From Ancylobacter sp. SL191 (GTDB lineage Bacteria; Pseudomonadota; Alphaproteobacteria; Rhizobiales; Xanthobacteraceae), in the NCBI RefSeq assembly GCF_026625645.1, contig NZ_CP113056.1, positions 2,021,001-2,085,000 on the forward strand: a stretch of DNA of 64,000 nt, read 5' to 3'. Made by a program: the position numbers and the translations under genes. The notes under the pieces were generated by a model, which ran no database searches, was not told where the DNA came from, and saw nothing but the letters and a program-made list of their open reading frames with translations. Below, one piece after another: positions 1 through 64,000 of the stretch (positions are counted from its first letter, which is position 1; the number at the start of each line of letters is the position of its first letter).

Positions 1-437
1 CGGTTCCCATTGTCGCGATTGCCATTCTCGCGGTTTCCATCGCGATTGCCGTTGTCGCGGCCATTGTCACGCGGGTGCTGCGGCTCGCGGGCCTGGAAGG
101 CCGGCTGACTGTCGGCGCCGCCCTCCTCGAAGTCCTCGTCATATTCTTCATCGTCGTTGCGGCTGAAGGGCTGACCCTGCACGCCGAACTGCGCCTGAGC
201 GGCGACGATGATGCGGTAATAGTGCTCCGCGTGCTGCAGATAGTTCTCGGCCGCGACATGGTCGCCCGATGCCTGCGCGTCGCGCGCCAGCTGCTGGTAC
301 TTCTCGACGATGTGCTGGGCCGTGCCGCGCACCTTCACATCCGGGCCGTTCGACTCATAGACGCGGGTGAGCGGGTTCTGGCTGCGCCGGTTATTGTTCC
401 GGCCACGCATACGCTTCTGCTGGTTGTTATTTCGCAT
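1..437 (-). CDS. DUF4167 domain-containing protein, C-terminus cut by window edge
   Basis: The visible 145 residues start MRNNNQQKRMRGRNNNRRSQ and continue with a conserved segment (NPLTRVYESNGPDVKVRG, then a helical stretch with EKYQQLARDAQASGD and AENYLQHAEHYYR). This is the DUF4167 signature found in Hyphomicrobiales next to prmC-prfA. After about residue 100 it becomes acidic (DDEEYDEDFEEGG) and then turns into a degenerate Asn/Arg/Gly/Asp repeat that runs off the window. The basic, Asn-rich ends suggest nucleic-acid binding, but this is inference; no biochemical role is established to my knowledge. The start is the ATG at 437. It points away from the upstream non-coding leader and is on the same strand as prmC, prfA and ptsP. 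Confidence 0.85.
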   Translation of the reverse strand, partial: MRNNNQQKRMRGRNNNRRSQNPLTRVYESNGPDVKVRGTAQHIVEKYQQLARDAQASGDHVAAENYLQHAEHYYRIIVAAQAQFGVQGQPFSRNDDEEYDEDFEEGGADSQPAFQAREPQHPRDNGRDNGNRDGNRENGNRDNGN

Positions 438-1022
438 CGAGCTGGGTCTCTGATGCCGGTACACCGCCGGTGGGGTCACCCCGGTTCGGGTACAGGCGGG
501 TCCATCGCCTAACTATCCGCCATTCCGGCTCCGTTCGGGCTTGGCCATTTCGGCATGAGCCTTTCGGGAGTGGGAGCGTCGGGAAAACCTGTCCCGGATC
601 GACGGCGACCCGACGACAGCCGAAGCCTTCAGGCTTCCGCGCGCCGAGGGTCGCCAGCGACCACTGGACGTCCTGCCATGGGAGCGCATCGTCAAGATGC
701 CCCGCGACCGGCCAAGCCGGCTGCGAACGATTGAAACCGATCACCCGGCCCCAATCCGGCGAGCGCAACGTCGCGCTTCAGCCATTCCCATGCTTCATCG
801 TGCAACCAAGGCCGCACCGATAAAACCGTGAAGCATTCTGACCCTGAAACAATCGACGCATCCTCAAGGGGGTCGTCGCCTAACGCCATCACAACGTCTC
901 TCGGGAGACGCTGCAGACAGGATCGCTATGTGGCGGATGATGTCTCGGGTCGATTCCTATTCTGGACACTAGTCGGTTCGATACCTCGTTCCAAGAGCTT
1001 TTTTGCCACAGACCCAGTAAAA
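438..1022. other. 585-bp gap between prmC and the DUF4167 gene, no recognisable gene
   Basis: No open reading frame here looks like a protein: the candidates on both strands are Arg/Pro/Ser-rich low-complexity translations. I see a short perfect inverted repeat near 649-662 (GGTCGC-2-GCGACC) and GC-rich short hairpins close to the DUF4167 start, but no terminator or convincing promoter. The length suggests a promoter plus a long 5' leader for the DUF4167 gene, or an unrecognised small RNA. Confidence 0.5.
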
Positions 1023-1870
1023 TCAGGCCGGAGCCGTCACGATGGCGCGGGCGACATCGCCCAGATCGCGCCGTGCCGGCCCGTCCGCCGGAACGCCGCT
1101 CGCCGCGAGCAGGGCCACCACATCGGTCTCCTGGCCGATGCCGAGTTCCAGGATCGCCCGCCCTCCCGGCGCCAGAAGACGCGGCAGGGCGGCGGTGATG
1201 GCGCGGTAGGCGTCGAGCCCGTCGGCACCGCCGTCGAGCGCCAGAAGCGGGTCGTGCGTGCGCACTTCCACCTCCAGCGTGGGTATATCCGTGCTGGCAA
1301 TATAAGGCGGATTGGAGACCACGAGGTCGAAGCGGCCGGAAATGCCTGCGTCCCAGGCGCCGACGAGGATCGCCGCGCGATCGGCCAGCCCGAGCCGCTC
1401 CAGATTCGCCCGCGCCTGCCGCGCGGCGCCTTCGGACAGATCGACACCCAGCCCCCACGCCGCCGGATATTCGCTGAGCAGCGCCGCGAGGATGGCGCCC
1501 GAGCCGGTGCCGAGATCGAGGATGCGCAGGGCGCGGGTATGGTCGGGAAACGCCTCTAGCCCCGCCTCGATCAGCGTCTCGGTGTCGGGCCGTGGCACCA
1601 GCGTGTCCGGTGCGAGCGCGAAATCGAGGCTCCAGAATTCGCGGTGGCCGGTCAGGCGGGCCAGCGGCTCACCGCTGGCCCGCCGGGTGGCGAGGGATTC
1701 GAGGCGCGCCGCGTCATCGTCCGCGACAGCGACATCGTCGCGAGCCACCAGATCGAGATCGGAGAGACCGAGCGCCGCCCGCAGCAGGGCGCGGGCTTCG
1801 CGCTCGGGCGTGTCCAGTCCGGCCGCGGCAAAGCGCGCCGCGAGCGTCCGAAGCAGGTCCGCCCGGCGGT

Positions 1871-1874
<4 letters not shown>
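1023..1874 (-). CDS. prmC: Peptide chain release factor N5-glutamine methyltransferase
   Basis: PrmC (HemK) methylates the glutamine of the GGQ motif in release factors using S-adenosylmethionine, which raises termination efficiency. The 283-residue product has the expected layout: an N-terminal helical domain (about 1-75) and a class I methyltransferase domain with the SAM-binding loop [11 protein letters not shown] and the diagnostic catalytic motif [10 protein letters not shown]. Its ATG overlaps the prfA stop by 4 bases (1871-1874), so the two are translationally coupled. The enzyme is thus made together with its substrate RF1. Length and motif spacing are normal. Confidence 0.96.
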
Positions 1875-2968
<1,094 letters not shown>

Positions 2969-2993
2969 AGGCGGGCACTCGCGGCAGCACAGG

Positions 2994-5261
2994 TCACAGG
3001 GGCAGGCCGGACTTTTCGGCGAAGGCCTTGAGCTGGGGACGCAGCGTCGAGACGTCGGAGCCGACGGCGAGCAGCGGCGCCACCAGTTTGGAGACCGCGC
3101 CGAGGTCGAGCTCCAGCAGCATCGCCTTCACCGGCCCATAGGAGGCGGGCGAGAGCGACAGCTTGCGATAGCCGATGGCCGCCAGCGCCAGCGCTTCCAG
3201 CGGGCGCGAGGCCAGCTCGCCGCACAGCGTCACCGACTTGCCGTACTCGGCCGCCTTGTCGGCGATGAGCTTCAGCGCGCGTAACGTCGAGGGCGCCAGC
3301 GCGTCGAACCGGTCGGCGACACGCGGGTTGCCGCGATCGGCGGCGTAGAGGAACTGGACGAGGTCGTTGGAGCCGACGGAGGCGAAATCCACCTTCTCGA
3401 ACAGCTGGTCGAGCTGGAACAGCAGCGCCGGCACTTCCAGCATCACGCCGATCAGCACGCGGTCGGGCAGGCCATGGCCGTGGCGGCGCAGATGGGTCAG
3501 CTCGCGCTCGACGATGTGGCGCGCGCGGTCGAATTCCTCCACCGCCGACACCATCGGGAAGATGAGGCGAAGTTCGCGCCCCGTCGCCGCCCGCAGCAGC
3601 GCGCGGACCTGGCTGCGCAACAGGCCCGGCCGGTCGAGGCCGAGGCGGATGGCGCGCCAGCCGAGGGCCGGGTTCTCCTCCTCGATCGCCCGCATATAGG
3701 GCAGCACCTTGTCGCCACCGATGTCGAGCGTTCGGAACACCACCGGGCGGTCGCCGGCCACGTCCAGCACCGAGCGGTAGAGCTTGAGCTGCTCATTGGT
3801 GCGCGGGAAGGCCGAGGCGATCATGAACTGAAGTTCGGTGCGGAACAGCCCGATGCCGGAGGCGCCGGTCTCCTCGATATGCGGCAGGTCGACCAGCAGG
3901 CCGGCATTGAGGTGCAACTCGACCTCCACCCCGTCCTTGGTGACGGTGGGCAGGTCGCGCAGCGCTGCATATTGCTCGAGCCGCTTGGCGCGGAAGCGCA
4001 CCTTCTCGGCATAGGCCACCTCGACATCGGCCGGCGGGCGCACATGCACCTCGCCGCCAATGCCGTCGACGATGATGGCGTCGCCGGCATCGACCACGCC
4101 GACGATGTTCTCGACATGGCCGACCGCGGCAATGCCGAGCGCGCGGGCGACGATGGTGAGGTGGCTCGTCGCCGCGCCTTCTTCCAGCACCAGGCCGCGA
4201 ATGCGCGTGCGGTCATAGTCCAGCAGCGCCGCCGGGCTCATGTTGCGGGCGACGATGATGGCGTTGTCCGGCAGCTTGTTCTGCTCGGGCCCACCGGAGC
4301 GGCCGGTGAGCTGGCGCAGCAGGCGGTTGGCCAGATCGTCGAGATCGTGCATCCGCTCGCGCAGATAGGGATCGGTCATGCGCAGCATGCGCGCGCGGGT
4401 GTCCGACTGCACGCGCTCGACCGCGCCCTCGGCGGTGAGGCCGGTCATCACCGCCTCGCGCATCCGGCCGATCCAGCCTCGATCATGGGCGAACATGCGG
4501 TAGGCTTCGAGAATGTCGCGGTGCTCGCCAACGCGGGCGACGCCCTCGTCCTCCAGCATGATGTCGATCGAGGCGCGCAGCGTCTGGACCGCGCCGTCGA
4601 GCCGGTTCAGCTCGGCCGGCAGGTCGTCGGCGATGACCTTGGTCACCTCGATGCGCGGCTCGTGCAGCACCACATGGCCGAGGCCGATGCCCTCCGACAG
4701 CGCAAGGCCGGTGAGATGCAGCGGGCGGCGGGCGGCGGGCTCGGCGCCGGGCAGCGCCATGGCGGTGAGCTCACCCGAGGCGATGATCTCCGCCAGCACC
4801 ATGGCGGTGGTCTGCAGCGCCTCGATCTCCTCCTCGGTGTAGGAGCGGTGCGCGCGGTTCTGCACCACCAGCACGCCGAGCGTGTTGCCGGAGCGCAGGA
4901 TCGGCACGCCGAGGAAGGAGTGGTAGATCTCTTCGCCGGTTTCCGGGCGGTAGGAGAAGGCCGGGTGCGCCTGCGCGTTGGACAGGCTGATCGGCTCGGC
5001 CTCGCGGGCGACCGTGCCGACCAGGCCCTCGTCGATGCGCATGACGGTCAAGTGAACCGCCGAGCGGTTCAGACCTTCGGTGGCATAGAGTTCGAGCGTG
5101 CCGTCGACGCGCAGCACATAGACCGAACAGACCTCGGCCACCATGTTGGCCGCGATCAGAACCACGATCTTGTCGAGGCGGTCCTGCGCGCTGACCGGCT
5201 CCGCCATGACCTCGCGAAGCCGTCTCAAAAGCACGCGCGGGCCGCCGAGCGCGCCACGCAT
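2994..5261 (-). CDS. ptsP: Phosphoenolpyruvate-protein phosphotransferase of the nitrogen PTS (EI-Ntr)
   Basis: PtsP is the first component of the regulatory nitrogen phosphotransfer chain. It takes phosphate from phosphoenolpyruvate and passes it to NPr and then EIIA-Ntr. The 755-residue product has an N-terminal GAF sensor domain (about 20-165), the PEP-utiliser N-domain, the swivelling phosphohistidine domain with [17 protein letters not shown] (phospho-acceptor about His367), and a TIM-barrel PEP-binding domain with LCGELASRP (Cys about 680). The GAF domain separates it from the sugar-PTS enzyme I PtsI. In proteobacteria this domain is reported to sense glutamine. The gene order after lysC is conserved in the order. 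Confidence 0.96.
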
Positions 5262-5342
5262 TGGCCGTCCTCGGTTTCCGGGACCGGAAAGTCCCGGAGG
5301 TTCTTGTGAAGGCGCGACTCAGGCCGCGCCCTTAGCCCTCGA

Positions 5343-6593
<1,251 letters not shown>

Positions 6594-6756
6594 TGCGGGA
6601 AACCGTAAACCGTTCTTTTGTCGGGGGCCGGGCGGGAGAAGTGAGCTCCCGGCCCAAAAGGCGCGTATACATATCCACCTCGTGCCCGCCCCGCAACGGG
6701 CCCGCGCGAGCTTGGAAACGTTTCGGGAACCACCCGGACAGCCTGCGAGAGTTGCG

Positions 6757-7500
6757 ATGACCGAGACCGCCACTACCGTCGATCCCCGCGAGGTCGAGCG
6801 CTTCGCCGCTCTCGCCGCCGAATGGTGGAATCCGCGCGGCAAGATGCGCGTGCTGCACAAGTTCAACCCGGTGCGCCTCGCTTATCTGCGGGAACATCTC
6901 ACCGCGCATTTCGGCCGCGACCCGCGCGCCATCCGCCCGCTGGAGGGGCTGCGCCTTGTCGATATCGGCTGCGGCGGTGGGCTGCTGAGCGAGCCCTTGG
7001 CGCGTATGGGGGCTGATGTCGTCGGCATTGACCCGGCCGAGCGCAATGTGCGCATCGCCGGCCTGCACGCGCAGGAGAGCGGCGTTCCCGTCGATTACCG
7101 CGCCACCACGGCCGAGGCGCTGGCCGATGCCGGCGAGCGATTCGACGTGGTGATGGCGATGGAGGTCGTCGAGCATGTCGCCGATGTCGGGCTGTTCCTC
7201 GCCCGCGCCAGCGAGATGGTGAAGCCGGGCGGCCTGATGATCGCGGCGACGCTGAACCGCACCAAGCGCGCCTTCGCCCTCGCCATTGTCGGCGCCGAAT
7301 ATGTGCTGGGCTGGCTGCCCAAGGGCACGCATGACTGGAACAAGTTCGTCACCCCTGAGGAACTGGAGGCGGCGCTGGCGGCGGGCGGCCTGAGCGTGAT
7401 CGACCGCCAGGGCGTGGTGTTCAACCCGCTGGCCGATGAGTGGCGGCGCTCCAGCGATCTGTCGATCAACTACATGATGCTGGCCGAGCGGCCAGCATGA
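6757..7500 (+). CDS. ubiG: Bifunctional 3-demethylubiquinol 3-O-methyltransferase / 2-polyprenyl-6-hydroxyphenol methylase
   Basis: UbiG carries out both O-methylation steps of ubiquinone biosynthesis with S-adenosylmethionine. The 247-residue protein begins at the ATG at 6757 ([20 protein letters not shown]) and keeps the family opening [19 protein letters not shown]. This is followed by the SAM motif [18 protein letters not shown] (about residue 67) and the conserved EVVEHV. An open frame reaching back to 6079 overlaps lysC in antisense and is not real. The divergent position opposite lysC is common in Hyphomicrobiales. Confidence 0.96.
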
Positions 7501-7562
7501 GCCCGACGGCGGCCTGCGCGGGCGCTCCGGCAAAAAGACCGGCTTGATCCCGCTCAACGCCC

Positions 7563-7590
7563 CTTCCGTTGCCGTTGTGCCACACTACAT
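7563..7590 (+). promoter_or_regulatory. Possible heat-shock (sigma-32 type) promoter of clpB
   Basis: CTTCCG (7563-7568) and CTACAT (7585-7590) are separated by 16 bp, the spacing seen for alphaproteobacterial RpoH promoters (CTTGxx-N16-CTATxT type). Each hexamer has mismatches, so the match is weak. ClpB is a standard heat-shock regulon member, which is why I looked. An alternative box, CTTGAT at 7543, lacks a good partner. Confidence 0.3.
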
Positions 7591-7705
7591 GAGGACCGAT
7601 GGATCGCCACAACGGGGTCCGTCGCGGTGGCCGGGATACGGGCACCGCCGTCCCGAGTGAGCGTTCGTGCCTCGACAGGGCGAGCGCGGGGCCAGGAGGC
7701 AGATG

Positions 7706-10336
<2,631 letters not shown>

Positions 10337-10372
10337 TTGGCCTGACTGTTCACCTGACTGCACCAAAGCAAA

Positions 10373-10395
10373 GGGCGCCGCGAGGCGCCCTTTTT
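10373..10395 (+). terminator. Rho-independent terminator after clpB
   Basis: A perfect 7-bp stem GGGCGCC / GGCGCCC with a 4-base loop is followed directly by TTTTT. It lies 37 bases after the clpB stop and ends the transcript before the converging galU gene. Confidence 0.9.
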
Positions 10396-10403
10396 CGTTC
10401 CAC

Positions 10404-10447
10404 CGTCATCCCGGACGGTCCGCAGGACCGATCCGGGATCGTGGGCC
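10404..10447. repeat. Intergenic palindromic repeat, CGTCATCCCGGACGG type
   Basis: CGTCATCCCGGACGGTCC is followed by a short loop and GGACCGATCCGGGATCG, so the unit is an imperfect palindrome able to fold as a hairpin. A very similar unit sits at 14697-14733. It lies in the gap between the converging clpB and galU genes. Confidence 0.7.
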
Positions 10448-10456
10448 GTCGCCCTT

Positions 10457-11347
10457 TCAGATCTGCGCCAGCAGGGCGTCGAGCTCGGGACGGAAGGTCT
10501 CGGCGATGTCCGGGCGCGAGAGCGCATAGGCGACGTTCGCCATCAGGAAGCCGAGCTTCGAGCCGCAGTCATAGATCGAGCCGTCGAAGGTAACGCTATA
10601 GAAATCCTGCTTTTTCGCCAGCTTGAGCATGGAGTCGGTGAGCTGGATCTCGCCGCCGGCGCCGCGCTCCTGCGTGGCCAGCAGGTCGAAGATCTCCGGC
10701 TGGAGGATGTAGCGGCCGGAAATGGCGAGGTTGGAAGGCGCCACGCTGGTCTTCGGCTTCTCCACCATCCGGGAGATGCGGTGCACATTGTCGGACAGCG
10801 GCTCGCCCAGCCCGACGATGCCGTACTGGTCGGTCTGCTCGGGCGGCACCTCATAAACGGCCAAGTGGTTGCCACCGCCCGCTTTTCTGTAAGCATCGAC
10901 CATCTGCGCCAGGCAGCCCTTGCCGTTGCGCGGCTTGTGCAGCATGTCCGGCAGCAGCAGCGCGAAGGGCTCGTTGCCGATGATATCGCGGGCGCACCAC
11001 ACCGCATGGCCGAGGCCGAGCGGCAGCTGCTGGCGGGTGAAGCTGGTTTTGCCCGGGCCCATCGTCTCCTCGCGCAGCGCGTCGAGGATCTGATGCTTGC
11101 CGCGCTCGGACAGCGTCGCTTCCAGCTCGTACTGGCGGTCGAAATGGTCCTCGATGACGCCCTTGTTGCGCCCGGTGACGAAGACGATGTGCTCGATGCC
11201 GGCGGCGCGCGCCTCGTCCACCACATGCTGGACGACGGGGCGATCCACCACCGTCAGCATTTCCTTCGGCACGGCCTTGGTGGCCGGCAGGAAACGGGTG
11301 CCGAGACCGGCGACGGGAAGGATCGCTTTGCGTATCGGAGTAGCCAT
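10457..11347 (-). CDS. galU: UTP-glucose-1-phosphate uridylyltransferase
   Basis: GalU makes UDP-glucose from UTP and glucose-1-phosphate, a precursor for lipopolysaccharide, exopolysaccharide and cyclic glucans. The 296-residue product has the nucleotidyltransferase signature [17 protein letters not shown] from residue 14 and a conserved active-site stretch [19 protein letters not shown]. Start ATG is at 11347. It converges on clpB and diverges from the transglycosylase gene. It probably supplies sugar nucleotides to the surface polysaccharide genes further along, which is inference. Confidence 0.96.
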
Positions 11348-11668
11348 GGACTGGTGATGCCGCTCTTGATCGGTGGGTACGGAAGTCGGACGGAAGGGAC
11401 GGGCCGCAGGAGCTTAGCCGCTACCGCAGATGAATGACATATTCGTTATAACGCGCGGCGCCGCGATCAGCTCCACGTGTTTTTTGCGATGCAATAGCCG
11501 CGCCGCGCCTGAGATTATAGGGCGCGCGGATGAACAATCACGGACCGGCCCACTCGGCATCCGTTCATCTGCGTGCTGGCGCATCTTTGATTCCCTCACC
11601 CCCGTTAAGCGCTTGGAAACCGTGATGCGTCCCTAATCCGGCCTTGGGTTCGCGTAAGGGTAAGCGTC
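11348..11668. other. 321-bp divergent promoter region of galU and the lytic transglycosylase
   Basis: No gene is visible. On the minus strand a TATAAT hexamer (complement of 11514-11519) is a good -10 candidate for galU, but its -35 is weak (CGTGAT at 17 bp). The GC-rich self-complementary GCGCGGCGCCGCG near 11454-11466 is unexplained. I found no convincing plus-strand promoter. Confidence 0.4.
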
Positions 11669-13087
11669 ATGCGTTATCGGACGACGGTTCATGGCCGGCG
11701 CTCGGCCGGCGGCATCGCCGCGGTGATGATGGGTCTGGGTCTTGCGGGCTGCGCCTCGCCCGACGATGTGACGGGCACGCTCGCGACCCCCGTGCGCCCT
11801 GCCGCGCCCACCGCTTATGCGAGCCCCGCGCCTGCAGGTTACGCCCCGGCGCCCCGCGCAGTGGCTGCCCCCCAGCCGGCGCGTTCCGCTCCGGCGGCGC
11901 CGGCCCAGGCCGCGACCCATCCCGAGATGACCCCGGCGGCGCTCGCGCGGGCCGAGGCGAACTTCTCCCGCTGCATTGCATCGCTGGAGCCCGCCGCCCG
12001 CGCGCGCGGCGTCTCCGCCGCCGGTTTCCGGCGCTACACCGCCGGGCTCAAGCCCGACATGAGCATCATGGAGAAGCTGCAGACGCAGCCCGAATTCACC
12101 CGCACGGCGGGCGACTATGTGACCATGCTGGTCTCCGAGACCCGCATCCGGCGCGGGCGCGAGGCGATGGCGCAGAACGCCGCCGTGTTCGAGGCGGTGG
12201 GCCGCTCCTATGGCGTCGATCCGTATGTCGTCGCCGCGATCTGGGGCATCGAGACCAATTACGGCAGCGCACGTGGCTCCTATCCTGTCCTTCAGGCGAC
12301 GGGCACGCTCGCCTGCGTCGGCCGGCGGCAGGCCTATTTCCGCGATGAGTTCATCGCCGCGCTGCGCATCGTCGACAAGGGCGACATTCCCGAGAGCCAT
12401 TTGCGCGGCTCCTGGGCCGGCGCCTTCGGCCTTACGCAGTTCATGCCCACCGCCTTCCAGCGCGACGCGGTGGATTTCGACGGCGACGGGCACCGCAATG
12501 TGGTGGATTCGGTCGCCGACGCCATGGGCTCGACCGCCAACAAGCTGAAGCGCGGCGGCTGGCAGGCCGGGCGCTCCTGGGGCTATGAGGTCGTGCTGCC
12601 GGCGCGCTTCAACTACGCGGTGGCCGACAAGAACATCCGCAAGCCGATGCGCGAGTGGTGGGCCATGGGCGTGCGCCGACCGGAGGGCCGGGGCATGCCG
12701 GCGGGCGACGAGATGGCCTATCTGCTGCTGCCCGCCGGGGCGCAGGGGCCGGCCTTCCTGATGACCGACAATTTCAAGGCGATCCTCAGCTACAACCCGG
12801 CGGACGCCTATGCTCTCGCCATTGGCCATCTGGCGGACCGCATCCGCGGTGGCGGGCCCTTCGTGCAGCCCTGGCCGGAGGATGCGCGCGCTCTCTCGCG
12901 GCTCGAGCGTACCGAACTCCAGCAGCGCCTCGCTGCGCGCGGCTATGATGTCGGGCCGGTGGACGGGTCGCTCGGTTCCAAGACGCGCGTGGCGGTACGC
13001 GAGTATCAGGTGAGCGTCGGCCTGCCGGCGGATGGCCATCCCTCCGACCAGGTGCTGGACAGCCTGCGCAACCGTGGCGGTGGCTAG
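11669..13087 (+). CDS. Membrane-bound lytic murein transglycosylase, MltB type, with peptidoglycan-binding domain
   Basis: It cleaves the glycan strands of peptidoglycan, leaving 1,6-anhydromuramyl ends, in the periplasm. The 472-residue precursor has a signal peptide ending in the lipobox LAGC (Cys28), so it is probably a lipoprotein. An Ala/Pro-rich linker (about 30-85) leads into an SLT_2 transglycosylase domain (about 95-390) with the catalytic glutamate in IWGIETNYGSARG (Glu195) and the conserved GAFGLTQFMPTAF. A peptidoglycan-binding domain (about 410-470: TELQQRLAARGYDVGPVDGS) ends the protein. The next plus-strand gene starts 111 bp later. Confidence 0.92.
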   Translation: MRYRTTVHGRRSAGGIAAVMMGLGLAGCASPDDVTGTLATPVRPAAPTAYASPAPAGYAPAPRAVAAPQPARSAPAAPAQAATHPEMTPAALARAEANFSRCIASLEPAARARGVSAAGFRRYTAGLKPDMSIMEKLQTQPEFTRTAGDYVTMLVSETRIRRGREAMAQNAAVFEAVGRSYGVDPYVVAAIWGIETNYGSARGSYPVLQATGTLACVGRRQAYFRDEFIAALRIVDKGDIPESHLRGSWAGAFGLTQFMPTAFQRDAVDFDGDGHRNVVDSVADAMGSTANKLKRGGWQAGRSWGYEVVLPARFNYAVADKNIRKPMREWWAMGVRRPEGRGMPAGDEMAYLLLPAGAQGPAFLMTDNFKAILSYNPADAYALAIGHLADRIRGGGPFVQPWPEDARALSRLERTELQQRLAARGYDVGPVDGSLGSKTRVAVREYQVSVGLPADGHPSDQVLDSLRNRGGG

Positions 13088-13198
13088 GCCGCCGGCCGGG
13101 GACTTGAAACCGCCGCGAGAATGGTTCACGCCTGACGCTGGGTTTTTGGCGCGGCGCCCATCCGGTGTCTCGCGCGTAACGTGCCGGCGGAAGGTCAC

Positions 13199-14686
13199 AT
13201 GATGGGCGCACGCCGCTTCGCTGGGATACTGACGGCGCTGCCGCTCGCCCTCACGCTGGCGGCCGGCGGCCTGGCGCTTCCGCTTCTCGGCACGGGGCCG
13301 GCGCTGGCGCAGAGCGACTGGTTCCGCCCGCCGGGCAATGTCGGCGCGCCCTCACGGCAGGCGCCGCCCCAGCAGTATCGGCAGGCGCCGCCTCAGCAGC
13401 AACAGCGGCAGGTGCCGCAGCGCCGGCAGCAGGGCGTCGCGCCGCAGGCCCAGCGCCGTCAGGTGCCGGAGCCGCAGCGCCAGACCTGGTCGCCCTTCGC
13501 CCCGCTGTTCAACCTGTTCCGTTCCGATCAGCCGCGCCGCATGATGCCGGGCCGGCCGAACGACTATGTGCCGCCGCCGGTGGCCGCGCCCCCCGTCATC
13601 GCCCAGCCCGCCGAGCCGCGCGGCACCGTGTTCGAGACAGTGGCCGCGGCGCGGGCGGATTCCGACAAAATCAAGGAAGTGGTGCTGGTGCTCGGCGACG
13701 AGCTGGCGACGCCGCTGGCGCAGGGCCTTGCCGACGGTTTCGCGGCGGATCGCGAGACGGTCGCGGTTGCCGCCAAGACGCAGCCCGGTTCCGGTCTCGG
13801 CCCCGCCAGCCCCTATGACTGGATCGCCAATGGCCGCCAGCTCACCGCGACCGAGCAGCCCAATGTCGTGGTGGTGCTCGCGGGCCTGAACGACCTTACG
13901 CCCATCGAGGATCCGACGGGGCGCGCCGAGTTGTTTGACGAGCGTTGGCGCGGTCTTTATGGCCGGCGCGTTGATGATTTCCTGCTCGGCCTGAAACTCG
14001 CCGGACGGCCTGTCGTCGTGGTTGGCCTGCCGCCGGTCGAGGATGCGGCGGCGAACCAGCGCAATGTCGAGCTCAATGCCCTGCTCAAGGAGCGGGTGGA
14101 GCGCGCCGGGCTCGTCTATGCCGATGTCACCGACGGCTTTGTCGATGAGGACGGCAAGTTCATGATCTCCGGTCCCGACGTCGACGGCCAGCGCCGGCGC
14201 CTGCGCAGCGCCGATGGCGTCGGCTTCACCCGCGCCGGCGGACGCAAGCTCGCCTTCTTCGTCGACCGCCACCTCGATGCGCTGCTGGCGCAGCCGCTCG
14301 ATCCCGCTGCCGCGGCCGCCGCGGCGAACCCGGCCGAGATGCGGCCCTCTATCATCCTGCTGACCGGCGGAGCTTCCGCCGGCGCGCGCACCCTCGCCGG
14401 CGCGCCGGGCACGATACTCCCCGCCGCCACGCCGGCGTCGCTGCCGCTCTCCGCGCGCCCGGAGGAGCCGGAGCCCGCCAAGGCGCTGCTGACCGGGGCG
14501 CCGCTTCCCGTCGTCATTGGCCGGACCGATGATTTCCGCTGGCCCGCCGGCCAGCCCGCCGCGACCGCCGACCCGCTGGTGCCTGCCGCCCCGGCCGGGG
14601 CGTTGCCCGCCGGCCCGCTGCCGTCGGCGGCGACCCCCGCCGGCACGCCGGCGAGCGGGGCGGGGGTGGGAACGGGTGCGCCCTAG
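13199..14686 (+). CDS. Secreted DUF459 (SGNH-hydrolase-like) protein
   Basis: This 495-residue precursor has a clear Sec signal peptide ([20 protein letters not shown], cleavage probably after ALAQ). A Gln/Pro/Arg-rich linker (about 50-110) leads to a DUF459 domain (about 150-365) with an SGNH-hydrolase fold pattern, then an Ala/Pro-rich tail. The usual nucleophile motif GDS reads GDE (Glu168), and the last block DGxH reads DGVGFT, while GLND keeps its Asn. It may therefore be a non-catalytic member. I chose ATG 13199, just after GGAAGG (13189-13194); ATG 13202 and an upstream GTG at 13181 are alternatives. It follows the transglycosylase gene, so a cell-envelope role is likely. Confidence 0.8.
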
Positions 14687-14696
14687 CACGCTTGAC

Positions 14697-14733
14697 CGTC
14701 ATCCCGGACGGCCGAAGGCCGAGCCGGGATCGC
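14697..14733. repeat. Intergenic palindromic repeat, second copy of the CGTCATCCCGGACGG type
   Basis: CGTCATCCCGGACGGCCG, a short turn and CGGCC-GAGCCGGGATCG form a hairpin almost identical to the unit at 10404-10447. It fills the short gap between the converging DUF459 and VOC genes and could act as a bidirectional transcript end, though it has no T-tract. Confidence 0.7.
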
Positions 14734-14750
14734 GCCGTCCGTGCGGCGGA

Positions 14751-15218
14751 TCAGCCCTTGCCGGGCCGCAGGCCGAGACCTTCGGAGAAGCGCAGGAGAT
14801 AGCCGTCCGGATCCTGCACAAGGAACTGGCGCACGCCGGTTTCCATCGTCCCGGCCCGGTACCATTTATCCTCGACGTCCATATAGAGCGGCCAGCCGGC
14901 AGCCTTGAGCGCGCCGAGGATCGGCGCGACGGCGCTTGCCGCGATCTGGATATTGAGGCCCCGACCGAACGGGCGCTCAAGCGGACCGGTGATCCAGTGC
15001 CGGCCCTCGCCGATCTCCTCCAGCATGAGCTGGGCGCCCTCGCGCTGGAGATAGGCGAAGCGGTCCTCCTCGCGCGCATAGGCGATGGCGAAGCCGCAGA
15101 GGCCGCACCAGAAGGCGAGGCTGGCGGCGATGTCCGTCACCAGCAGCTCGGGGACGAGGGGCGCCCATACGAAGTCGGGCGGGAGGGAGGAAGGTGCCTC
15201 GCTCGGCTCGCCCGACAT
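14751..15218 (-). CDS. VOC family protein (glyoxalase / bleomycin-resistance fold)
   Basis: A 155-residue protein with the betaalphabetabetabeta pattern of the vicinal oxygen chelate family: [22 protein letters not shown] opens the first module (written here as [10 protein letters not shown] then [10 protein letters not shown]), and [16 protein letters not shown] closes the second. Members are antibiotic-binding resistance proteins, glyoxalases or dioxygenases. This one resembles the bleomycin-resistance-like branch that binds ligands without metal, but the substrate is unknown. The start at 15218 ([11 protein letters not shown]) lies 11 bp after the gltD stop on the same strand, so it probably rides on the gltBD transcript. 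The longer open frame to 15545 only overlaps gltD. Confidence 0.82.
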
Positions 15219-15229
15219 AAGCGTCGTCC

Positions 15230-16654
15230 TCAGCGCGGCAGAACCGTCGCGCCCATCAGGAAGGTGTCGATGGAGGCGGCGGCCTGCCGGCCTTCGCGGA
15301 TCGCCCAGACGACCAGCGACTGGCCGCGCCGCATGTCGCCGGCGGCGAACAGCTTCGGCACGCTGGTCGCGTAGTCGAGCTCGGTCGCCGCGACATTGCC
15401 GCGCTTGTCGAGACCGAGGCCGGACTGCTCCAGCATCCCCTCGCGCATCGGGTGCGCGAAGCCGAGCGCGATGAAGACGAGGTCCGCCTTGATGAGGAAC
15501 TCGGTGCCGGGAATGGGCTGGCGCTTGGCATCGACGCGGGCGCACTTCACCGCGGTGACGTGGCCCTTCTTGCCCTCAATGGACAAGGTCGCGGCGGCGA
15601 ATTCGCGGTCGGCGCCCTCGGCCTGGCTGGTGGAGGTGCGGAACTTGGTCGGCCAGTACGGCCACACCGCCAGCTTGTCTTCCTTCAGCGGGGGCACCGC
15701 GCGGATGTCGAGCTGGTGAACGGAAAGCGCGCCCTGGCGGAAGGAGGTGCCGACGCAATCCGACGCCGTGTCACCACCGCCGATGACCACGACATGCTTG
15801 CCGGCGGCGAGGATCGGGGTCTCGCGGCTCACATCCTCGCGGCCGATGCGGCGGTTCTGCTGCACCAGATAGGGCATGGCGTAATGCACGCCTTCCAGCT
15901 CCTGGCCGGGGAGGCCGGGATTGCGCGGGGATTCCGAGCCGCCGCACATCAGCACCGCATCATACTGCGCGAGCAACTCGTCGAGCGGCTTGGTGACGCC
16001 GACATTCACCCCGTAATGGAAGGTGACGCCCTCAGCCTCCATCTGCGCCACGCGGCGGTCGATGTAGTGCTTCTCCATCTTGAAGTCCGGGATGCCGTAC
16101 CGCAGCAGGCCGCCGGCCTTGGGCTCGCGCTCGAACACATGGACATCATGGCCGGTGCGGGCGAGCTGCTGGGCGGCGGCAAGACCGGCCGGGCCGGAGC
16201 CGACGATGGCGACGGTCTTTCCGGTCCGGGTCGAGGGCGGCTCGGGCTTTACCCAGCCGGCCTTCCACGCCTTGTCGGCGATGGCCTGCTCGACCGTCTT
16301 GATGGTGACGGGCACGTCTTCCAGGTTCAGCGTACAGGCTTCCTCGCAGGGCGCGGGGCAGATGCGGCCGGTGAACTCCGGGAAATTGTTGGTCGAGTGG
16401 AGGTTGCGCGCGGCCTCCTCCCAGTTCCCGTTATAGACGAGGTCGTTCCAGTCCGGGATCTGGTTGTGCACCGGGCAGCCATTCGGCCCATGGCAGAACG
16501 GCACGCCGCAATCCATGCAGCGCGAGGCCTGGTTGGCGACTTCCGCATCCGGCAGCGGCAGGGTGAACTCGCGGAAATGGCGAATGCGGTCGGACGCCGG
16601 CTGATACTTCGCCTCGCGCCGATCGATCTCGAGAAAGCCCGTAACCTTACCCAT
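15230..16654 (-). CDS. gltD: Glutamate synthase (NADPH) small subunit
   Basis: GltD supplies electrons from NADPH to the large subunit for making glutamate from glutamine and 2-oxoglutarate. The 474-residue protein starts at 16654 ([20 protein letters not shown]). Its N-terminus carries the Cys-rich iron-sulfur motifs [20 protein letters not shown] and [13 protein letters not shown]. Next come an FAD-binding GxGxxG ([20 protein letters not shown]) and an NADPH-binding [14 protein letters not shown]. An open frame reaching 16750 is not part of the gene. It is 171 bp downstream of gltB, a gap with GC-rich hairpins, and 11 bp upstream of the VOC gene. Confidence 0.96.
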
Positions 16655-16825
16655 TGCGCCCTCTTTCGCGGAGCACCGCCACCTTGGAGGCTTTCCAGCC
16701 CCCGGTGCAGATACATCAATCATGCCAGTTGGAAAATGACGGCGCGGCACACGGCCGCGCCACGACGACGGTCGTGGCCCGTTATCGGGGCCTTCCCTGC
16801 CGCTCCCGCGGGAGGGGGCAGGCGG

Positions 16826-19800
16826 CTATTCGGCCGCCTGCAGGCCGCGCGCTTTCTCCATCTCGCGCAGCGCCCGCTGGTACTCGACCGGCATGACCTT
16901 GACGAACTTGGAGCGGTATTCGGTCCAGTTGTCGAGAATGGTCTGCGCCCGCTGCGAGCCCGTGTAGTGCAGGTGCTTGGCGATGAGCTGGTGGAGGCGC
17001 TCTTCGTCGTGATGGCCCATATCCGCCATGATGTCGATGCGGCCCTTGAATTCCAGGTCGCCACCATGGTGGTGCAGGCGTTCCAGCAGGTCTTCCTCTT
17101 CCTCGACCGGCTCGAGATCGACCATGGAGAGGTTGCAGCGGTTCTTGAAGCTGCCGTCCTCGTCCAGCACATAGGCCACGCCGCCGGACATGCCGGCCGC
17201 GAAATTGCGCCCGGTCTGGCCGATGACGACGACCACGCCGCCGGTCATGTACTCGCACCCATGGTCGCCCGTGCCCTCGACCACCGCGATGGCGCCCGAA
17301 TTGCGCACGGCGAAGCGTTCGCCGGCGACGCCGTGGAAGTAGACCTCGCCGGAGGTCGCGCCGTAGAGCACGGTGTTGCCGACGATGATCGAGTTCTCCG
17401 GCACGATGCCGGTATTGTCCGCCGGACGCACCACGATGCGCCCGCCCGACAGGCCCTTGCCGACATAATCGTTGGCTTCGCCGACCAGCGTCATCGAAAC
17501 GCCGGTGGCGAGGAAGGCGCCGAAGGCCTGGCCGGCGGTGCCGGTCAGATGGATGTCGATCGTGTCGTCCGGCAGGCCGGTGTCGCCATAGCGCTTGGCC
17601 ACCTCGCCCGAGAGCATCGCGCCGACGGAGCGGTTGATGCTCTTGATCTGGCTGTGGATCACCACCTTCTCCCCGCTCTCCAGCGCCGGCATCGCCTGGT
17701 GGATGAGGGTGCGGTCCAGCACGTGCTGGATCGGGTGGTTCTGCCGCTCGGTGTGGCGGATCGCCACCTCGGGGCCGACATTCGGCTTGGCGAAGACGCG
17801 GCTGAAGTCGAGACCCTTGGCCTTCCAGTGCTCGATCGCCTCGCGCTGGTCGAGCCAGTCGGAGCGGCCGATCAGCTCATTGAAGCTGGCGATGCCCATC
17901 GAGGCCATGATCTCCCGCACTTCCTCGGCAACGAAGAAGAAGTAGTTGATCACGTGCTCCGGCGTGCCCTTGAAGCGCTTGCGCAGGACCGGATCCTGCG
18001 TCGCCACGCCCACCGGGCAGGTGTTCAGGTGGCACTTGCGCATCATGATGCAGCCGGCCGCGATGAGCGGGGCGGTGGAGAAGGCGAAGTCATCCGCGCC
18101 GAGCAGCGCGCCGATCACCACGTCGCGCCCGGTGCGCAGGCCGCCGTCGACCTGCAGGGCGATGCGCCCGCGCAGATTGTTCAGCACCAGCGTCTGATGC
18201 GCCTCGGCGAGGCCCATTTCCCACGGGCTGCCGGCATGCTTGATGGCGGTGAGCGGCGAAGCGCCCGTGCCACCCTCGAAGCCGGAGATGGTGATGTGGT
18301 CGGCACGCGCCTTGGCGACGCCGGCCGCGACCGTGCCCACACCGACCTCGGAGACCAGCTTCACCGAGATGTCGGCTTCCGGGTTGACGTTCTTCAGGTC
18401 GTAGATGAGCTGCGCCAGATCCTCGATCGAGTAGATGTCGTGGTGCGGCGGCGGCGAGATGAGGCCGACGCCGGGGGTCGAGTGGCGCACCTTGGCGATC
18501 ACCGCATCGACCTTGTGGCCGGGCAGCTGGCCGCCTTCGCCGGGCTTGGCACCCTGCGCCATCTTGATCTGGATCATGTCGGCATTGACGAGATAGTCCG
18601 CCGTCACGCCGAAGCGGCCGGAGGCCACCTGCTTGATCGCCGAGCGCATGGAGTCGCCATTGGCCAGCGGCTTGAAGCGCGTCGCTTCCTCGCCGCCCTC
18701 GCCGGTGTTCGACTTGCCGCCGATCCGGTTCATGGCGATGGCGAGCGTGGTGTGTGCCTCGCGCGAGATCGAGCCGAAGGACATGGCGCCGGTGACGAAG
18801 CGCTTGACGATGTCGACCGCCGGCTCGACTTCCTCGAGCGGGATTGGCGCGCGGCCGAGCTCGCCCGCCTCGCGGATGCGGAACAGCGAGCGCACGTTCA
18901 GCGTCTTGGCGCCGGCCTCGTTCACCAACTGGGCGAAGTGGCGGTACTTGTCCTGCGCATTGCCGCGCACGGCGTGCTGCAGCACCGCGACCGTCTCCGG
19001 GTCCCAGGCATGCTCTTCGCCGCGCAGGCGGAAGGCGTAGTCGCCGCCGACATCGAGCGTGGTGCGGTACACCGGCGCGTCGCCAAAGGCGTCGCGGTGG
19101 CGCATCGCGGTCTCCTCGGCGATCTCGGCGAGGCCGATGCCGCCGATCGAGGAGGCGGTGCCGGAGAAATACTTGGCGATCACCTCGGTGGAGAGACCGA
19201 CCGCATCGAAGATCTGCGCGCCGCAATAGGACTGGTAGGTCGAGATGCCCATCTTGGACATGACCTTGAGCAGTCCCTTGTCGATCGACTTGATGTAGCG
19301 CTTGACGATCTCGTACTCGTCCACCTCCTCGGGGATGTCGACGCGCATGTCGATCATCGTCTCGAAGGCGAGATAGGGGTTGATCGCCTCGGCGCCGTAG
19401 CCGGCCAGACAGGCGAAGTGATGCACTTCGCGCGCCTCACCCGTCTCCACGACGAGGCCTACCGAGGTGCGCAGCCCCTTGCGGATCAGGTGGTGATGCA
19501 CGCTCGCGGTCGCCAGCAGCGCGGGAATCGGGATCCGGTCCGGCCCGACCAGACGGTCGGACAGGATGATGATGTTATAGCCGCCATGCACCGCCGCCTC
19601 GGCGCGCTCGCACAGACGCTCGACCGCGTCCTCCATGCCCGCCGCGCCCTTGTCGGACGGGTAGGTGATGTCGAGCGTGCGGGTGTCGAACCGCTCCTCC
19701 ATGAAGCCGATGGAGCGGATCTTCTCCAGATCCCCATTGGTCAGGATGGGCTGGCGCACTTCGAGCCGCTTGCGGCGCGAATTGCCTTCAAGGTCGAAGA

Positions 19801-21556
19801 TGTTCGGCCGCGGCCCGATGAAGGAGACGAGGCTCATCACCAGCTCCTCGCGGATCGGGTCGATCGGCGGGTTGGTGACCTGCGCGAAGTTCTGCTTGAA
19901 ATAGGTGAAGAGCGACTTGGAGCGCTTGGACAGCGGCGAGATGGGCGTGTCGGTGCCCATGGAGCCGACCGCCTCCTGCCCGGTGGTCGCCATCGGCGCC
20001 ATCAGCAGCTTGAGATCTTCCTGCGTGTAGCCGAAGGCCTGCTGGCGATCGAGCAGCGACACGTCGGTGCGCACCTCGCGCGCTTCCACGGAGCGCAGCT
20101 CCTCCAGCACGAGCTGGGTGCGCTTCAGCCACTCCTTGTAGGGATGCGCCTTGGCGAGGGTGGTCTTCACCTCCTCGTCCGGCACGAGGCGGCCTTCCTC
20201 CAGGTCGACGAGCAGCATCCGCCCCGGCTGCAGGCGCCACTTGGTGACAATCTGGTCCTCGGGGAAGGTGAGCACGCCCATTTCCGACGCCAGCACGATC
20301 TTGTCGTCGCGGGTGACGAGATAGCGCGCCGGGCGCAGGCCGTTGCGGTCGAGCGTGGCGACGATCTGGCGCCCGTCGGTGGCGACGATTGCGGCCGGCC
20401 CGTCCCACGGCTCCATCATGGCCGCGTGGTACTCGTAGAAGGCGCGGCGTTCCTCATTCATCAGCGGGTTGCCGGCCCACGCCTCGGGCACCAGCATCAT
20501 CGCCGCATGCGGCAGCTCGTAGCCGCCCTGAATGAGGAATTCGAGCGCGTTGTCGAAACAGGCGGTGTCCGACTGGCCCTCATAGGAGATCGGCCACAGC
20601 TTGGAGATGTCGTTGCCGAACAGCTCGCTGTCGACGGAAGCCTGACGGGCCGCCATCCAGTTCACGTTGCCGCGCAGCGTGTTGATCTCGCCGTTATGAG
20701 CGACCATCCGGTAGGGATGGGCCAACGACCAGGCCGGGAAGGTGTTGGTCGAGAAGCGCTGATGCACGAGGGCGACGGCGCTCTCGAACATCGGGTCGTG
20801 CAGGTCGGCATAATAGGCGCCGAGCTGGTCGGCGTTGAACATGCCCTTGTAGACAATGGTGCGGCAGGACAGCGACACGACGTAATAGCCGGACGTGCGC
20901 GGGTCCTTGGCGTCATAGACCGCGTTGGAGACGACCTTGCGCAGGATGAACAGCCGGCGCTCGAACTCGTCCTCGCTCTGGGTCTGATCGCCCCGGCCAA
21001 TGAAGACCTGGATGTGCTTGGGCTCGGTCGGCAGAACGGTGTGGCCGAGCGAGCTGTTGTCGGTCGGCACATCGCGCCAGCCGAGCAGCACCTGGCCTTC
21101 TTCGGCGACCACGCGCTCGAAGGTCTCGCGGACGATCTGCTGGCCTTCCACATCCTGCGGCAGGAAGACATGGCCGACGGCGTACAGGCCGGGCTCCGGC
21201 AGGCCGAAGCCGAGCTTCGCCGCTTCCTTGGCGAAGAAGCGATGCGGGATCTGCACCAGCATGCCCGCGCCGTCGCCGGCGCGCGGGTCCGCGCCCACCG
21301 CGCCGCGATGTTCAAGGTTCAGGAGGATGCGCAGGCCGTCCTGCACGATCTCGTGCGACTTGCGGCCCTTGATGTCGGCGATGAAGCCGACGCCACAGGA
21401 ATCCTTCTCGTTGCGCGGGTCATAGAGACCCTGCGCGACCGGAAGGCCCGGGTCGATGTGGGAAATGGCTTTCGCAGCGGCGCGATCCGTCGCGGCCGGA
21501 CGAACCGATGCCTCGCTGACCATGCGCGCGGCGACGCCGCCAAGTTCCTCACTCAT
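16826..21556 (-). CDS. gltB: Glutamate synthase large subunit
   Basis: GltB hydrolyses glutamine, channels the ammonia internally and reduces the iminoglutarate to glutamate; it is the core of the GS-GOGAT nitrogen assimilation route. The 1576-residue length is normal. The class II amidotransferase domain has its nucleophile in [13 protein letters not shown] (about residue 54, preceded by a propeptide that is removed). It is followed by the central domain, the FMN-binding synthase domain ([25 protein letters not shown] and the 3Fe-4S cysteines around [15 protein letters not shown]), and the C-terminal GXGXG beta-helix. A strong promoter is seen about 155 bp upstream. Confidence 0.97.
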
Positions 21557-22064
21557 CCCCGTATCTCCCTTCGGGTCGTGCTTCGGCGTGCCGGATACTT
21601 TCCGTTCCCGCGGGGCGCTCCCCCCGCGAAGATGCTCGCCGTTCTCAAATGACGCGCGTTTCGGCCCGCCCCGCGTCGCATCCTGCGCAGCCGAGCGGCG
21701 ACCTCATCCCATTATAGGACAGCATGGCTTCCCTATCAATCGCGAAGATGCCAGAATTGCCGCCCGCGCACAAGCGCTGTGACATAGCCGATCCCGGCGA
21801 TTTTTGCGACTTGTTGCGGAGCAGCCCCCGTCCGACGAAAGGAACGGTAAGGCGACGTGATTCCCGGCGCAATGCTCTTGCCCGTGATCGGGTGCCACTG
21901 ATCCGCCGGTTTCGGCTGGGCGTGGCGCCTGCGAGCCTCGCGCAAGCCTCGCCATGGCAGGCTGGTGGGGCGTGCGCTGACCGGCGGCATGGGTGGCTTG
22001 GTCCTGCCCTTGCCGTATTCGCGCGCTGTTATGCCGCTTCGGAACGATCCCTTCGGAGGCTTCC
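21557..22064. other. 508-bp divergent region between gltB and the PepSY-like gene
   Basis: It holds the gltB promoter on the minus strand (21711-21739), with a predicted 5' leader of roughly 148 bases. Between 21740 and 22050 I see only short arginine-rich open frames with no family resemblance. No terminator or riboswitch was recognised in the leader. Confidence 0.5.
21711..21739 (-). promoter_or_regulatory. Near-consensus sigma-70 promoter for gltBD
   Basis: Read on the minus strand, TTGATA (complement of 21734-21739) and a perfect TATAAT (complement of 21711-21716) are separated by exactly 17 bp. Transcription would begin near 21704 and run into gltB at 21556. A match this close to the consensus is uncommon in GC-rich alphaproteobacteria and suggests strong basal expression. 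Confidence 0.75.
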
Positions 22065-23003
22065 ATGCCCGCCCTTCCGGCCCGTGTCGCCCGGCACCGC
22101 TCGCGGCACCTGCTCGCGGCCGCCGCTCTCCTCGTCACCGCCGCCCCGGCGGCGGCGCAGTCCTATGATCGGCCTTACGGCCGGCCTTATGTGCAGCCCT
22201 ATATCGATCTGGACCTCAACGCCTACAACCAGCCCGGCCCCGCCGACTACAACGCGCCGCCCGTCGCCCTGCCACCGCAGGATGTGGAGCCGATGCTGCG
22301 CTCCATGGGCATGAGCAATGTCGGGCGCGTGCGGGCGGGCAGCAACATCTACGCGGTCGATGCCACCGATCCGCGCGGCATGCGCCAGCGCGTGCGCATC
22401 GACGCCATGAGCGGACGCATCATCTCCATGATTCCGATCGGGCCGGATACCAGCGCCAGGGGCTATGGCGCGCCGCCGCCCGGCAATGGCGGCTGGAACC
22501 CGCCGCCGGCCGCGCTGAATGTGCCGAGCGGCATGGGCGGCGTGGTCGGGCGTCAGGTCGCGCCGCAAGTCGCGCAACCCCTCGCGCTTCCGGCCCAGCC
22601 GCCGCTGCCGCCCACGCGCCAGCCGGAATTCGCCGCCGTCCCGCCGGCCGGGCAGGGGCCCATGGCGCCGTCCGCCGTGCCGCAGGGGCCGGATACGGAC
22701 GATTCGGTGGACGAGGTCGATACCGGCCCCGGCGCCTATAATCCGCCGTCCTCTCCGCCCGCCGCGACCATGTCGGCCAATCCGCCGGCCGCCGCAGCTC
22801 CGGCGCCCGCTCAGGCTCCCGCCGTCGCCAATGGTCCGATCCGGGTCATTCCCGGCGTCGCCGTGCCGCCCGGCACCGCGCCATCCGGCGCGGCGGCAGG
22901 GGTGGGCACGGGCGTCGGCACGGGCGCGCCTGATGGCTCCGCCGGCACCGCCTCGGTCATCGCCCGCGATGGCGGGGGAACGACGCCGGCTCAGGCGCCC
23001 TGA
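22065..23003 (+). CDS. Secreted proline-rich protein with a PepSY-like domain
   Basis: A 312-residue precursor starting at the ATG at 22065, 5 bases after GGAGG. The signal peptide (HLLAAAALLVTAAPAAAQ) predicts export. Residues about 65-125 form one PepSY-like module: VEPMLRSMGMSNVGRVRAG, then PRGMRQRVRIDAMSGRIISM. The rest is Pro/Ala-rich and disordered, ending in a Gly/Thr-rich stretch. The same module occurs in the small protein at 23826-24185. PepSY-type domains are often periplasmic and thought to restrain or protect partner proteins; no function can be assigned here. Confidence 0.72.
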   Translation: MPALPARVARHRSRHLLAAAALLVTAAPAAAQSYDRPYGRPYVQPYIDLDLNAYNQPGPADYNAPPVALPPQDVEPMLRSMGMSNVGRVRAGSNIYAVDATDPRGMRQRVRIDAMSGRIISMIPIGPDTSARGYGAPPPGNGGWNPPPAALNVPSGMGGVVGRQVAPQVAQPLALPAQPPLPPTRQPEFAAVPPAGQGPMAPSAVPQGPDTDDSVDEVDTGPGAYNPPSSPPAATMSANPPAAAAPAPAQAPAVANGPIRVIPGVAVPPGTAPSGAAAGVGTGVGTGAPDGSAGTASVIARDGGGTTPAQAP

Positions 23004-23010
23004 TCCCTCT

Positions 23011-23042
23011 CAAAAACAAAGCGCCCCGGTCTCCCGGGGCGC
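23011..23042 (-). terminator. Second hairpin terminator downstream of hsp20
   Basis: A 9-bp perfect stem (GCGCCCCGG / CCGGGGCGC, 23021-23042) is followed on the minus strand by TTTGTTTTTG. It lies behind another terminator and also just after the plus-strand PepSY gene, so it may serve both directions, but the U-tract favours the minus strand. Confidence 0.75.
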
Positions 23043-23053
23043 CGACTTATCGG

Positions 23054-23079
23054 AAAAGAGCGCGGTCGAGCCGCGCTCT
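23054..23079 (-). terminator. Rho-independent terminator of hsp20
   Basis: On the minus strand AGAGCGCGG and CCGCGCTCT form a 9-bp stem with a 5-base loop, followed by TTTTCC, starting 14 bases after the hsp20 stop codon. Confidence 0.8.
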
Positions 23080-23093
23080 TCGAAGCGGGAGCT

Positions 23094-23594
23094 TCACGCC
23101 GCCTTGGCGTCGGCGGGGTCGCTCACCTTCGCCTCAAGCACGCGCGGGGTCGCGCTTCCGGCGGCGATCGGGATGCGGCGCGGCTTCATCGCCTCGGGGA
23201 TTTCCCGCACGAGGTCGACATGGAGCAGGCCATTGGCGAGGCTCGCGCCCCGCACCTCGACGTGATCGGCGAGCTGGAAGCGGCGCTCGAAGGCGCGCGC
23301 GGCGATGCCCTGATAGAGCACCTCGCCCGAGGTCGCCACACCCTTGCCCGCGCTCTCGACCTTGCGGTCGCCGCGGATGGCAAGGGTATTTTCCTTCACC
23401 TCGATGTCGAGATCCTGCTCGGTGAAGCCGGCGACCGCCACGGTGATGCGGTAGGCGTTTTCGCCGGTGCGCTCGATATTATAGGGCGGGTAGGTCGTCG
23501 TGCTGTCCACCGTGCCCATCTGGTCGAGCAGGGAGAACAGGCGATCAAAGCCCACGGTCGAGCGCTGCAGGGGGGTGAAATCAAACGTACGCAT
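23094..23594 (-). CDS. Small heat shock protein, Hsp20 / IbpA type
   Basis: A 166-residue alpha-crystallin-domain chaperone that holds unfolding proteins for later refolding by DnaK-ClpB. It starts MRTFDFTPLQRSTVGFDRL (the usual rhizobial class A opening). The alpha-crystallin domain runs from about residue 35 to 130 (YPPYNIERTGENAYRITVAV, then LDIEVKENTLAIRG and FERRFQLADHV), ending with the ANGLLHVDLVREIPE motif. I chose ATG 23594 because the GAGGA site is 7 bases away; ATG 23600 is only 1 base from it. Upstream lie a sigma-32-like promoter and hairpins that may form an RNA thermometer. Confidence 0.93.
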   Translation of the reverse strand: MRTFDFTPLQRSTVGFDRLFSLLDQMGTVDSTTTYPPYNIERTGENAYRITVAVAGFTEQDLDIEVKENTLAIRGDRKVESAGKGVATSGEVLYQGIAARAFERRFQLADHVEVRGASLANGLLHVDLVREIPEAMKPRRIPIAAGSATPRVLEAKVSDPADAKAA

Positions 23595-23599
23595 AGGCA

Positions 23600-23683
23600 T
23601 ATCCTCACATTCAAGCGACATGCGATTGATAGGTCCGCTCTCCTGAGCCGGACCCGGTTTGCGTACCGCCATCGGGCCGGTAC
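23600..23683 (-). promoter_or_regulatory. Candidate ROSE-like RNA thermometer in the hsp20 leader
   Basis: The leader between the predicted transcription start and the hsp20 start can fold into three hairpins in series. They are GUACCG/CGGUAC (23663-23683), GGUCCG/CGGACC with an extra CUC/GAG (23632-23654), and a weak last hairpin. In the last one, CGCAU pairs with AUGUG (23620-23624 with 23606-23610) and UAUC with GAUA (23628-23631 with 23600-23603). It holds the ribosome-binding GAGGA (23602-23606) in an imperfect stem. Stable 5' hairpins followed by a weak one over the Shine-Dalgarno is the layout of ROSE elements of rhizobial small heat-shock genes. The sequence itself does not match the ROSE consensus closely. 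Confidence 0.5.
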
Positions 23684-23690
23684 ATCTTCG

Positions 23691-23718
23691 AGATAGGAAG
23701 GCCTTTGGCCGGCGCAAG
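23691..23718 (-). promoter_or_regulatory. Sigma-32 (RpoH) type promoter of hsp20
   Basis: On the minus strand CTTGCG (complement of 23713-23718) and CTATCT, within CCTATCT (complement of 23691-23697), are spaced by about 16 bp. This agrees with the alphaproteobacterial heat-shock promoter pattern CTTGxx-N16-CxTATxT. The predicted start near 23684 falls exactly at the base of the first leader hairpin. Confidence 0.62.
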
Positions 23719-23825
23719 AGGGGGCGCGCGGGTCGGCGGCCGAAGATGAACGGTGGATGAACGGGGTGCTCCGCCCCGGTTCACGGCGGCTGGTCTAGGG
23801 GAGCGAAGGCCCCGGTCGAGAGAGG

Positions 23826-24185
23826 ATGCGCGTGCGCAGGCGATTATCCGCGCGGATGGTGCTTGTGGTCCTGCTCGCCGCCGCGAGCGGGGGAAGCGCG
23901 CTCGCCCAGGGCTACCCGCCGCCCGGCCCCTATGGCCCGCCGCCCGGCCCGTTCGATCCCTACAACGCCCCGCCGGCGCGCGGGGGCGAGGTGGATGACG
24001 AGGCGGCAACGCGGATGCTGGCGGCGCGCGGCTTCACCAACATCTCCGTCATTCGCCGGCGCGGGCCGACGCTGCTCATGGAGGCGAACGGACCGCGCGG
24101 CGAGCGGGTGCAGCTCATCGTCGATGCCATGTCGGGGGCGATCAACGGCATGAAGGTCATCGGCTTCGGGGACAAGCGTTATTGA
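23826..24185 (+). CDS. Small secreted protein with a PepSY-like domain
   Basis: A 119-residue precursor. A signal peptide (RMVLVVLLAAASGGSALAQ) leads into a Pro/Gly/Tyr-rich linker (YPPPGPYGPPPGPFDPYN). A single PepSY-like module follows (about 60-117: AATRMLAARGFTNISVIRR, then PRGERVQLIVDAMSGAINGM). It is clearly related to the module in the protein at 22065-23003, with the shared core PRGxRxxxxxDAMSG. The AGAGG site abuts the ATG at 23826 with no spacing but is 6 bases from an in-frame GTG at 23832, which may be the true start. Function unknown; probably periplasmic. Confidence 0.72.
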   Translation: MRVRRRLSARMVLVVLLAAASGGSALAQGYPPPGPYGPPPGPFDPYNAPPARGGEVDDEAATRMLAARGFTNISVIRRRGPTLLMEANGPRGERVQLIVDAMSGAINGMKVIGFGDKRY

Positions 24186-24331
24186 ACTGGTGATCTGCGT
24201 GACTTTAGTGCCCGGTCCTGCGGTCGGTTTGTTCCGTCACATGGCTTCGTTATAAGCGCTCCCCAACGCGCGCGACGTGTGCGTCCGCCTGCTCTCGCCT
24301 TCCGGTCTCCCTCGTGCAAGATGCCCGCCTG

Positions 24332-25273
24332 ATGACGCTGTTCAGCACCAAGGACAACCCCGTGCCCGCGGGCGCGCAGACCGGACAGGTCGCCACGGCG
24401 GACGGCGTGTCGCTGCGCTTCGCCCGCTGGGATCCGGAGGGGCCCGCCCATGGCACGGTGTGCCTGTTCGCCGGGCGCACGGAAAAGATCGAGAAGTATT
24501 TCGAGACGGTGCGCGACCTGTTGAAGCGCGGCTTCACCGTCGCCGCGATGGACTGGCGCGGGCAGGGCGGCTCGCAGCGCCTGCTGCGCAACCCGATGAA
24601 GGGGCACGTCGAGGATTTCGCTGACTACCAGTACGACCTCGAAGCCTTCATGCGCGAGGTGGTCATCCCCTCTTGCCCCGCGCCCTTCTTCGCGCTGGCG
24701 CATTCCATGGGTGCGGCGATCCTTCTCGACTCCGCGCGTGCGGGCGAGCGCATCTTCGACCGCATGTTCCTCGTCGCGCCGATGCTGGAACTGTCGCTGG
24801 TCAAGCACGATGTCGCGGCGCGGCGGCTGGCGCGCGTGCTCACCGGCATCGGCTTTTCGCGCGCCTATGTGCCGCGTGGGCGCCGGGTGCGGCTCAATGA
24901 GTTCCATTTCGACGGCAACCGGCTGACCTCGGACCCGGCGCGTTTCGCCCGCAATCTCACCATCACCATGGAGCAGCCGCAGCTCGATGTCGGCCCGCCG
25001 ACCATTGGCTGGGTCACGGCCGCCTTCGACCTGATGGACCGCTTCGCCGAGCCGCAGACCGCGCGGGCGATCCGCCAGCCGCTGCTGATGGTGGCGGCGG
25101 GCGACGACCAGATCGTCTCGACGCCGGCCATCGAGCGCTTCGGCACGCGGCTGATCGCCGGGGCGAGCCTGGTCATCCCCGGTGCGCGGCACGAATTGCT
25201 GCAGGAGCGCGACGCGTTCCGTGAGCCGCTGCTCGCCGCCTTCGACGCCTTCATTCCGGGCAGCGCCCGCTAG
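24332..25273 (+). CDS. Alpha/beta hydrolase, lysophospholipase-like
   Basis: A 313-residue cytosolic alpha/beta hydrolase of the Hydrolase_4 (serine aminopeptidase S33 / PldB) group. It has the strand-turn-helix VAAMDWRGQGGSQRLL, the nucleophile elbow LAHSMGAA (Ser of HSMG), the acid loop MVAAGDDQIVS and the histidine in PGARHELLQERD. These form a complete Ser-Asp-His triad. Family members hydrolyse lysophospholipids or monoacylglycerols. I prefer the ATG at 24332 (MTLFSTKDNPVPAG), which matches the usual start of homologues, over the GTG at 24314. It converges on hisN. Confidence 0.88.
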   Translation: MTLFSTKDNPVPAGAQTGQVATADGVSLRFARWDPEGPAHGTVCLFAGRTEKIEKYFETVRDLLKRGFTVAAMDWRGQGGSQRLLRNPMKGHVEDFADYQYDLEAFMREVVIPSCPAPFFALAHSMGAAILLDSARAGERIFDRMFLVAPMLELSLVKHDVAARRLARVLTGIGFSRAYVPRGRRVRLNEFHFDGNRLTSDPARFARNLTITMEQPQLDVGPPTIGWVTAAFDLMDRFAEPQTARAIRQPLLMVAAGDDQIVSTPAIERFGTRLIAGASLVIPGARHELLQERDAFREPLLAAFDAFIPGSAR

Positions 25274-25302
25274 ATCTTTTCCGCGCAGGCGGGACGCCGC
25301 AC

Positions 25303-26088
25303 TCAGCCCTGCTGGAGCACCTTCAGCGCGGCTTCGTGGGTGCGCGGGTCGCCAGCCGCGATCACCCGGCCGCTCGACAGGTCGCTGGTGCCTTCCCAGC
25401 TCGTGACAATGCCGCCCGCGCCGCGAATGACCGGCACCAGCGGCAGGATGTCGAAGGCCTTCAGGTTGGTCTCGATGACGAGATCGACATGGCCGGCCGC
25501 CAGCATGCAATAGGCGTAGCAGTCGCCGCCATAGCGCGGCAGGCGGGCACGCTCTTCCACCGCGCGGTAGCGGGCGCGGTCGGCCTCCTCCATCAGCAGC
25601 GGCGAGGTGGTGAGCAGGATCGCGTCCTCCAGCGCCGCGCACGCGCGCACGTGCAGGCGCCGCTCCCCGGCCGGGCCGCGATAGCGCGCCGTGGCGCCGT
25701 CGCCATAGAAGCGCTCGCCGATGAAGGGCTGGTGCATCATGCCGTAGGCCGGCTCATCCTCGCGGCACAGGCCGATCAGCGTGCCCCAGGCGGGCAGGCC
25801 GGTGATGAAGGACTTGGTGCCGTCGATCGGGTCGAGCACCCAGACATATTCCGCGTCGAGACCCTCATCGGGGAATTCCTCGCCGCGCACGCCATGGCTG
25901 GGGAAATGGCGACGGATCAGCGTGCGCATCGCCTGCTCGGCGGCGCGATCGGCCGCGGTGACCGGATCGAAGGCACCGCCGCTGTTCTTGTCCTCGACGC
26001 CGATGGCGGTGCGGAAGAAGGGCAGGATGGCCTGGCCGGAGACGGTCGCCAGTTCGTGCACGAAAGTCTCGAAATCCACCGCGCCCAT
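25303..26088 (-). CDS. hisN: Histidinol-phosphatase, inositol monophosphatase family
   Basis: A 261-residue Mg-dependent phosphatase of the inositol-monophosphatase fold. It has the metal-binding motifs GEEFPDEG, WVLDPIDGTKSF (Asp about 86) and NLKAFDILPLVPVIRGAGG. In alphaproteobacteria the branch with this size and these motifs is usually HisN, removing phosphate from histidinol phosphate in histidine synthesis; SuhB-like inositol monophosphatase is the alternative. Start ATG is 26088 (MGAVDFETFVHELATVSG); the frame continues to 26280 without family resemblance. Its upstream side carries suhB-class small RNAs, a class named for lying near an inositol-monophosphatase-family gene. Confidence 0.85.
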   Translation of the reverse strand: MGAVDFETFVHELATVSGQAILPFFRTAIGVEDKNSGGAFDPVTAADRAAEQAMRTLIRRHFPSHGVRGEEFPDEGLDAEYVWVLDPIDGTKSFITGLPAWGTLIGLCREDEPAYGMMHQPFIGERFYGDGATARYRGPAGERRLHVRACAALEDAILLTTSPLLMEEADRARYRAVEERARLPRYGGDCYAYCMLAAGHVDLVIETNLKAFDILPLVPVIRGAGGIVTSWEGTSDLSSGRVIAAGDPRTHEAALKVLQQG

Positions 26089-26306
26089 GCGCCCCGCTCC
26101 CGCTGCCCGCCGGCCGCCCGGCGCTTTCCCGCAACGCATATCGGGCCGCGCCCGGCTCGGCAATCGGCCGGGCGGGGGGGGCATGGGGGTGTGGCAGGGG
26201 TCGCTCGGATGATGCGCGTGGCACGCTGAGGTGCGCGCCTCACCTGCTGCGCGCTCAGCGCATGGCTGCCATTCCGACAAGATGAAGGAATGGGCATGCC
26301 TATCCG

Positions 26307-26337
26307 TTGCGCTCAGGCAGTGAAGCTGCCATATTAT
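26307..26337 (+). promoter_or_regulatory. Possible promoter of small RNA copy 1
   Basis: TATTAT (26332-26337) is a good -10 box. The best -35, TTGCGC (26307-26312), is 19 bp away, which is longer than usual. Transcription would start about 26344. Confidence 0.4.
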
Positions 26338-26353
26338 TGCAGCGCGGTAAGGC

Positions 26354-26441
26354 GATTGGCGTTGCCCTACCGCCGCCCTCCTTGGGCGTTTCCTCCCTAG
26401 ACTTGGGCCGCTCCGGCAACGTGAGCGGCCCCTTTCTTTTT
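26354..26441 (+). ncRNA. Trans-acting small RNA of the suhB / MmgR (alpha-r8) family, copy 1
   Basis: This copy runs from GATTGGCGTTGCCC to the T-tract CCTTTCTTTTT. It has a short first hairpin (GCCC-CUCCUU-GGGC region), the single-stranded UUUCCUCCCUAGACUU core and a strong terminator stem (GGGCCGCTC / GAGCGGCCC). The core sequence and shape are those of Rfam suhB RNA, the family of Sinorhizobium MmgR, which limits polyhydroxybutyrate storage. A 33-base block (26381-26413) is identical in all three copies here. The true 5' end may lie nearer 26344. Confidence 0.85.
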
Positions 26442-26648
26442 ATAGCCCATTGAAATCGTTGAATATTATCCTTCCGCCCGATCAAGGGGCCGGCGAGCAG
26501 CAATCGTGCGTGCGATGCCGCGTGCCGCCACGCGGCTCCCGACGCCAACGCTGAGTTGGTCGTCGGCGGCGATGCGCGCACGGGGCGCGTTTGGCGTCAT
26601 TCGCGCTCACGCTCTGGTGAGGTGGGTTTCGTTTCTTTCGTTTGAGCC

Positions 26649-26677
26649 TTGCTATTTGTGCGATGCACCGGTATATC
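26649..26677 (+). promoter_or_regulatory. Promoter of small RNA copy 2
   Basis: TTGCTA (26649-26654) and TATATC (26672-26677) are separated by exactly 17 bp, a good sigma-70 match, and would start transcription near 26684. Confidence 0.6.
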
Positions 26678-26696
26678 AACCTCAGTGCCCGGGCGT

Positions 26697-26785
26697 GATT
26701 GGCGTCGCGCCCCGGCCGCCCTTCTTGGGCGTTTCCTCCCTAGACTTGGGCCGCTCCGCTTTCGCGCGAGCGGCCTCTTTCTTTT
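26697..26785 (+). ncRNA. Small RNA of the suhB / MmgR family, copy 2
   Basis: It has the same order of parts as copy 1: GATTGGCGTCGC, hairpin GCCCTTCTTGGGC, core GTTTCCTCCCTAGACTT, then the terminator stem GGCCGCTC / GAGCGGCC and TCTTTCTTTT. The shared block is at 26724-26756. The terminator loop and the 5' stem differ from copy 1, while the core is identical, so selection acts on the core. It lies 343 bp after copy 1. Confidence 0.85.
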
Positions 26786-27201
26786 CAGCACCCCAAAAAG
26801 CTCAGCTGCTGTCGCTCGCTCGCCGGAGGCGCGCACCTCATTTGCCCTTCATCGAGCGCGGTGGCGCTGGGCCGGCGCGTTACTGGTCGCATGAGGGTAG
26901 GCGCAGCGCCCTGCGCGCGGATCGACGCCGCTGCGTGGGGCTAAACCCGTGCAAGCGCCAAAGGTGGGCTCGCCGTTATTGCGAGTGGGAAGGGGCGCTC
27001 TGGGGGATGACGCGACTCAGCGTCTTCTGGTGGCACTGGCCCCAAAACAAGCAAGGCCCGCATCGGGCGTCTCGCGGTGGGCGAGGCGGGAAGCGAGCCT
27101 TTATGAAGATGTAGCGGTCGCCGGGCGGGCCCTTATCGCGGCAATTATGTCACACGGCGAGGTTTGCGTATCTGGTATGCCAGAAAGTGGCGGTGGGTGC
27201 C

Positions 27202-27228
27202 TTGATTATTCCGCAATGCACCTACATC
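27202..27228 (+). promoter_or_regulatory. Possible promoter of small RNA copy 3
   Basis: TTGATT (27202-27207) and TACATC (27223-27228) are spaced by 15 bp, slightly short. The -10 box lies 18 bases before the conserved GATTGGC, as in the other copies (16 and 19). Confidence 0.35.
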
Positions 27229-27246
27229 TTCCAACTCGTACGCAGC

Positions 27247-27334
27247 GATTGGCGTCGCTCCGTACTGCCCTCCTTGGGCGTTTCCTCCCTAGACTTGGGC
27301 CGCTCTCGCTTCGCGTGGGCGGCCTCTTTCTTTT
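27247..27334 (+). ncRNA. Small RNA of the suhB / MmgR family, copy 3
   Basis: The third copy has GATTGGCGTCGCTCC, hairpin GCCCTCCTTGGGC, the identical core, and terminator GGGCCGCTC / GGGCGGCC (one G-U pair) followed by TCTTTCTTTT. The shared block is at 27273-27305. It lies 550 bp after copy 2 and 275 bp from the end of the N-formylglutamate amidohydrolase gene. Confidence 0.85.
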
Positions 27335-27608
27335 GTGTCGGGTCGGATGGGTCGCGCCGGCTGCTGCCGATCTTCGTCACATCCGCTTGGCGTTCCCGAC
27401 ACCCTGTCCGGGTGGCTGGTTTTCAGGGCGTTCTCTCCCGGCCGCTTGTCGCGGTCTCGACCCTTTTTGGGTGAGGGATGAACTGCCCGGATCCGAGCGT
27501 GCAGAATTCGTATAGCTCTCATGTCCAAAATGCAAGGCTGTTATGCGGCCTTTTGCATGGTGCGATCACATTTTTGTAGTTTTCGGCGCAAGTCATTGAA
27601 AAATGGGC

Positions 27609-28496
27609 TTATTCCGCCGCGGCTCGGCTTGCCGTGAGTTCCACCTGGGCGATTTTACCCAGGGCTGCCGCTACCCCGATAAGGTCGGTACGGACAGTTT
27701 CGAAGGCATCGGATGCCCGATAAGTGGGCTCATGCATATAGAGCGCGCGGTTGATCTCGATCTGCACCGCGTGAACGCCCGAGGCCGGGTTGCCGTAATG
27801 CTCGGTGATGAAGCCACCCGCATAGGGCTTGTTGCGCACCACCGAATAGCCCCGCCGGCGCAGCTCATTCTCCAGCACCTCGGCGATTACCGGCGCGCAG
27901 CTCGTGCCGTAGCGATCACCGATCACCATGTCGATGCGGGAATGGTCCTCGCGCTGGCAGCCCGACGGCATGGAATGGCAGTCCACCAGCACCGCCATGC
28001 CGAAGCTGCGCTGCAACTGCGTCATGATCTGGCGCAGCGTGCGGTGATAGGGCTTGTAGAGCGTGTCGATGCGGGCGATCGCGTCGTCGATCGGGATGCG
28101 CCGGGCATAGATCTCCTGCGCCTCGCCGACGATTCGGGCGATGGTGCCGAGCCCGCCGGAAACGCGCATGGAGCGTGTATTGGCATAGGCCGGCAGGCGC
28201 CCCTCGAACATACGGGGGTCGAGCTCATAGGGCTCGCGGTTCACGTCGAGATAGCAGCGCGGGAAATGTGCCCGCATGAACGCCATGCCGAGCTGCGTGA
28301 CGTCGGCGAACAGCGCGTCGACCAGCGTGTCCTCCGAGCGGCGCAGCAGCGGCAGATCGAGCCGCGACTGCTCGACGAAGGCGCGCGGATAGACGATGCC
28401 GCTATGGGGCGAATTGAACAGGAACGGCAGGGCCGGCTGGGCCGGCATAACGACCTCAAAGGCGGGATCGATGGTTTCGGCAATGACAGCCATCAT
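27609..28496 (-). CDS. N-formylglutamate amidohydrolase family protein
   Basis: A 295-residue zinc-dependent amidohydrolase (FGase family, related to HutG) that would release glutamate from N-formylglutamate, the last step of one histidine degradation route. Conserved features are FNSPHSGIVYPRAF, VNREPYELDPRMF, the metal-site segment VLVDCHSMPSG, and DRYGTSCAPVIAE. No other hut genes are nearby, so the true substrate may be different. The gene is divergent from cpdR, a pairing seen in many Hyphomicrobiales. The start is at or near 28496 (MMAVIAETIDPAF). Confidence 0.88.
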   Translation of the reverse strand: MMAVIAETIDPAFEVVMPAQPALPFLFNSPHSGIVYPRAFVEQSRLDLPLLRRSEDTLVDALFADVTQLGMAFMRAHFPRCYLDVNREPYELDPRMFEGRLPAYANTRSMRVSGGLGTIARIVGEAQEIYARRIPIDDAIARIDTLYKPYHRTLRQIMTQLQRSFGMAVLVDCHSMPSGCQREDHSRIDMVIGDRYGTSCAPVIAEVLENELRRRGYSVVRNKPYAGGFITEHYGNPASGVHAVQIEINRALYMHEPTYRASDAFETVRTDLIGVAAALGKIAQVELTASRAAAE

Positions 28497-28872
28497 CTCA
28501 AGGACCAGCTCAACCCCGTCTGTCGCCGTGCCGCGCCTCGCGGTGATGGCGGCGAGGCCCCAGCGCCTCCAGCGTGCAACAATGCTTCTCTAACATGAGC
28601 GTTCCCGGTGCGGAACGAGGAACGCGCCCGCGCGGGCCGCGCGTGAACACGAGCCTGCGAGTCGTGCACAGCCCAGCGATGTGACCGCTCTGGCCTGCGC
28701 GGGGCTGGGGGGAGGGCGCGTGCGTGCCGCGGGCCTGTGGATACGCCCCGCATCCCCCGGCGATTCACGATGTGCTAAGAGCAGAGGGAGTACCGATGAG
28801 GCAACAGGATGCCGGGTGGCCGTGCGGGAGAACGCTCCTGCGCATCCGCCGCGAGTGAACAGGGTGCAAGGG
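28497..28872. other. 376-bp divergent region between the amidohydrolase and cpdR
   Basis: The cpdR frame is open back to 28681, but that part has no similarity to response regulators. No clear promoter or CtrA-type box (TTAA-N7-TTAA) was found. The region is GC-rich with several short GC hairpins around 28610-28650. Confidence 0.4.
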
Positions 28873-29232
28873 ATGCTGAAGATCCTTCTCGCCGAAGACG
28901 ACAACGATATGCGTCGCTTTCTGGTGAAGGCGCTGGAGAACGCCGGTTACGACGTTGCCTCCTTCGATAATGGCCGCTCGGCCTATGACCGGCTGCGCGA
29001 GGAGCCGTTCGAGCTGCTGCTGACCGACATCGTCATGCCGGAGATGGACGGAATCGAGCTGGCGCGCCGCGCGACCGAGCTCGACCCGGACATCAAGGTG
29101 ATGTTCATCACCGGCTTCGCCGCCGTCGCGCTCAATGCCGACAGCAAGGCGCCGAAGGATGCGAAGGTGCTGTCCAAGCCCTTCCATCTGCGCGATCTCG
29201 TCAACGAGGTCGGCAAGATGCTGGCGGCGTGA
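28873..29232 (+). CDS. cpdR: Single-domain response regulator CpdR
   Basis: A 119-residue stand-alone receiver domain (KILLAEDDNDMRRFLVKALE) with acidic pocket residues Glu8, Asp9 and Asp10. The phospho-acceptor is Asp52 in LLLTDIVMPEMDG, the conserved Thr is in FITGFAA, and the Lys is in LSKPFHLRDL. CpdR is the ClpXP adaptor of the alphaproteobacterial cell cycle: unphosphorylated it brings CtrA-pathway substrates to the protease, and the CckA-ChpT relay switches it off. Length, sequence and the neighbouring amidohydrolase all support the assignment. ATG 28873 follows AGGG by 8 bases. Confidence 0.93.
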   Translation: MLKILLAEDDNDMRRFLVKALENAGYDVASFDNGRSAYDRLREEPFELLLTDIVMPEMDGIELARRATELDPDIKVMFITGFAAVALNADSKAPKDAKVLSKPFHLRDLVNEVGKMLAA

Positions 29233-29313
29233 TGCTGCCGGCCTGAGGTCGGCCGTTTGGCCGGTCTTGCGGGGAACTATCCACATCCCCGCCACGACCG
29301 TTTGCAGGACCGC

Positions 29314-29342
29314 TTGCACAGGCCGGGGCGAATGGATATAGG
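29314..29342 (+). promoter_or_regulatory. Promoter of tRNA-Val
   Basis: TTGCAC (29314-29319) and TATAGG (29337-29342) are separated by 17 bp and lie 29 bases before the mature tRNA. Confidence 0.5.
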
Positions 29343-29371
29343 GAAGCCCCGCTCGCAAGAGACCACGGAAT

Positions 29372-29446
29372 GGGCGCGTAGCTCAGCGGGAGAGCACCTC
29401 GTTGACATCGAGGGGGTCACAGGTTCAATCCCTGTCGCGCCCACCA
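29372..29446 (+). tRNA. tRNA-Val (anticodon GAC)
   Basis: A full cloverleaf: acceptor GGGCGCG / CGCGCCC, D-arm GCTC-AGCGGGA-GAGC, anticodon arm CCTCG-TTGACAT-CGAGG with anticodon GAC, variable GGGTC, T-arm ACAGG-TTCAATC-CCTGT, discriminator A and an encoded CCA. It reads GUC and GUU codons. Confidence 0.97.
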
Positions 29447-29535
29447 TTCCGTAAAAAACCTCATCTGCTCGATGACATAAGGCCCGCCCGGGCGTCCCTC
29501 ACAGGGCAGGACGTGTTTTCCTTGGTGGCGCGGGC

Positions 29536-30627
29536 ATGATTCCCCTCTGGAAACTGAAGCGCGAGGCGATCCGGCTGGGCCGCAAGGCCAATGCGCTGCC
29601 GTGGTATTTTCGCGGGCGCCTGCGCCGCTGGCTCTACGACCGCCAGCGCACCTCCCGCCTCACCGTGACCGAGGGCGCGCAACCCGCGCGGCCGGAAATG
29701 GCGGTGCTGCTGATCTACCAGCCCGCCGGGCTCATCGCGTCGACCTTCCTGACGCTGGATTATCTCGCCGACCAAGGCGTCTCCGCCGTCGTGGTGTCGA
29801 ACACGAGGCTCACGCTGGCGGATCGCGCGCGCCTAGCGGCGCGGAGCCATCTCGTCATCGAGCGGCCCAATGTCGGCTATGATTTCGGCGGCTACCGCGA
29901 GGGGGTGATGACGCTGCTGGAGCGCGGCGGAAAGCTCGACGCGCTTTATGTGCTCAATGACAGCATCTGGTTTCCGCTCACCCGCGACAGCGACGCGATG
30001 GCCCGCCTGCGTGCGAATGAAGCGGATGTGGTCGGGCTGCTCATGGGTAATGCCGGCAAGCCCTCGCCGGAGCATGAATACATCCAGTCCTATTTCTTCC
30101 GCTTCTCCGGCCGGCTGATCGCCCACCCCGACTTCGCCCGCTACTGGCGGGAGATGCCGCTGGTCGACGACAAATATCTGGTCGTCCATCGCTTCGAGCG
30201 CTTTGTCTCGCGCCACTTCAAGCAGCGCGGCTTCAAGGTGAGCGCGCTCACCCATTGGAGCGAACTTGCCGACAGCCTCGCGCGGATCGAGGACGAGGCG
30301 ACGCTGCGGGCGATCTTCACCCATCAGAGCGGCGTCGCGCCCAAGGACTACAACGCCATCGCGCCGCGACTCGCGGCGGGCGCTTCGGCCCGCGCGCTAC
30401 GCGACGACCTCGCCCCGGGCGTGGCGAATCACGAGCTTTTCGCCTCCACCGTCCACGCCCATCCGGTGCTGCTGATGGACATGCGGCTGGCCTTCCTCAA
30501 GAAGCGCATCGAGGCCCAACATGCGGAGCTGGTGCGCTTCGGGCTGCTGGAGCGGCTCGACCCAGTGATTCAGGCGGAGATCGCCGCCGCCCGCCCGGAG
30601 GACAGCGAGCCGGCCGGCCCGTTGTGA
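29536..30627 (+). CDS. RgpF-type polysaccharide synthesis protein
   Basis: A 363-residue protein of the rhamnan synthesis F family. The typical stretches are MAVLLIYQPAGLIASTFLTL, the core VIERPNVGYDFGGYREGVMT, LYVLNDSIWFPL and YIQSYFFRFSGRLI. The family is linked to assembly or glycosylation of rhamnose-containing surface polysaccharides and is probably GT-A-like; the donor and acceptor are unknown. It stands alone after the tRNA. A second copy of the same domain forms the N-terminal half of the 853-residue protein at 40112-42673, so the two may act on the same glycan. Confidence 0.82.
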   Translation: MIPLWKLKREAIRLGRKANALPWYFRGRLRRWLYDRQRTSRLTVTEGAQPARPEMAVLLIYQPAGLIASTFLTLDYLADQGVSAVVVSNTRLTLADRARLAARSHLVIERPNVGYDFGGYREGVMTLLERGGKLDALYVLNDSIWFPLTRDSDAMARLRANEADVVGLLMGNAGKPSPEHEYIQSYFFRFSGRLIAHPDFARYWREMPLVDDKYLVVHRFERFVSRHFKQRGFKVSALTHWSELADSLARIEDEATLRAIFTHQSGVAPKDYNAIAPRLAAGASARALRDDLAPGVANHELFASTVHAHPVLLMDMRLAFLKKRIEAQHAELVRFGLLERLDPVIQAEIAAARPEDSEPAGPL

Positions 30628-30634
30628 GCCTCAG

Positions 30635-30892
30635 TTATTTCGGCAGGCGTGCCTCGACGAGAATGGTGTTCGATTCTGCCCACCATTTGAAGGCGTTGCT
30701 GGCCTCGATGCGGTCCGCCGTCTCGTGCGCGCTCTGCAGCCGGCGGATCATGCCCTCATAGTCGCCCTCGTGAAGCGGATGCGTCTCGGCGAAGAGCAGC
30801 GCCTCGTCGAGCGAGGCGATTTCCACCAGCGTGTTGCCATCGCGCAGCGTGAGCGGGGGAAACAGCGCGGAGGCGGTATCGGCTTTCGTCAT
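30635..30892 (-). CDS. DUF982 domain-containing protein
   Basis: An 85-residue protein starting at the ATG at 30892 (MTKADTASALFPPLTLRDGN), with a GGGAG site just upstream. It carries a DUF982 pattern: a beta strand region (TLVEIASLDEALLFA) followed by WAESNTILVEARLPK, where the family usually has a similar A-x-x-x-F/L-ARxP ending. DUF982 proteins are small, numerous in rhizobia and of unknown function. It converges on the RgpF-type gene with only 7 bp between the stops. Confidence 0.75.
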   Translation of the reverse strand: MTKADTASALFPPLTLRDGNTLVEIASLDEALLFAETHPLHEGDYEGMIRRLQSAHETADRIEASNAFKWWAESNTILVEARLPK

Positions 30893-31056
30893 CGAAAATC
30901 TCCCGGTTGGCTTGAGCGAACCCTGTTCGGGGCTAATGCGCGGCGGGCGTGCCCGTTCCAGCCAGCATCGGGGGGAGGTCGATGAGAGGCGCTGCGATGA
31001 AACTATTTGGCGAGAACTTCGTTGATACTGCAATTCCACTTCAACGGGAGGCAGTC

Positions 31057-31332
31057 ATGAACTCGAAGACTATCGCCATCACCGCGGGTGCCGCCGCGCT
31101 TGCGGCGGCCTTGATGGTTCCGGTCAGCACGCCGGCCCATGCCACCACCACGACGACCAAGCCGCTGCCGGCTATCGGCAGCTATGAGCAGCGCGATGTG
31201 CGCGAACGTGAGCGCGTGCGCCGCCAGCAGGTGCGCCAGAACGCCCACCGCCCGTTCTACGAGCCGTTCTTCGCCCCGCTCTACAAGAGCAAGAACTCTC
31301 CCGGTCAGCAGATCAAGCGCACCTTCGACTGA
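31057..31332 (+). CDS. Small secreted basic protein
   Basis: A 91-residue precursor with a convincing signal peptide (KTIAITAGAAALAAALMVPV, cleavage after AHA), a Thr-rich start and a strongly charged helix-forming stretch (QRDVRERERVRRQQVRQ) of the mature part. ATG 31057 follows CGGGAGG by a normal spacing. I do not recognise a family. The mature protein of about 62 residues would be positively charged and periplasmic. Confidence 0.65.
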   Translation: MNSKTIAITAGAAALAAALMVPVSTPAHATTTTTKPLPAIGSYEQRDVRERERVRRQQVRQNAHRPFYEPFFAPLYKSKNSPGQQIKRTFD

Positions 31333-31374
31333 CACACGACGCCCGACCATGACGATCCGGGGAGTGTCCGGGGA

Positions 31375-32109
31375 TCAGGTGCAGCCGGAATCGGCAGGCC
31401 TGCCCTCGGGCGCTCCCCAGTCGTTTGATGGCAGATTGGCGTAAGGCGGCTTGAAATATTGCCGCACCGTGTGAAACCGCGCCGGTATGGTCGCGGTCGG
31501 ACTGTCATAGTCGAGTATCCAGAAGAAATTATAGTTGCTGTTGGGCCAGGTCTTGGGCACCCCGCCGGGCACACCCTTGACCTGGTCGAGCTTGAGCAAC
31601 TGGCGCAGCGTCACCTGCTCGCCGGCGAATTCCTGTTCCAACGCCTCGCTGGCGATGTGGAAATGCTCCCACACCATCACCACTGTCGTGCCGTGCCAGC
31701 GCGGGTTCTCCATGAGGTCGGTCACCACCTTGCGGTTCTGCGCGTTGATCAGCGCATTGTCGTGCCGGTTGTTCTGGATCGGCATCAGCATCAGCTTGTT
31801 GGTGGCGATCTCCATGCCCCAGGCCTTGGCGGTCGGGCGCGCGGTTTCCAGCGTGTGCAGGGTGATGGCGAGGATGGCCGCGGGCGGATCCTTGGCGATC
31901 AGGCTCATCGGATCGGTGGGCGAGAGATACTGCGTCGCCAGCGCCTGCGCTCGCTCCTTGCCGAGACCGCACAGGCTGGCGGGTGAGAGCTTCTCGCCGT
32001 GACGCACAATGACGATGCGCTTGGGCGCGGCTTCGGCGGGTGGGGCGGCCACATTCAGGGCGAGCGCCGCAAGGGCTGCCAGCCCCGTCTTCATCCATGC
32101 GCCGCTCAT
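31375..32109 (-). CDS. Secreted histidine phosphatase family protein
   Basis: A 244-residue precursor. The N-terminal signal peptide (MKTGLAALAALALNVAAPPA) is followed by the phosphohistidine motif IVIVRHGEK (His37), but the rest does not follow the standard phosphoglycerate mutase layout closely. The second histidine may be in VWEHFHIASEAL. Family members are phosphatases with very varied substrates. It is divergent from pepF and converges on the small secreted protein gene. The periplasmic location suggests scavenging of phosphate esters, which is inference. Confidence 0.78.
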   Translation of the reverse strand: MSGAWMKTGLAALAALALNVAAPPAEAAPKRIVIVRHGEKLSPASLCGLGKERAQALATQYLSPTDPMSLIAKDPPAAILAITLHTLETARPTAKAWGMEIATNKLMLMPIQNNRHDNALINAQNRKVVTDLMENPRWHGTTVVMVWEHFHIASEALEQEFAGEQVTLRQLLKLDQVKGVPGGVPKTWPNSNYNFFWILDYDSPTATIPARFHTVRQYFKPPYANLPSNDWGAPEGRPADSGCT

Positions 32110-32314
32110 CTTGATCCCCGCTCACGCCCGACAACGGTGCCAAAATGCCGCTGCCTGCCAGCGCCCGCAAGCATGTGAAGCGGGAACGCATGGGCGTGGG
32201 GTGGATTGATAGCGCGTGACGAGGCACGATATCTGTGCCGACAGGATTTTTTCCCCGCCAATGTTGTGCCGAGCAACGTTGCGCCCCGCAACTTGCGCCT
32301 CGCCTGGAGTGACC

Positions 32315-34156
32315 ATGCTGCCGTCCGCCTTTGGCCTCGTGCCCCGTTCGCCCGACATGCCCGTCGCCTCCGCCGCGCTTGGCGCGCTGCCGCAATGGGA
32401 TCTCAGCGACCTCTATCCCGGCATGGACTCGCCCGAGCTGAAAGCCGATCTCGAACGCGCTGATGCCGACTGCTCGGCCTTCGAGGAGGCCTATAAGGGC
32501 AAGCTCGCCGCCATTCTCGACGGCGCGGATGCGGGCGAGCAGATGGCGCTGGTCGTCGTCCGCTACGAGGCGATCGAGGATCTGCTCGGCCGGCTCTATT
32601 CCTATGCCGGCCTGATCTATTCCGGCGACACCACCGATCCCGTCCGCGCCAAGTTCTATGGCGACGTGCAGGAGAAGCTCACCAACGCGTCCACCCATCT
32701 GCTGTTCTTCACGCTGGAGCTGAACCGGCTCGACGACACCAAGATGGAAGCCGCGCTCGACGCGCCGGCCTTCGGCAAGTACCGCCCGTGGATCGAGGAT
32801 GTGCGGGCGGAAAAGCCCTACCAGCTCGACGATCGCATCGAGCAGCTCTTCCATGAGAAGGGTGTCTCCAGCCGCAGCGCCTGGAACCGGCTGTTCGACG
32901 AGACCATCGCCGGCCTGCGCTTCGAGGTGCGTGGCGAGATCCTGCCGCTCGAGCAGACGCTGAACTTCCTCGCCGAAACGGATGAGGAAAAGCGCCGCGA
33001 TGGCGCGAACGCGCTCGCCAAGGTGTTCCGCGAGAATGTGCGGCTGTTCACCCTTGTCACCAACACGCTGGCTAAGGACAAGGAAATCTCCGACCGCTGG
33101 CGCGGCTTCGAGGACATTGCCGACTCCCGCCACCTCGCCAACCGCGTCGAGCGTGAAGTCGTGGACGCGCTGGTCTCCTCCGTCCACGCCGCCTACCCCA
33201 AGCTCGCCCACCGCTATTATCGGCTGAAGGCCAAGTGGTTCGGCAAGGACAAGCTGGAATACTGGGACCGCAACGCCCCGCTGCCGAAGGTCGAGACCCG
33301 CACCATCGCCTGGGACGAGGCCCGCGACACCGTGCTCGGCGCTTATTCCACCTTCTCCCCGCGCATGGCGGACATTGCCCGTACCTTCTTCGACAAGCGC
33401 TGGATTGACGCCGGCGTGCGGCCGGGCAAGGCGACCGGCGCCTTCGCGCACCCCACCGTGCCCTCGGCGCATCCCTATGTGCTCGTGAACTATCTCGGCA
33501 AGCCGCGCGACGTGATGACGCTCGCCCATGAGCTCGGCCATGGCGTGCATCAGGTGCTCGCCGCCCCGAATGGCGCGCTGATGGCGCCGACCCCGCTGAC
33601 GCTGGCCGAGACCGCTTCGGTGTTCGGCGAGATGCTGACCTTCCAGCGCCTGCTCGCCGCCGCCCCCGATGCCCGCGCCCGCAAGGCGATGCTGGCCTCG
33701 AAGGTGGAGGATATGATCAACACCGTGGTGCGGCAGATCGCCTTCTACACCTTCGAGCGCCGCATCCACACCGAGCGCAAGAATGGCGAGCTGACCGCCG
33801 ATCGCATCAGCGAGATCTGGATGGACGTGCAGAGCGAGAGCCTGGGCGATGCCATCCATCTCGGCCCCGGCTACGAGAATTACTGGGTCTATATCGGCCA
33901 CTTCATTCATTCGCCGTTCTATGTCTACGCCTATGCGTTCGGCGACTGCCTGGTGAACTCGCTCTACGCGGTCTATGAGAACGCGACGGACGGCTTTGCC
34001 GAGCGTTACCTTTCCATGCTGGCGGCCGGTGGCACCAAGCATCATTCGGAACTGCTCAAGCCCTTCGGCCTCGACGCGCGCGACCCGGCCTTCTGGCAGA
34101 CCGGCCTGACGCTGATCGAGCGGATGATCGGCGAGCTGGAAGCGATGGAAGACTGA
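32315..34156 (+). CDS. pepF: M3 family oligoendopeptidase F
   Basis: A 613-residue zinc metallopeptidase that degrades oligopeptides in the cytosol. The zinc motif LAHELGHGVHQV (HExxH, His405-Glu406-His409) and the preceding FAHPTVPSAHPYVLVNY are those of PepF/M3B enzymes. Later conserved parts include ETASVFGEMLTF, with the third zinc ligand, and a C-terminal YVYIGHFIHSPFYVYAYAFG region (here reading YWVYIGHFIHSPFYVYAYAF). ATG 32315 (MLPSAFGLVPRSPDMPV) has a GGAG site 5 bases upstream. The earlier ATG at 32216 would add residues without family resemblance. Confidence 0.93.
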   Translation: MLPSAFGLVPRSPDMPVASAALGALPQWDLSDLYPGMDSPELKADLERADADCSAFEEAYKGKLAAILDGADAGEQMALVVVRYEAIEDLLGRLYSYAGLIYSGDTTDPVRAKFYGDVQEKLTNASTHLLFFTLELNRLDDTKMEAALDAPAFGKYRPWIEDVRAEKPYQLDDRIEQLFHEKGVSSRSAWNRLFDETIAGLRFEVRGEILPLEQTLNFLAETDEEKRRDGANALAKVFRENVRLFTLVTNTLAKDKEISDRWRGFEDIADSRHLANRVEREVVDALVSSVHAAYPKLAHRYYRLKAKWFGKDKLEYWDRNAPLPKVETRTIAWDEARDTVLGAYSTFSPRMADIARTFFDKRWIDAGVRPGKATGAFAHPTVPSAHPYVLVNYLGKPRDVMTLAHELGHGVHQVLAAPNGALMAPTPLTLAETASVFGEMLTFQRLLAAAPDARARKAMLASKVEDMINTVVRQIAFYTFERRIHTERKNGELTADRISEIWMDVQSESLGDAIHLGPGYENYWVYIGHFIHSPFYVYAYAFGDCLVNSLYAVYENATDGFAERYLSMLAAGGTKHHSELLKPFGLDARDPAFWQTGLTLIERMIGELEAMED

Positions 34157-34190
34157 ACCGGGGACGCGCGTCCTTCGGCTCTCCTGCCGC

Positions 34191-34222
34191 CTCATCCCCG
34201 GGCGTGACCCGGGGATCCACCC
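34191..34222. repeat. Intergenic palindrome of the CATCCCCGG-GGGGATCCAC type
   Basis: CTCATCCCCGGGCGTGAC is followed by CCGGGGATCCACC, an imperfect hairpin in the gap between converging pepF and the autotransporter gene. Longer relatives lie at 51885-51993 and 55098-55183. Confidence 0.6.
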
Positions 34223-34234
34223 TGCGGAAGACGC

Positions 34235-36199
34235 TTAAAGCCGGACCTTCAGCCGGACCGAGCCGATCTGGTTGAGATAGCCGGAGGGGCTGGCCTGCAT
34301 GTCGTAATTGACCCCGAGGCTGAAGTTCTCCGTTACCGGTGAGGCAAGGCCGACGCCGCCGGTGAACAGCCAGCGCGACACGTTCGGGCCGGTGGTGACG
34401 AAGGGATCGCCACCGCCGGCGAAGCTCGCCGTCACGGCGCTCGCCGTGTCCAGCGTGTTGTAGCCGGCCGAGCCGCGCGCGGTAAGGTCGAGGCTGTCCG
34501 TCAGCCGGTAGCGCAGCGCCAGTTCGGCGCTGAGGATCAGCTCCTGATAGGCGTCGGAATCAACGGAGAGGTCGAGCGGCCCCGCACCGCTCTCGTCATA
34601 GCTGCCGGAACTCACGGTCATGTAATCCAGCCGCACGCCGGGCGTCAGCGTCAGCCCGTCGGAGACCGCATAGGCCTTGTGCAGCCCGGCCCCGAGCCCG
34701 AGCACGAGGCTCTGATAGCTCGCCTCCGCGACGCTCCCCATGAAAGCGATGCTGCGGCTGGTCGAGGTGTCCACCACCCCGGCATTGGCGGCGAAGGTGA
34801 GGTTGAAGCCAGGGCTCAGCTCATGCGCGCCATAGAGCCCGAACACATAGGACTGAAGGTCGGCGGAGCCTTCCGCGAGGCTCGCCGTGTCGGTGTCGGT
34901 GCTCGCCTCCAGCGAGGTCGAGGCGAAGGCGAACAGTGCCCCGAGGCGCGTCGCCGAGCCGAAGACGCGGTCGGCGCCGGTGGCAAAACCGCCGCCGCTC
35001 ATCGTGTAGCCGGGCACGCCGTCCACCGCGTTCTGGCGGCCGGCGCCGCCGAGCGGCTGCACCCAGACCTGGCTGTCGGGTGCGGCGTCGACATCGGCGA
35101 GCCGGTCGGCCACCACCTGCCCGATCATGCGCTGGGTGTTGGCGGTGGCCTGCGCCGCCGCGCCGGAGAGCACCGGCACGGTCTGGCTCAGCGCCCCGGA
35201 CAGCGCGCTCCCCGACAGGTTGTTCAGCGCGCTGGTCACCGGGGCCATCTCCCCGATCAACCCGTCCGCCGTGCCGGCCACCGCGTAGAGCACTTCGGCG
35301 GCACCTAGCGCGGAGACGGTCCCCGTCGCCTGCGCGGTTTCCTGATAGGGCTGCACAACCTGCGTGAAGGTGATGTCGCCGGTGAACACGCCGGAGGAAT
35401 CATAGGTGCCGAGCAGCATCTCGGCAGTTGAAGGGTCACCCTCGACACCGCCATAGAGGGTGAGCAGCTGGCTGCTGGCATCGGTGATGTTGAACAGCAC
35501 GCGGCCCTGCGGCGTGATCGAGCCGAGCAGGCTGAACTGCGAGCCATCGGGCCTGAGGCCGATGCCCCAGAAATAGCCGCTCTTGTAACCGGTGATGATG
35601 AAGGTGCCGGGCGCGCTGGTGCCAAAGGCTTCCGGGCTGACGATCCGCCAGGGCGTGCCCGCGGTCCACGCCCAGTTGGGCGAGAGATTGCTCGGCACCA
35701 CCTGCGCCTCCGGTGGCGTGAAGGTGGCGGGATCATAGGGCGTCATATAGGCCCAGTGAGTCACCAGAAGGTCCGTTCCGGTGATCATCTGCATTTCCAT
35801 GGTGGTAATGCCGCCCACCTGCTGCATCACGCCAAGGCCGATGGTGGTTGGTCCCGAGCTGGGGGTGAACACCATCAGCACCTCGCCGTTCGGCGACACC
35901 TGACCGTTAATGCCGAGGGTGGAGACGCTGATAATCGGGCCGATGGCCAGCGTGCCGGTGCTGGTGCCGGTAAACACGCCATTTGTCGACGTGCCGATCG
36001 CCCACAAGGTCTGGTCACCGATGGGCAGCGGGTTGGCGAAATTGTCCGGCGGCGCGGCATAGGCCAGCATCTGCGGCACGGTCACGTACCAGTTCGAGTT
36101 GCTGAGCACCGGATCCCAGACCGATTGCGCTGAGGCGCCCCCGCTCAGGCTCGCGCCAGCGATCAGCGCCACGACACCCGCCTTCATTCGCCTGACCAT
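34235..36199 (-). CDS. Autotransporter outer-membrane beta-barrel protein
   Basis: A 654-residue precursor starting at 36199 (MVRRMKAGVVALIAGASLSG) with a signal peptide ending ASAQ. Residues about 30-350 are beta-rich with repeated short G/T/S segments and make up a passenger. The last roughly 280 residues form the translocator barrel with alternating hydrophobic strands (for example LQSYVFGLYGAHELSPGFNL and LTPGVRLDYMTVSSGSY). The barrel ends in VRLKVRL, a leucine rather than the usual phenylalanine. Such proteins are displayed or released at the cell surface; the passenger has no recognised enzymatic motif. It lies beside the sulfotransferase and glycan genes. Confidence 0.82.
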   Translation of the reverse strand: MVRRMKAGVVALIAGASLSGGASAQSVWDPVLSNSNWYVTVPQMLAYAAPPDNFANPLPIGDQTLWAIGTSTNGVFTGTSTGTLAIGPIISVSTLGINGQVSPNGEVLMVFTPSSGPTTIGLGVMQQVGGITTMEMQMITGTDLLVTHWAYMTPYDPATFTPPEAQVVPSNLSPNWAWTAGTPWRIVSPEAFGTSAPGTFIITGYKSGYFWGIGLRPDGSQFSLLGSITPQGRVLFNITDASSQLLTLYGGVEGDPSTAEMLLGTYDSSGVFTGDITFTQVVQPYQETAQATGTVSALGAAEVLYAVAGTADGLIGEMAPVTSALNNLSGSALSGALSQTVPVLSGAAAQATANTQRMIGQVVADRLADVDAAPDSQVWVQPLGGAGRQNAVDGVPGYTMSGGGFATGADRVFGSATRLGALFAFASTSLEASTDTDTASLAEGSADLQSYVFGLYGAHELSPGFNLTFAANAGVVDTSTSRSIAFMGSVAEASYQSLVLGLGAGLHKAYAVSDGLTLTPGVRLDYMTVSSGSYDESGAGPLDLSVDSDAYQELILSAELALRYRLTDSLDLTARGSAGYNTLDTASAVTASFAGGGDPFVTTGPNVSRWLFTGGVGLASPVTENFSLGVNYDMQASPSGYLNQIGSVRLKVRL

Positions 36200-36495
36200 G
36201 AAGCCCCCGCTCCTGTCGATCCTACCCGTGCGCACCCGATTCCACCGTGCCTCATCCGGCAATTGACTACAGGCGCGTGGGTCTCATCAATGACGATTTT
36301 TGGACGTAACTGGAATATGTAGCCTCATCTTGCGGGAAGACCGTCGCGGACCTTTGCTAACTCTGCGGCAGATCGCCTGCCCTTGGAGCGGCGTTCCGTC
36401 TCGCAGCGCCGGGGGCGGCTGCCTCGGCTCGCCAGCCATGCTAGGAGGCTCCTGCAGCGCGTGCCGGCGTGCTGTGTCTTCCGGGGGATTTCGCC

Positions 36496-37452
36496 GTGCC
36501 GCACCGACGCCACGCCTGCCTCGTGCTGGGAATGCACCGCAGCGGCACCTCCGCGCTGGCCCATCTGCTCGCCGAGCTGGGCGCGGACCTGCCACTGCGC
36601 CTCAACCCGCCGGGCCCGGACAATCCCGAGGGCTATTTCGAGCCGGCCGCCCTCGTCGCCCTTCATGACCGGCTGCTGGCGGCGGGGGGCAGCGCCTGGT
36701 TTGATCTCAAGCCCTTCGCGCTCGGGGCCATCCCGGCGGAGGCGGCGCGCGCGCTCCTCGCGGAGATGGCGCAGGTGATCGCGGAGGATTACCCCGACGC
36801 CCCGCTCGCGCTCATCAAGGATCCCCGCATGTGCCGCTTCGTGCCGCTGGCGCGTGAGGTGCTCGGCGCGCTCGGCCTGGAAGTCGCGGTGGTCCTGGCC
36901 CTGCGCCACCCTTCCGAGGTCGCCGCCTCGCTCGCCCGGCGCGATCCGATGTCCGCGACCTATGCCGGCTTCCTCTGGGCCCGCCATGTCATCGCCGCCG
37001 AGCGCGACAGCCGCGACCTGCCGCGCGTCACCGTCGGCTATGCCGATATGATGGCGGACTGGCGGGACACAGCGGCGCGCATCCGGTCGCTGCCGGGCCC
37101 GTGGCGCGTGGAGGATCCCGCCGACGCCCCGCTCAAGGCCGAGCTGCGCCACCATCGCGGGCTCGATGCGGTGGAGACCTTCGGCCCACGCCTCGGCCCA
37201 CGTTTGGAGGCGCTGCATGATGCGCTCACCGGGCTCGCCGGGGCGGACAATGCCGCCCAGCACGCCCGCATCGACGCCGCCGCTCGTGCGGTGATGGCCA
37301 TCGCCACCCGCGAGAGCGATCTGCTGGAAGCGGAGTATCTGCACCGGCGGCTCTCCACCCCCAATCCGCTCTGGGCCTCCACCGACCCGGCGGGCGACGG
37401 GGCCGCGCTCGCCCAGCTGTTCGATGCGCTGCATCGCGCGCCCGCGCCATGA
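36496..37452 (+). CDS. Sulfotransferase family protein
   Basis: A 318-residue protein with a PAPS-binding P-loop near its start (LVLGMHRSGTSALAHLL), a family EGYFEPAALV segment, KDPRMCRFVPLA and VLALRHPSEVAASLARRD (the 3'-phosphate-binding region). These mark the Sulfotransfer_3 group that transfers sulfate from PAPS to sugars or other acceptors. The GTG at 36496 has GGGGGA 7 bases upstream and gives the shortest N-terminus before the P-loop; GTG 36469 is possible. The stop overlaps the start of the next sulfotransferase gene by 4 bases. Confidence 0.8.
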   Translation: MPHRRHACLVLGMHRSGTSALAHLLAELGADLPLRLNPPGPDNPEGYFEPAALVALHDRLLAAGGSAWFDLKPFALGAIPAEAARALLAEMAQVIAEDYPDAPLALIKDPRMCRFVPLAREVLGALGLEVAVVLALRHPSEVAASLARRDPMSATYAGFLWARHVIAAERDSRDLPRVTVGYADMMADWRDTAARIRSLPGPWRVEDPADAPLKAELRHHRGLDAVETFGPRLGPRLEALHDALTGLAGADNAAQHARIDAAARAVMAIATRESDLLEAEYLHRRLSTPNPLWASTDPAGDGAALAQLFDALHRAPAP

Positions 37453-38207
37453 GCGAGCGGGTCGGGCTGTTCGTCGCCGGGGTGCAGAAGGCGGGGACGA
37501 CGAGCCTCGACGCCTATCTGCGCCAGCATCCCGCCCTCGCCGCGCCCTCGGTGAAGGAGACGCATTTCTTCGACGATGAGGCGCTCACCTGGGAAGACCC
37601 GCCCTATGAGCGGCTGCATGCGTTCTACCCGCCGGCTAGAGCGGGGGTGATGCGGTTCGAGGCGACGCCGATCAGCAGCTTCTGGCCGCCGGCGCTCGCC
37701 CGCATCCGCCGCTACAATCCGCAAGCGCGGATCATCCTGCTGTTGCGCGACCCGATCGAGCGGGCCTGGTCGCACTGGTCGATGGAGGTGCATCGCGGCA
37801 CCGAGACGCTGTCCTTCTCCGACGCCATCACGGTCGAGCCCGCGCGGCTCAAAGGCGCGCCGCTGGGGCCGGCCTGGCGCGACCAGTCCTATGTCGAGCG
37901 CGGCTTCTATCTCGGGCAGGTGCGGCGCGCGCTTCTGCTGTTCCCTGACACCCAGCTTCTGTTTCTGGAATCGCGGGCGCTGGCGGCCGACCCGGCCGGC
38001 ACGCTCGCGCGTATCGCCGCCTTTGCCGGGATCGACGCCTTTCCGCCAGTGAGCCCGCGGCGCGAGCGCGCCAACCCGTTTCCGCACCGAGTGCCGCAGC
38101 CGCGCGATGTCGCCCGCCTGCGCGAACTGTTCGCGCCGGACACTCGCGCGGCGGTGGCGCTCGCCGACATCGACGCCGCCCATTGGCCGACCTTGGCCGC
38201 GGGCTGA
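37449..38207 (+). CDS. Sulfotransferase domain-containing protein
   Basis: A 252-residue protein of the heparan-sulfate-type sulfotransferase group. It has 5'-PAPS loop VAGVQKAGTTSLDAYLRQHP (residues 9-28), KETHFFDDEALTW and the 3' loop LLLRDPIERAWSHWSMEVHR. A single-domain enzyme of this size typically sulfates polysaccharide, lipid or small-molecule acceptors. It is coupled by ATGA overlap to the preceding sulfotransferase. Two consecutive sulfotransferases beside glycosyltransferases suggest a sulfated surface glycan, which is inference from context. No PAPS-forming genes are seen in the window. Confidence 0.85.
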   Translation: MSERVGLFVAGVQKAGTTSLDAYLRQHPALAAPSVKETHFFDDEALTWEDPPYERLHAFYPPARAGVMRFEATPISSFWPPALARIRRYNPQARIILLLRDPIERAWSHWSMEVHRGTETLSFSDAITVEPARLKGAPLGPAWRDQSYVERGFYLGQVRRALLLFPDTQLLFLESRALAADPAGTLARIAAFAGIDAFPPVSPRRERANPFPHRVPQPRDVARLRELFAPDTRAAVALADIDAAHWPTLAAG

Positions 38208-38240
38208 GAGCTGCGCGCCGGCCGTTAATCGAGCCTATGT

Positions 38241-39074
38241 TCAGCCGTCGCGGCGTCCGCTGTCGTCCGCGCCGCGCGCGCCAAGCGGAACGCCGTGCCG
38301 GGCGGCCTCGCGCGCGAATGCCTCGTAATAGGCCGGGATGAAGTGGAAGGGCGCCGCGCCCCAGCGATGGGCGGGGTCCGCGACCCGCAGCGCAGCCGGA
38401 ATCTCGATCACCACCGCCTCGGGAAACCGCGCCGCGAAGGCCGCGTGCATGCGGTGCAGAAGCTCATGATGCGCCGCGCGCGAGACGATGCGGCCGGGCA
38501 GGATCTCGCACGCATCGGGCAGGGGCCGGGGGCCCTCCGCCGTCAGCGACGTGTCGGCCCACAGGCAGGCGTGGAGCACGATCCGGCAGGCCGGAATCTG
38601 CCGCGTGTCAAAGGCGTGCCGCAGCCGCAGGAGGCCGGCCTCCCACGCCGCCCACGCCTCGTGCGAGAGGCGGGGAACACGGCGCGCCTGCGCCAGCGGC
38701 GGCAAATGCATGACCCCGCTGTCGATCAGTTCGAGACTTTCCGTCACCAGCGCCGCGCCGCAGGCGAGCAGGTCGAAGCGTTCGTCGACGAAATCGAGGA
38801 ACAGCACGTCCGGCCGGGCCGCCGCGATCTGCGCGACGGTGGTCTTGCCGAGTTCAGCGGTGAGCGAGCGTTTGGAGAAGTCCTTGCCCGGCACACCGGG
38901 TGGAATCCGCTCCACCAGAGGCGCCAGCGGATTGGCCGCGCCTTCCGGCAGCGAGGCACTGGCGAGCGAGGTCCGGCCGAGATAGAGCGCTGGGGGCACG
39001 CCTCCCAACTCCGGCAGCTTCCACGCGTCGCGGGTGACGCAGCTGCCGAGGATGACGCGGCGCCTCTCGTTCAT
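38241..39074 (-). CDS. DUF6270 domain-containing protein
   Basis: A 277-residue protein starting RRRVILGSCVTRDAWKLPEL, a GSCVxRD opening typical of DUF6270 proteins, which occur in polysaccharide loci and have a possible SGNH-like nucleophile (the Ser of GSC). Further on it has DVLFLDFVDERFDLL and a C-terminal HRWGAAPFHFIPAYYEAF with a histidine. The pattern suggests an esterase or transferase acting on a glycan, but nothing is proven. It ends 33 bp from the sulfotransferase gene (convergent) and starts right beside the stop of the glycosyltransferase gene at 39076. Confidence 0.72.
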   Translation of the reverse strand: MNERRRVILGSCVTRDAWKLPELGGVPPALYLGRTSLASASLPEGAANPLAPLVERIPPGVPGKDFSKRSLTAELGKTTVAQIAAARPDVLFLDFVDERFDLLACGAALVTESLELIDSGVMHLPPLAQARRVPRLSHEAWAAWEAGLLRLRHAFDTRQIPACRIVLHACLWADTSLTAEGPRPLPDACEILPGRIVSRAAHHELLHRMHAAFAARFPEAVVIEIPAALRVADPAHRWGAAPFHFIPAYYEAFAREAARHGVPLGARGADDSGRRDG

Positions 39075-39075
39075 C

Positions 39076-40119
39076 TCAGGCCGACCGGGTCAGCTCGGCG
39101 GCCTCGCGGAAGGTCAGGGCGAACGGGTCGGGGATGCGGGCCCGCAGCGCATCGTCCGCCCGCCAGCGGCGCCGGTGCTCGCGCGGGATGGGCCGGCCGT
39201 CGGCATAGTGGCCATAGGCCCACCAACCCGCCGGCAGGCCGGCGGGCGCCTGCGCGGCGAGGGCGTGGGCGTACCAGGCCATCACCTCGGCGAGAGCGCT
39301 GGCGGTGCCGCCCTGGCGTTCCAGCATCAGCCGGCCGATGCCGGTGAATTTGGTGAAGTGGAAGAAGCGCAGCGGCACGCCGGCGGCGCGGATTACCCCG
39401 TCCGTGCCGATGCTGAGCGGGCGGTTGGCGAGGTTCCAGCTCGCGACATTGCAGCCGGGATCGCGCACGATCTGCGTGCCCGGAAAGAACACCGGCACGT
39501 GGTCGCACCAGCGCTGGTCGGTGAACAGGCCGGCGGGGATATCGTCGATGCAGTGCGCCTGCAACCGTTCGTCCCACCACCGGGCGAAGCGGCGCCCCTC
39601 GCCGCGTCCGCTCACGCCGACGAAGCCGAGATTATAGATGCCGTGCTTCAGCGCGCCGATCTCATTGTCGAGCACGCCGGCCGCCGTGGGCTCGGGCACC
39701 AGCACATGCGGCGTCAGCAGAACATCGGCGGTGTCGAGCTGGTCGGCGAGCGCGGTCAGCGGGGCGAAGACGGCGATGTCGGGGTCGAGATAGAGCACCC
39801 GGTCGGCACCCTGATCCAGCATGTGGCCGAGCATCGCGCCCTTCACCGCGGTGCAGGCTTCCACCACGTCATGGCCGAACAGCCAGCCGCGCACGCTGGC
39901 GATGGGGAGCGCTTCCGCCGGTACGATATGGTCGAAGGCCGCCGTCAGCGCATCGAGCGCGAACCCTTCCGGCGGGCGGTCGACGAGGCACAGCCAGATC
40001 ACCCAGTCGGGATGCTGCCGGCGCAGGCTGTGGCCCAGCACCAGCGCCCGGTCGGCATAGGCGAGCGAGGCCGAGGTGAAGCAGTGGACGGTGCCGGCGG
40101 CCATGTGCGTGTCACCCAT
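39076..40119 (-). CDS. Glycosyltransferase, family 8-like
   Basis: A 347-residue GT-A glycosyltransferase. The N-terminal CFTSASLAYADRALVLGHSL, the metal-binding DxD in RVLYLDPDIAVFAPL, and the later LGFVGVSGRGEG and FPGTQIVRDPGCNVASWNLA (shown in two parts in the protein) resemble GT8-type enzymes of capsule and lipopolysaccharide loci. Donor and acceptor are unknown. The ATG at 40119 overlaps the stop of the upstream 853-residue gene by 8 bases, so translation is coupled; an ATG at 40104 is an alternative. It precedes the DUF6270 gene by 1 bp. Confidence 0.82.
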   Translation of the reverse strand: MGDTHMAAGTVHCFTSASLAYADRALVLGHSLRRQHPDWVIWLCLVDRPPEGFALDALTAAFDHIVPAEALPIASVRGWLFGHDVVEACTAVKGAMLGHMLDQGADRVLYLDPDIAVFAPLTALADQLDTADVLLTPHVLVPEPTAAGVLDNEIGALKHGIYNLGFVGVSGRGEGRRFARWWDERLQAHCIDDIPAGLFTDQRWCDHVPVFFPGTQIVRDPGCNVASWNLANRPLSIGTDGVIRAAGVPLRFFHFTKFTGIGRLMLERQGGTASALAEVMAWYAHALAAQAPAGLPAGWWAYGHYADGRPIPREHRRRWRADDALRARIPDPFALTFREAAELTRSA

Positions 40120-42673
40120 GGCGGGCGAGCGTCCGCATGCGCGTCTCGGCCCGGCGGGCGAGCAGCCATTCCGCGCTCGCCCCGCCAAAGGCCAGCATGT
40201 GGCGCGCGCGGGAAGCCTGCGCCAGCACCTCCTGCAGGCGGCCCTCGACGAACAGGGCCTCGAGTTCCCCCTCATCCATCAGCGTCAGCCCCTGCGCGGG
40301 CGCGTTGGCGGCGATGGCGTGGGGCACGTTGCCGGCCTGGGCGTGGGTCACCACGAAGGCGCCGGCGGCCAGCGCCTCATGGGTGGTGAAGGAGAAGGTC
40401 TCGTGGCAGAGCGACCAGTTGATCACCACGTCCACCTGCTGCGCCAGCAGCGCGTCGATCATGGCGGTGGGGTGATCCGGGCTCACCTGCACCGGCACGC
40501 ACCGCACCGCCGGGCTTGCCGGCAGCGCGGCGTCGATGCCGAGCTGCAGGAATTCGTAGCGGCCTGTATCCGCGACACGCTCCGCCAGCGCGGCGAAGAC
40601 CGGCCAGCCCTTATGCGAGGCGCGCGCGCCGAGATAGGCGACGCGCAGCGGCGTCCCGGTACGGCGAAGGCCGGGCGCGGGCAGGGCGACGAGGCGGGCC
40701 GGCGGCAGCACGGCGGTGCCGGTCACCGGTCCGTCGATACGGCTCTCCCAGAAGGCGAGCGCCGAGGCCGAGGGGGCGAGCGCCACCGGCTGGAGCGCGG
40801 TGAAAAAGGCGGCGACGCGGGCGAGATGCTCGGGGCGCGCGGGGCCATGGGCGCAGACCGTACAGGCGGCCGAATCCGCTGCCGGCCCGCCGCAAAAGGC
40901 GATGTCGTTGCGCAGCAGCATCGGGTTCGGACAGAGCGTGCCGAAATCGTGCAGCCAGAACAGCCGCTCGGGTGCCTGCGTCGCCTCGATCAGCGCCTGC
41001 ACCTGCTCCGGCGCATGGCCGGCGAGGTGGTGGACCAGCCCGGCCATCACCGCCTTTTGCCGCCCGAGTTCGCGGCAGGCGTCGAGCAGCGCGTCAAGGC
41101 GCGCGAGGCCAAGATGCGTGCCGTCGATGCGGACCGAATAGCACGCCGCCGGATCGACAGCCGCGAGACCGGGGGCGGCCTGCGCCGGGGCGAGGTGCAG
41201 ATAGCCCACCCCCTCGGCGGCGAAGGCCCGCTGTTCGGCGGCGATGACATTCTGCACCCCGCCGCAATGGGCGGCGTAGTCGTCATGGCTGAAGGCGATG
41301 ACCAGCGGCACCTGCGGCAGAGCTGCCGCCAGCGCCTTGGCCGACAGGGTCGGCGCCGCGATGGCGGGTGCGGGGGGCGCCGCGCGCCGCGCCCAGGCCG
41401 CGCGCAGTGGCGCGTGCCACGGCGGGAGGACCGTCGGCGGGGCCATTGCTGCGGCCGGTTCCCCCGGCAGGGCCGGCGCGGCGGCCGGACGGCGCGGCCG
41501 GGCGCGGCGGCGCGGGCGCTCATAGGCGGCGAGATGATCCTCGATCACCGCCACCGGCACCGGCGCGTCCACCGGCACCAGCGTCCGCCAGTTCACCGCC
41601 TCCGGCAGGCGCTCGGGGTTCTTCAGCACCAGCTCGGTCTTCAGGAACGGAAAGCCGCAGCGGCGGATCAGCACGCCGGCGAAGTGGTGCACCGGGTTGA
41701 GCGGCAGATCGAGCAATTGCCGCCGCAGGGTGAACTGCCCGCCCGGCCCCGCCGCCAGCGTCCGGTTGCCCGGCAGCACCGCCAGCAGCGCGGCGATGTC
41801 GCTCTCGGACTGGAGCACGGCGTTCTCGATGTCGTCATAGCCCCAGACCGAGGCGACGCGGTGGCCGAGATCGCGCATGTGCTCGCTGAGGCCGACCTCG
41901 AAGCGCTCGATCACCACGCGCTTGTTGGCGGTGAGGCGCTGGTCGTGCAGGAAGCCGGCGACATCGTCGATCGCCGCCTCGCCGCGCGCCAGCAGGAAAT
42001 AGGACTGCAGATGCGGGGCGTATTGCACGCTGTCGGTCAGGCCGAACAGCCCGTCCCCGCCGGCGCGCAGGCGGTCCATCATGTCGTCGAGCGGGCTGAA
42101 CGGGCCGAGCACGGAATCATTGACCAGCAGCAGCTCATCCGCCCCGTCGAGAAGCTCCGGCCGCAGCGCCAGCGCATCGCTCCAGGCGCCGAAGTCCAGC
42201 CCGAAATTGCGCCGGTGGAGGATCAGCTCGACATGTTCGGCGATGGCGGCGCGGTCGGTGGCGTCGAGGCGCGGCGCGCTGGAGATGAAGACGATGCGGA
42301 AGCCCAGCCCGGCATAGGCGCGTAGCTGGCGCACCACCATGTCGCTGACGCCGGAATGCGGCGCGAAATGCGCGTAGAGCGCGACCGCCCCACCGCCGCC
42401 GGGGGCCGCGCCCGGATACTGCGCCAGCAGTCGGGAGGCCGCGCCGCCCCAGTTCTCGCGCATGTCGGTGATCACCAGTCGCGCCGCCGTGCCGAGCCGC
42501 AGGAGGCGCGTCGCCAGCTTGGTGAAGGGCGTCAGAAGCCGCCGGAGTCGCGGCTTGCGCCGGGGCGAGCGCCGCAGGCGAAAGGGCTTGTCGCTGAGAT
42601 CGCTGAGGCCGAGCGCGAGGGGGAGGGATGTGTCCTTCCGCCACGCGTCGTCCAGCTCGGGACGGTCGTTCAT
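40112..42673 (-). CDS. Fusion of an RgpF-type domain and a GT-B-like glycosyltransferase
   Basis: An 853-residue protein. Residues about 95-400 are an RgpF domain (VALYAHFAPHSGVSDMVVRQ, LILHRRNFGLDFGAWSDAL, LLLVNDSVLGPFSPLDDMM), much like the 363-residue protein at 29536. An Ala/Pro/Arg-rich linker (about 405-455) leads to a second domain (about 460-853) with glycosyltransferase group 1 features: LVIAFSHDDYAAHCGGVQNV, RVAYLGARASHKGWPVF, and the donor-site FSFTTHEALAAGAFVVTHAQ. It also has a CxxC (ACTVCAHGP). It probably builds and modifies the same glycan. It leads an operon with the GT8-like and DUF6270 genes. Confidence 0.8.
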   Translation of the reverse strand: MNDRPELDDAWRKDTSLPLALGLSDLSDKPFRLRRSPRRKPRLRRLLTPFTKLATRLLRLGTAARLVITDMRENWGGAASRLLAQYPGAAPGGGGAVALYAHFAPHSGVSDMVVRQLRAYAGLGFRIVFISSAPRLDATDRAAIAEHVELILHRRNFGLDFGAWSDALALRPELLDGADELLLVNDSVLGPFSPLDDMMDRLRAGGDGLFGLTDSVQYAPHLQSYFLLARGEAAIDDVAGFLHDQRLTANKRVVIERFEVGLSEHMRDLGHRVASVWGYDDIENAVLQSESDIAALLAVLPGNRTLAAGPGGQFTLRRQLLDLPLNPVHHFAGVLIRRCGFPFLKTELVLKNPERLPEAVNWRTLVPVDAPVPVAVIEDHLAAYERPRRRARPRRPAAAPALPGEPAAAMAPPTVLPPWHAPLRAAWARRAAPPAPAIAAPTLSAKALAAALPQVPLVIAFSHDDYAAHCGGVQNVIAAEQRAFAAEGVGYLHLAPAQAAPGLAAVDPAACYSVRIDGTHLGLARLDALLDACRELGRQKAVMAGLVHHLAGHAPEQVQALIEATQAPERLFWLHDFGTLCPNPMLLRNDIAFCGGPAADSAACTVCAHGPARPEHLARVAAFFTALQPVALAPSASALAFWESRIDGPVTGTAVLPPARLVALPAPGLRRTGTPLRVAYLGARASHKGWPVFAALAERVADTGRYEFLQLGIDAALPASPAVRCVPVQVSPDHPTAMIDALLAQQVDVVINWSLCHETFSFTTHEALAAGAFVVTHAQAGNVPHAIAANAPAQGLTLMDEGELEALFVEGRLQEVLAQASRARHMLAFGGASAEWLLARRAETRMRTLARHG

Positions 42674-42690
42674 CAGTTTATACGTACCTG

Positions 42691-42726
42691 AATTCCTGTA
42701 TATCCACGTGGCAGTAAGCAGGAATT
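42691..42726 (-). promoter_or_regulatory. Nested inverted repeat upstream of the RgpF-glycosyltransferase fusion gene
   Basis: AATTCCTG (42691-42698) and CAGGAATT (42719-42726) form a perfect 8-bp inverted repeat. CCACGTGG, an 8-bp palindrome, sits almost exactly at its centre (42704-42711). The outer arm lies 18 bases before the start codon at 42673. It could be an operator or, in RNA, a hairpin just ahead of the ribosome-binding region. No regulator can be named. Confidence 0.4.
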
Positions 42727-42927
42727 GCGCCTGTCGCCGTCACCTCACGCGGTGATGACCTACCATGAGAAAGTTGGCCCGCGCTTTTGTTTTTTACAGA
42801 TCAACGGGCCGGCGGACCATTTTCGGCGGCAGCTCTCGATGTGGCGCGAGCGAGGCGCGCGGGTCGTCCTCGCGACCGGCTGTGGATACTGGGAAAGGTC
42901 AGCCGTCCGGCGCGGACGTCCCACCGT

Positions 42928-43896
42928 CTAGCCCCGCCTGCCATGCCCGCCGGGCAGACGCACGCCGGGGGCGGGGCGTTCGATCAGCACCTCGCGGCGG
43001 AAGCGCACGAGCCGGGCGGGGCGCCCGCCCGTCTCGGCGGTGGTCTCGCCGGTTTCCTCGACAAGGCGCTGCTGCTCGATCAGCCGGCGGAAATTCTGCT
43101 TGTGCAGCCGAACGCCCGACAGCGCCTCGACCGTGCGCTGGAGCTGGAGCAGGGTGAAGCTCGGCGGCATCAGCTCGAACACCACCGGGCGGTATTTGAT
43201 CTTGCCGCGCAGCCGGGCGATGGCGAGCGCCAGCATGCGCCGGTGGTCCTCGCGCATCTCCGCGCCCGAAGAGCCGGGCGCCACGCGGTCGGAACCGCGC
43301 TCGCGCAGCGCCTCGGCCACCAGCCCGGCTTCGTAGAGAAGCTCATAGCGTTCGAGCACGCGCTCCTCGTTCCAGCCGGAATCGCCGCCGAAGCACAGCG
43401 TCACCCGCTCGGCCCGCGTCTCCGCCATGCGCGGATTGGTGGCCGAGGCCGCCCAGGCGCGCAGGCCCGGAATCAGCGCGTCGAGCAAAGCCGGGCGGCC
43501 GTCGCGCCAGTCCTCCCACGGGAAATAGCGATACCAGCTCTCCCACGCCGCATCCGCGTCGCCGGCCGGGCGGGCCTCGCGCACCAGCGCGAGATAGGCC
43601 AGCGAGAGGGCGCGCGCGCCGTCCTCGCCCCGGTCGCGGTCGCCGAAGGTGTAGAGCTGCTCGACATAGCCGAGTTCCTGCAACGTCTGCCGCTCCACCC
43701 AGCTGCGCAGGCCGATTTCCAGCGTGCGGTGGCCGCGCTCCAGCGGGCCCGACGGCAGCCCCTCGCGGCCATTGGCGTGGCGGATGGCGAGCACTTTCGG
43801 GTCGTCCCCCGTCACCGCCACGATGACCGCCGACAGGCCGATGGCGAGCCCCGGTTCCGGCGTGCCTTCAGAAGCGGGGGAGGGGGCGGGCGTCAT
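42928..43896 (-). CDS. NrtR-like Nudix-related transcriptional regulator
   Basis: A 322-residue protein with an N-terminal Nudix-like domain (GLAIGLSAVIVAVTGDDPKV) and a C-terminal winged-helix domain (FTLLQLQRTVEALSGVRLHK, then KQNFRRLIEQQRLVEET), the architecture of NrtR repressors of NAD metabolism. The Nudix box is degraded: where enzymes have REUxEE the sequence is RQTLQE, so hydrolase activity is unlikely and ADP-ribose binding is more probable. No nad genes are near, so its target is not visible. It is divergent from the aldo/keto reductase gene, which is a possible target. Confidence 0.8.
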   Translation of the reverse strand: MTPAPSPASEGTPEPGLAIGLSAVIVAVTGDDPKVLAIRHANGREGLPSGPLERGHRTLEIGLRSWVERQTLQELGYVEQLYTFGDRDRGEDGARALSLAYLALVREARPAGDADAAWESWYRYFPWEDWRDGRPALLDALIPGLRAWAASATNPRMAETRAERVTLCFGGDSGWNEERVLERYELLYEAGLVAEALRERGSDRVAPGSSGAEMREDHRRMLALAIARLRGKIKYRPVVFELMPPSFTLLQLQRTVEALSGVRLHKQNFRRLIEQQRLVEETGETTAETGGRPARLVRFRREVLIERPAPGVRLPGGHGRRG

Positions 43897-44020
43897 CGGG
43901 CTCCACGACGGCTAGGCTGGGCGTGCGAATGGCGGTGTCGCGCTGATAGCATGGTTGCGCGCCCGGCGCTGCGATGGCAATCCGGCTTGAGACGAACCCT
44001 GAGCATGCGCGAGGTGGATG

Positions 44021-44854
44021 ATGAGCAAGGTGACGCTTCCCGACGGTGAAAAGGTGCCCGCCCTCGGCATCGGCACGTGGATGATGGGCGAGCGGGCCGC
44101 GGCGCGGAAGGAGGAGGCCGAATCGGTCCGCCTCGGCGTCGAGCTCGGCCTGAAGCTGGTCGACACCGCCGAAATGTATGGCGAGGGCGCCTGCGAGAGC
44201 TTCCTGGGCGAGGCGCTGGAAGGCTTGCGCGACAAGGTGTTCCTGGTCAGCAAGGTCTACCCGCACAATGCCAGCCGCGCTGGGGTCATCGCCGCCTGCG
44301 AGCGCAGTTTGAAGCGGCTGAAGACCGACCGGCTCGACCTCTATCTCCTGCACTGGCGCGGCGGCGTGCCGCTGGAGGAGACCATCATCGGCTTCGAGCA
44401 CCTCAAGAGCACCGGCAAGATCCGCCATTGGGGCGTGTCGAATTTCGACACGGACGACATGATCGAGCTTGAGGAGACGCCGGGCGGGGAGGCCTGCGCG
44501 GTCAATCAGGTGCTGTACAATCTCACCCGGCGCGGCCCGGAATGGGATCTTCTACCCTGGCTCCAGCAGCACGAAATGCCGCTGATGGCCTATAGCCCGA
44601 TCGAGCAGGGGCGGATCAAGACCGCCGGCGTGCTCACCGAGATCGCCGCCAAGCACAACGCCAGGCCGTTCCAGATCGCGCTCGCCTGGGCGCTGCGCTT
44701 CCCCGGCAACATCGTCATCCCCAAGGCGTCCCGCCCCGCCCATATGCGCGAAAATGCCGGCGCCCGCGACATCCGCCTCGATGCGGACGACCTCGCCGCG
44801 CTCGACAAGGCGTTCCCCCCGCCGAGCCGCAAGCGCTCGCTGGAGATGCTGTGA
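44021..44854 (+). CDS. Aldo/keto reductase
   Basis: A 277-residue NADPH-dependent reductase. The AKR tetrad is visible: Asp in KLVDTAEMYGEG, Tyr in the same motif, Lys in FLVSKVYPHNASR, and His in DLYLLHWRGG. The cofactor region VIPKASRPAHMRENAGA is intact. The size is that of AKR family 5-like 2,5-diketogluconate reductases, but the substrate is unknown. ATG 44021 is 6 bases from GAGG; ATG 44018 is only 3. It is divergent from the NrtR-like regulator. Confidence 0.9.
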   Translation: MSKVTLPDGEKVPALGIGTWMMGERAAARKEEAESVRLGVELGLKLVDTAEMYGEGACESFLGEALEGLRDKVFLVSKVYPHNASRAGVIAACERSLKRLKTDRLDLYLLHWRGGVPLEETIIGFEHLKSTGKIRHWGVSNFDTDDMIELEETPGGEACAVNQVLYNLTRRGPEWDLLPWLQQHEMPLMAYSPIEQGRIKTAGVLTEIAAKHNARPFQIALAWALRFPGNIVIPKASRPAHMRENAGARDIRLDADDLAALDKAFPPPSRKRSLEML

Positions 44855-44885
44855 GGCTGCGCCGTCAGGCGACGGCCCGGCCGCC

Positions 44886-45803
44886 TCAGGTGGCCGGGCA
44901 GACCGCCGGGCGACGCGCGGCATCGCGGATCAGGTAGAAGGCGACGGCGGCGATGACCAGCGCCCCGCCCACCATCTGGGCCGCGCTGACCTTCTCGGCA
45001 AAGGCGAGCCAGACCCAGAGCGGGCTCAGCACCACGTCGATCAGCATCATGAAGCCGGCCTCGCCCGAGCGGATGTAACGCCCGCCCATCAGGCTCAGCA
45101 CATTGGCGAGCCCCGAGGTCAGCACCCCAAGCAGCGCGCAGACCATCAGCCCGTGCGCCGGCGGCAGGCCGGCGGGCACCATCGGCAGGGCCACCAGGGC
45201 GGCGGCGAGCGCCGAGGCGAGGCTCACCAGCGTCAGGTCGAGCGCGGGATGCTTGCGCACCAGCACCAGCAGCCCGGCCCAGCTCAGCACCATCAGGAAG
45301 GTCATGCCGATGCCCGCCAGATCGTTCGGCGACATCGACGCCCCGGCCGTGATGACGATGCCGAGGCTCGCCAGCGCCGCCGCGCCGACAAAGCGCAGGC
45401 TCAGCTGCTCGCCCAGCGCCAGGAAGGCCATGGCGGCGGCGACGAAAGGCAGCACGGCGCCCACCGTCATCACCGTCGCGACCGAGGTGAGCTGCAGCGC
45501 GACGATATAGGTCACGTTGCCGGCGACGCCGAGGAACACGGCGAACAGGCCGAGCGGGGTGAGGAGGCTGCGCAGGGCGGCCCGCCGATTCCGACCGGTC
45601 AGCAGCCAGAAGGGCAGCAGCGCCAGCGCCGCGAAGAGCGAGCGCCACAGCACGATCGACCAGGAATCCATCTCCGCCAGCCGGACGAAGAAGCCGGCCG
45701 TGCTCCACAGCACCGTGCCGAGGAGCACCATGGCGAAGCCGCCCGAACGGCTGCGCAGCAGGGCGGAGACGGGCAGGCGGGGCTGCGTGTGAATGGTCGA
45801 CAT
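44886..45803 (-). CDS. EamA/DMT family transporter
   Basis: A 305-residue inner-membrane protein with about ten hydrophobic helices arranged as two EamA repeats (first GGFAMVLLGTVLWSTAGFFV, second near MVLSWAGLLVLVRKHPALDL). Members export amino acids, metabolites or drugs. It is divergent from the TetR regulator, and a TAGAC-N5-GTCTA palindrome lies between their starts, so it is probably controlled by that regulator. The substrate cannot be told from sequence. Confidence 0.88.
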   Translation of the reverse strand: MSTIHTQPRLPVSALLRSRSGGFAMVLLGTVLWSTAGFFVRLAEMDSWSIVLWRSLFAALALLPFWLLTGRNRRAALRSLLTPLGLFAVFLGVAGNVTYIVALQLTSVATVMTVGAVLPFVAAAMAFLALGEQLSLRFVGAAALASLGIVITAGASMSPNDLAGIGMTFLMVLSWAGLLVLVRKHPALDLTLVSLASALAAALVALPMVPAGLPPAHGLMVCALLGVLTSGLANVLSLMGGRYIRSGEAGFMMLIDVVLSPLWVWLAFAEKVSAAQMVGGALVIAAVAFYLIRDAARRPAVCPAT

Positions 45804-45847
45804 GGCGGCCCCTCGACGGTTGCGAACGCTCTCTAACTAGGGCAAAG

Positions 45848-45862
45848 TAGACCAGTCGTCTA
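45848..45862. promoter_or_regulatory. Palindromic operator between the EamA transporter and TetR genes
   Basis: TAGAC-CAGTC-GTCTA is a perfect 5-bp inverted repeat, 16 bases before the TetR start and 45 bases before the EamA start. The TAGACxxxxxGTCTA form resembles NemR/AcuR-type TetR family boxes. One bound dimer could repress both genes. Confidence 0.65.
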
Positions 45863-45878
45863 GTGAGGGGGGAGCAAA

Positions 45879-46457
45879 ATGTCGACGCGCGAAAAGATCG
45901 TCGCTGCCGGCCGCAAGGCGATGCTGGAGCAGGGTTATGAAGGCACCGGGCTCGGCCCGCTTCTGGCCTCCATCGCCGTGCCCAAGGGCTCGTTCTATCA
46001 TTTCTTCTCCAGCAAGGAGGCCTTCGCGAGCGCCGTGCTCGAGGCTTACGCCGGGCAGTACCGCACGCAGCGGCGCGCGCTGTTCGCCGATGCGGCGCTC
46101 ACCCCTCTCGCTCGCCTCAAGCGCCATCTGGAAAAGCTCGTCGAGGACACGATGGCCGAGGGCGATGTCGCCGGTTGCCTCTATGGCGTTCTCGCACTGG
46201 CCGCGCCCGGCCTCGGCGATGACCTCAAGGCCAAGCTCAGCGACGTCTTCGGTAGCTGGCAGGCGGATCTTGCCGCCCTCATTGTCGAGGCGCAGCAGGC
46301 GGGCGAGGTCGATGCCGGCCTCGATGCCACAGAGACCGCCGCCTTCATCATCGACCTCTATGAGGGCGCGGTGCTGCGGGCGCGGGCGGGCGACGGCGCC
46401 GCCTTCGACCGCCTGACCCGCTTCGCCCTGGCGACGCTAAAGGGGCGGTCGGGGTGA
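45879..46457 (+). CDS. TetR/AcrR family transcriptional regulator
   Basis: A 192-residue repressor. The N-terminal helix-turn-helix (residues about 5-50) reads EKIVAAGRKAMLEQGYEGTG, then LLASIAVPKGSFYHFFSSKE, with the recognition-helix motif KGSFYHFFSSKEAF. The C-terminal ligand domain contains the TetR_C_6 / AcuR-like segment GDVAGCLYGVLALAA, which has a cysteine that may sense electrophiles, as NemR does (inference). It is divergent from the EamA transporter with a palindrome between, implying local and autogenous repression. It precedes the bioM gene by 87 bp but is unlikely to control it. Confidence 0.88.
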   Translation: MSTREKIVAAGRKAMLEQGYEGTGLGPLLASIAVPKGSFYHFFSSKEAFASAVLEAYAGQYRTQRRALFADAALTPLARLKRHLEKLVEDTMAEGDVAGCLYGVLALAAPGLGDDLKAKLSDVFGSWQADLAALIVEAQQAGEVDAGLDATETAAFIIDLYEGAVLRARAGDGAAFDRLTRFALATLKGRSG

Positions 46458-46544
46458 GCGCACAACCGGCGGCGTATCGACAGCAGGCCTTGCCGGTTCC
46501 ATAAGGCGGCGCGAGACCCTTTCGTCGCCAGCCGGACAAGCCCC

Positions 46545-47243
46545 GTGCCGCAGCCGCCCTCGATCCTGCTCGATCACGTCACCCTCACCCGCGGCGGGCG
46601 GGTGGTGCTGGACGATGTGTCGCTCGCGCTGTCCGAGCGGCGGATCGGGCTGATCGGCACCAATGGCTCCGGCAAGAGCTCGCTGGTGCGCCTGTTCAAC
46701 GGGCTGCTGACGCCGGACAAAGGCCGCGTCACCGTCCACGGCATCAACGCCGCCGAGAGCCCGGCCGAGCTGCCGCGCAAAGTCGGTTTCATCTTCCAGA
46801 ACCCGGACCACCAGATCATCTTCCCGACGGTCGCCGAGGAGATCGCCTTCAGCCTCGAACAGGCCGGCCGCTCGCGGCGCGAGGCGCGCGACGGGGCGGT
46901 GCCGGCGCTGGCCCGCTTCGGCCGCGCGGGCTGGGCCGAGCGGCCGGTCCATGCGCTGTCGGAAGGCGAGAAGCAGCTTCTGTGCATCATCGCCGTGCTG
47001 GTGATGGAGCCGGCGGTGATCGTGTTCGACGAGCCGTTTTCCAGCCTCGATTTGCCCACCCGCCGCCGGCTGGAGGCGCTCATCGCCACCCTGCCGCAGC
47101 AGGTGGTTCTCGTGGCGCATGAACTCGACGCCTTCGCCGGCTATGACCGGCTGCTCTGGCTGGACGAGGGCCGCGTGCGCATGGACGGGCCGCCGACCGA
47201 GGTGCTCGCCGCCTACCGCGCCTTTGCCGAGGCACCGGCGTGA
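46545..47243 (+). CDS. bioM: Biotin ECF transporter ATPase BioM
   Basis: A 232-residue ABC ATPase that powers BioMNY uptake of biotin. Motifs: Walker A IGTNGSGKSSLV, Q-loop VGFIFQNPDHQII, signature LSEGEKQLLCI (LSEGEKQ is typical of ECF ATPases) and Walker B VIVFDEPFSSLDLP. GTG 46545 is the start. It is followed by bioN with a 4-base overlap (GTGA), and the gene order bioM-bioN-bioY identifies it. No BioR-type box was seen in the 87 bp before it. Confidence 0.9.
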   Translation: MPQPPSILLDHVTLTRGGRVVLDDVSLALSERRIGLIGTNGSGKSSLVRLFNGLLTPDKGRVTVHGINAAESPAELPRKVGFIFQNPDHQIIFPTVAEEIAFSLEQAGRSRREARDGAVPALARFGRAGWAERPVHALSEGEKQLLCIIAVLVMEPAVIVFDEPFSSLDLPTRRRLEALIATLPQQVVLVAHELDAFAGYDRLLWLDEGRVRMDGPPTEVLAAYRAFAEAPA

Positions 47244-47851
47244 TCTCGCTTTATCTCGCCGAGCGCACCTGGCTGCACGCCGTCCCCGCCGGCTGGAAAC
47301 TCGCGGCGCTGGCGCTGATCAGCCTGCTTATCGCGCCGCTGGAAAACCTGCCGGTAATGAGCGCGCTCATCCTCGCCGTGCTCGCGCTCTATGCCTCGCT
47401 CGGGAAGGCCGCGCTGCGTCAGCTGGTGATGCTGCGCGCCATGTGGCCGCTCTTCGTCCTCCTGCTGCTGTTCCACGCCTGGAATGGCGACATCGCCACC
47501 GGCCTCGCCGTGCTGGCGCGGCTCGTCGCCATGATCCTGCTCGCCAACGCCGTGACCATGACCACGCGCATGGACGCGATGATGGATGCGATCGAGCCGC
47601 TCCTGCGCCCGCTCGCCTGGGTCGGCCTCTCACCGCGCGCGCTCGCGCTGATGGTGGCGATGATGATCCGCTTCATCCCGCTGCTTTTCGCCCTGTGGGA
47701 AGCGCTGAACGAGAGCTATCGTGCCCGCAGCGGAAAACGCGGCGGCTGGCGTCTGCTGGCGCCGTTCTGTATCCAGACGCTCCGCCTGTCCCATCATACC
47801 GCCGAGGCGCTGAGCGCGCGTGGCGGTGCCCCGAGAGGAACCCGCCGATGA
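47240..47851 (+). CDS. bioN: Biotin ECF transporter transmembrane subunit BioN
   Basis: A 203-residue membrane protein of the CbiQ/EcfT family with about five hydrophobic segments (for example LAALALISLLIAPLENLPVM). It couples the ATPase to BioY; the family's Ala-Arg-Gly coupling helix appears as ALSARGGAPRG near the C-terminus. It starts at a GTG overlapping the bioM stop and overlaps bioY by 4 bases (ATGA). This coupling argues for an obligate complex. Confidence 0.9.
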   Translation: MISLYLAERTWLHAVPAGWKLAALALISLLIAPLENLPVMSALILAVLALYASLGKAALRQLVMLRAMWPLFVLLLLFHAWNGDIATGLAVLARLVAMILLANAVTMTTRMDAMMDAIEPLLRPLAWVGLSPRALALMVAMMIRFIPLLFALWEALNESYRARSGKRGGWRLLAPFCIQTLRLSHHTAEALSARGGAPRGTRR

Positions 47852-48405
47852 AGGATCGCTCGCTCGTCCAGATCGCCCTCTACGCCGCGATCTTCGCCGT
47901 GCTCGGCCTGCTGCCCAAATTCGACATTCCGCTCGCCGGCGGCGTGCCGATCACCGCGCAGAGCATGGGCGCGATGCTGGCGGGCGTGATGCTCGGGGCC
48001 TGGCGCGGCGGCGCGGCGATGGCGCTGATGCTGTTCGTGGTGGCGCTCGGCGCGCCCATCCTCGCCGGCGGGCGCGGCGGGCTCGGCGTGTTCTTCGGCC
48101 CCTCGGTCGGCTTTCTGTTCGGCTGGGTGGCGGCGGCCATCGTCGCCGGCGCGATCATGCAGGCGCTGCGCAAGGCGCCGGTGTTCCCGGCGGCGCTGGT
48201 CGCCTCCGTCGTCGGCGGCATCGTCGTGCTCTACGCCTTCGGCATTGTCGGCATGGCGCTGAAGACGCAGCTTTCCCTGCTCGACGCCACCAAGGCCTGC
48301 CTCATCTTCATCCCCGGCGACGCCATCAAGGCGGTGCTGACCGCGCTGGTCGCCCAGACCGTGGCGCGCGGCCTGCCGGAGGCGCTGCTCTCGCGCAACG
48401 CCTGA
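47848..48405 (+). CDS. bioY: Biotin-binding transporter subunit BioY
   Basis: A 185-residue integral membrane S-component with six hydrophobic helices and the BioY signatures FDIPLAGGVPITAQSMGAML and GAWRGGAAMAL, plus a C-terminal FIPGDAIKAVLTALVA with the conserved Asp of the family's FxxGD/PGDxxK. It captures biotin. The ATG at 47848 overlaps bioN, and its stop TGA shares one base with the start of the ligase gene at 48405. Confidence 0.93.
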   Translation: MKDRSLVQIALYAAIFAVLGLLPKFDIPLAGGVPITAQSMGAMLAGVMLGAWRGGAAMALMLFVVALGAPILAGGRGGLGVFFGPSVGFLFGWVAAAIVAGAIMQALRKAPVFPAALVASVVGGIVVLYAFGIVGMALKTQLSLLDATKACLIFIPGDAIKAVLTALVAQTVARGLPEALLSRNA

Positions 48406-49835
48406 TGGAAACCACCATCGGCGCGGCGCTGCCCGCGCTCGCCGCTGTCGCGCCGGAGCGTGTCGCGCTGGTGTGCGACAGCGAGCGCCTTTCCCGCGCC
48501 GCCTTCGCCGCCCGCGTGGACAGCCTCTCCCGCTGGCTCGGCGCCCGCACCGCGCCGGGCGCGGGCATCGCGCTCGCCATGGTCAATGATCCCGCGCTGG
48601 TGGAGCTGTTCTTCGCCTGCGCGGTGAGCGGGCGGCAGGCGCTGGTCTATGATCCCGGCTGGCCGTCTTCGACCCGCACTGCCATCGACGCCGCGCTCGC
48701 CCCGGCGCTGACGCTCGACGCCGCCCCGGCCCTCGACGACACGCCCGGTCCCCCGCCCGCGCCGCCGACACCCGACACGCCCTTCTATGTCGGCTTCACC
48801 TCCGGCTCGACCGGCATCCCGAAGGGGTATCGGCGCAGCCATCGCAGCTGGATCGACAGCTTCACCGTCACGGCGGTCGAGTTCGGCCTCACGCCCGACG
48901 ATGTGGTGATGGCCCCCGGCGGCCTCGCCGCCTCGCTGCACCTCTATGCCATCGTCCATGCGCTGCATATCGGCGCGCGGGCGGTGATGATGCGCGCCTT
49001 TCATCCCCGCCGCGCCTTGCGCCTCATCGCGCGGGAAGCGGTGAGCGTGCTCTATCTCACGCCCACTCAATTGCAGATGCTGGTGGAGGCGGGGCAGGGC
49101 GTCCCTTGCCCCGGCGTGCGGCTGATCCTCATTTCCGGCGCCAAATGGCGGGCGGACACCCGCGCGGCGGTGGAGCGGCTGTTCCCCGGCGCCGCCATCG
49201 GCGAATTCTACGGCGCCTCCGAACTCTCCTTCGTTACCATCGCCCACCCGAATGAGCCCGTGCCGCCCGGCTCGGTCGGCCGCGCCGCCCATGGCGTCAC
49301 CCTCTCCATCCGCGACGCGCAGGGGCGCGAGCTGCCGGCGGGCGAGGCCGGCGCCATCTGGGTCGGCTCGACGCTGCTGTTCGACGGCTATGCCTGCGGC
49401 GGCAGCGCGGAACTCGGCCATGCCGACGGCTTCATGAGCGTCGGCGACCATGGACGGCTGGACGCGGCCGGCTTCCTCTATCTGCATGGCCGGGAAAAGC
49501 GGATGCTGGTCACCGCCGGGCTCAATGTCTACCCGGAGGAGGTGGAAGCGGTGCTCACACGCCTGCCCGGCATCGAGGAGGCGGCGGTGTTCGGCATGGC
49601 CGACGATCTGCGCGGCGTCGAACTCGTCGCCGTGCTGCGCGGGATTTTCCCAGCCGAGGGGCCTGACGTTGCCGCGCTGCGCGCCCAATGCCGCGCCTTT
49701 CTCCCCGCCGCCAAGATCCCCCGCCGCTTCCTGGCGCTCGCCGACTGGCCGCGAACCTCCGGCGGCAAGGCGGATTTGCGGGCATTGGAGGAGATGGCGC
49801 GCGCGAGGCTGTCTCACGCGAGGCTGGGCCGATGA
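48405..49835 (+). CDS. AMP-forming acyl-CoA ligase in the biotin operon
   Basis: A 476-residue adenylate-forming enzyme: P-loop-like YVGFTSGSTGIPKGYRRSH (A3), GEFYGASELSF (A5), GDHGRLDAAGFLYLHGREKR (A7-A8 region), GLNVYPEEVEAVL, and the A10 lysine in PRTSGGKADLRAL. It would convert a carboxylic acid to its CoA thioester. The start directly follows the BioY stop, and a 4-base overlap joins it to the thiolase. Bacillus subtilis has the same trio (BioY homologue YhfU, ligase YhfT, thiolase YhfS) under BirA control, which points to a biotin or pimelate-related acid as substrate; this is inference. Confidence 0.87.
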   Translation: METTIGAALPALAAVAPERVALVCDSERLSRAAFAARVDSLSRWLGARTAPGAGIALAMVNDPALVELFFACAVSGRQALVYDPGWPSSTRTAIDAALAPALTLDAAPALDDTPGPPPAPPTPDTPFYVGFTSGSTGIPKGYRRSHRSWIDSFTVTAVEFGLTPDDVVMAPGGLAASLHLYAIVHALHIGARAVMMRAFHPRRALRLIAREAVSVLYLTPTQLQMLVEAGQGVPCPGVRLILISGAKWRADTRAAVERLFPGAAIGEFYGASELSFVTIAHPNEPVPPGSVGRAAHGVTLSIRDAQGRELPAGEAGAIWVGSTLLFDGYACGGSAELGHADGFMSVGDHGRLDAAGFLYLHGREKRMLVTAGLNVYPEEVEAVLTRLPGIEEAAVFGMADDLRGVELVAVLRGIFPAEGPDVAALRAQCRAFLPAAKIPRRFLALADWPRTSGGKADLRALEEMARARLSHARLGR

Positions 49836-50962
49836 GCGGCGCTTATCTCCTCGCCGCCCGCCGCACCGCGGTGGCGCCCCGGCGCGGCGCGTTCAACGCG
49901 GTGGAGGCGCATGATCTTGCCGCCCCGGTGCTGCGCGCGTGCCTCGCCGATGCCGGCATCCCGCCCGAGGCGGTCGGCCATGTCATCCTCGGCAATGCGC
50001 TGTCCGGCGGCGGCAATGTTGCCCGTCTCGCCGCGCTGGCGGCCGGCATTCCGGCGCGGGTGCCGGCGTTGACCCTCGACACGCAATGCTGCTCCGGGCT
50101 CGACGCCATCGCGCTCGGCGCGCAGCTCGTCGCGAGCGGCGCGGCGGAGATCGTGCTGGCCGGCGGGGTGGAAAGTTGGAGTCGCGCGCCGCTGCGCGCC
50201 CGCCGTCCGCGCGGGACGGACGAGGCGCCGGCCTTTTATGAGCGCCCGCCCTTCAGCCCTTTCCCGGATGCCGACCCCGACATGCTGGAAGCGATGGCGG
50301 CGCTGGCCGCCGAGCGCGGCTTTGACCGTGCCACCCAGCATGGCGTCGCGGTGGACAGCCACGCCAAGGCCCGCGCGGCCCGCGATCGCATGGCGGCGGA
50401 GATCGTGCCGGTGGCCGGGCTCGACCACGACGCCTTTACCCGCGACCTCACCCCTCGCCTCGCCGCGCGGGCCCCTCTCGTCGCCGGCGAGGGCGCCTGC
50501 GCGCTCGATGCCACCACGGTTGCGGTGGAGGCGGATGCGGCCGCCGGCGTGCTGATCGTCTCCGCCAAGGTGACGGAGCGCCTTGGCCTGCCCTCCTGTA
50601 TCGTCACGGCGTCAGCGTCGGCGGGCGGTCCACCTGAGCGGCCCTATGACGCGCTGGTGCCGGCAGTGCGGGCGGTGCTCGATCAGGCGGGAAGCGCACT
50701 CGACGTGCTCGCCGTGCTCGAACTGATGGAAGCCTCCGCGCCGCAGCTTCTGGAGAACCGGCGCCATCTCGATCTGCGGGGCGAGCCGCTCAACCGGGGC
50801 GGCGGGGCACTGGCGCGCGGCCATCCCGTGGGCGCGTCCGGCGCCATCCTCGCGGTGCGGCTGTTCCACGAACTCACGCGGGAGAAGCCGGAGGCTCTGG
50901 GCCTTGCCGCCATCGCCGCTGCCGGCGGTCTCGGCAGCGCGCTGATGCTGCAGCGCAGCTAA
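49832..50962 (+). CDS. Thiolase-family acyltransferase, last gene of the biotin operon
   Basis: A 376-residue thiolase-fold protein. The acyl-accepting cysteine is in LTLDTQCCSGLDAI (Cys86), and the conserved histidine is in GGALARGHPVGASGA. However, the C-terminal second catalytic cysteine (CxG in normal thiolases) is replaced in AAIAAAGGLGSALML, and the usual NEAFA motif reads MEASA. It may therefore carry out only part of the thiolase reaction, or a condensation like the KAS enzymes. It is translationally coupled to the ligase (ATGA). Confidence 0.83.
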   Translation: MSGAYLLAARRTAVAPRRGAFNAVEAHDLAAPVLRACLADAGIPPEAVGHVILGNALSGGGNVARLAALAAGIPARVPALTLDTQCCSGLDAIALGAQLVASGAAEIVLAGGVESWSRAPLRARRPRGTDEAPAFYERPPFSPFPDADPDMLEAMAALAAERGFDRATQHGVAVDSHAKARAARDRMAAEIVPVAGLDHDAFTRDLTPRLAARAPLVAGEGACALDATTVAVEADAAAGVLIVSAKVTERLGLPSCIVTASASAGGPPERPYDALVPAVRAVLDQAGSALDVLAVLELMEASAPQLLENRRHLDLRGEPLNRGGGALARGHPVGASGAILAVRLFHELTREKPEALGLAAIAAAGGLGSALMLQRS

Positions 50963-51078
50963 GCCTTTGTTTGCGTGCGGCCTCCGGTTGTGCAGGATTG
51001 CTGACTGGAATCATTCTCTCGGACGTCGCGCCGGCGCGGGGGCAGGAGCGGACCTACGGGAATGGCGGACGCACCGGA

Positions 51079-51864
51079 ATGAACGCGATCTCATCACGCC
51101 AGCAGGACATTCTGATGCTGGCGCGGGCGCAGGGGCGCGTCAGCGTCGAGGATCTGTCGTCGCGCTTCGACGTGTCGCCGCAGACCATCCGCAAGGATCT
51201 CAACGATCTCTGCGTGCGCCGGCTGATGTCGCGCGTGCATGGCGGGGCCGTGGTTGCCTCGGGCGTCGAGAACCTCGCCTATGAGGCCCGCCGCGCCATG
51301 GCACAGGGTGCCAAGCGCGCCATCGCCGAGGCCGCCGCCGACATGGTGCCGAACCGCGCCTCGCTGTTCATCAATATCGGCACGACGACGGAAGAGGTCG
51401 CCCGCGCGCTGGGCGACCATGAAGACCTGCTGGTCATCACCAACAACCTCAATGTCGCGACGCTGCTCTACCGCCACCCGAAGATCGAGCTGATCATGGC
51501 CGGCGGCCCGGTGCGCCATGCCGATGGCGCGGTGATCGGCTCGGCGGCGGTGGATTTCGTCCGCCAGTTCCGCGTCGACTATGCGGTGATCGGCGCCTCC
51601 GCCATCGAGGAGGACGGCACGCTGCTCGATTTCGACTACCGCGAGGTGCAGGTCGCCCGCGCCATCATCGACAATGCCCGGCAGGTCATTCTGGTGGCCG
51701 ACCGCTCCAAGCTCGAGCGCACCGCGCCCGTGCGCATCGGTGCCATGGCGGAGATCGACACCTTCGTCACCGATGTCGTCTCCTCCCCCTCGCTGCGCGA
51801 CGTCTGCGCCCGCGACGCTGTGGAGCTGATAGAGGTCGGCTCGCGCGACGAGGACGCGTTCTAG
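51079..51864 (+). CDS. DeoR/GlpR family transcriptional regulator
   Basis: A 261-residue regulator. An N-terminal DeoR helix-turn-helix (RQQDILMLARAQGRVSVEDL, then SSRFDVSPQTIRKDLNDLC) is joined to a DeoRC sugar-phosphate-sensing domain with LFINIGTTTEEVARALGDHE, the GGPVRHADGAVIGSAAV loop and a VADRSKLERTAPVRIG tail. It is most like GlpR, a repressor of glycerol-3-phosphate genes, but no such genes are seen here. The ATG at 51079 begins the domain; the open frame to 50971 is extra. It follows the thiolase on the same strand by 116 bp. Confidence 0.88.
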   Translation: MNAISSRQQDILMLARAQGRVSVEDLSSRFDVSPQTIRKDLNDLCVRRLMSRVHGGAVVASGVENLAYEARRAMAQGAKRAIAEAAADMVPNRASLFINIGTTTEEVARALGDHEDLLVITNNLNVATLLYRHPKIELIMAGGPVRHADGAVIGSAAVDFVRQFRVDYAVIGASAIEEDGTLLDFDYREVQVARAIIDNARQVILVADRSKLERTAPVRIGAMAEIDTFVTDVVSSPSLRDVCARDAVELIEVGSRDEDAF

Positions 51865-51884
51865 GGGGCGGAGGCTCGCCCATC

Positions 51885-51993
51885 GTCATCCCCGTCCCCG
51901 GACTTGATCCGGGGATCAGCCCGGGGATCCACGAATTTCTTGCTGCCCGAACCCGGCCAAGTCGTGGATGGCCGGACCAAGTCCGGCCATGAC
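51885..51993. repeat. Composite intergenic palindromes after the DeoR gene
   Basis: GTCATCCCCGTCCCCGGACT, then TTGATCCGGGGATCAGC..., GGGGATCCACGA, a short spacer, TCGTGGATGGCCGGACCAAG and TCCGGCCATGAC form two facing hairpin units. The outer ends GTCAT and ATGAC are complementary. Related units are at 34191-34222 and 55098-55183. Confidence 0.65.
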
Positions 51994-52108
51994 GGCGCTC
52001 CCGGTATCACGCGTCGGACCACCCCGGCGAAGATACAACACAGGGGTGGTTAGCGCCCGGCCAGTCCTGCCCTACACTCCGCCGCCCAACTGCCGGAGGA
52101 ATTGACCC

Positions 52109-53074
52109 ATGGAACTGCGCCGTCTTGGCCGCTCCGACATTCTGGTCCCGCCGCTGTGCTTTGGTGGCAATGTGTTCGGCTGGACCGCCGACGAGGCGAC
52201 CTCCTTCCGCCTGCTCGACGCTTTGGTCGAGGCCGGCTTCACCTTCATCGACACGGCGGACGTCTATTCGCGCTGGGCGGACGGCAATCAGGGCGGCGAA
52301 TCCGAGGCGATCATCGGCCGCTGGATGAAGGCGCGCGGCAACCGCGCGAAGCTCACCATCGCCACCAAGGTCGGCTCCGACATGGGGCGCGGCAAGGTCT
52401 GCCTCGCGCCCGACTATATTGCGAGCGCCGTCGAGGCCTCGCTGACCCGGCTGCAGACCGACTATATCGACCTCTACCAGTCGCATTGGGACGACCCGGA
52501 CACCCCGTTCGAGGAGGTGCTGGGCGCCTATGACGTGCTGATCCGCGCCGGCAAGGTGCGGCTCATCGGCGCTTCCAACCTCAGCCCCGCCCGGCTGTTC
52601 GAGGCGCTGGCGGTGGCGGCGCGCGAGAAGCTGCCGCGCTACGAGACGCTGCAGCCGGAGTACAATCTCTACGCGCGCGCCGGCTTCGAGGCCGAGCTGG
52701 AGCCGATCTGCCGGGGCAACGGGCTCGGCGTCATCAGCTATTTCTCGCTCGCCGCCGGCTTCCTGACCGGCAAGTACCGCACGCCCGCCGACGCCGCCAA
52801 GAGCGCGCGCGGCGAGGAGGTGGTCGCGACCTATCTCAACCCGCGCGGCGACCGTATCCTCGCCGCGCTCGATCAGGTCGCAGCCGCACGGAGCGTCAGC
52901 CCGGCGCAGGTGGCGCTCGCCTGGGTGATGGCGCGCCCGAGCCTCACCGCCGCCATCGCCAGCGCCTCCCGCCCCGAACAGCTCGGTGACCTCATCGCCG
53001 CCGCCACGCTTGACCTCACCCCGGCCGAGATCGACAAGCTGGACGCCGCCAGCCGCTGGAAGGATGCCGCATGA
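52109..53074 (+). CDS. Aldo/keto reductase
   Basis: A 321-residue AKR of the potassium-channel-beta / YajO-like type. It has [20 protein letters not shown] (Asp and Tyr of the tetrad), [15 protein letters not shown] (Lys) and [17 protein letters not shown] (His), with a cofactor-binding [20 protein letters not shown]. The substrate is unknown. Its stop overlaps the adenine deaminase start by 4 bases, so the two are cotranslated; no obvious chemical link exists between them. Confidence 0.9.
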
Positions 53075-54783
53075 GCAAGCTCTCCCCCGCCGAGATCGGC
53101 CGCTTCATCGATGCCGGGCGCGGCGTCGCGCCGGCCGATCTCGTTGTCAAAAATGTCCGCCTGCTCGACGTCATCACCGGCGCGATCACCGAGACCGACA
53201 TCGCCATCGTCGGCGCGCGGATCGTCGGCACCTATGATCGCTATGAGGGCACGCATGAGATCGACGGCTCCGGCCTGTTCGCCGTGCCGGGCTTCATCGA
53301 CACGCATCTTCATGTCGAATCCTCGCTGGTCACCCCGCTGGAATTCGACCGCTGCGTGCTGCCGCATGGCGTGACCACGGCGATCTGCGACCCGCATGAG
53401 ATCGCCAATGTGCTGGGCGCCGAGGGCATCCGCTATTTCCAGCGCTGCGCCGAGCGCACCATCATGGATCTGCGGGTTCAGCTCTCCTCCTGCGTGCCGG
53501 CGACCGCCTTCGAGACCTCGGGCGCCGAGCTGGACGCGGGCGACCTCATCGCCCTTACCGGCCACGCCTCCGGCATCGGCCTCGCCGAGTTCATGAATTT
53601 CCCCGGCGTGCTGTTCAAGGAGGCCGGCGTCCTCGCCAAGCTCTCCGCCTTCTCCGACGGGCGGATCGACGGCCACGCGCCGCTGCTTGGGGGCCGCGAC
53701 CTCAATGGCTACATCGCCGCCGGCATCCGCACCGAGCATGAGGCGACCGCGCTGGCGGAAGCCCGCGAGAAGCTGATGAAGGGCATGACGGTGTTGATCC
53801 GCGAGGGCTCGGTCTCCAAGGATCTGCACGCGCTGATCCCGCTGATCACCGCCGACACCTCCGCCTTCCTCGCCTTCTGCACCGATGACCGCAACCCGCT
53901 GGACATCGCCGAGGAAGGTCATCTCGACTACATGATCCGCACTGCCATCGCGCGCGGCGCGCCGCTGCACCATGTCTACCGCGTGGCGAGCTGGTCGGCG
54001 GCGAATGCCTTCGGCCTCACCGATCGCGGCCTCATCGCGCCGGGACGCCGCGCCGACATCGTGCTGCTGGACGATCTGGAGTCCTGCTCGGTGCGTCAGG
54101 TCATCTCCGCCGGGCGGCTGGTGACGGACGCGCTGTTCGCCACGCGCGGCGCGGTGGAGCCGGTCGGGCTCGATTCGATGAAGGCGCGCGAGGTCACGGC
54201 GGCTGATTTCCGCATCCCCGCCACCACGCCGGCGACGCGGGTGATGGGCGTGGTGCCCGGCCGCATCATCACCGAGGATCTCACCTTCGACCTGCCGGTG
54301 GTCGACGGCGAGAAGCAGGTCGATTTCGCCAAGGACGCGGTGAAGGTCTGCGTCGTCGCCCGCCACGGCAAGAACGACAATATCGGCTGTGGCTTCGTGC
54401 ATGGCTTTGGCATGAAGCGCGGCGCCATCGCCTCCTCCGTCGGCCATGACAGCCACAATATCTGCGTCGTCGGCGCGGACGAGGCGGACATGGCGGTGGC
54501 GGTCAACCGGCTCATCGCCATCAAGGGCGGCTTCGTGGTGGCGGAAGGCGGAACGGTCACCGCCGAACTGGCGCTCCCCGTCGCCGGCCTCATGTCCGCC
54601 GGCTCCTTCGAGGAGGTGCATGACGCCCTCATCCCGCTGCGCGCCGCCGCCAAGGCGCTCGGCGTCGTGCTGGCCGAGCCGTTCCTCCAAGTGGCCTTCC
54701 TGCCGCTGCCGGTGATCCCGCATCTGAAGATCACCGACCACGGCATGTTCGACGTCGACGCTTTCGCGCTAGTGGAGGGGTAG
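53071..54783 (+). CDS. ade: Adenine deaminase
   Basis: A 570-residue amidohydrolase that converts adenine to hypoxanthine and ammonia for purine salvage. Metal ligands appear in [15 protein letters not shown] and [11 protein letters not shown], and the family-specific C-terminal domain has [20 protein letters not shown] and [18 protein letters not shown]. Length and domains match the Ade (not the adenosine deaminase-like) type. It is coupled to the aldo/keto reductase gene. Confidence 0.95.
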
Positions 54784-54889
54784 GGAGCGGCGTCAGTCAC
54801 GGCTGATCGCGTCAACAGAGGGCGCCTTCCACCTCCAACGCCGTCAGGACCGGATCAAGTCCGGGGATGACAGCGTGGGGGATGAACCC

Positions 54890-55082
54890 CGTGTCTCGGA
54901 CGCCTGAAGCGTCAGCGGAAGGCGAGCCGGGACCCAGCGCAAGAGTCTTTGGCTTTATCCTGCGAAGTCTCCGCCGACACCTCTCCCGGCTCCTCAGAGG
55001 TCAAGCCGCCTGCGGCGGGGTTTCCCCTGGGCCCCGGATCGGCGTTGCGCTGCGCGCAACTTGTCCGGGGAACGGGAGCCCC
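54890..55082. repeat. Degenerate copy of the composite GGATCGGCG palindrome
   Basis: The part CCCCGGATCGGCG-TTGCGCTGCGCGCAA-CTTGTCCGGGG (55033-55070) matches one half of the elements at 59820-59926 and 61994-62103. The segment near 54890-54940 (AGCGTCAGCGGAAGGCGAGC, CCGGGACCCAGCGCAAGAG) matches the other half. The halves are separated by unrelated sequence, so this copy looks decayed. Confidence 0.55.
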
Positions 55083-55097
55083 ATCGCTCTCGCCAAC

Positions 55098-55183
55098 GTC
55101 AGGACCGGGCTTGACCCGAGGATCCACGTCTTCGGCCATCGCGCGCTGAAGTCGTGGATCCTCGGATCAAGTCCGGGGATGAC
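55098..55183. repeat. Facing pair of CTTGACCCGAGGATCCACG palindromes
   Basis: GTCAGGACCGGGCTTGACCC-GAGGATCCACG and CGTGGATCCTC-GGATCAAGTCCGGGGATGAC are imperfect inverted copies around a spacer of about 26 bases. It is the same family as 51885-51993. Confidence 0.65.
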
Positions 55184-55315
55184 AGCGTGGGGGGATGGTT
55201 GGTCGCGGCCGGGTGGCTCCCTCATGACGGTTTTCAGGGTGCCGCCTCCCGGCGTGATCTGCTAGACCCGTCGCCCGAACCTCGCCCGTCTCCCGAGCCC
55301 TCCGCGAAGCTGTAA

Positions 55316-56068
55316 ATGTCCCGCCTGCGCTCCGCCATCTTCCTCGTCCTGCTGGTGCTTTGGACCGCGCTGCTGGCGCCGACCATTCCCTATTACCGCT
55401 GGCGGGGCGAGCCGGCGCGTACGCGGGGATTCTCGCGCTTCTGGGCGAAGGGGGTGCTGGCCATTCTGCGTCTCGTCGGCGTCGCCTACCGCACGCAGGG
55501 CGAGGCGAACCGCCCGGCGACGCCCGCGCTCTATGTCGCCAACCACCAGTCGACCTTCGAGACCATCGCCATCGCCGTGCTGGTCCCCGATGTCGCCATC
55601 GTGCTGAAGGAAGAGCTGTACCGCATCCCGGTCTTCGGCTGGTTCCTCCGCCACTCGCCGATGATCGCCATCGACCGCGCCGGTGGCGGCTCGGCGATGA
55701 AGAAGATGTTCCGCGAGGGCCGCGAGGCGGCGGCGCAGGGGCGCAGCCTGCTGATCTTTCCCGAGGGCACCCGCCAGAAGGTGGATGCGCGCGGCGAGTT
55801 CCAGCGCGGCGTGGTGCTGCTCTACAAGGCGCTCGGCCTGCCCGTCGTGCCGATGGTGCACAATGCCGGGCTGTTCTGGCTGGCGCGCAGCTTCCAGATA
55901 AGGCCGGGGACGATCACCGTCTCCTTCCTGCCGCCCATCCCGCCGGGTCTTGCCGAGGCGGAGTTCATGGAACGGCTGCACAGCGGCATTTATGACGAGC
56001 GCGACCGGCTGGTGGCGCTTGAGCGTTCTTCCGACAAGGGCGCGCGCGGCGCCGGGGGTGAGGCATGA
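55316..56068 (+). CDS. 1-acyl-sn-glycerol-3-phosphate acyltransferase family protein
   Basis: A 250-residue PlsC-type acyltransferase for phosphatidic acid synthesis. The N-terminal membrane helix (AIFLVLLVLWTALLAPTIP) is followed by the catalytic block VANHQSTFETIAI (His of HxxxxE), the acceptor-binding LLIFPEGTRQKVDA and a conserved VPMVHNAG. Its stop overlaps the ferredoxin reductase start by 4 bases. The function of the pair is unclear, so coupling may only reflect operon packing. Confidence 0.9.
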   Translation: MSRLRSAIFLVLLVLWTALLAPTIPYYRWRGEPARTRGFSRFWAKGVLAILRLVGVAYRTQGEANRPATPALYVANHQSTFETIAIAVLVPDVAIVLKEELYRIPVFGWFLRHSPMIAIDRAGGGSAMKKMFREGREAAAQGRSLLIFPEGTRQKVDARGEFQRGVVLLYKALGLPVVPMVHNAGLFWLARSFQIRPGTITVSFLPPIPPGLAEAEFMERLHSGIYDERDRLVALERSSDKGARGAGGEA

Positions 56069-57321
56069 GCGGTGAAGTAGGCAGCGAGGCCGGCATCGTC
56101 ATCATCGGCGCGGGGCAGGGGGGCTTTCAGGCCGCCGCCTCGCTGCGCGAGGCCGGGTTCACCGGGCCGCTGACGCTGATCGGCGACGAGCCGGGCCTGC
56201 CCTATCAGCGCCCGCCGCTCTCCAAGGCCTATATGAAGGGCGAGGCCGGCCCCGAGCAGATCGAGCTGCGCCCGGCCGCCTTCTATGCCGACCATGCGAT
56301 CACGCTGGTCGAGGGCCGGGCCGTCGCCATTGAGCGCGAGGCGCGGCGCGTGCGGATGGCGGATGGCAGCGTTCATCCTTATGCCCATCTCATCCTCGCC
56401 ACCGGGGCGCGCAACCGGCCGCTGCCCGTGCCGGGCAAGGATCTGGCGGGCGTCTATTACCTGCGCACCCGTGCCGACGCGGATGCCCTGAAGGAGCGAC
56501 TGCCCGGCGGGCGCCGCGTGGTGGTGATCGGCGCCGGCTTCATCGGGTTGGAATTCGCCGCCGTGGCCCGCGCGCTCGGCCATGAGGTGGTGGTGCTGGA
56601 AGCCGCCTCGCGGCCGATGGCGCGGGCGCTGTCGCCGGACATGTCCGCCTTCTTCGCTGCGGAGCACCGCAATTGGGGTGTCGATCTGCGCTGCGGGGCC
56701 GGCGTGGTGGGGCTGGTGGGCGAGGCGGGCCACGTCACCGGCGTCGAGGCGACGGATGGCATCGTCTACCCCGCCGATTTCGTGCTGGTCGGCATCGGCG
56801 TCACGCCCAATGTCGAGCTGGCGGCCGAGGCGGGGCTGGAGGTCGCGAACGGCATCGTGGTCGATGCGCATCTCGCCACCGCCGACCCCGCCATCTCCGC
56901 GCTGGGCGACGCGGTGGCCTATCCGAGCGTGCATGCCGGCATGATGGCGCGGCTGGAATCGGTGCAGAACGCGGTCGATCAGGCGCGTTCCATCGCCGCC
57001 CGGCTGACCGGCAAGGTCGGGCCGGCCGGGGAGGCGCTAGCCTATGTCGCCGTGCCGTGGTTCTGGAGCGACCAGGCCGATCTCAAGCTGCAGATGGTCG
57101 GCATTGCCGGGCCGACGGACCTCGCCGTGCTGCGCGGCGACCCGGCCTCGCGGCGCTTCTCGGTGTTCCGCTTCCATGAGCGCCGGCTGACCGCGATCGA
57201 GAGCGTCAACCGCCCGGCCGACCACATGCTCGGCCGTCGCCTGCTCGCCGGCACGCCGCGCCTCACCCCGGAGGAAGCGGCCGATGAGGGGTTCGACCTG
57301 AAGAGCCTGCTGACGAAGTGA
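56065..57321 (+). CDS. FAD-dependent ferredoxin reductase (rhodocoxin/putidaredoxin reductase type)
   Basis: A 418-residue flavoprotein with two Rossmann motifs: IVIIGAGQGGFQAAASLRE for FAD near the N-terminus, and VVVIGAGFIGLEFAAVARA for NAD(P)H in the middle. It also has LPYQRPPLSKAYMKGE, the ATG motif LILATGARNRPLP and the GD motif ISALGDAVAYP, plus a C-terminal reductase domain (YVAVPWFWSDQADLKLQMVG). Such enzymes pass electrons from NAD(P)H to a [2Fe-2S] ferredoxin serving a P450 or dioxygenase. Neither partner is encoded in the window. Confidence 0.9.
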   Translation: MSGEVGSEAGIVIIGAGQGGFQAAASLREAGFTGPLTLIGDEPGLPYQRPPLSKAYMKGEAGPEQIELRPAAFYADHAITLVEGRAVAIEREARRVRMADGSVHPYAHLILATGARNRPLPVPGKDLAGVYYLRTRADADALKERLPGGRRVVVIGAGFIGLEFAAVARALGHEVVVLEAASRPMARALSPDMSAFFAAEHRNWGVDLRCGAGVVGLVGEAGHVTGVEATDGIVYPADFVLVGIGVTPNVELAAEAGLEVANGIVVDAHLATADPAISALGDAVAYPSVHAGMMARLESVQNAVDQARSIAARLTGKVGPAGEALAYVAVPWFWSDQADLKLQMVGIAGPTDLAVLRGDPASRRFSVFRFHERRLTAIESVNRPADHMLGRRLLAGTPRLTPEEAADEGFDLKSLLTK

Positions 57322-57436
57322 GCGGATCGGCCTGATCGGCCACTGCCCTGCACACACTGGCCTGATCGTCCACCTGACTGCACTGACTGGCCACGCGTGA
57401 CGCCCCGCCTCTGGCGTCGAAAAACGACGGCTGATA

Positions 57437-57474
57437 CCATCGGAAAATACCCCGTCGCGCGGAATTTCCGATGG
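57437..57474. promoter_or_regulatory. Inverted repeat at the LysR start codon, likely autoregulatory site
   Basis: CCATCGGAAA (57437-57446) and TTTCCGATGG (57465-57474) form a perfect 10-bp inverted repeat with an 18-bp spacer. The right arm contains the LysR gene start codon (ATG at 57471). The same half-site pairs back to back at 58450-58466 ahead of the transporter operon. Confidence 0.7.
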
Positions 57475-58382
57475 CCTTCTCGCTGCGCCAGCTCCAGTAT
57501 TTCATCGCCGTGGCGGAGAAGGGCTCGGTGTCCTCCGCCGCCCACACGCTCTCCATCTCGCAATCGACGGTGACCGAGGCGCTGCGCGAGCTGGAATTGG
57601 ACTTGGGTTTCAAACTCTTGGAACGCCACGCGCGCGGCGCCGATCTCACGCTGAAGGGCCATCATTTCCTGCGCCATGCGCGCAAAATCCTCGGCGATGT
57701 CGCCGATGCGCGCCGCGCGCTTGCCGGGGCGGAGGCGACGGCGCTGAGCGGGCGGCTCTCCATCGGCGTCACCCCGCTGGTCGCCGGCTATATCTATCCC
57801 GACCTCATCGCCCGCTTTCGCCGCGCCTTTGCCGGTGTGACGGTGGAGGCGGTGGAGGATGCCGGTGATTATCTCGAACATCTGCTGATCGGCGGCGAGC
57901 TGGACGTCGCGGTGATGGTACTGCCGCAGGACCGCCGCTCGGGCGCGCTGCAGACGGAGACCGTGGAAATCTCGCCCTACCGGCTCTGGCTGCCGCTCGG
58001 CCACCCGGCGCTGGCGCAGGAGCGGCTGAGCCTGCGCGATCTCTCGAGCGAGCCGCATGTGCTTCTGACCATTGATGAAATCGCCGAGGCCTCAGAGGTC
58101 GTGTGGCGCCGGCTCGGCATCCGCCCGCCGGTCGCCTTCCGCACCCGCTCGGTCGAGGCGGTGCGCTCGCTGGTGGCCACCGGGGCGGGCGTCGCCGTGC
58201 TGCCGGACCTCACCTACCGCCCCTGGTCGCTCGAAGGCGACAAGATCGAGGCGCGCGCGCTCACCGACGATGTGCCGGCGGTGGAGGTGGCGACCGCCTG
58301 GCGCCGCGGCTCCCCGCTCTCCGCCGCCGCCGCGGGCTTCGTCGCTCTGGCCGCGACGCGCCATGCCGGGCGGGGGCGGTAG
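57471..58382 (+). CDS. LysR family transcriptional regulator of the downstream transporter operon
   Basis: A 303-residue LysR regulator. The N-terminal winged helix (LRQLQYFIAVAEKGSVSSAA, then HTLSISQSTVTEALRELEL) is joined to an effector domain (LSIGVTPLVAGYIYPDLIAR, then VLLTIDEIAEASEVV). It is oriented the same way as, and 181 bp before, the ABC transporter operon rather than divergent. Palindromes with the shared half-site ATCGGAAAA/TTTTCCGAT lie at its own start and at 58450-58466 before the operon, so I infer control of both. The effector may be a polyamine or related amine taken up by the transporter. Confidence 0.87.
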   Translation: MAFSLRQLQYFIAVAEKGSVSSAAHTLSISQSTVTEALRELELDLGFKLLERHARGADLTLKGHHFLRHARKILGDVADARRALAGAEATALSGRLSIGVTPLVAGYIYPDLIARFRRAFAGVTVEAVEDAGDYLEHLLIGGELDVAVMVLPQDRRSGALQTETVEISPYRLWLPLGHPALAQERLSLRDLSSEPHVLLTIDEIAEASEVVWRRLGIRPPVAFRTRSVEAVRSLVATGAGVAVLPDLTYRPWSLEGDKIEARALTDDVPAVEVATAWRRGSPLSAAAAGFVALAATRHAGRGR

Positions 58383-58449
58383 GCGACCAAACCTTTGTCT
58401 GCACGACGAAAAACCCCGCTCTCCCGCAAAATCCCGCCCAAATCCTACT

Positions 58450-58466
58450 CATCGGTTTTTCCGATG
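58450..58466. promoter_or_regulatory. Palindrome before the polyamine-type transporter operon, likely LysR site
   Basis: CATCGG-TTTTT-CCGATG is a perfect 6-bp inverted repeat, 98 bases before the substrate-binding protein start. Its arms match the half-sites found at the LysR gene start (57437-57474). Confidence 0.65.
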
Positions 58467-58563
58467 CCTGCTTTCTGATCTTTGGTGTGGCGCAGGGGCA
58501 ATCGCGGCGGCACACTGGTTTCAAAGGGCGGAAAACGCCCGGGGAACCAGAGGGATCACGATC

Positions 58564-59739
58564 ATGCCGACGTCGCATCTCACCTCTTATCTGCGCTTGC
58601 CGGCGCTCGCCGCCTGCGCCTCGCTTGCCTTTCAACCCGTTGTTGCTGCTGAACTTTCCGCGATCGGTCCGGGCGAGGGCCAGGTCGATATCGTCGCCTG
58701 GCCGGGCTATATCGAGCGCGGCGAGACCGACAAGGCCTATGACTGGGTGACCGATTTTGAGAAGAAGTCGGGTTGCAAGGTCAATGTGAAGACCGCCGGC
58801 ACTTCCGACGAGATGGTGGCGCTGATGAATGAGGGCGGCTTCGACCTCGTCACCGCCTCCGGCGACGCCTCCCTCCGCCTCATCGCCGGCAAGAAGGTCG
58901 CTCCCATCAACACCAAGCTCATCCCGAGCTGGGGCACGGTCGACAGCCGCCTGCAGGACGCGCCCTGGCACACGGTCAATGGCGTGCATTACGGCGTGCC
59001 CTATCAGTGGGGCTCCAACGTGTTGATGTACAACACGGAAGCCTTCAAGGGCGAGGCGCCCAAGAGCTGGAGCGTGGTGTTCGAGGAACAGACGCTGCCG
59101 GACGGCAAGTCGAACAAGGGTCGCATCCAGGCCTTTGACGGGCCGATCTACATCGCCGACGCCGCGCTCTATCTCATGGCGACGAAGCCCGAACTCGGCA
59201 TCAAGGATCCCTATGAGCTGACCGAGGAGCAGTACAAGGCGGCGCTCGACCTCCTGCGCGCCCAGCGCAAGATCGTCCAGCGCTACTGGCACGATGCGAT
59301 GATCCAGATCGACGACTTCACCAATGAGGGCGTCGTCGCCTCCTCCTCCTGGCCGTTCCAGGTCAACCTGTTGCAGGGCCAGAAGAAACCGATCGCCTCG
59401 ACCATTCCGAAGGAAGGCGCGACCGGCTGGGCCGACACCACCATGATGCATGTCGACGCCGCTCACCCGAACTGCGCCTATATGTGGATGGAGCACTCGA
59501 TCAGCCCGAAGGTGCAGGGCGATCTCGCCGCCTGGTTCGGCTCGGTGCCCGCCGTTCCCGCCGCCTGCAAGGGCAATGAACTGCTGGGCGCGGAAGGCTG
59601 CGCGACCAACGGCATGGGCGATTTCGAGAAGATCCGCTTCTGGCGCACCCCGGTCGCCAAATGCGCCACCCAGCCCGCCGGTTGCGTGCCTTATTACCGC
59701 TGGGTCTCCGACTACATCGCCGTGCTCGGCGGGCGCTGA
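58564..59739 (+). CDS. ABC transporter substrate-binding protein, PotD/YdcS type
   Basis: A 391-residue periplasmic binding protein. The Sec signal peptide (LRLPALAACASLAFQPVVAA) is followed by VDIVAWPGYIERGETDKAYD, the family segments GTSDEMVALMNEGGFDLVTA and YGVPYQWGSNVLMYNTEAF, and a C-terminal pattern of Cys pairs (CKGNELLGAEGC, CATQPAGC) that could form disulfides. It resembles YdcS, the binding protein of the E. coli ydcSTUV-patD operon for putrescine or spermidine-type amines. It is the first gene of the operon, downstream of the palindrome at 58450. Confidence 0.87.
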   Translation: MPTSHLTSYLRLPALAACASLAFQPVVAAELSAIGPGEGQVDIVAWPGYIERGETDKAYDWVTDFEKKSGCKVNVKTAGTSDEMVALMNEGGFDLVTASGDASLRLIAGKKVAPINTKLIPSWGTVDSRLQDAPWHTVNGVHYGVPYQWGSNVLMYNTEAFKGEAPKSWSVVFEEQTLPDGKSNKGRIQAFDGPIYIADAALYLMATKPELGIKDPYELTEEQYKAALDLLRAQRKIVQRYWHDAMIQIDDFTNEGVVASSSWPFQVNLLQGQKKPIASTIPKEGATGWADTTMMHVDAAHPNCAYMWMEHSISPKVQGDLAAWFGSVPAVPAACKGNELLGAEGCATNGMGDFEKIRFWRTPVAKCATQPAGCVPYYRWVSDYIAVLGGR

Positions 59740-59819
59740 CGTCGCCAGCCCTGCAGCCCAACGGCCCTCTCCCGCCTGCGGGAGAGGGGGGATCAAGTCC
59801 GCCTTTGGCGGGATTCTGC

Positions 59820-59926
59820 GCTGGATCCCGGATCGGCGCTGCGCGCCGCGCAGCTTGTCCGGGAAACCGGCCCCGTGTCCCGCACAAGTGACGCCGGAGG
59901 CGGAACGCCGATCCGGGACCACGCGC
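59820..59926. repeat. Composite palindromic element, orientation 1, between binding protein and ATPase genes
   Basis: Order of parts: GCTGGATCCCGGATCGGCG, hairpin CTGCGCGCCGCGCAG, CTTGTCCGGGA, a 13-base centre, TCCCGCACAAG, hairpin TGACGCCGGAGGCGGAA, then CGCCGATCCGGGACCACGC. The outer arms and inner arms are inverted copies of each other. It is the reverse complement of the arrangement at 61994-62103. It lies in the 238-bp gap between genes of one operon and shows no protein-coding capacity. Confidence 0.75.
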
Positions 59927-59977
59927 AAAGCTTCGCGCAGCGTCGCTATCACCAACGGCCCTCGTCGGATTTTTCCT

Positions 59978-61018
59978 ATGCATGTTCATCCACTTACCGC
60001 CACCACACCCGCCGTCCGCTTTGCCGGAGTGACCCGGCATTTCGGCGCGGTGCGGGCGGTTGACGGGGTGGATCTCGCCATCGCGCCGGGCGAGTTCTTC
60101 GCCATGCTCGGCCCTTCCGGCTCGGGCAAGACGACGTGCCTGCGCCTGATCGCCGGCTTCGAGCAGCCCGACGCCGGCCATATCGAGATTTTCGGCGAGG
60201 CGGTCGAGGGGCTGCCGCCCTATCGCCGGCCGGTGAATACGGTGTTTCAGGATTATGCGCTGTTCCCGCATCTCAGCGTCGGCGACAATGTCGCCTATGG
60301 GTTGAAGGTGCGCGGTATCGGCCGGGCCGAGAGGGATCGGCTGGCCCGCGAGGCGCTCGCCCTCGTCAAGCTCGCCGGCATGGAAGCGCGCCGCCCGGCG
60401 CAATTGTCCGGTGGCCAGCGCCAGCGCGTGGCGCTCGCCCGCGCGCTGGTGGTGCGGCCGAAAGTGCTGCTGCTGGACGAGCCGCTGGGCGCGCTCGATC
60501 TCAAGCTGCGCGAGGAAATGCAGAGCGAGCTCAAGAGCTTGCAGCGCGCGCTCGGACTCTCCTTCGTCTTCGTCACGCATGACCAGAGCGAGGCGCTGTC
60601 CATGGCGGACCGCGTCGCCGTGTTCAATGAGGGGCGCATCGTGCAGGTCGGCCCGCCGGAAGAGGTCTATGAGCGCCCGGCCACCCGCTTTGTCGCCAGC
60701 TTCGTCGGCTCGGCCAATGTGCTCGGCGCGGCGCAAGCGGCGGCGCTCGGTGGCGAGGAAGTGCCCTCCAGCCTGCGGCCGGAAAAGATCGGCCTTGTCG
60801 GCTATGGCCTGCCGACGCCGGAAAACGCGGTGCTCGTCAGCGGGCAGGTGACGGACGTGTCCTATCAGGGCCCGGTGCGCCGCGTGTCGGTGCGCGCCGA
60901 GGCCGGCCTGTCGCTCACCGCGCTGGTTCCGGCCGCTTCTGCCGGCGTGATGGTGGGCGGCACGGTGCAACTCGCCATTCCGCGCGGCGCGCTCCAGCCG
61001 ATGGAGGGCGAGCGGTGA
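59978..61018 (+). CDS. ABC transporter ATP-binding protein, PotA/YdcT type
   Basis: A 346-residue ATPase with Walker A MLGPSGSGKTTCLRLIAGFE, Q-loop VFQDYALFPHLSV, signature LSGGQRQRVALARAL, Walker B VLLLDEPLGALD and a C-terminal TOBE domain (from about residue 270). The PotA signature and TOBE domain place it in the spermidine/putrescine class. The start is the ATG at 59978; the frame is open much further upstream through the repeat element and the previous gene without family resemblance. Its stop overlaps the first permease start by 4 bases (GTGA). Confidence 0.93.
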   Translation: MHVHPLTATTPAVRFAGVTRHFGAVRAVDGVDLAIAPGEFFAMLGPSGSGKTTCLRLIAGFEQPDAGHIEIFGEAVEGLPPYRRPVNTVFQDYALFPHLSVGDNVAYGLKVRGIGRAERDRLAREALALVKLAGMEARRPAQLSGGQRQRVALARALVVRPKVLLLDEPLGALDLKLREEMQSELKSLQRALGLSFVFVTHDQSEALSMADRVAVFNEGRIVQVGPPEEVYERPATRFVASFVGSANVLGAAQAAALGGEEVPSSLRPEKIGLVGYGLPTPENAVLVSGQVTDVSYQGPVRRVSVRAEAGLSLTALVPAASAGVMVGGTVQLAIPRGALQPMEGER

Positions 61019-61962
61019 GCCTTGCCACACTCGACCTGCCCGCCCCGCGCGACGGGCTGCTGCGCCGGCTCTCCGACCGGCTGGTGCGCCACACGCGGCT
61101 GCTGACGCTGCTGCTTCTGGTGCCGCCGCTGCTCTGGCTGGGGCTGATCTATCTCGGCAGCCTGTTCGTCTTCCTCGGCCAGTCGATCTTCTCCATCGAC
61201 GAGTTCTCCGGCACCATCGTGCGCGAGCCGACAACGGCGACGCTGATCGAGCTGTTCCGTCCGGCCAATTACGACATCGTGCTGCGTACCGTGGCGATTT
61301 CCGCTGTGGTGACAGTGCTTTGCGCGGTGATCGCCTTTCCCATCGCCTATTACGCGGCGCGCTATGCTGGCCCGCGCGCCAAGGCGGCGTTCTATCTGGC
61401 GGTGATGATGCCGCTGTGGTCGAGCTATCTGGTCAAGGTCTATGGCTGGAAGCTGCTGCTGGCCAAGGAAGGCGCCATTGGCTGGTTCGCCGGGCGGCTC
61501 GGCCTCGGCGGGGCGCTGGAAGCCTGGCTCGCCTTGCCGGTGGTAGGCGGGCCCTCGCTCTCGGTCAGCTATACCGGCATGGTGCTGGTGTTTACGTACC
61601 TCTGGCTGCCCTTCATGATCCTGCCGGTGCAGGCGGCGCTGGAGCGCGTGCCGAAAAGCCTGATCGAGGCGGCCGGCGATCTCGGCGCCTCCCCTGGCCT
61701 CGTGTTCCGCACGGTGATCCTGCCGCTGGCTCTGCCGGGGCTGGTGGCCGGGGCGATCTTCACCTTCTCGCTGACACTGGGCGATTACATCGTGCCGCAG
61801 ATCATCGGCACCTCGGCTCTGGTGCTCGGCCAGGCGGTCTACATGCAGCAGGGCACGGCTGGAAACATCCCGCTCGCCGCCGCCTTCTCGCTGGTGCCGA
61901 TCCTCGTCATGGCGCTGTTCCTGACGCTCGCCAAGCGCATGGGGGCGTTCGATGCGCTGTGA
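61015..61962 (+). CDS. ABC transporter permease, PotB/YdcU type
   Basis: A 315-residue inner-membrane permease with about six hydrophobic helices and the cytoplasmic coupling motif EAAGDLGASPGLVFRTVILP. It starts with a GTG overlapping the ATPase stop. The order ATPase-permease-permease is that of polyamine importers. Next comes a 189-bp gap holding a second copy of the composite palindrome. Confidence 0.9.
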   Translation: MSLATLDLPAPRDGLLRRLSDRLVRHTRLLTLLLLVPPLLWLGLIYLGSLFVFLGQSIFSIDEFSGTIVREPTTATLIELFRPANYDIVLRTVAISAVVTVLCAVIAFPIAYYAARYAGPRAKAAFYLAVMMPLWSSYLVKVYGWKLLLAKEGAIGWFAGRLGLGGALEAWLALPVVGGPSLSVSYTGMVLVFTYLWLPFMILPVQAALERVPKSLIEAAGDLGASPGLVFRTVILPLALPGLVAGAIFTFSLTLGDYIVPQIIGTSALVLGQAVYMQQGTAGNIPLAAAFSLVPILVMALFLTLAKRMGAFDAL

Positions 61963-61993
61963 GGGGATGAGGAGTGCTGGCCAAAGAGTCTTC

Positions 61994-62103
61994 GCTGGAT
62001 CCCGGATCGGCGTTCCGCCTGCGGCGTCACTTGTCCGGGACACGAGCCATTTTCTGTTTCCCGGACAAGCTGCGCGACGCGCAGCGCCGATCCGGGATCC
62101 AGC
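61994..62103. repeat. Composite palindromic element, orientation 2, between the two permease genes
   Basis: GCTGGATCCCGGATCGGCG (61994-62012) and CGCCGATCCGGGATCCAGC (62085-62103) are perfect 19-bp inverted arms. Inside them CTTGTCCGGGA (62030-62040) and TCCCGGACAAG (62059-62069) are perfect 11-bp arms. The two different hairpins between the arms (TTCCGCCTGCGGCGTCA and CTGCGCGACGCGCAG) appear in the opposite order from the element at 59820-59926. Confidence 0.8.
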
Positions 62104-62151
62104 AGAGAAGCCGCCGCAGGCGTCATATGCTGCTTTTGAAGGGAGCACCCG

Positions 62152-62952
62152 ATGACCCGCGCGCCGCTCACCCTCAAGATCGCCGCCCTTGGCGGGTTGG
62201 CCTTCCTGCATTTGCCGCTGCTGTTCATCCTGCTCTACTGCTTCACCACCGAAGAGAAGAGCTACGCCTTTCCCCCGCCGGGCTTCACGCTGAAATGGTT
62301 CGGCGTGGTGTGGGGGCGGGCGGATATCTGGGCGGCGGTCGGGCTGTCGCTGAAGGTGGCGACCATCGCCACCGCCCTGGCGCTGGTGCTGGGCACGCTC
62401 GCCGCCGGGGCGCTGGCGCGCACGCGCTTTTTCGGCCGGGAGCCGATCTCGCTGCTGTTCGTGCTGCCGATCGCCCTGCCGGGCATCGTCACGGGTATCG
62501 CGCTGCGTCAGGCCTTCGGGCTGATGGAGATCCCGTTCTCCTTCTGGACCATCGTGCTCGGCCACGCGACCTTCTGCATCGTCGTCGTCTACAATAACGC
62601 GGTCGCGCGGCTGCGGCGGCTGTCGCCCTCGCTGATCGAGGCGTCGATGGATCTGGGGGCGGATGCGTTCCAGACCTTCCGCCTCATCGTGCTGCCCAAT
62701 ATCGGCACGGCGCTGCTGGCGGGCGGCATGCTCGCCTTCGCGCTGAGCTTCGATGAAGTCATCGTCACAACCTTCACCGCCGGCCAGCAATCGACATTGC
62801 CGATATGGATGCTGTCCGAGCTGATCCGCCCGCGGCAGCGACCGGTCACCAATGTCGTCGCCGTCCTCATCATCATTGTCACCTTCCTCCCCATCCTCGC
62901 CGCGTACTATCTGACCCGCGAGGGCGAGGCGGTGGCCGGTTCAGGCAAATAG
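62152..62952 (+). CDS. ABC transporter permease, PotC/YdcV type
   Basis: A 266-residue permease with about six membrane helices (first [20 protein letters not shown]) and the coupling motif [21 protein letters not shown] PotC-typical region [20 protein letters not shown] follows. The start at 62152 lies 189 bp after the previous permease because of an inserted palindromic element. It is followed after 9 bp by the aldehyde dehydrogenase gene. Confidence 0.9.
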
Positions 62953-62961
62953 GAGACGTTC

Positions 62962-64000
62962 ATGGCCGCCCTTTCCGATACGCAAATGCTCATCGGCTCC
63001 GAATTCGTCGCCGGCACGGAGACGGTGGAGAACGTCCTCAACCCGAAGACTGAGGAAACATTGATAGATCTGCCTGAGGCATCGGCAGAACAGATAGATG
63101 CGGCCGTGAACGCCGCCGACAAGGCGTTCACCACCTGGTCGCGCACCACCCCCGCCGAGCGCTCCTATCTCCTGCTCAAGCTCGCCGACCGCATCGAGGC
63201 CGAGGCGGAATCCTTCGCCACGCTGGAGGCGCTCAACTGCGGCAAGCCGCGCCACGCGGTGCTGAATGACGAGATTCCCGGCGTCGTCGACTGTTTCCGC
63301 TTCTTCGCCGGTGCCGCGCGCACGCAGCACGGTATGGTGGCGGGCGAGTACATGGCCGGCCACACCTCGATGATCCGGCGCGATCCGATCGGCGTCGTCG
63401 CCTCCATTGCGCCGTGGAACTACCCGCTGATGATGGCGGCCTGGAAGCTCGCGCCGGCGCTGGCGGGCGGCAACACGGTGGTCATCAAGCCGTCCGAGCA
63501 GACGCCGCTGACGCTGCTGAAGCTCGCCAAGATCATCGCCGACCTCTTCCCCGCGGGCGTGGTCAACGTCGTCGTCGGGCGTGGCGAAAGCGTGGGTAAC
63601 GCGCTGATCAACCATCCGAAAGTGTCGATGATCTCGCTCACCGGCGATATCGCCACCGGCAAGAAGGTGCTGACCGCCGCCGCCAAGACGGTGAAGCGCA
63701 CGCATCTCGAGCTTGGCGGCAAGGCTCCCGTCATCGTGTTCGACGATGCCGACATCGCGGCGGTCGTCGAGGGGGTGAAGATCTTCGGCTACTACAATGC
63801 CGGGCAGGACTGCACGGCGGCGTGCCGGATCTATGCCGGCGAGAAGGTCTATGAAAAGCTGGTCGCCGACCTCGCTTCCGCCGTCTCGGGGCTGAAATTC
63901 GGCCAGACCGACGACACGCAGAACGATATCGGTCCGCTGATCTCTGCCCGCCAGCGCGCCCGCGTCGCCTCCTTCGTCGAGCGCGCCTCCGAGCTCAATC
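62962..64000 (+). CDS. Aldehyde dehydrogenase, gamma-aminobutyraldehyde dehydrogenase-like, truncated by window end
   Basis: The first 346 residues of an NAD(P)-dependent aldehyde dehydrogenase of about 475. Visible motifs are the cofactor site IAPWNYPLMMAAWKLAPALA and VVIKPSEQTPLT, the catalytic Glu250 in HLELGGKAPVIVFDDAD, and the nucleophile Cys284 in YYNAGQDCTAACR. By context and sequence it is like E. coli PatD, which oxidises gamma-aminobutyraldehyde from putrescine to GABA; betaine-aldehyde oxidation is the alternative. The start ATG 62962 follows AGGAGA. The transporter and this enzyme form one uptake-and-oxidation operon. Confidence 0.88.
   Translation, partial: MAALSDTQMLIGSEFVAGTETVENVLNPKTEETLIDLPEASAEQIDAAVNAADKAFTTWSRTTPAERSYLLLKLADRIEAEAESFATLEALNCGKPRHAVLNDEIPGVVDCFRFFAGAARTQHGMVAGEYMAGHTSMIRRDPIGVVASIAPWNYPLMMAAWKLAPALAGGNTVVIKPSEQTPLTLLKLAKIIADLFPAGVVNVVVGRGESVGNALINHPKVSMISLTGDIATGKKVLTAAAKTVKRTHLELGGKAPVIVFDDADIAAVVEGVKIFGYYNAGQDCTAACRIYAGEKVYEKLVADLASAVSGLKFGQTDDTQNDIGPLISARQRARVASFVERASELN

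Follow-up and report, generated by a model that had tools for sequence, protein, structure and literature searches.

Three units of the alpha-r8 small RNA family (suhB/MmgR, RF00519) lie side by side in the window, by which we mean the whole 64,000-nucleotide stretch of Ancylobacter sp. SL191 DNA that was analysed, and their membership in the family is confirmed. They are probably three separate trans-acting small RNA genes of the MmgR/SisA type, kept as a fixed trio, jointly controlled by PhaR and blocking the translation of uptake genes. At the sequence level, this reading is carried by family membership, a locus followed through 30 genomes, boxed promoters, a hairpin with an invariant loop, and terminators shared between copies. 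As to mechanism, PhaR would repress all three copies when there is little storage polymer, with a tightness set by the position of its box, and the three RNAs would rise together when PHB granules bind PhaR. The GGCGUUUCCUCC stretch of the RNAs, probably with the help of Hfq, would pair with GGAGGAAACGCC(A)AUG-type ribosome sites, and this pairing would block the translation of uptake genes, e.g. those for solute receptors.

The RF00519 covariance model, with a curated gathering score of 41 bits, matches the plus strand at 26368-26446, 26711-26791 and 27260-27340 with 66.7, 60.4 and 57.8 bits for copies 1, 2 and 3, respectively (E 1.5e-11 to 2.7e-9), and the intergenic region thus holds the three family members predicted in the first-pass annotation. 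A search of the whole genome (4.65 Mb) found these three alpha-r8 copies and no others above the cut-off. A possible fourth copy was rejected, the next-best match (31.5 bits, L004) being terminator-like and without the UUUCCUCCCU core. In a permissive Rfam scan of 26089-27608, three extra matches appeared, all far under the cut-offs of other families, and no other Rfam family in the cluster exceeded its own cut-off. The 64-kb window contains the identical 33-base block reported earlier exactly three times, at 26381-26413, 26724-26756 and 27273-27305.

The predicted fold of every copy starts with a 5´ hairpin and a small hairpin, continues with a single-stranded core and closes with a terminator stem that runs into T-rich sequence. 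Including the T-run, the RNAs have a predicted length of 98-102 bases, instead of the 88-89 bases first assigned to the units. All three read on the plus strand: copy 1 extends over 26342..26441, with the loop ATTGGCGT at 26355-26362 and the core 10-mer at 26389-26398; copy 2 over 26684..26785, with the loop at 26698-26705 and the 10-mer at 26732-26741; and copy 3 over 27237..27334, with the loop at 27248-27255 and the 10-mer at 27281-27290. That a terminator ends every unit holds for the stem and the T-rich tail, which are seen in the model alignment and the fold of all three copies, but a terminator scan run on its own listed those of copies 2 and 3 and missed that of copy 1. The description of the units as functional-looking duplicates with preserved pairing stands. 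The UUUCCUCCCU core, 3´ of the small hairpin, is predicted from sequence and fold to be single-stranded in each copy, in agreement with its proposed role as the likely pairing site.

The cluster is flanked upstream by a hisN-type gene of the inositol monophosphatase family (25303..26088, minus strand; PF00459, 167.9 bits) and downstream by an N-formylglutamate amidohydrolase (FGase) gene (27609..28496, minus strand; PF05013, 243 bits). The suggestion that hisN is the characteristic neighbour is right in that a PF00459 gene adjoins the cluster, but the usual neighbour of the family is the FGase gene on the other side. Most species have a single alpha-r8 copy beside the FGase gene, and many genera have several copies, some of them adjacent, as described in PMC12559287. 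Because the family and its adjacent copies are already published, membership as such is ordinary and the kind of arrangement known; the trio is a new instance of a known family. In Ancylobacter, all 30 genomes searched carry exactly three alpha-r8 copies per cluster, with hisN before and FGase after the cluster in 30/30. Across the family Xanthobacteraceae the RNA is present in 147 of 149 genomes. A scan of named genomes with a pattern that selects for GATTGGCGT gave 66 stretches; three matches were found in 15 of them, 13 of which are named Ancylobacter, and single matches occurred in Xanthobacter, Azorhizobium, Aquabacter, Kaistia, Prosthecomicrobium, Bauldia and Microvirga, among others. 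The distribution is best explained by a trio that became fixed in the genus at an old hisN-FGase site. Extra copies away from the cluster were observed in three genus genomes (L167, L168, L169, L170), one of them on another contig and without the loop; the off-site copy L168, from one genome, has an altered loop tip and a terminator mismatch.

The 5´ hairpin lies outside the Rfam model and can form in all three copies as well as in the other alpha-r8 copies read. Its loop AUUGGCGU, with the tip ATTGGCGT, is invariant in 90/90 genus copies, counted in genomes found by the RNA search and not in the loop-selected named stretches. The stem below it changes while pairing is maintained: over the inner six pairs of 53 distinct hairpins, 276 of 318 cells hold standard pairs vs 229.6 in shuffles (sd 4.6, max 245). 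Per copy, covariation exceeds the shuffled maximum in copy 1 (118 vs 117) and copy 2 (102 vs 97), and copy 3 scores 60 vs a shuffled mean of 59.6 (max 61), where covariation support is missing because the stem hardly varies. Selection on this invariant loop is strong. In a wider search, the exact core 17-mer was found in 166/297 genomes of the order, and an exact-pattern search, which misses variants, found the loop in 8/297 genomes and 2/122 genera. Among the named stretches, 12 of Xanthobacter/Azorhizobium/Aquabacter type have two alpha-r8 copies each, and those of Kaistia/Prosthecomicrobium type have one loop-bearing copy beside hisN and FGase in 8/8; neither gene was found in the Microvirga stretch. 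At seven family loci, hisN and FGase flank a pair in which one copy has the loop and one does not. In some lineages, the loop has thus probably long been part of the hisN-FGase site.

The first-pass annotation gave each copy a promoter of its own, and pattern matching bears this out, with hexamers separated by 17-base spacers on the plus strand: TTGCGC-N17-CATATT at 26307..26335, TTGCTA-N17-TATATC at 26649..26677 and TTGATT-N17-CATCTT at 27202..27230 for copies 1 to 3. The predicted starts, at about 26342, 26684 and 27237, are close to those first claimed (26344, 26684 and 27236). All three hexamer pairs are weak matches to the consensus, and a consensus promoter scan called no plus-strand promoter. 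Each of these promoters has a PhaR-type box. We scored 21-bp sites with a matrix of 30 chosen Sinorhizobium sites from Table 3 of PMC12542648, leaving out that of mmgR itself; as a benchmark, the known mmgR site scores 24.2 bits and the training median is 21.8. Out of 63,980 positions in the window, the box of copy 3 (27206..27226; 20.2 bits) ranks 1 and that of copy 2 (26653..26673; 18.4 bits) ranks 2, both in the -35/-10 spacer, and that of copy 1 (26332..26352; 16.1 bits) ranks 4 and lies over the -10 and the predicted start. With a repeat matrix made from 66 PhaR sites, the three promoters rank 2, 4 and 1.

The boxes recur in the genus, counted at a threshold of 10 bits. Copy 1 has one in 22/30 genomes with the 30-site matrix and in 24/30 with the 66-site matrix, and copy 2, in either place, in 20/30 and 17/30, respectively; copy 3 has its box in the -35/-10 spacer in 30/30, reaching the threshold in 28 with either matrix. 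In the family and order, 57 of 64 alpha-r8 promoters carry a box of at least 10 bits vs 19 of 2,548 control windows from which second-copy promoters were excluded (32 of 2,857 with them included); the 64 copies come from 56 loci (30 best-scoring, 20 first-listed by pattern and 6 loop-selected) and are not a random sample. Without the six loop-selected loci, the count is 51/58 vs 19/2,266. Of the 57 boxes, 19 are spacer boxes and 38 lie over the start and thus over the RNA 5´ end, and the latter could be kept for RNA reasons. The genome has a PhaR gene (PF07879, 108.2 bits; C1:2012497-2012679), 8.3 kb before the window, and PhaR-type boxes of 26.5, 24.4 and 23.0 bits in front of two of the three phasin genes. 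In S. meliloti, the mmgR promoter is bound by PhaR in gel shifts and loss of PhaR raises MmgR, according to PMC12542648, and a review (PMC8401924) names a dyad between the -35 and -10 of this promoter. Control of the trio by PhaR is our best inference. Two further PhaR-type boxes were noted in the window, next to ORFs that were named by sequence reading only: one at 50943-50963 (rank 3 with 16.8 bits), where a thiolase-like ORF ends ahead of a DeoR-like regulator ORF, and one at 11479-11499 (13.1 bits; rank 5, which becomes rank 3 with the 66-site matrix), flanked by a galU-like ORF and, in divergent orientation, a lytic-transglycosylase-like ORF.

The earlier proposal that the copies may answer different signals is less well supported: the promoters are separate and the box places differ, but all three share a top-ranked PhaR-type box. 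That box at all three promoters, together with its enrichment across the order, makes a single carbon-storage signal common to the copies more likely than three unrelated signals, and its differing position predicts different strengths of this one signal; further inputs besides PhaR may exist. We therefore regard it as unlikely that the copies are sub-specialised siblings which respond to different signals and act on the same targets, in the manner of SisA-D of Caulobacter. The promoter sequences do differ outside the boxes, that of copy 3 is nearly fixed in the genus and that of copy 2 variable, and the Caulobacter copies have unrelated promoters and distinct expression (described in PMC12559287). 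However, the boxes of all three Ancylobacter copies rank within the top four of the window, and no second known operator was identified, NtrC and sigma-54 sites aside. Plain dosage, in which gene conversion keeps redundant duplicates similar and no copy has a role of its own, is a possible explanation, if still an improbable one. It agrees with the identical core of the three copies in the window and with the terminators of copies 2 and 3, which are the same within a genome in 9/30 genomes vs a shuffled mean of 1.64 (max 5), three terminators shortened by the search pattern being counted as different. Gene conversion between copies seems the simplest reading of these shared terminators. They comprise three clearly distinct loop types, with several of the nine genomes having one type, and several of the nine may represent one event. 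Sharing between copies 1 and 3 is restricted to 2/30 genomes, which shuffles also reach (mean 0.17, max 2), and between copies 1 and 2 to 0/30, and copy-specific promoters and 5´ stems have been kept across the genus, the promoter of copy 3 most, all of which speaks against duplicates that serve dosage alone.

Targets of the core are predicted from start-site complementarity. The sample comprised 80 genome stretches and the window (1.66 Mb), with 1,221 start sites called by a simple and noisy gene caller. The candidates are two TctC-family solute receptor genes (L216, L298) and a secreted-type 188-aa protein, with start sites like GGAGGAAACGCCAAUG, and in addition L218; their pairing ranks are partly due to selection, as they were found by searching for complements of the core or loop. 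The 188-aa protein, whose start looks signal-like by eye, has no match in Pfam and occurs in 29/30 genus genomes (L361-L389). Its start site AGGAAACGCCAATG is kept in 19/29 orthologues, with a ribosome site more constant than the leader ahead of it, and for each copy a 12-base duplex with this start is predicted, more stable than the separate folds by 13.0 to 14.8 kcal/mol. An exact AGGGAGGAAA 2-11 bases ahead of an ATG was not found in the genome. Phasins were rejected as direct targets of the core, since their three start sites rank only 1145, 762 and 622 of 1,221 for core pairing; the phasin effect of MmgR in S. meliloti may itself be indirect. Separately, a start-like GGAGGCAACGCCAATG is conserved upstream of a short ORF of 26-28 codons, whose peptide is poorly conserved and which is closely followed by a longer ORF (L331, L332, L334, L335 = G000:C1:1334577); the conserved element was considered as a known Rfam RNA and this was rejected, as no family exceeded its cut-off there.

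The invariant loop invites two further explanations. One is a two-seed RNA: the core would bind the ribosome site, and the loop AUUGGCGU, the complement of ACGCCAAU, would bind this sequence where it separates that site from the start codon. The candidate start sites do show complementarity to the loop, in the right order. In start regions, CGCCAATG occurs 7 times vs 1.5 in column shuffles (max 6 of 200), with 5/7 at the called start, and GCCAATG 12 times vs 4.9, but ACGCCAAT itself occurs once vs 0.45, and the shuffles ignore neighbour dependence. For the pattern GGAGG-N1-4-ACGCCAATG, 7 genus genomes give 24 occurrences and 142 other genomes of the family give 60, compared with 20 and 237, respectively, for a control pattern with another base before ATG; the Fisher value of 6e-6 is inflated because the genus matches are largely orthologues. 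The excess is absent from g41 (9 vs 38), which has the loop in the three genomes of it that were read. The start-site sample from the relative G122, with 300 starts, is too small to weigh either way. The predicted complexes pair the core alone and leave the 5´ hairpin closed. On balance, we hold the two-seed RNA to be highly doubtful. Likewise unlikely is the alternative that a protein or a second RNA, e.g. a sponge, docks on the loop and sets the level or stability of the RNA. The loop is fixed in 90/90 copies on a changing stem, as a docking site might be, and alpha-r8 siblings of Caulobacter are under the control of the sponge CrfA; yet CrfA pairs with the core and not with the 5´ loop (both according to PMC12559287). 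A genome search for a CrfA-like complement of the core, TAGGGAGGAAACGC, found none with fewer than two mismatches outside the three genes and 21 with two mismatches vs 15 for the reversed control, with shorter or broken complements escaping such a search. Rather improbable, too, is the broader proposal of an alpha-r8 sub-lineage with AUUGGCGU as a second invariant loop, PhaR-controlled and tripled in Ancylobacter, whose two-module RNAs would clamp both the ribosome site and the start codon of uptake genes.

The preferred reading, three PhaR-controlled genes acting through the core, can be placed among known systems. Judged from sequence, the trio resembles MmgR of Sinorhizobium meliloti (RF00519) in its core, its terminator, a PhaR/AniA box near the promoter and the build of an Hfq-type small RNA. 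However, MmgR is a single copy of 77 bases, whereas Ancylobacter has three copies of a predicted 98-102 bases whose 5´ hairpin is longer and whose loop is invariant, and phasin start sites pair poorly with the core in Ancylobacter, unlike what MmgR might suggest. PMC12559287 describes MmgR as the only alpha-r8 member characterised before SisA, for which core-mediated repression and sibling RNAs were shown in Caulobacter crescentus. SisA-D similarly are several siblings with UUUCCUCCCU, and SisA lies beside an FGase gene (PMC12559287), but these copies are dispersed and have unrelated promoters, whereas those of Ancylobacter are clustered and all have PhaR-type boxes. A further parallel is found in SmelA075/SmelA099-type small RNAs with CCUCCUCCC loops, which are alphaproteobacterial, multi-copy and endowed with an anti-Shine-Dalgarno motif, as described in PMC3927594; there, the motif is in the loops of repeated hairpins, and in the trio it is single-stranded between hairpins.

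The first-pass annotation had not noted the invariant loop, the FGase neighbour, the likely exchange of terminators or the fixation of the trio in the genus. In the literature searched, we did not meet this fixation, the PhaR-type boxes common to the copies but differing in position, the loop that the Rfam model leaves out or the shared terminators, part of which may be published. The analysis would extend the link to PhaR from mmgR of S. meliloti to most of the alpha-r8 promoters examined in the order. The trio constitutes a natural three-copy system in which the position of the box varies and the core of the RNA is constant, and its invariant loop is open to test by single mutations.
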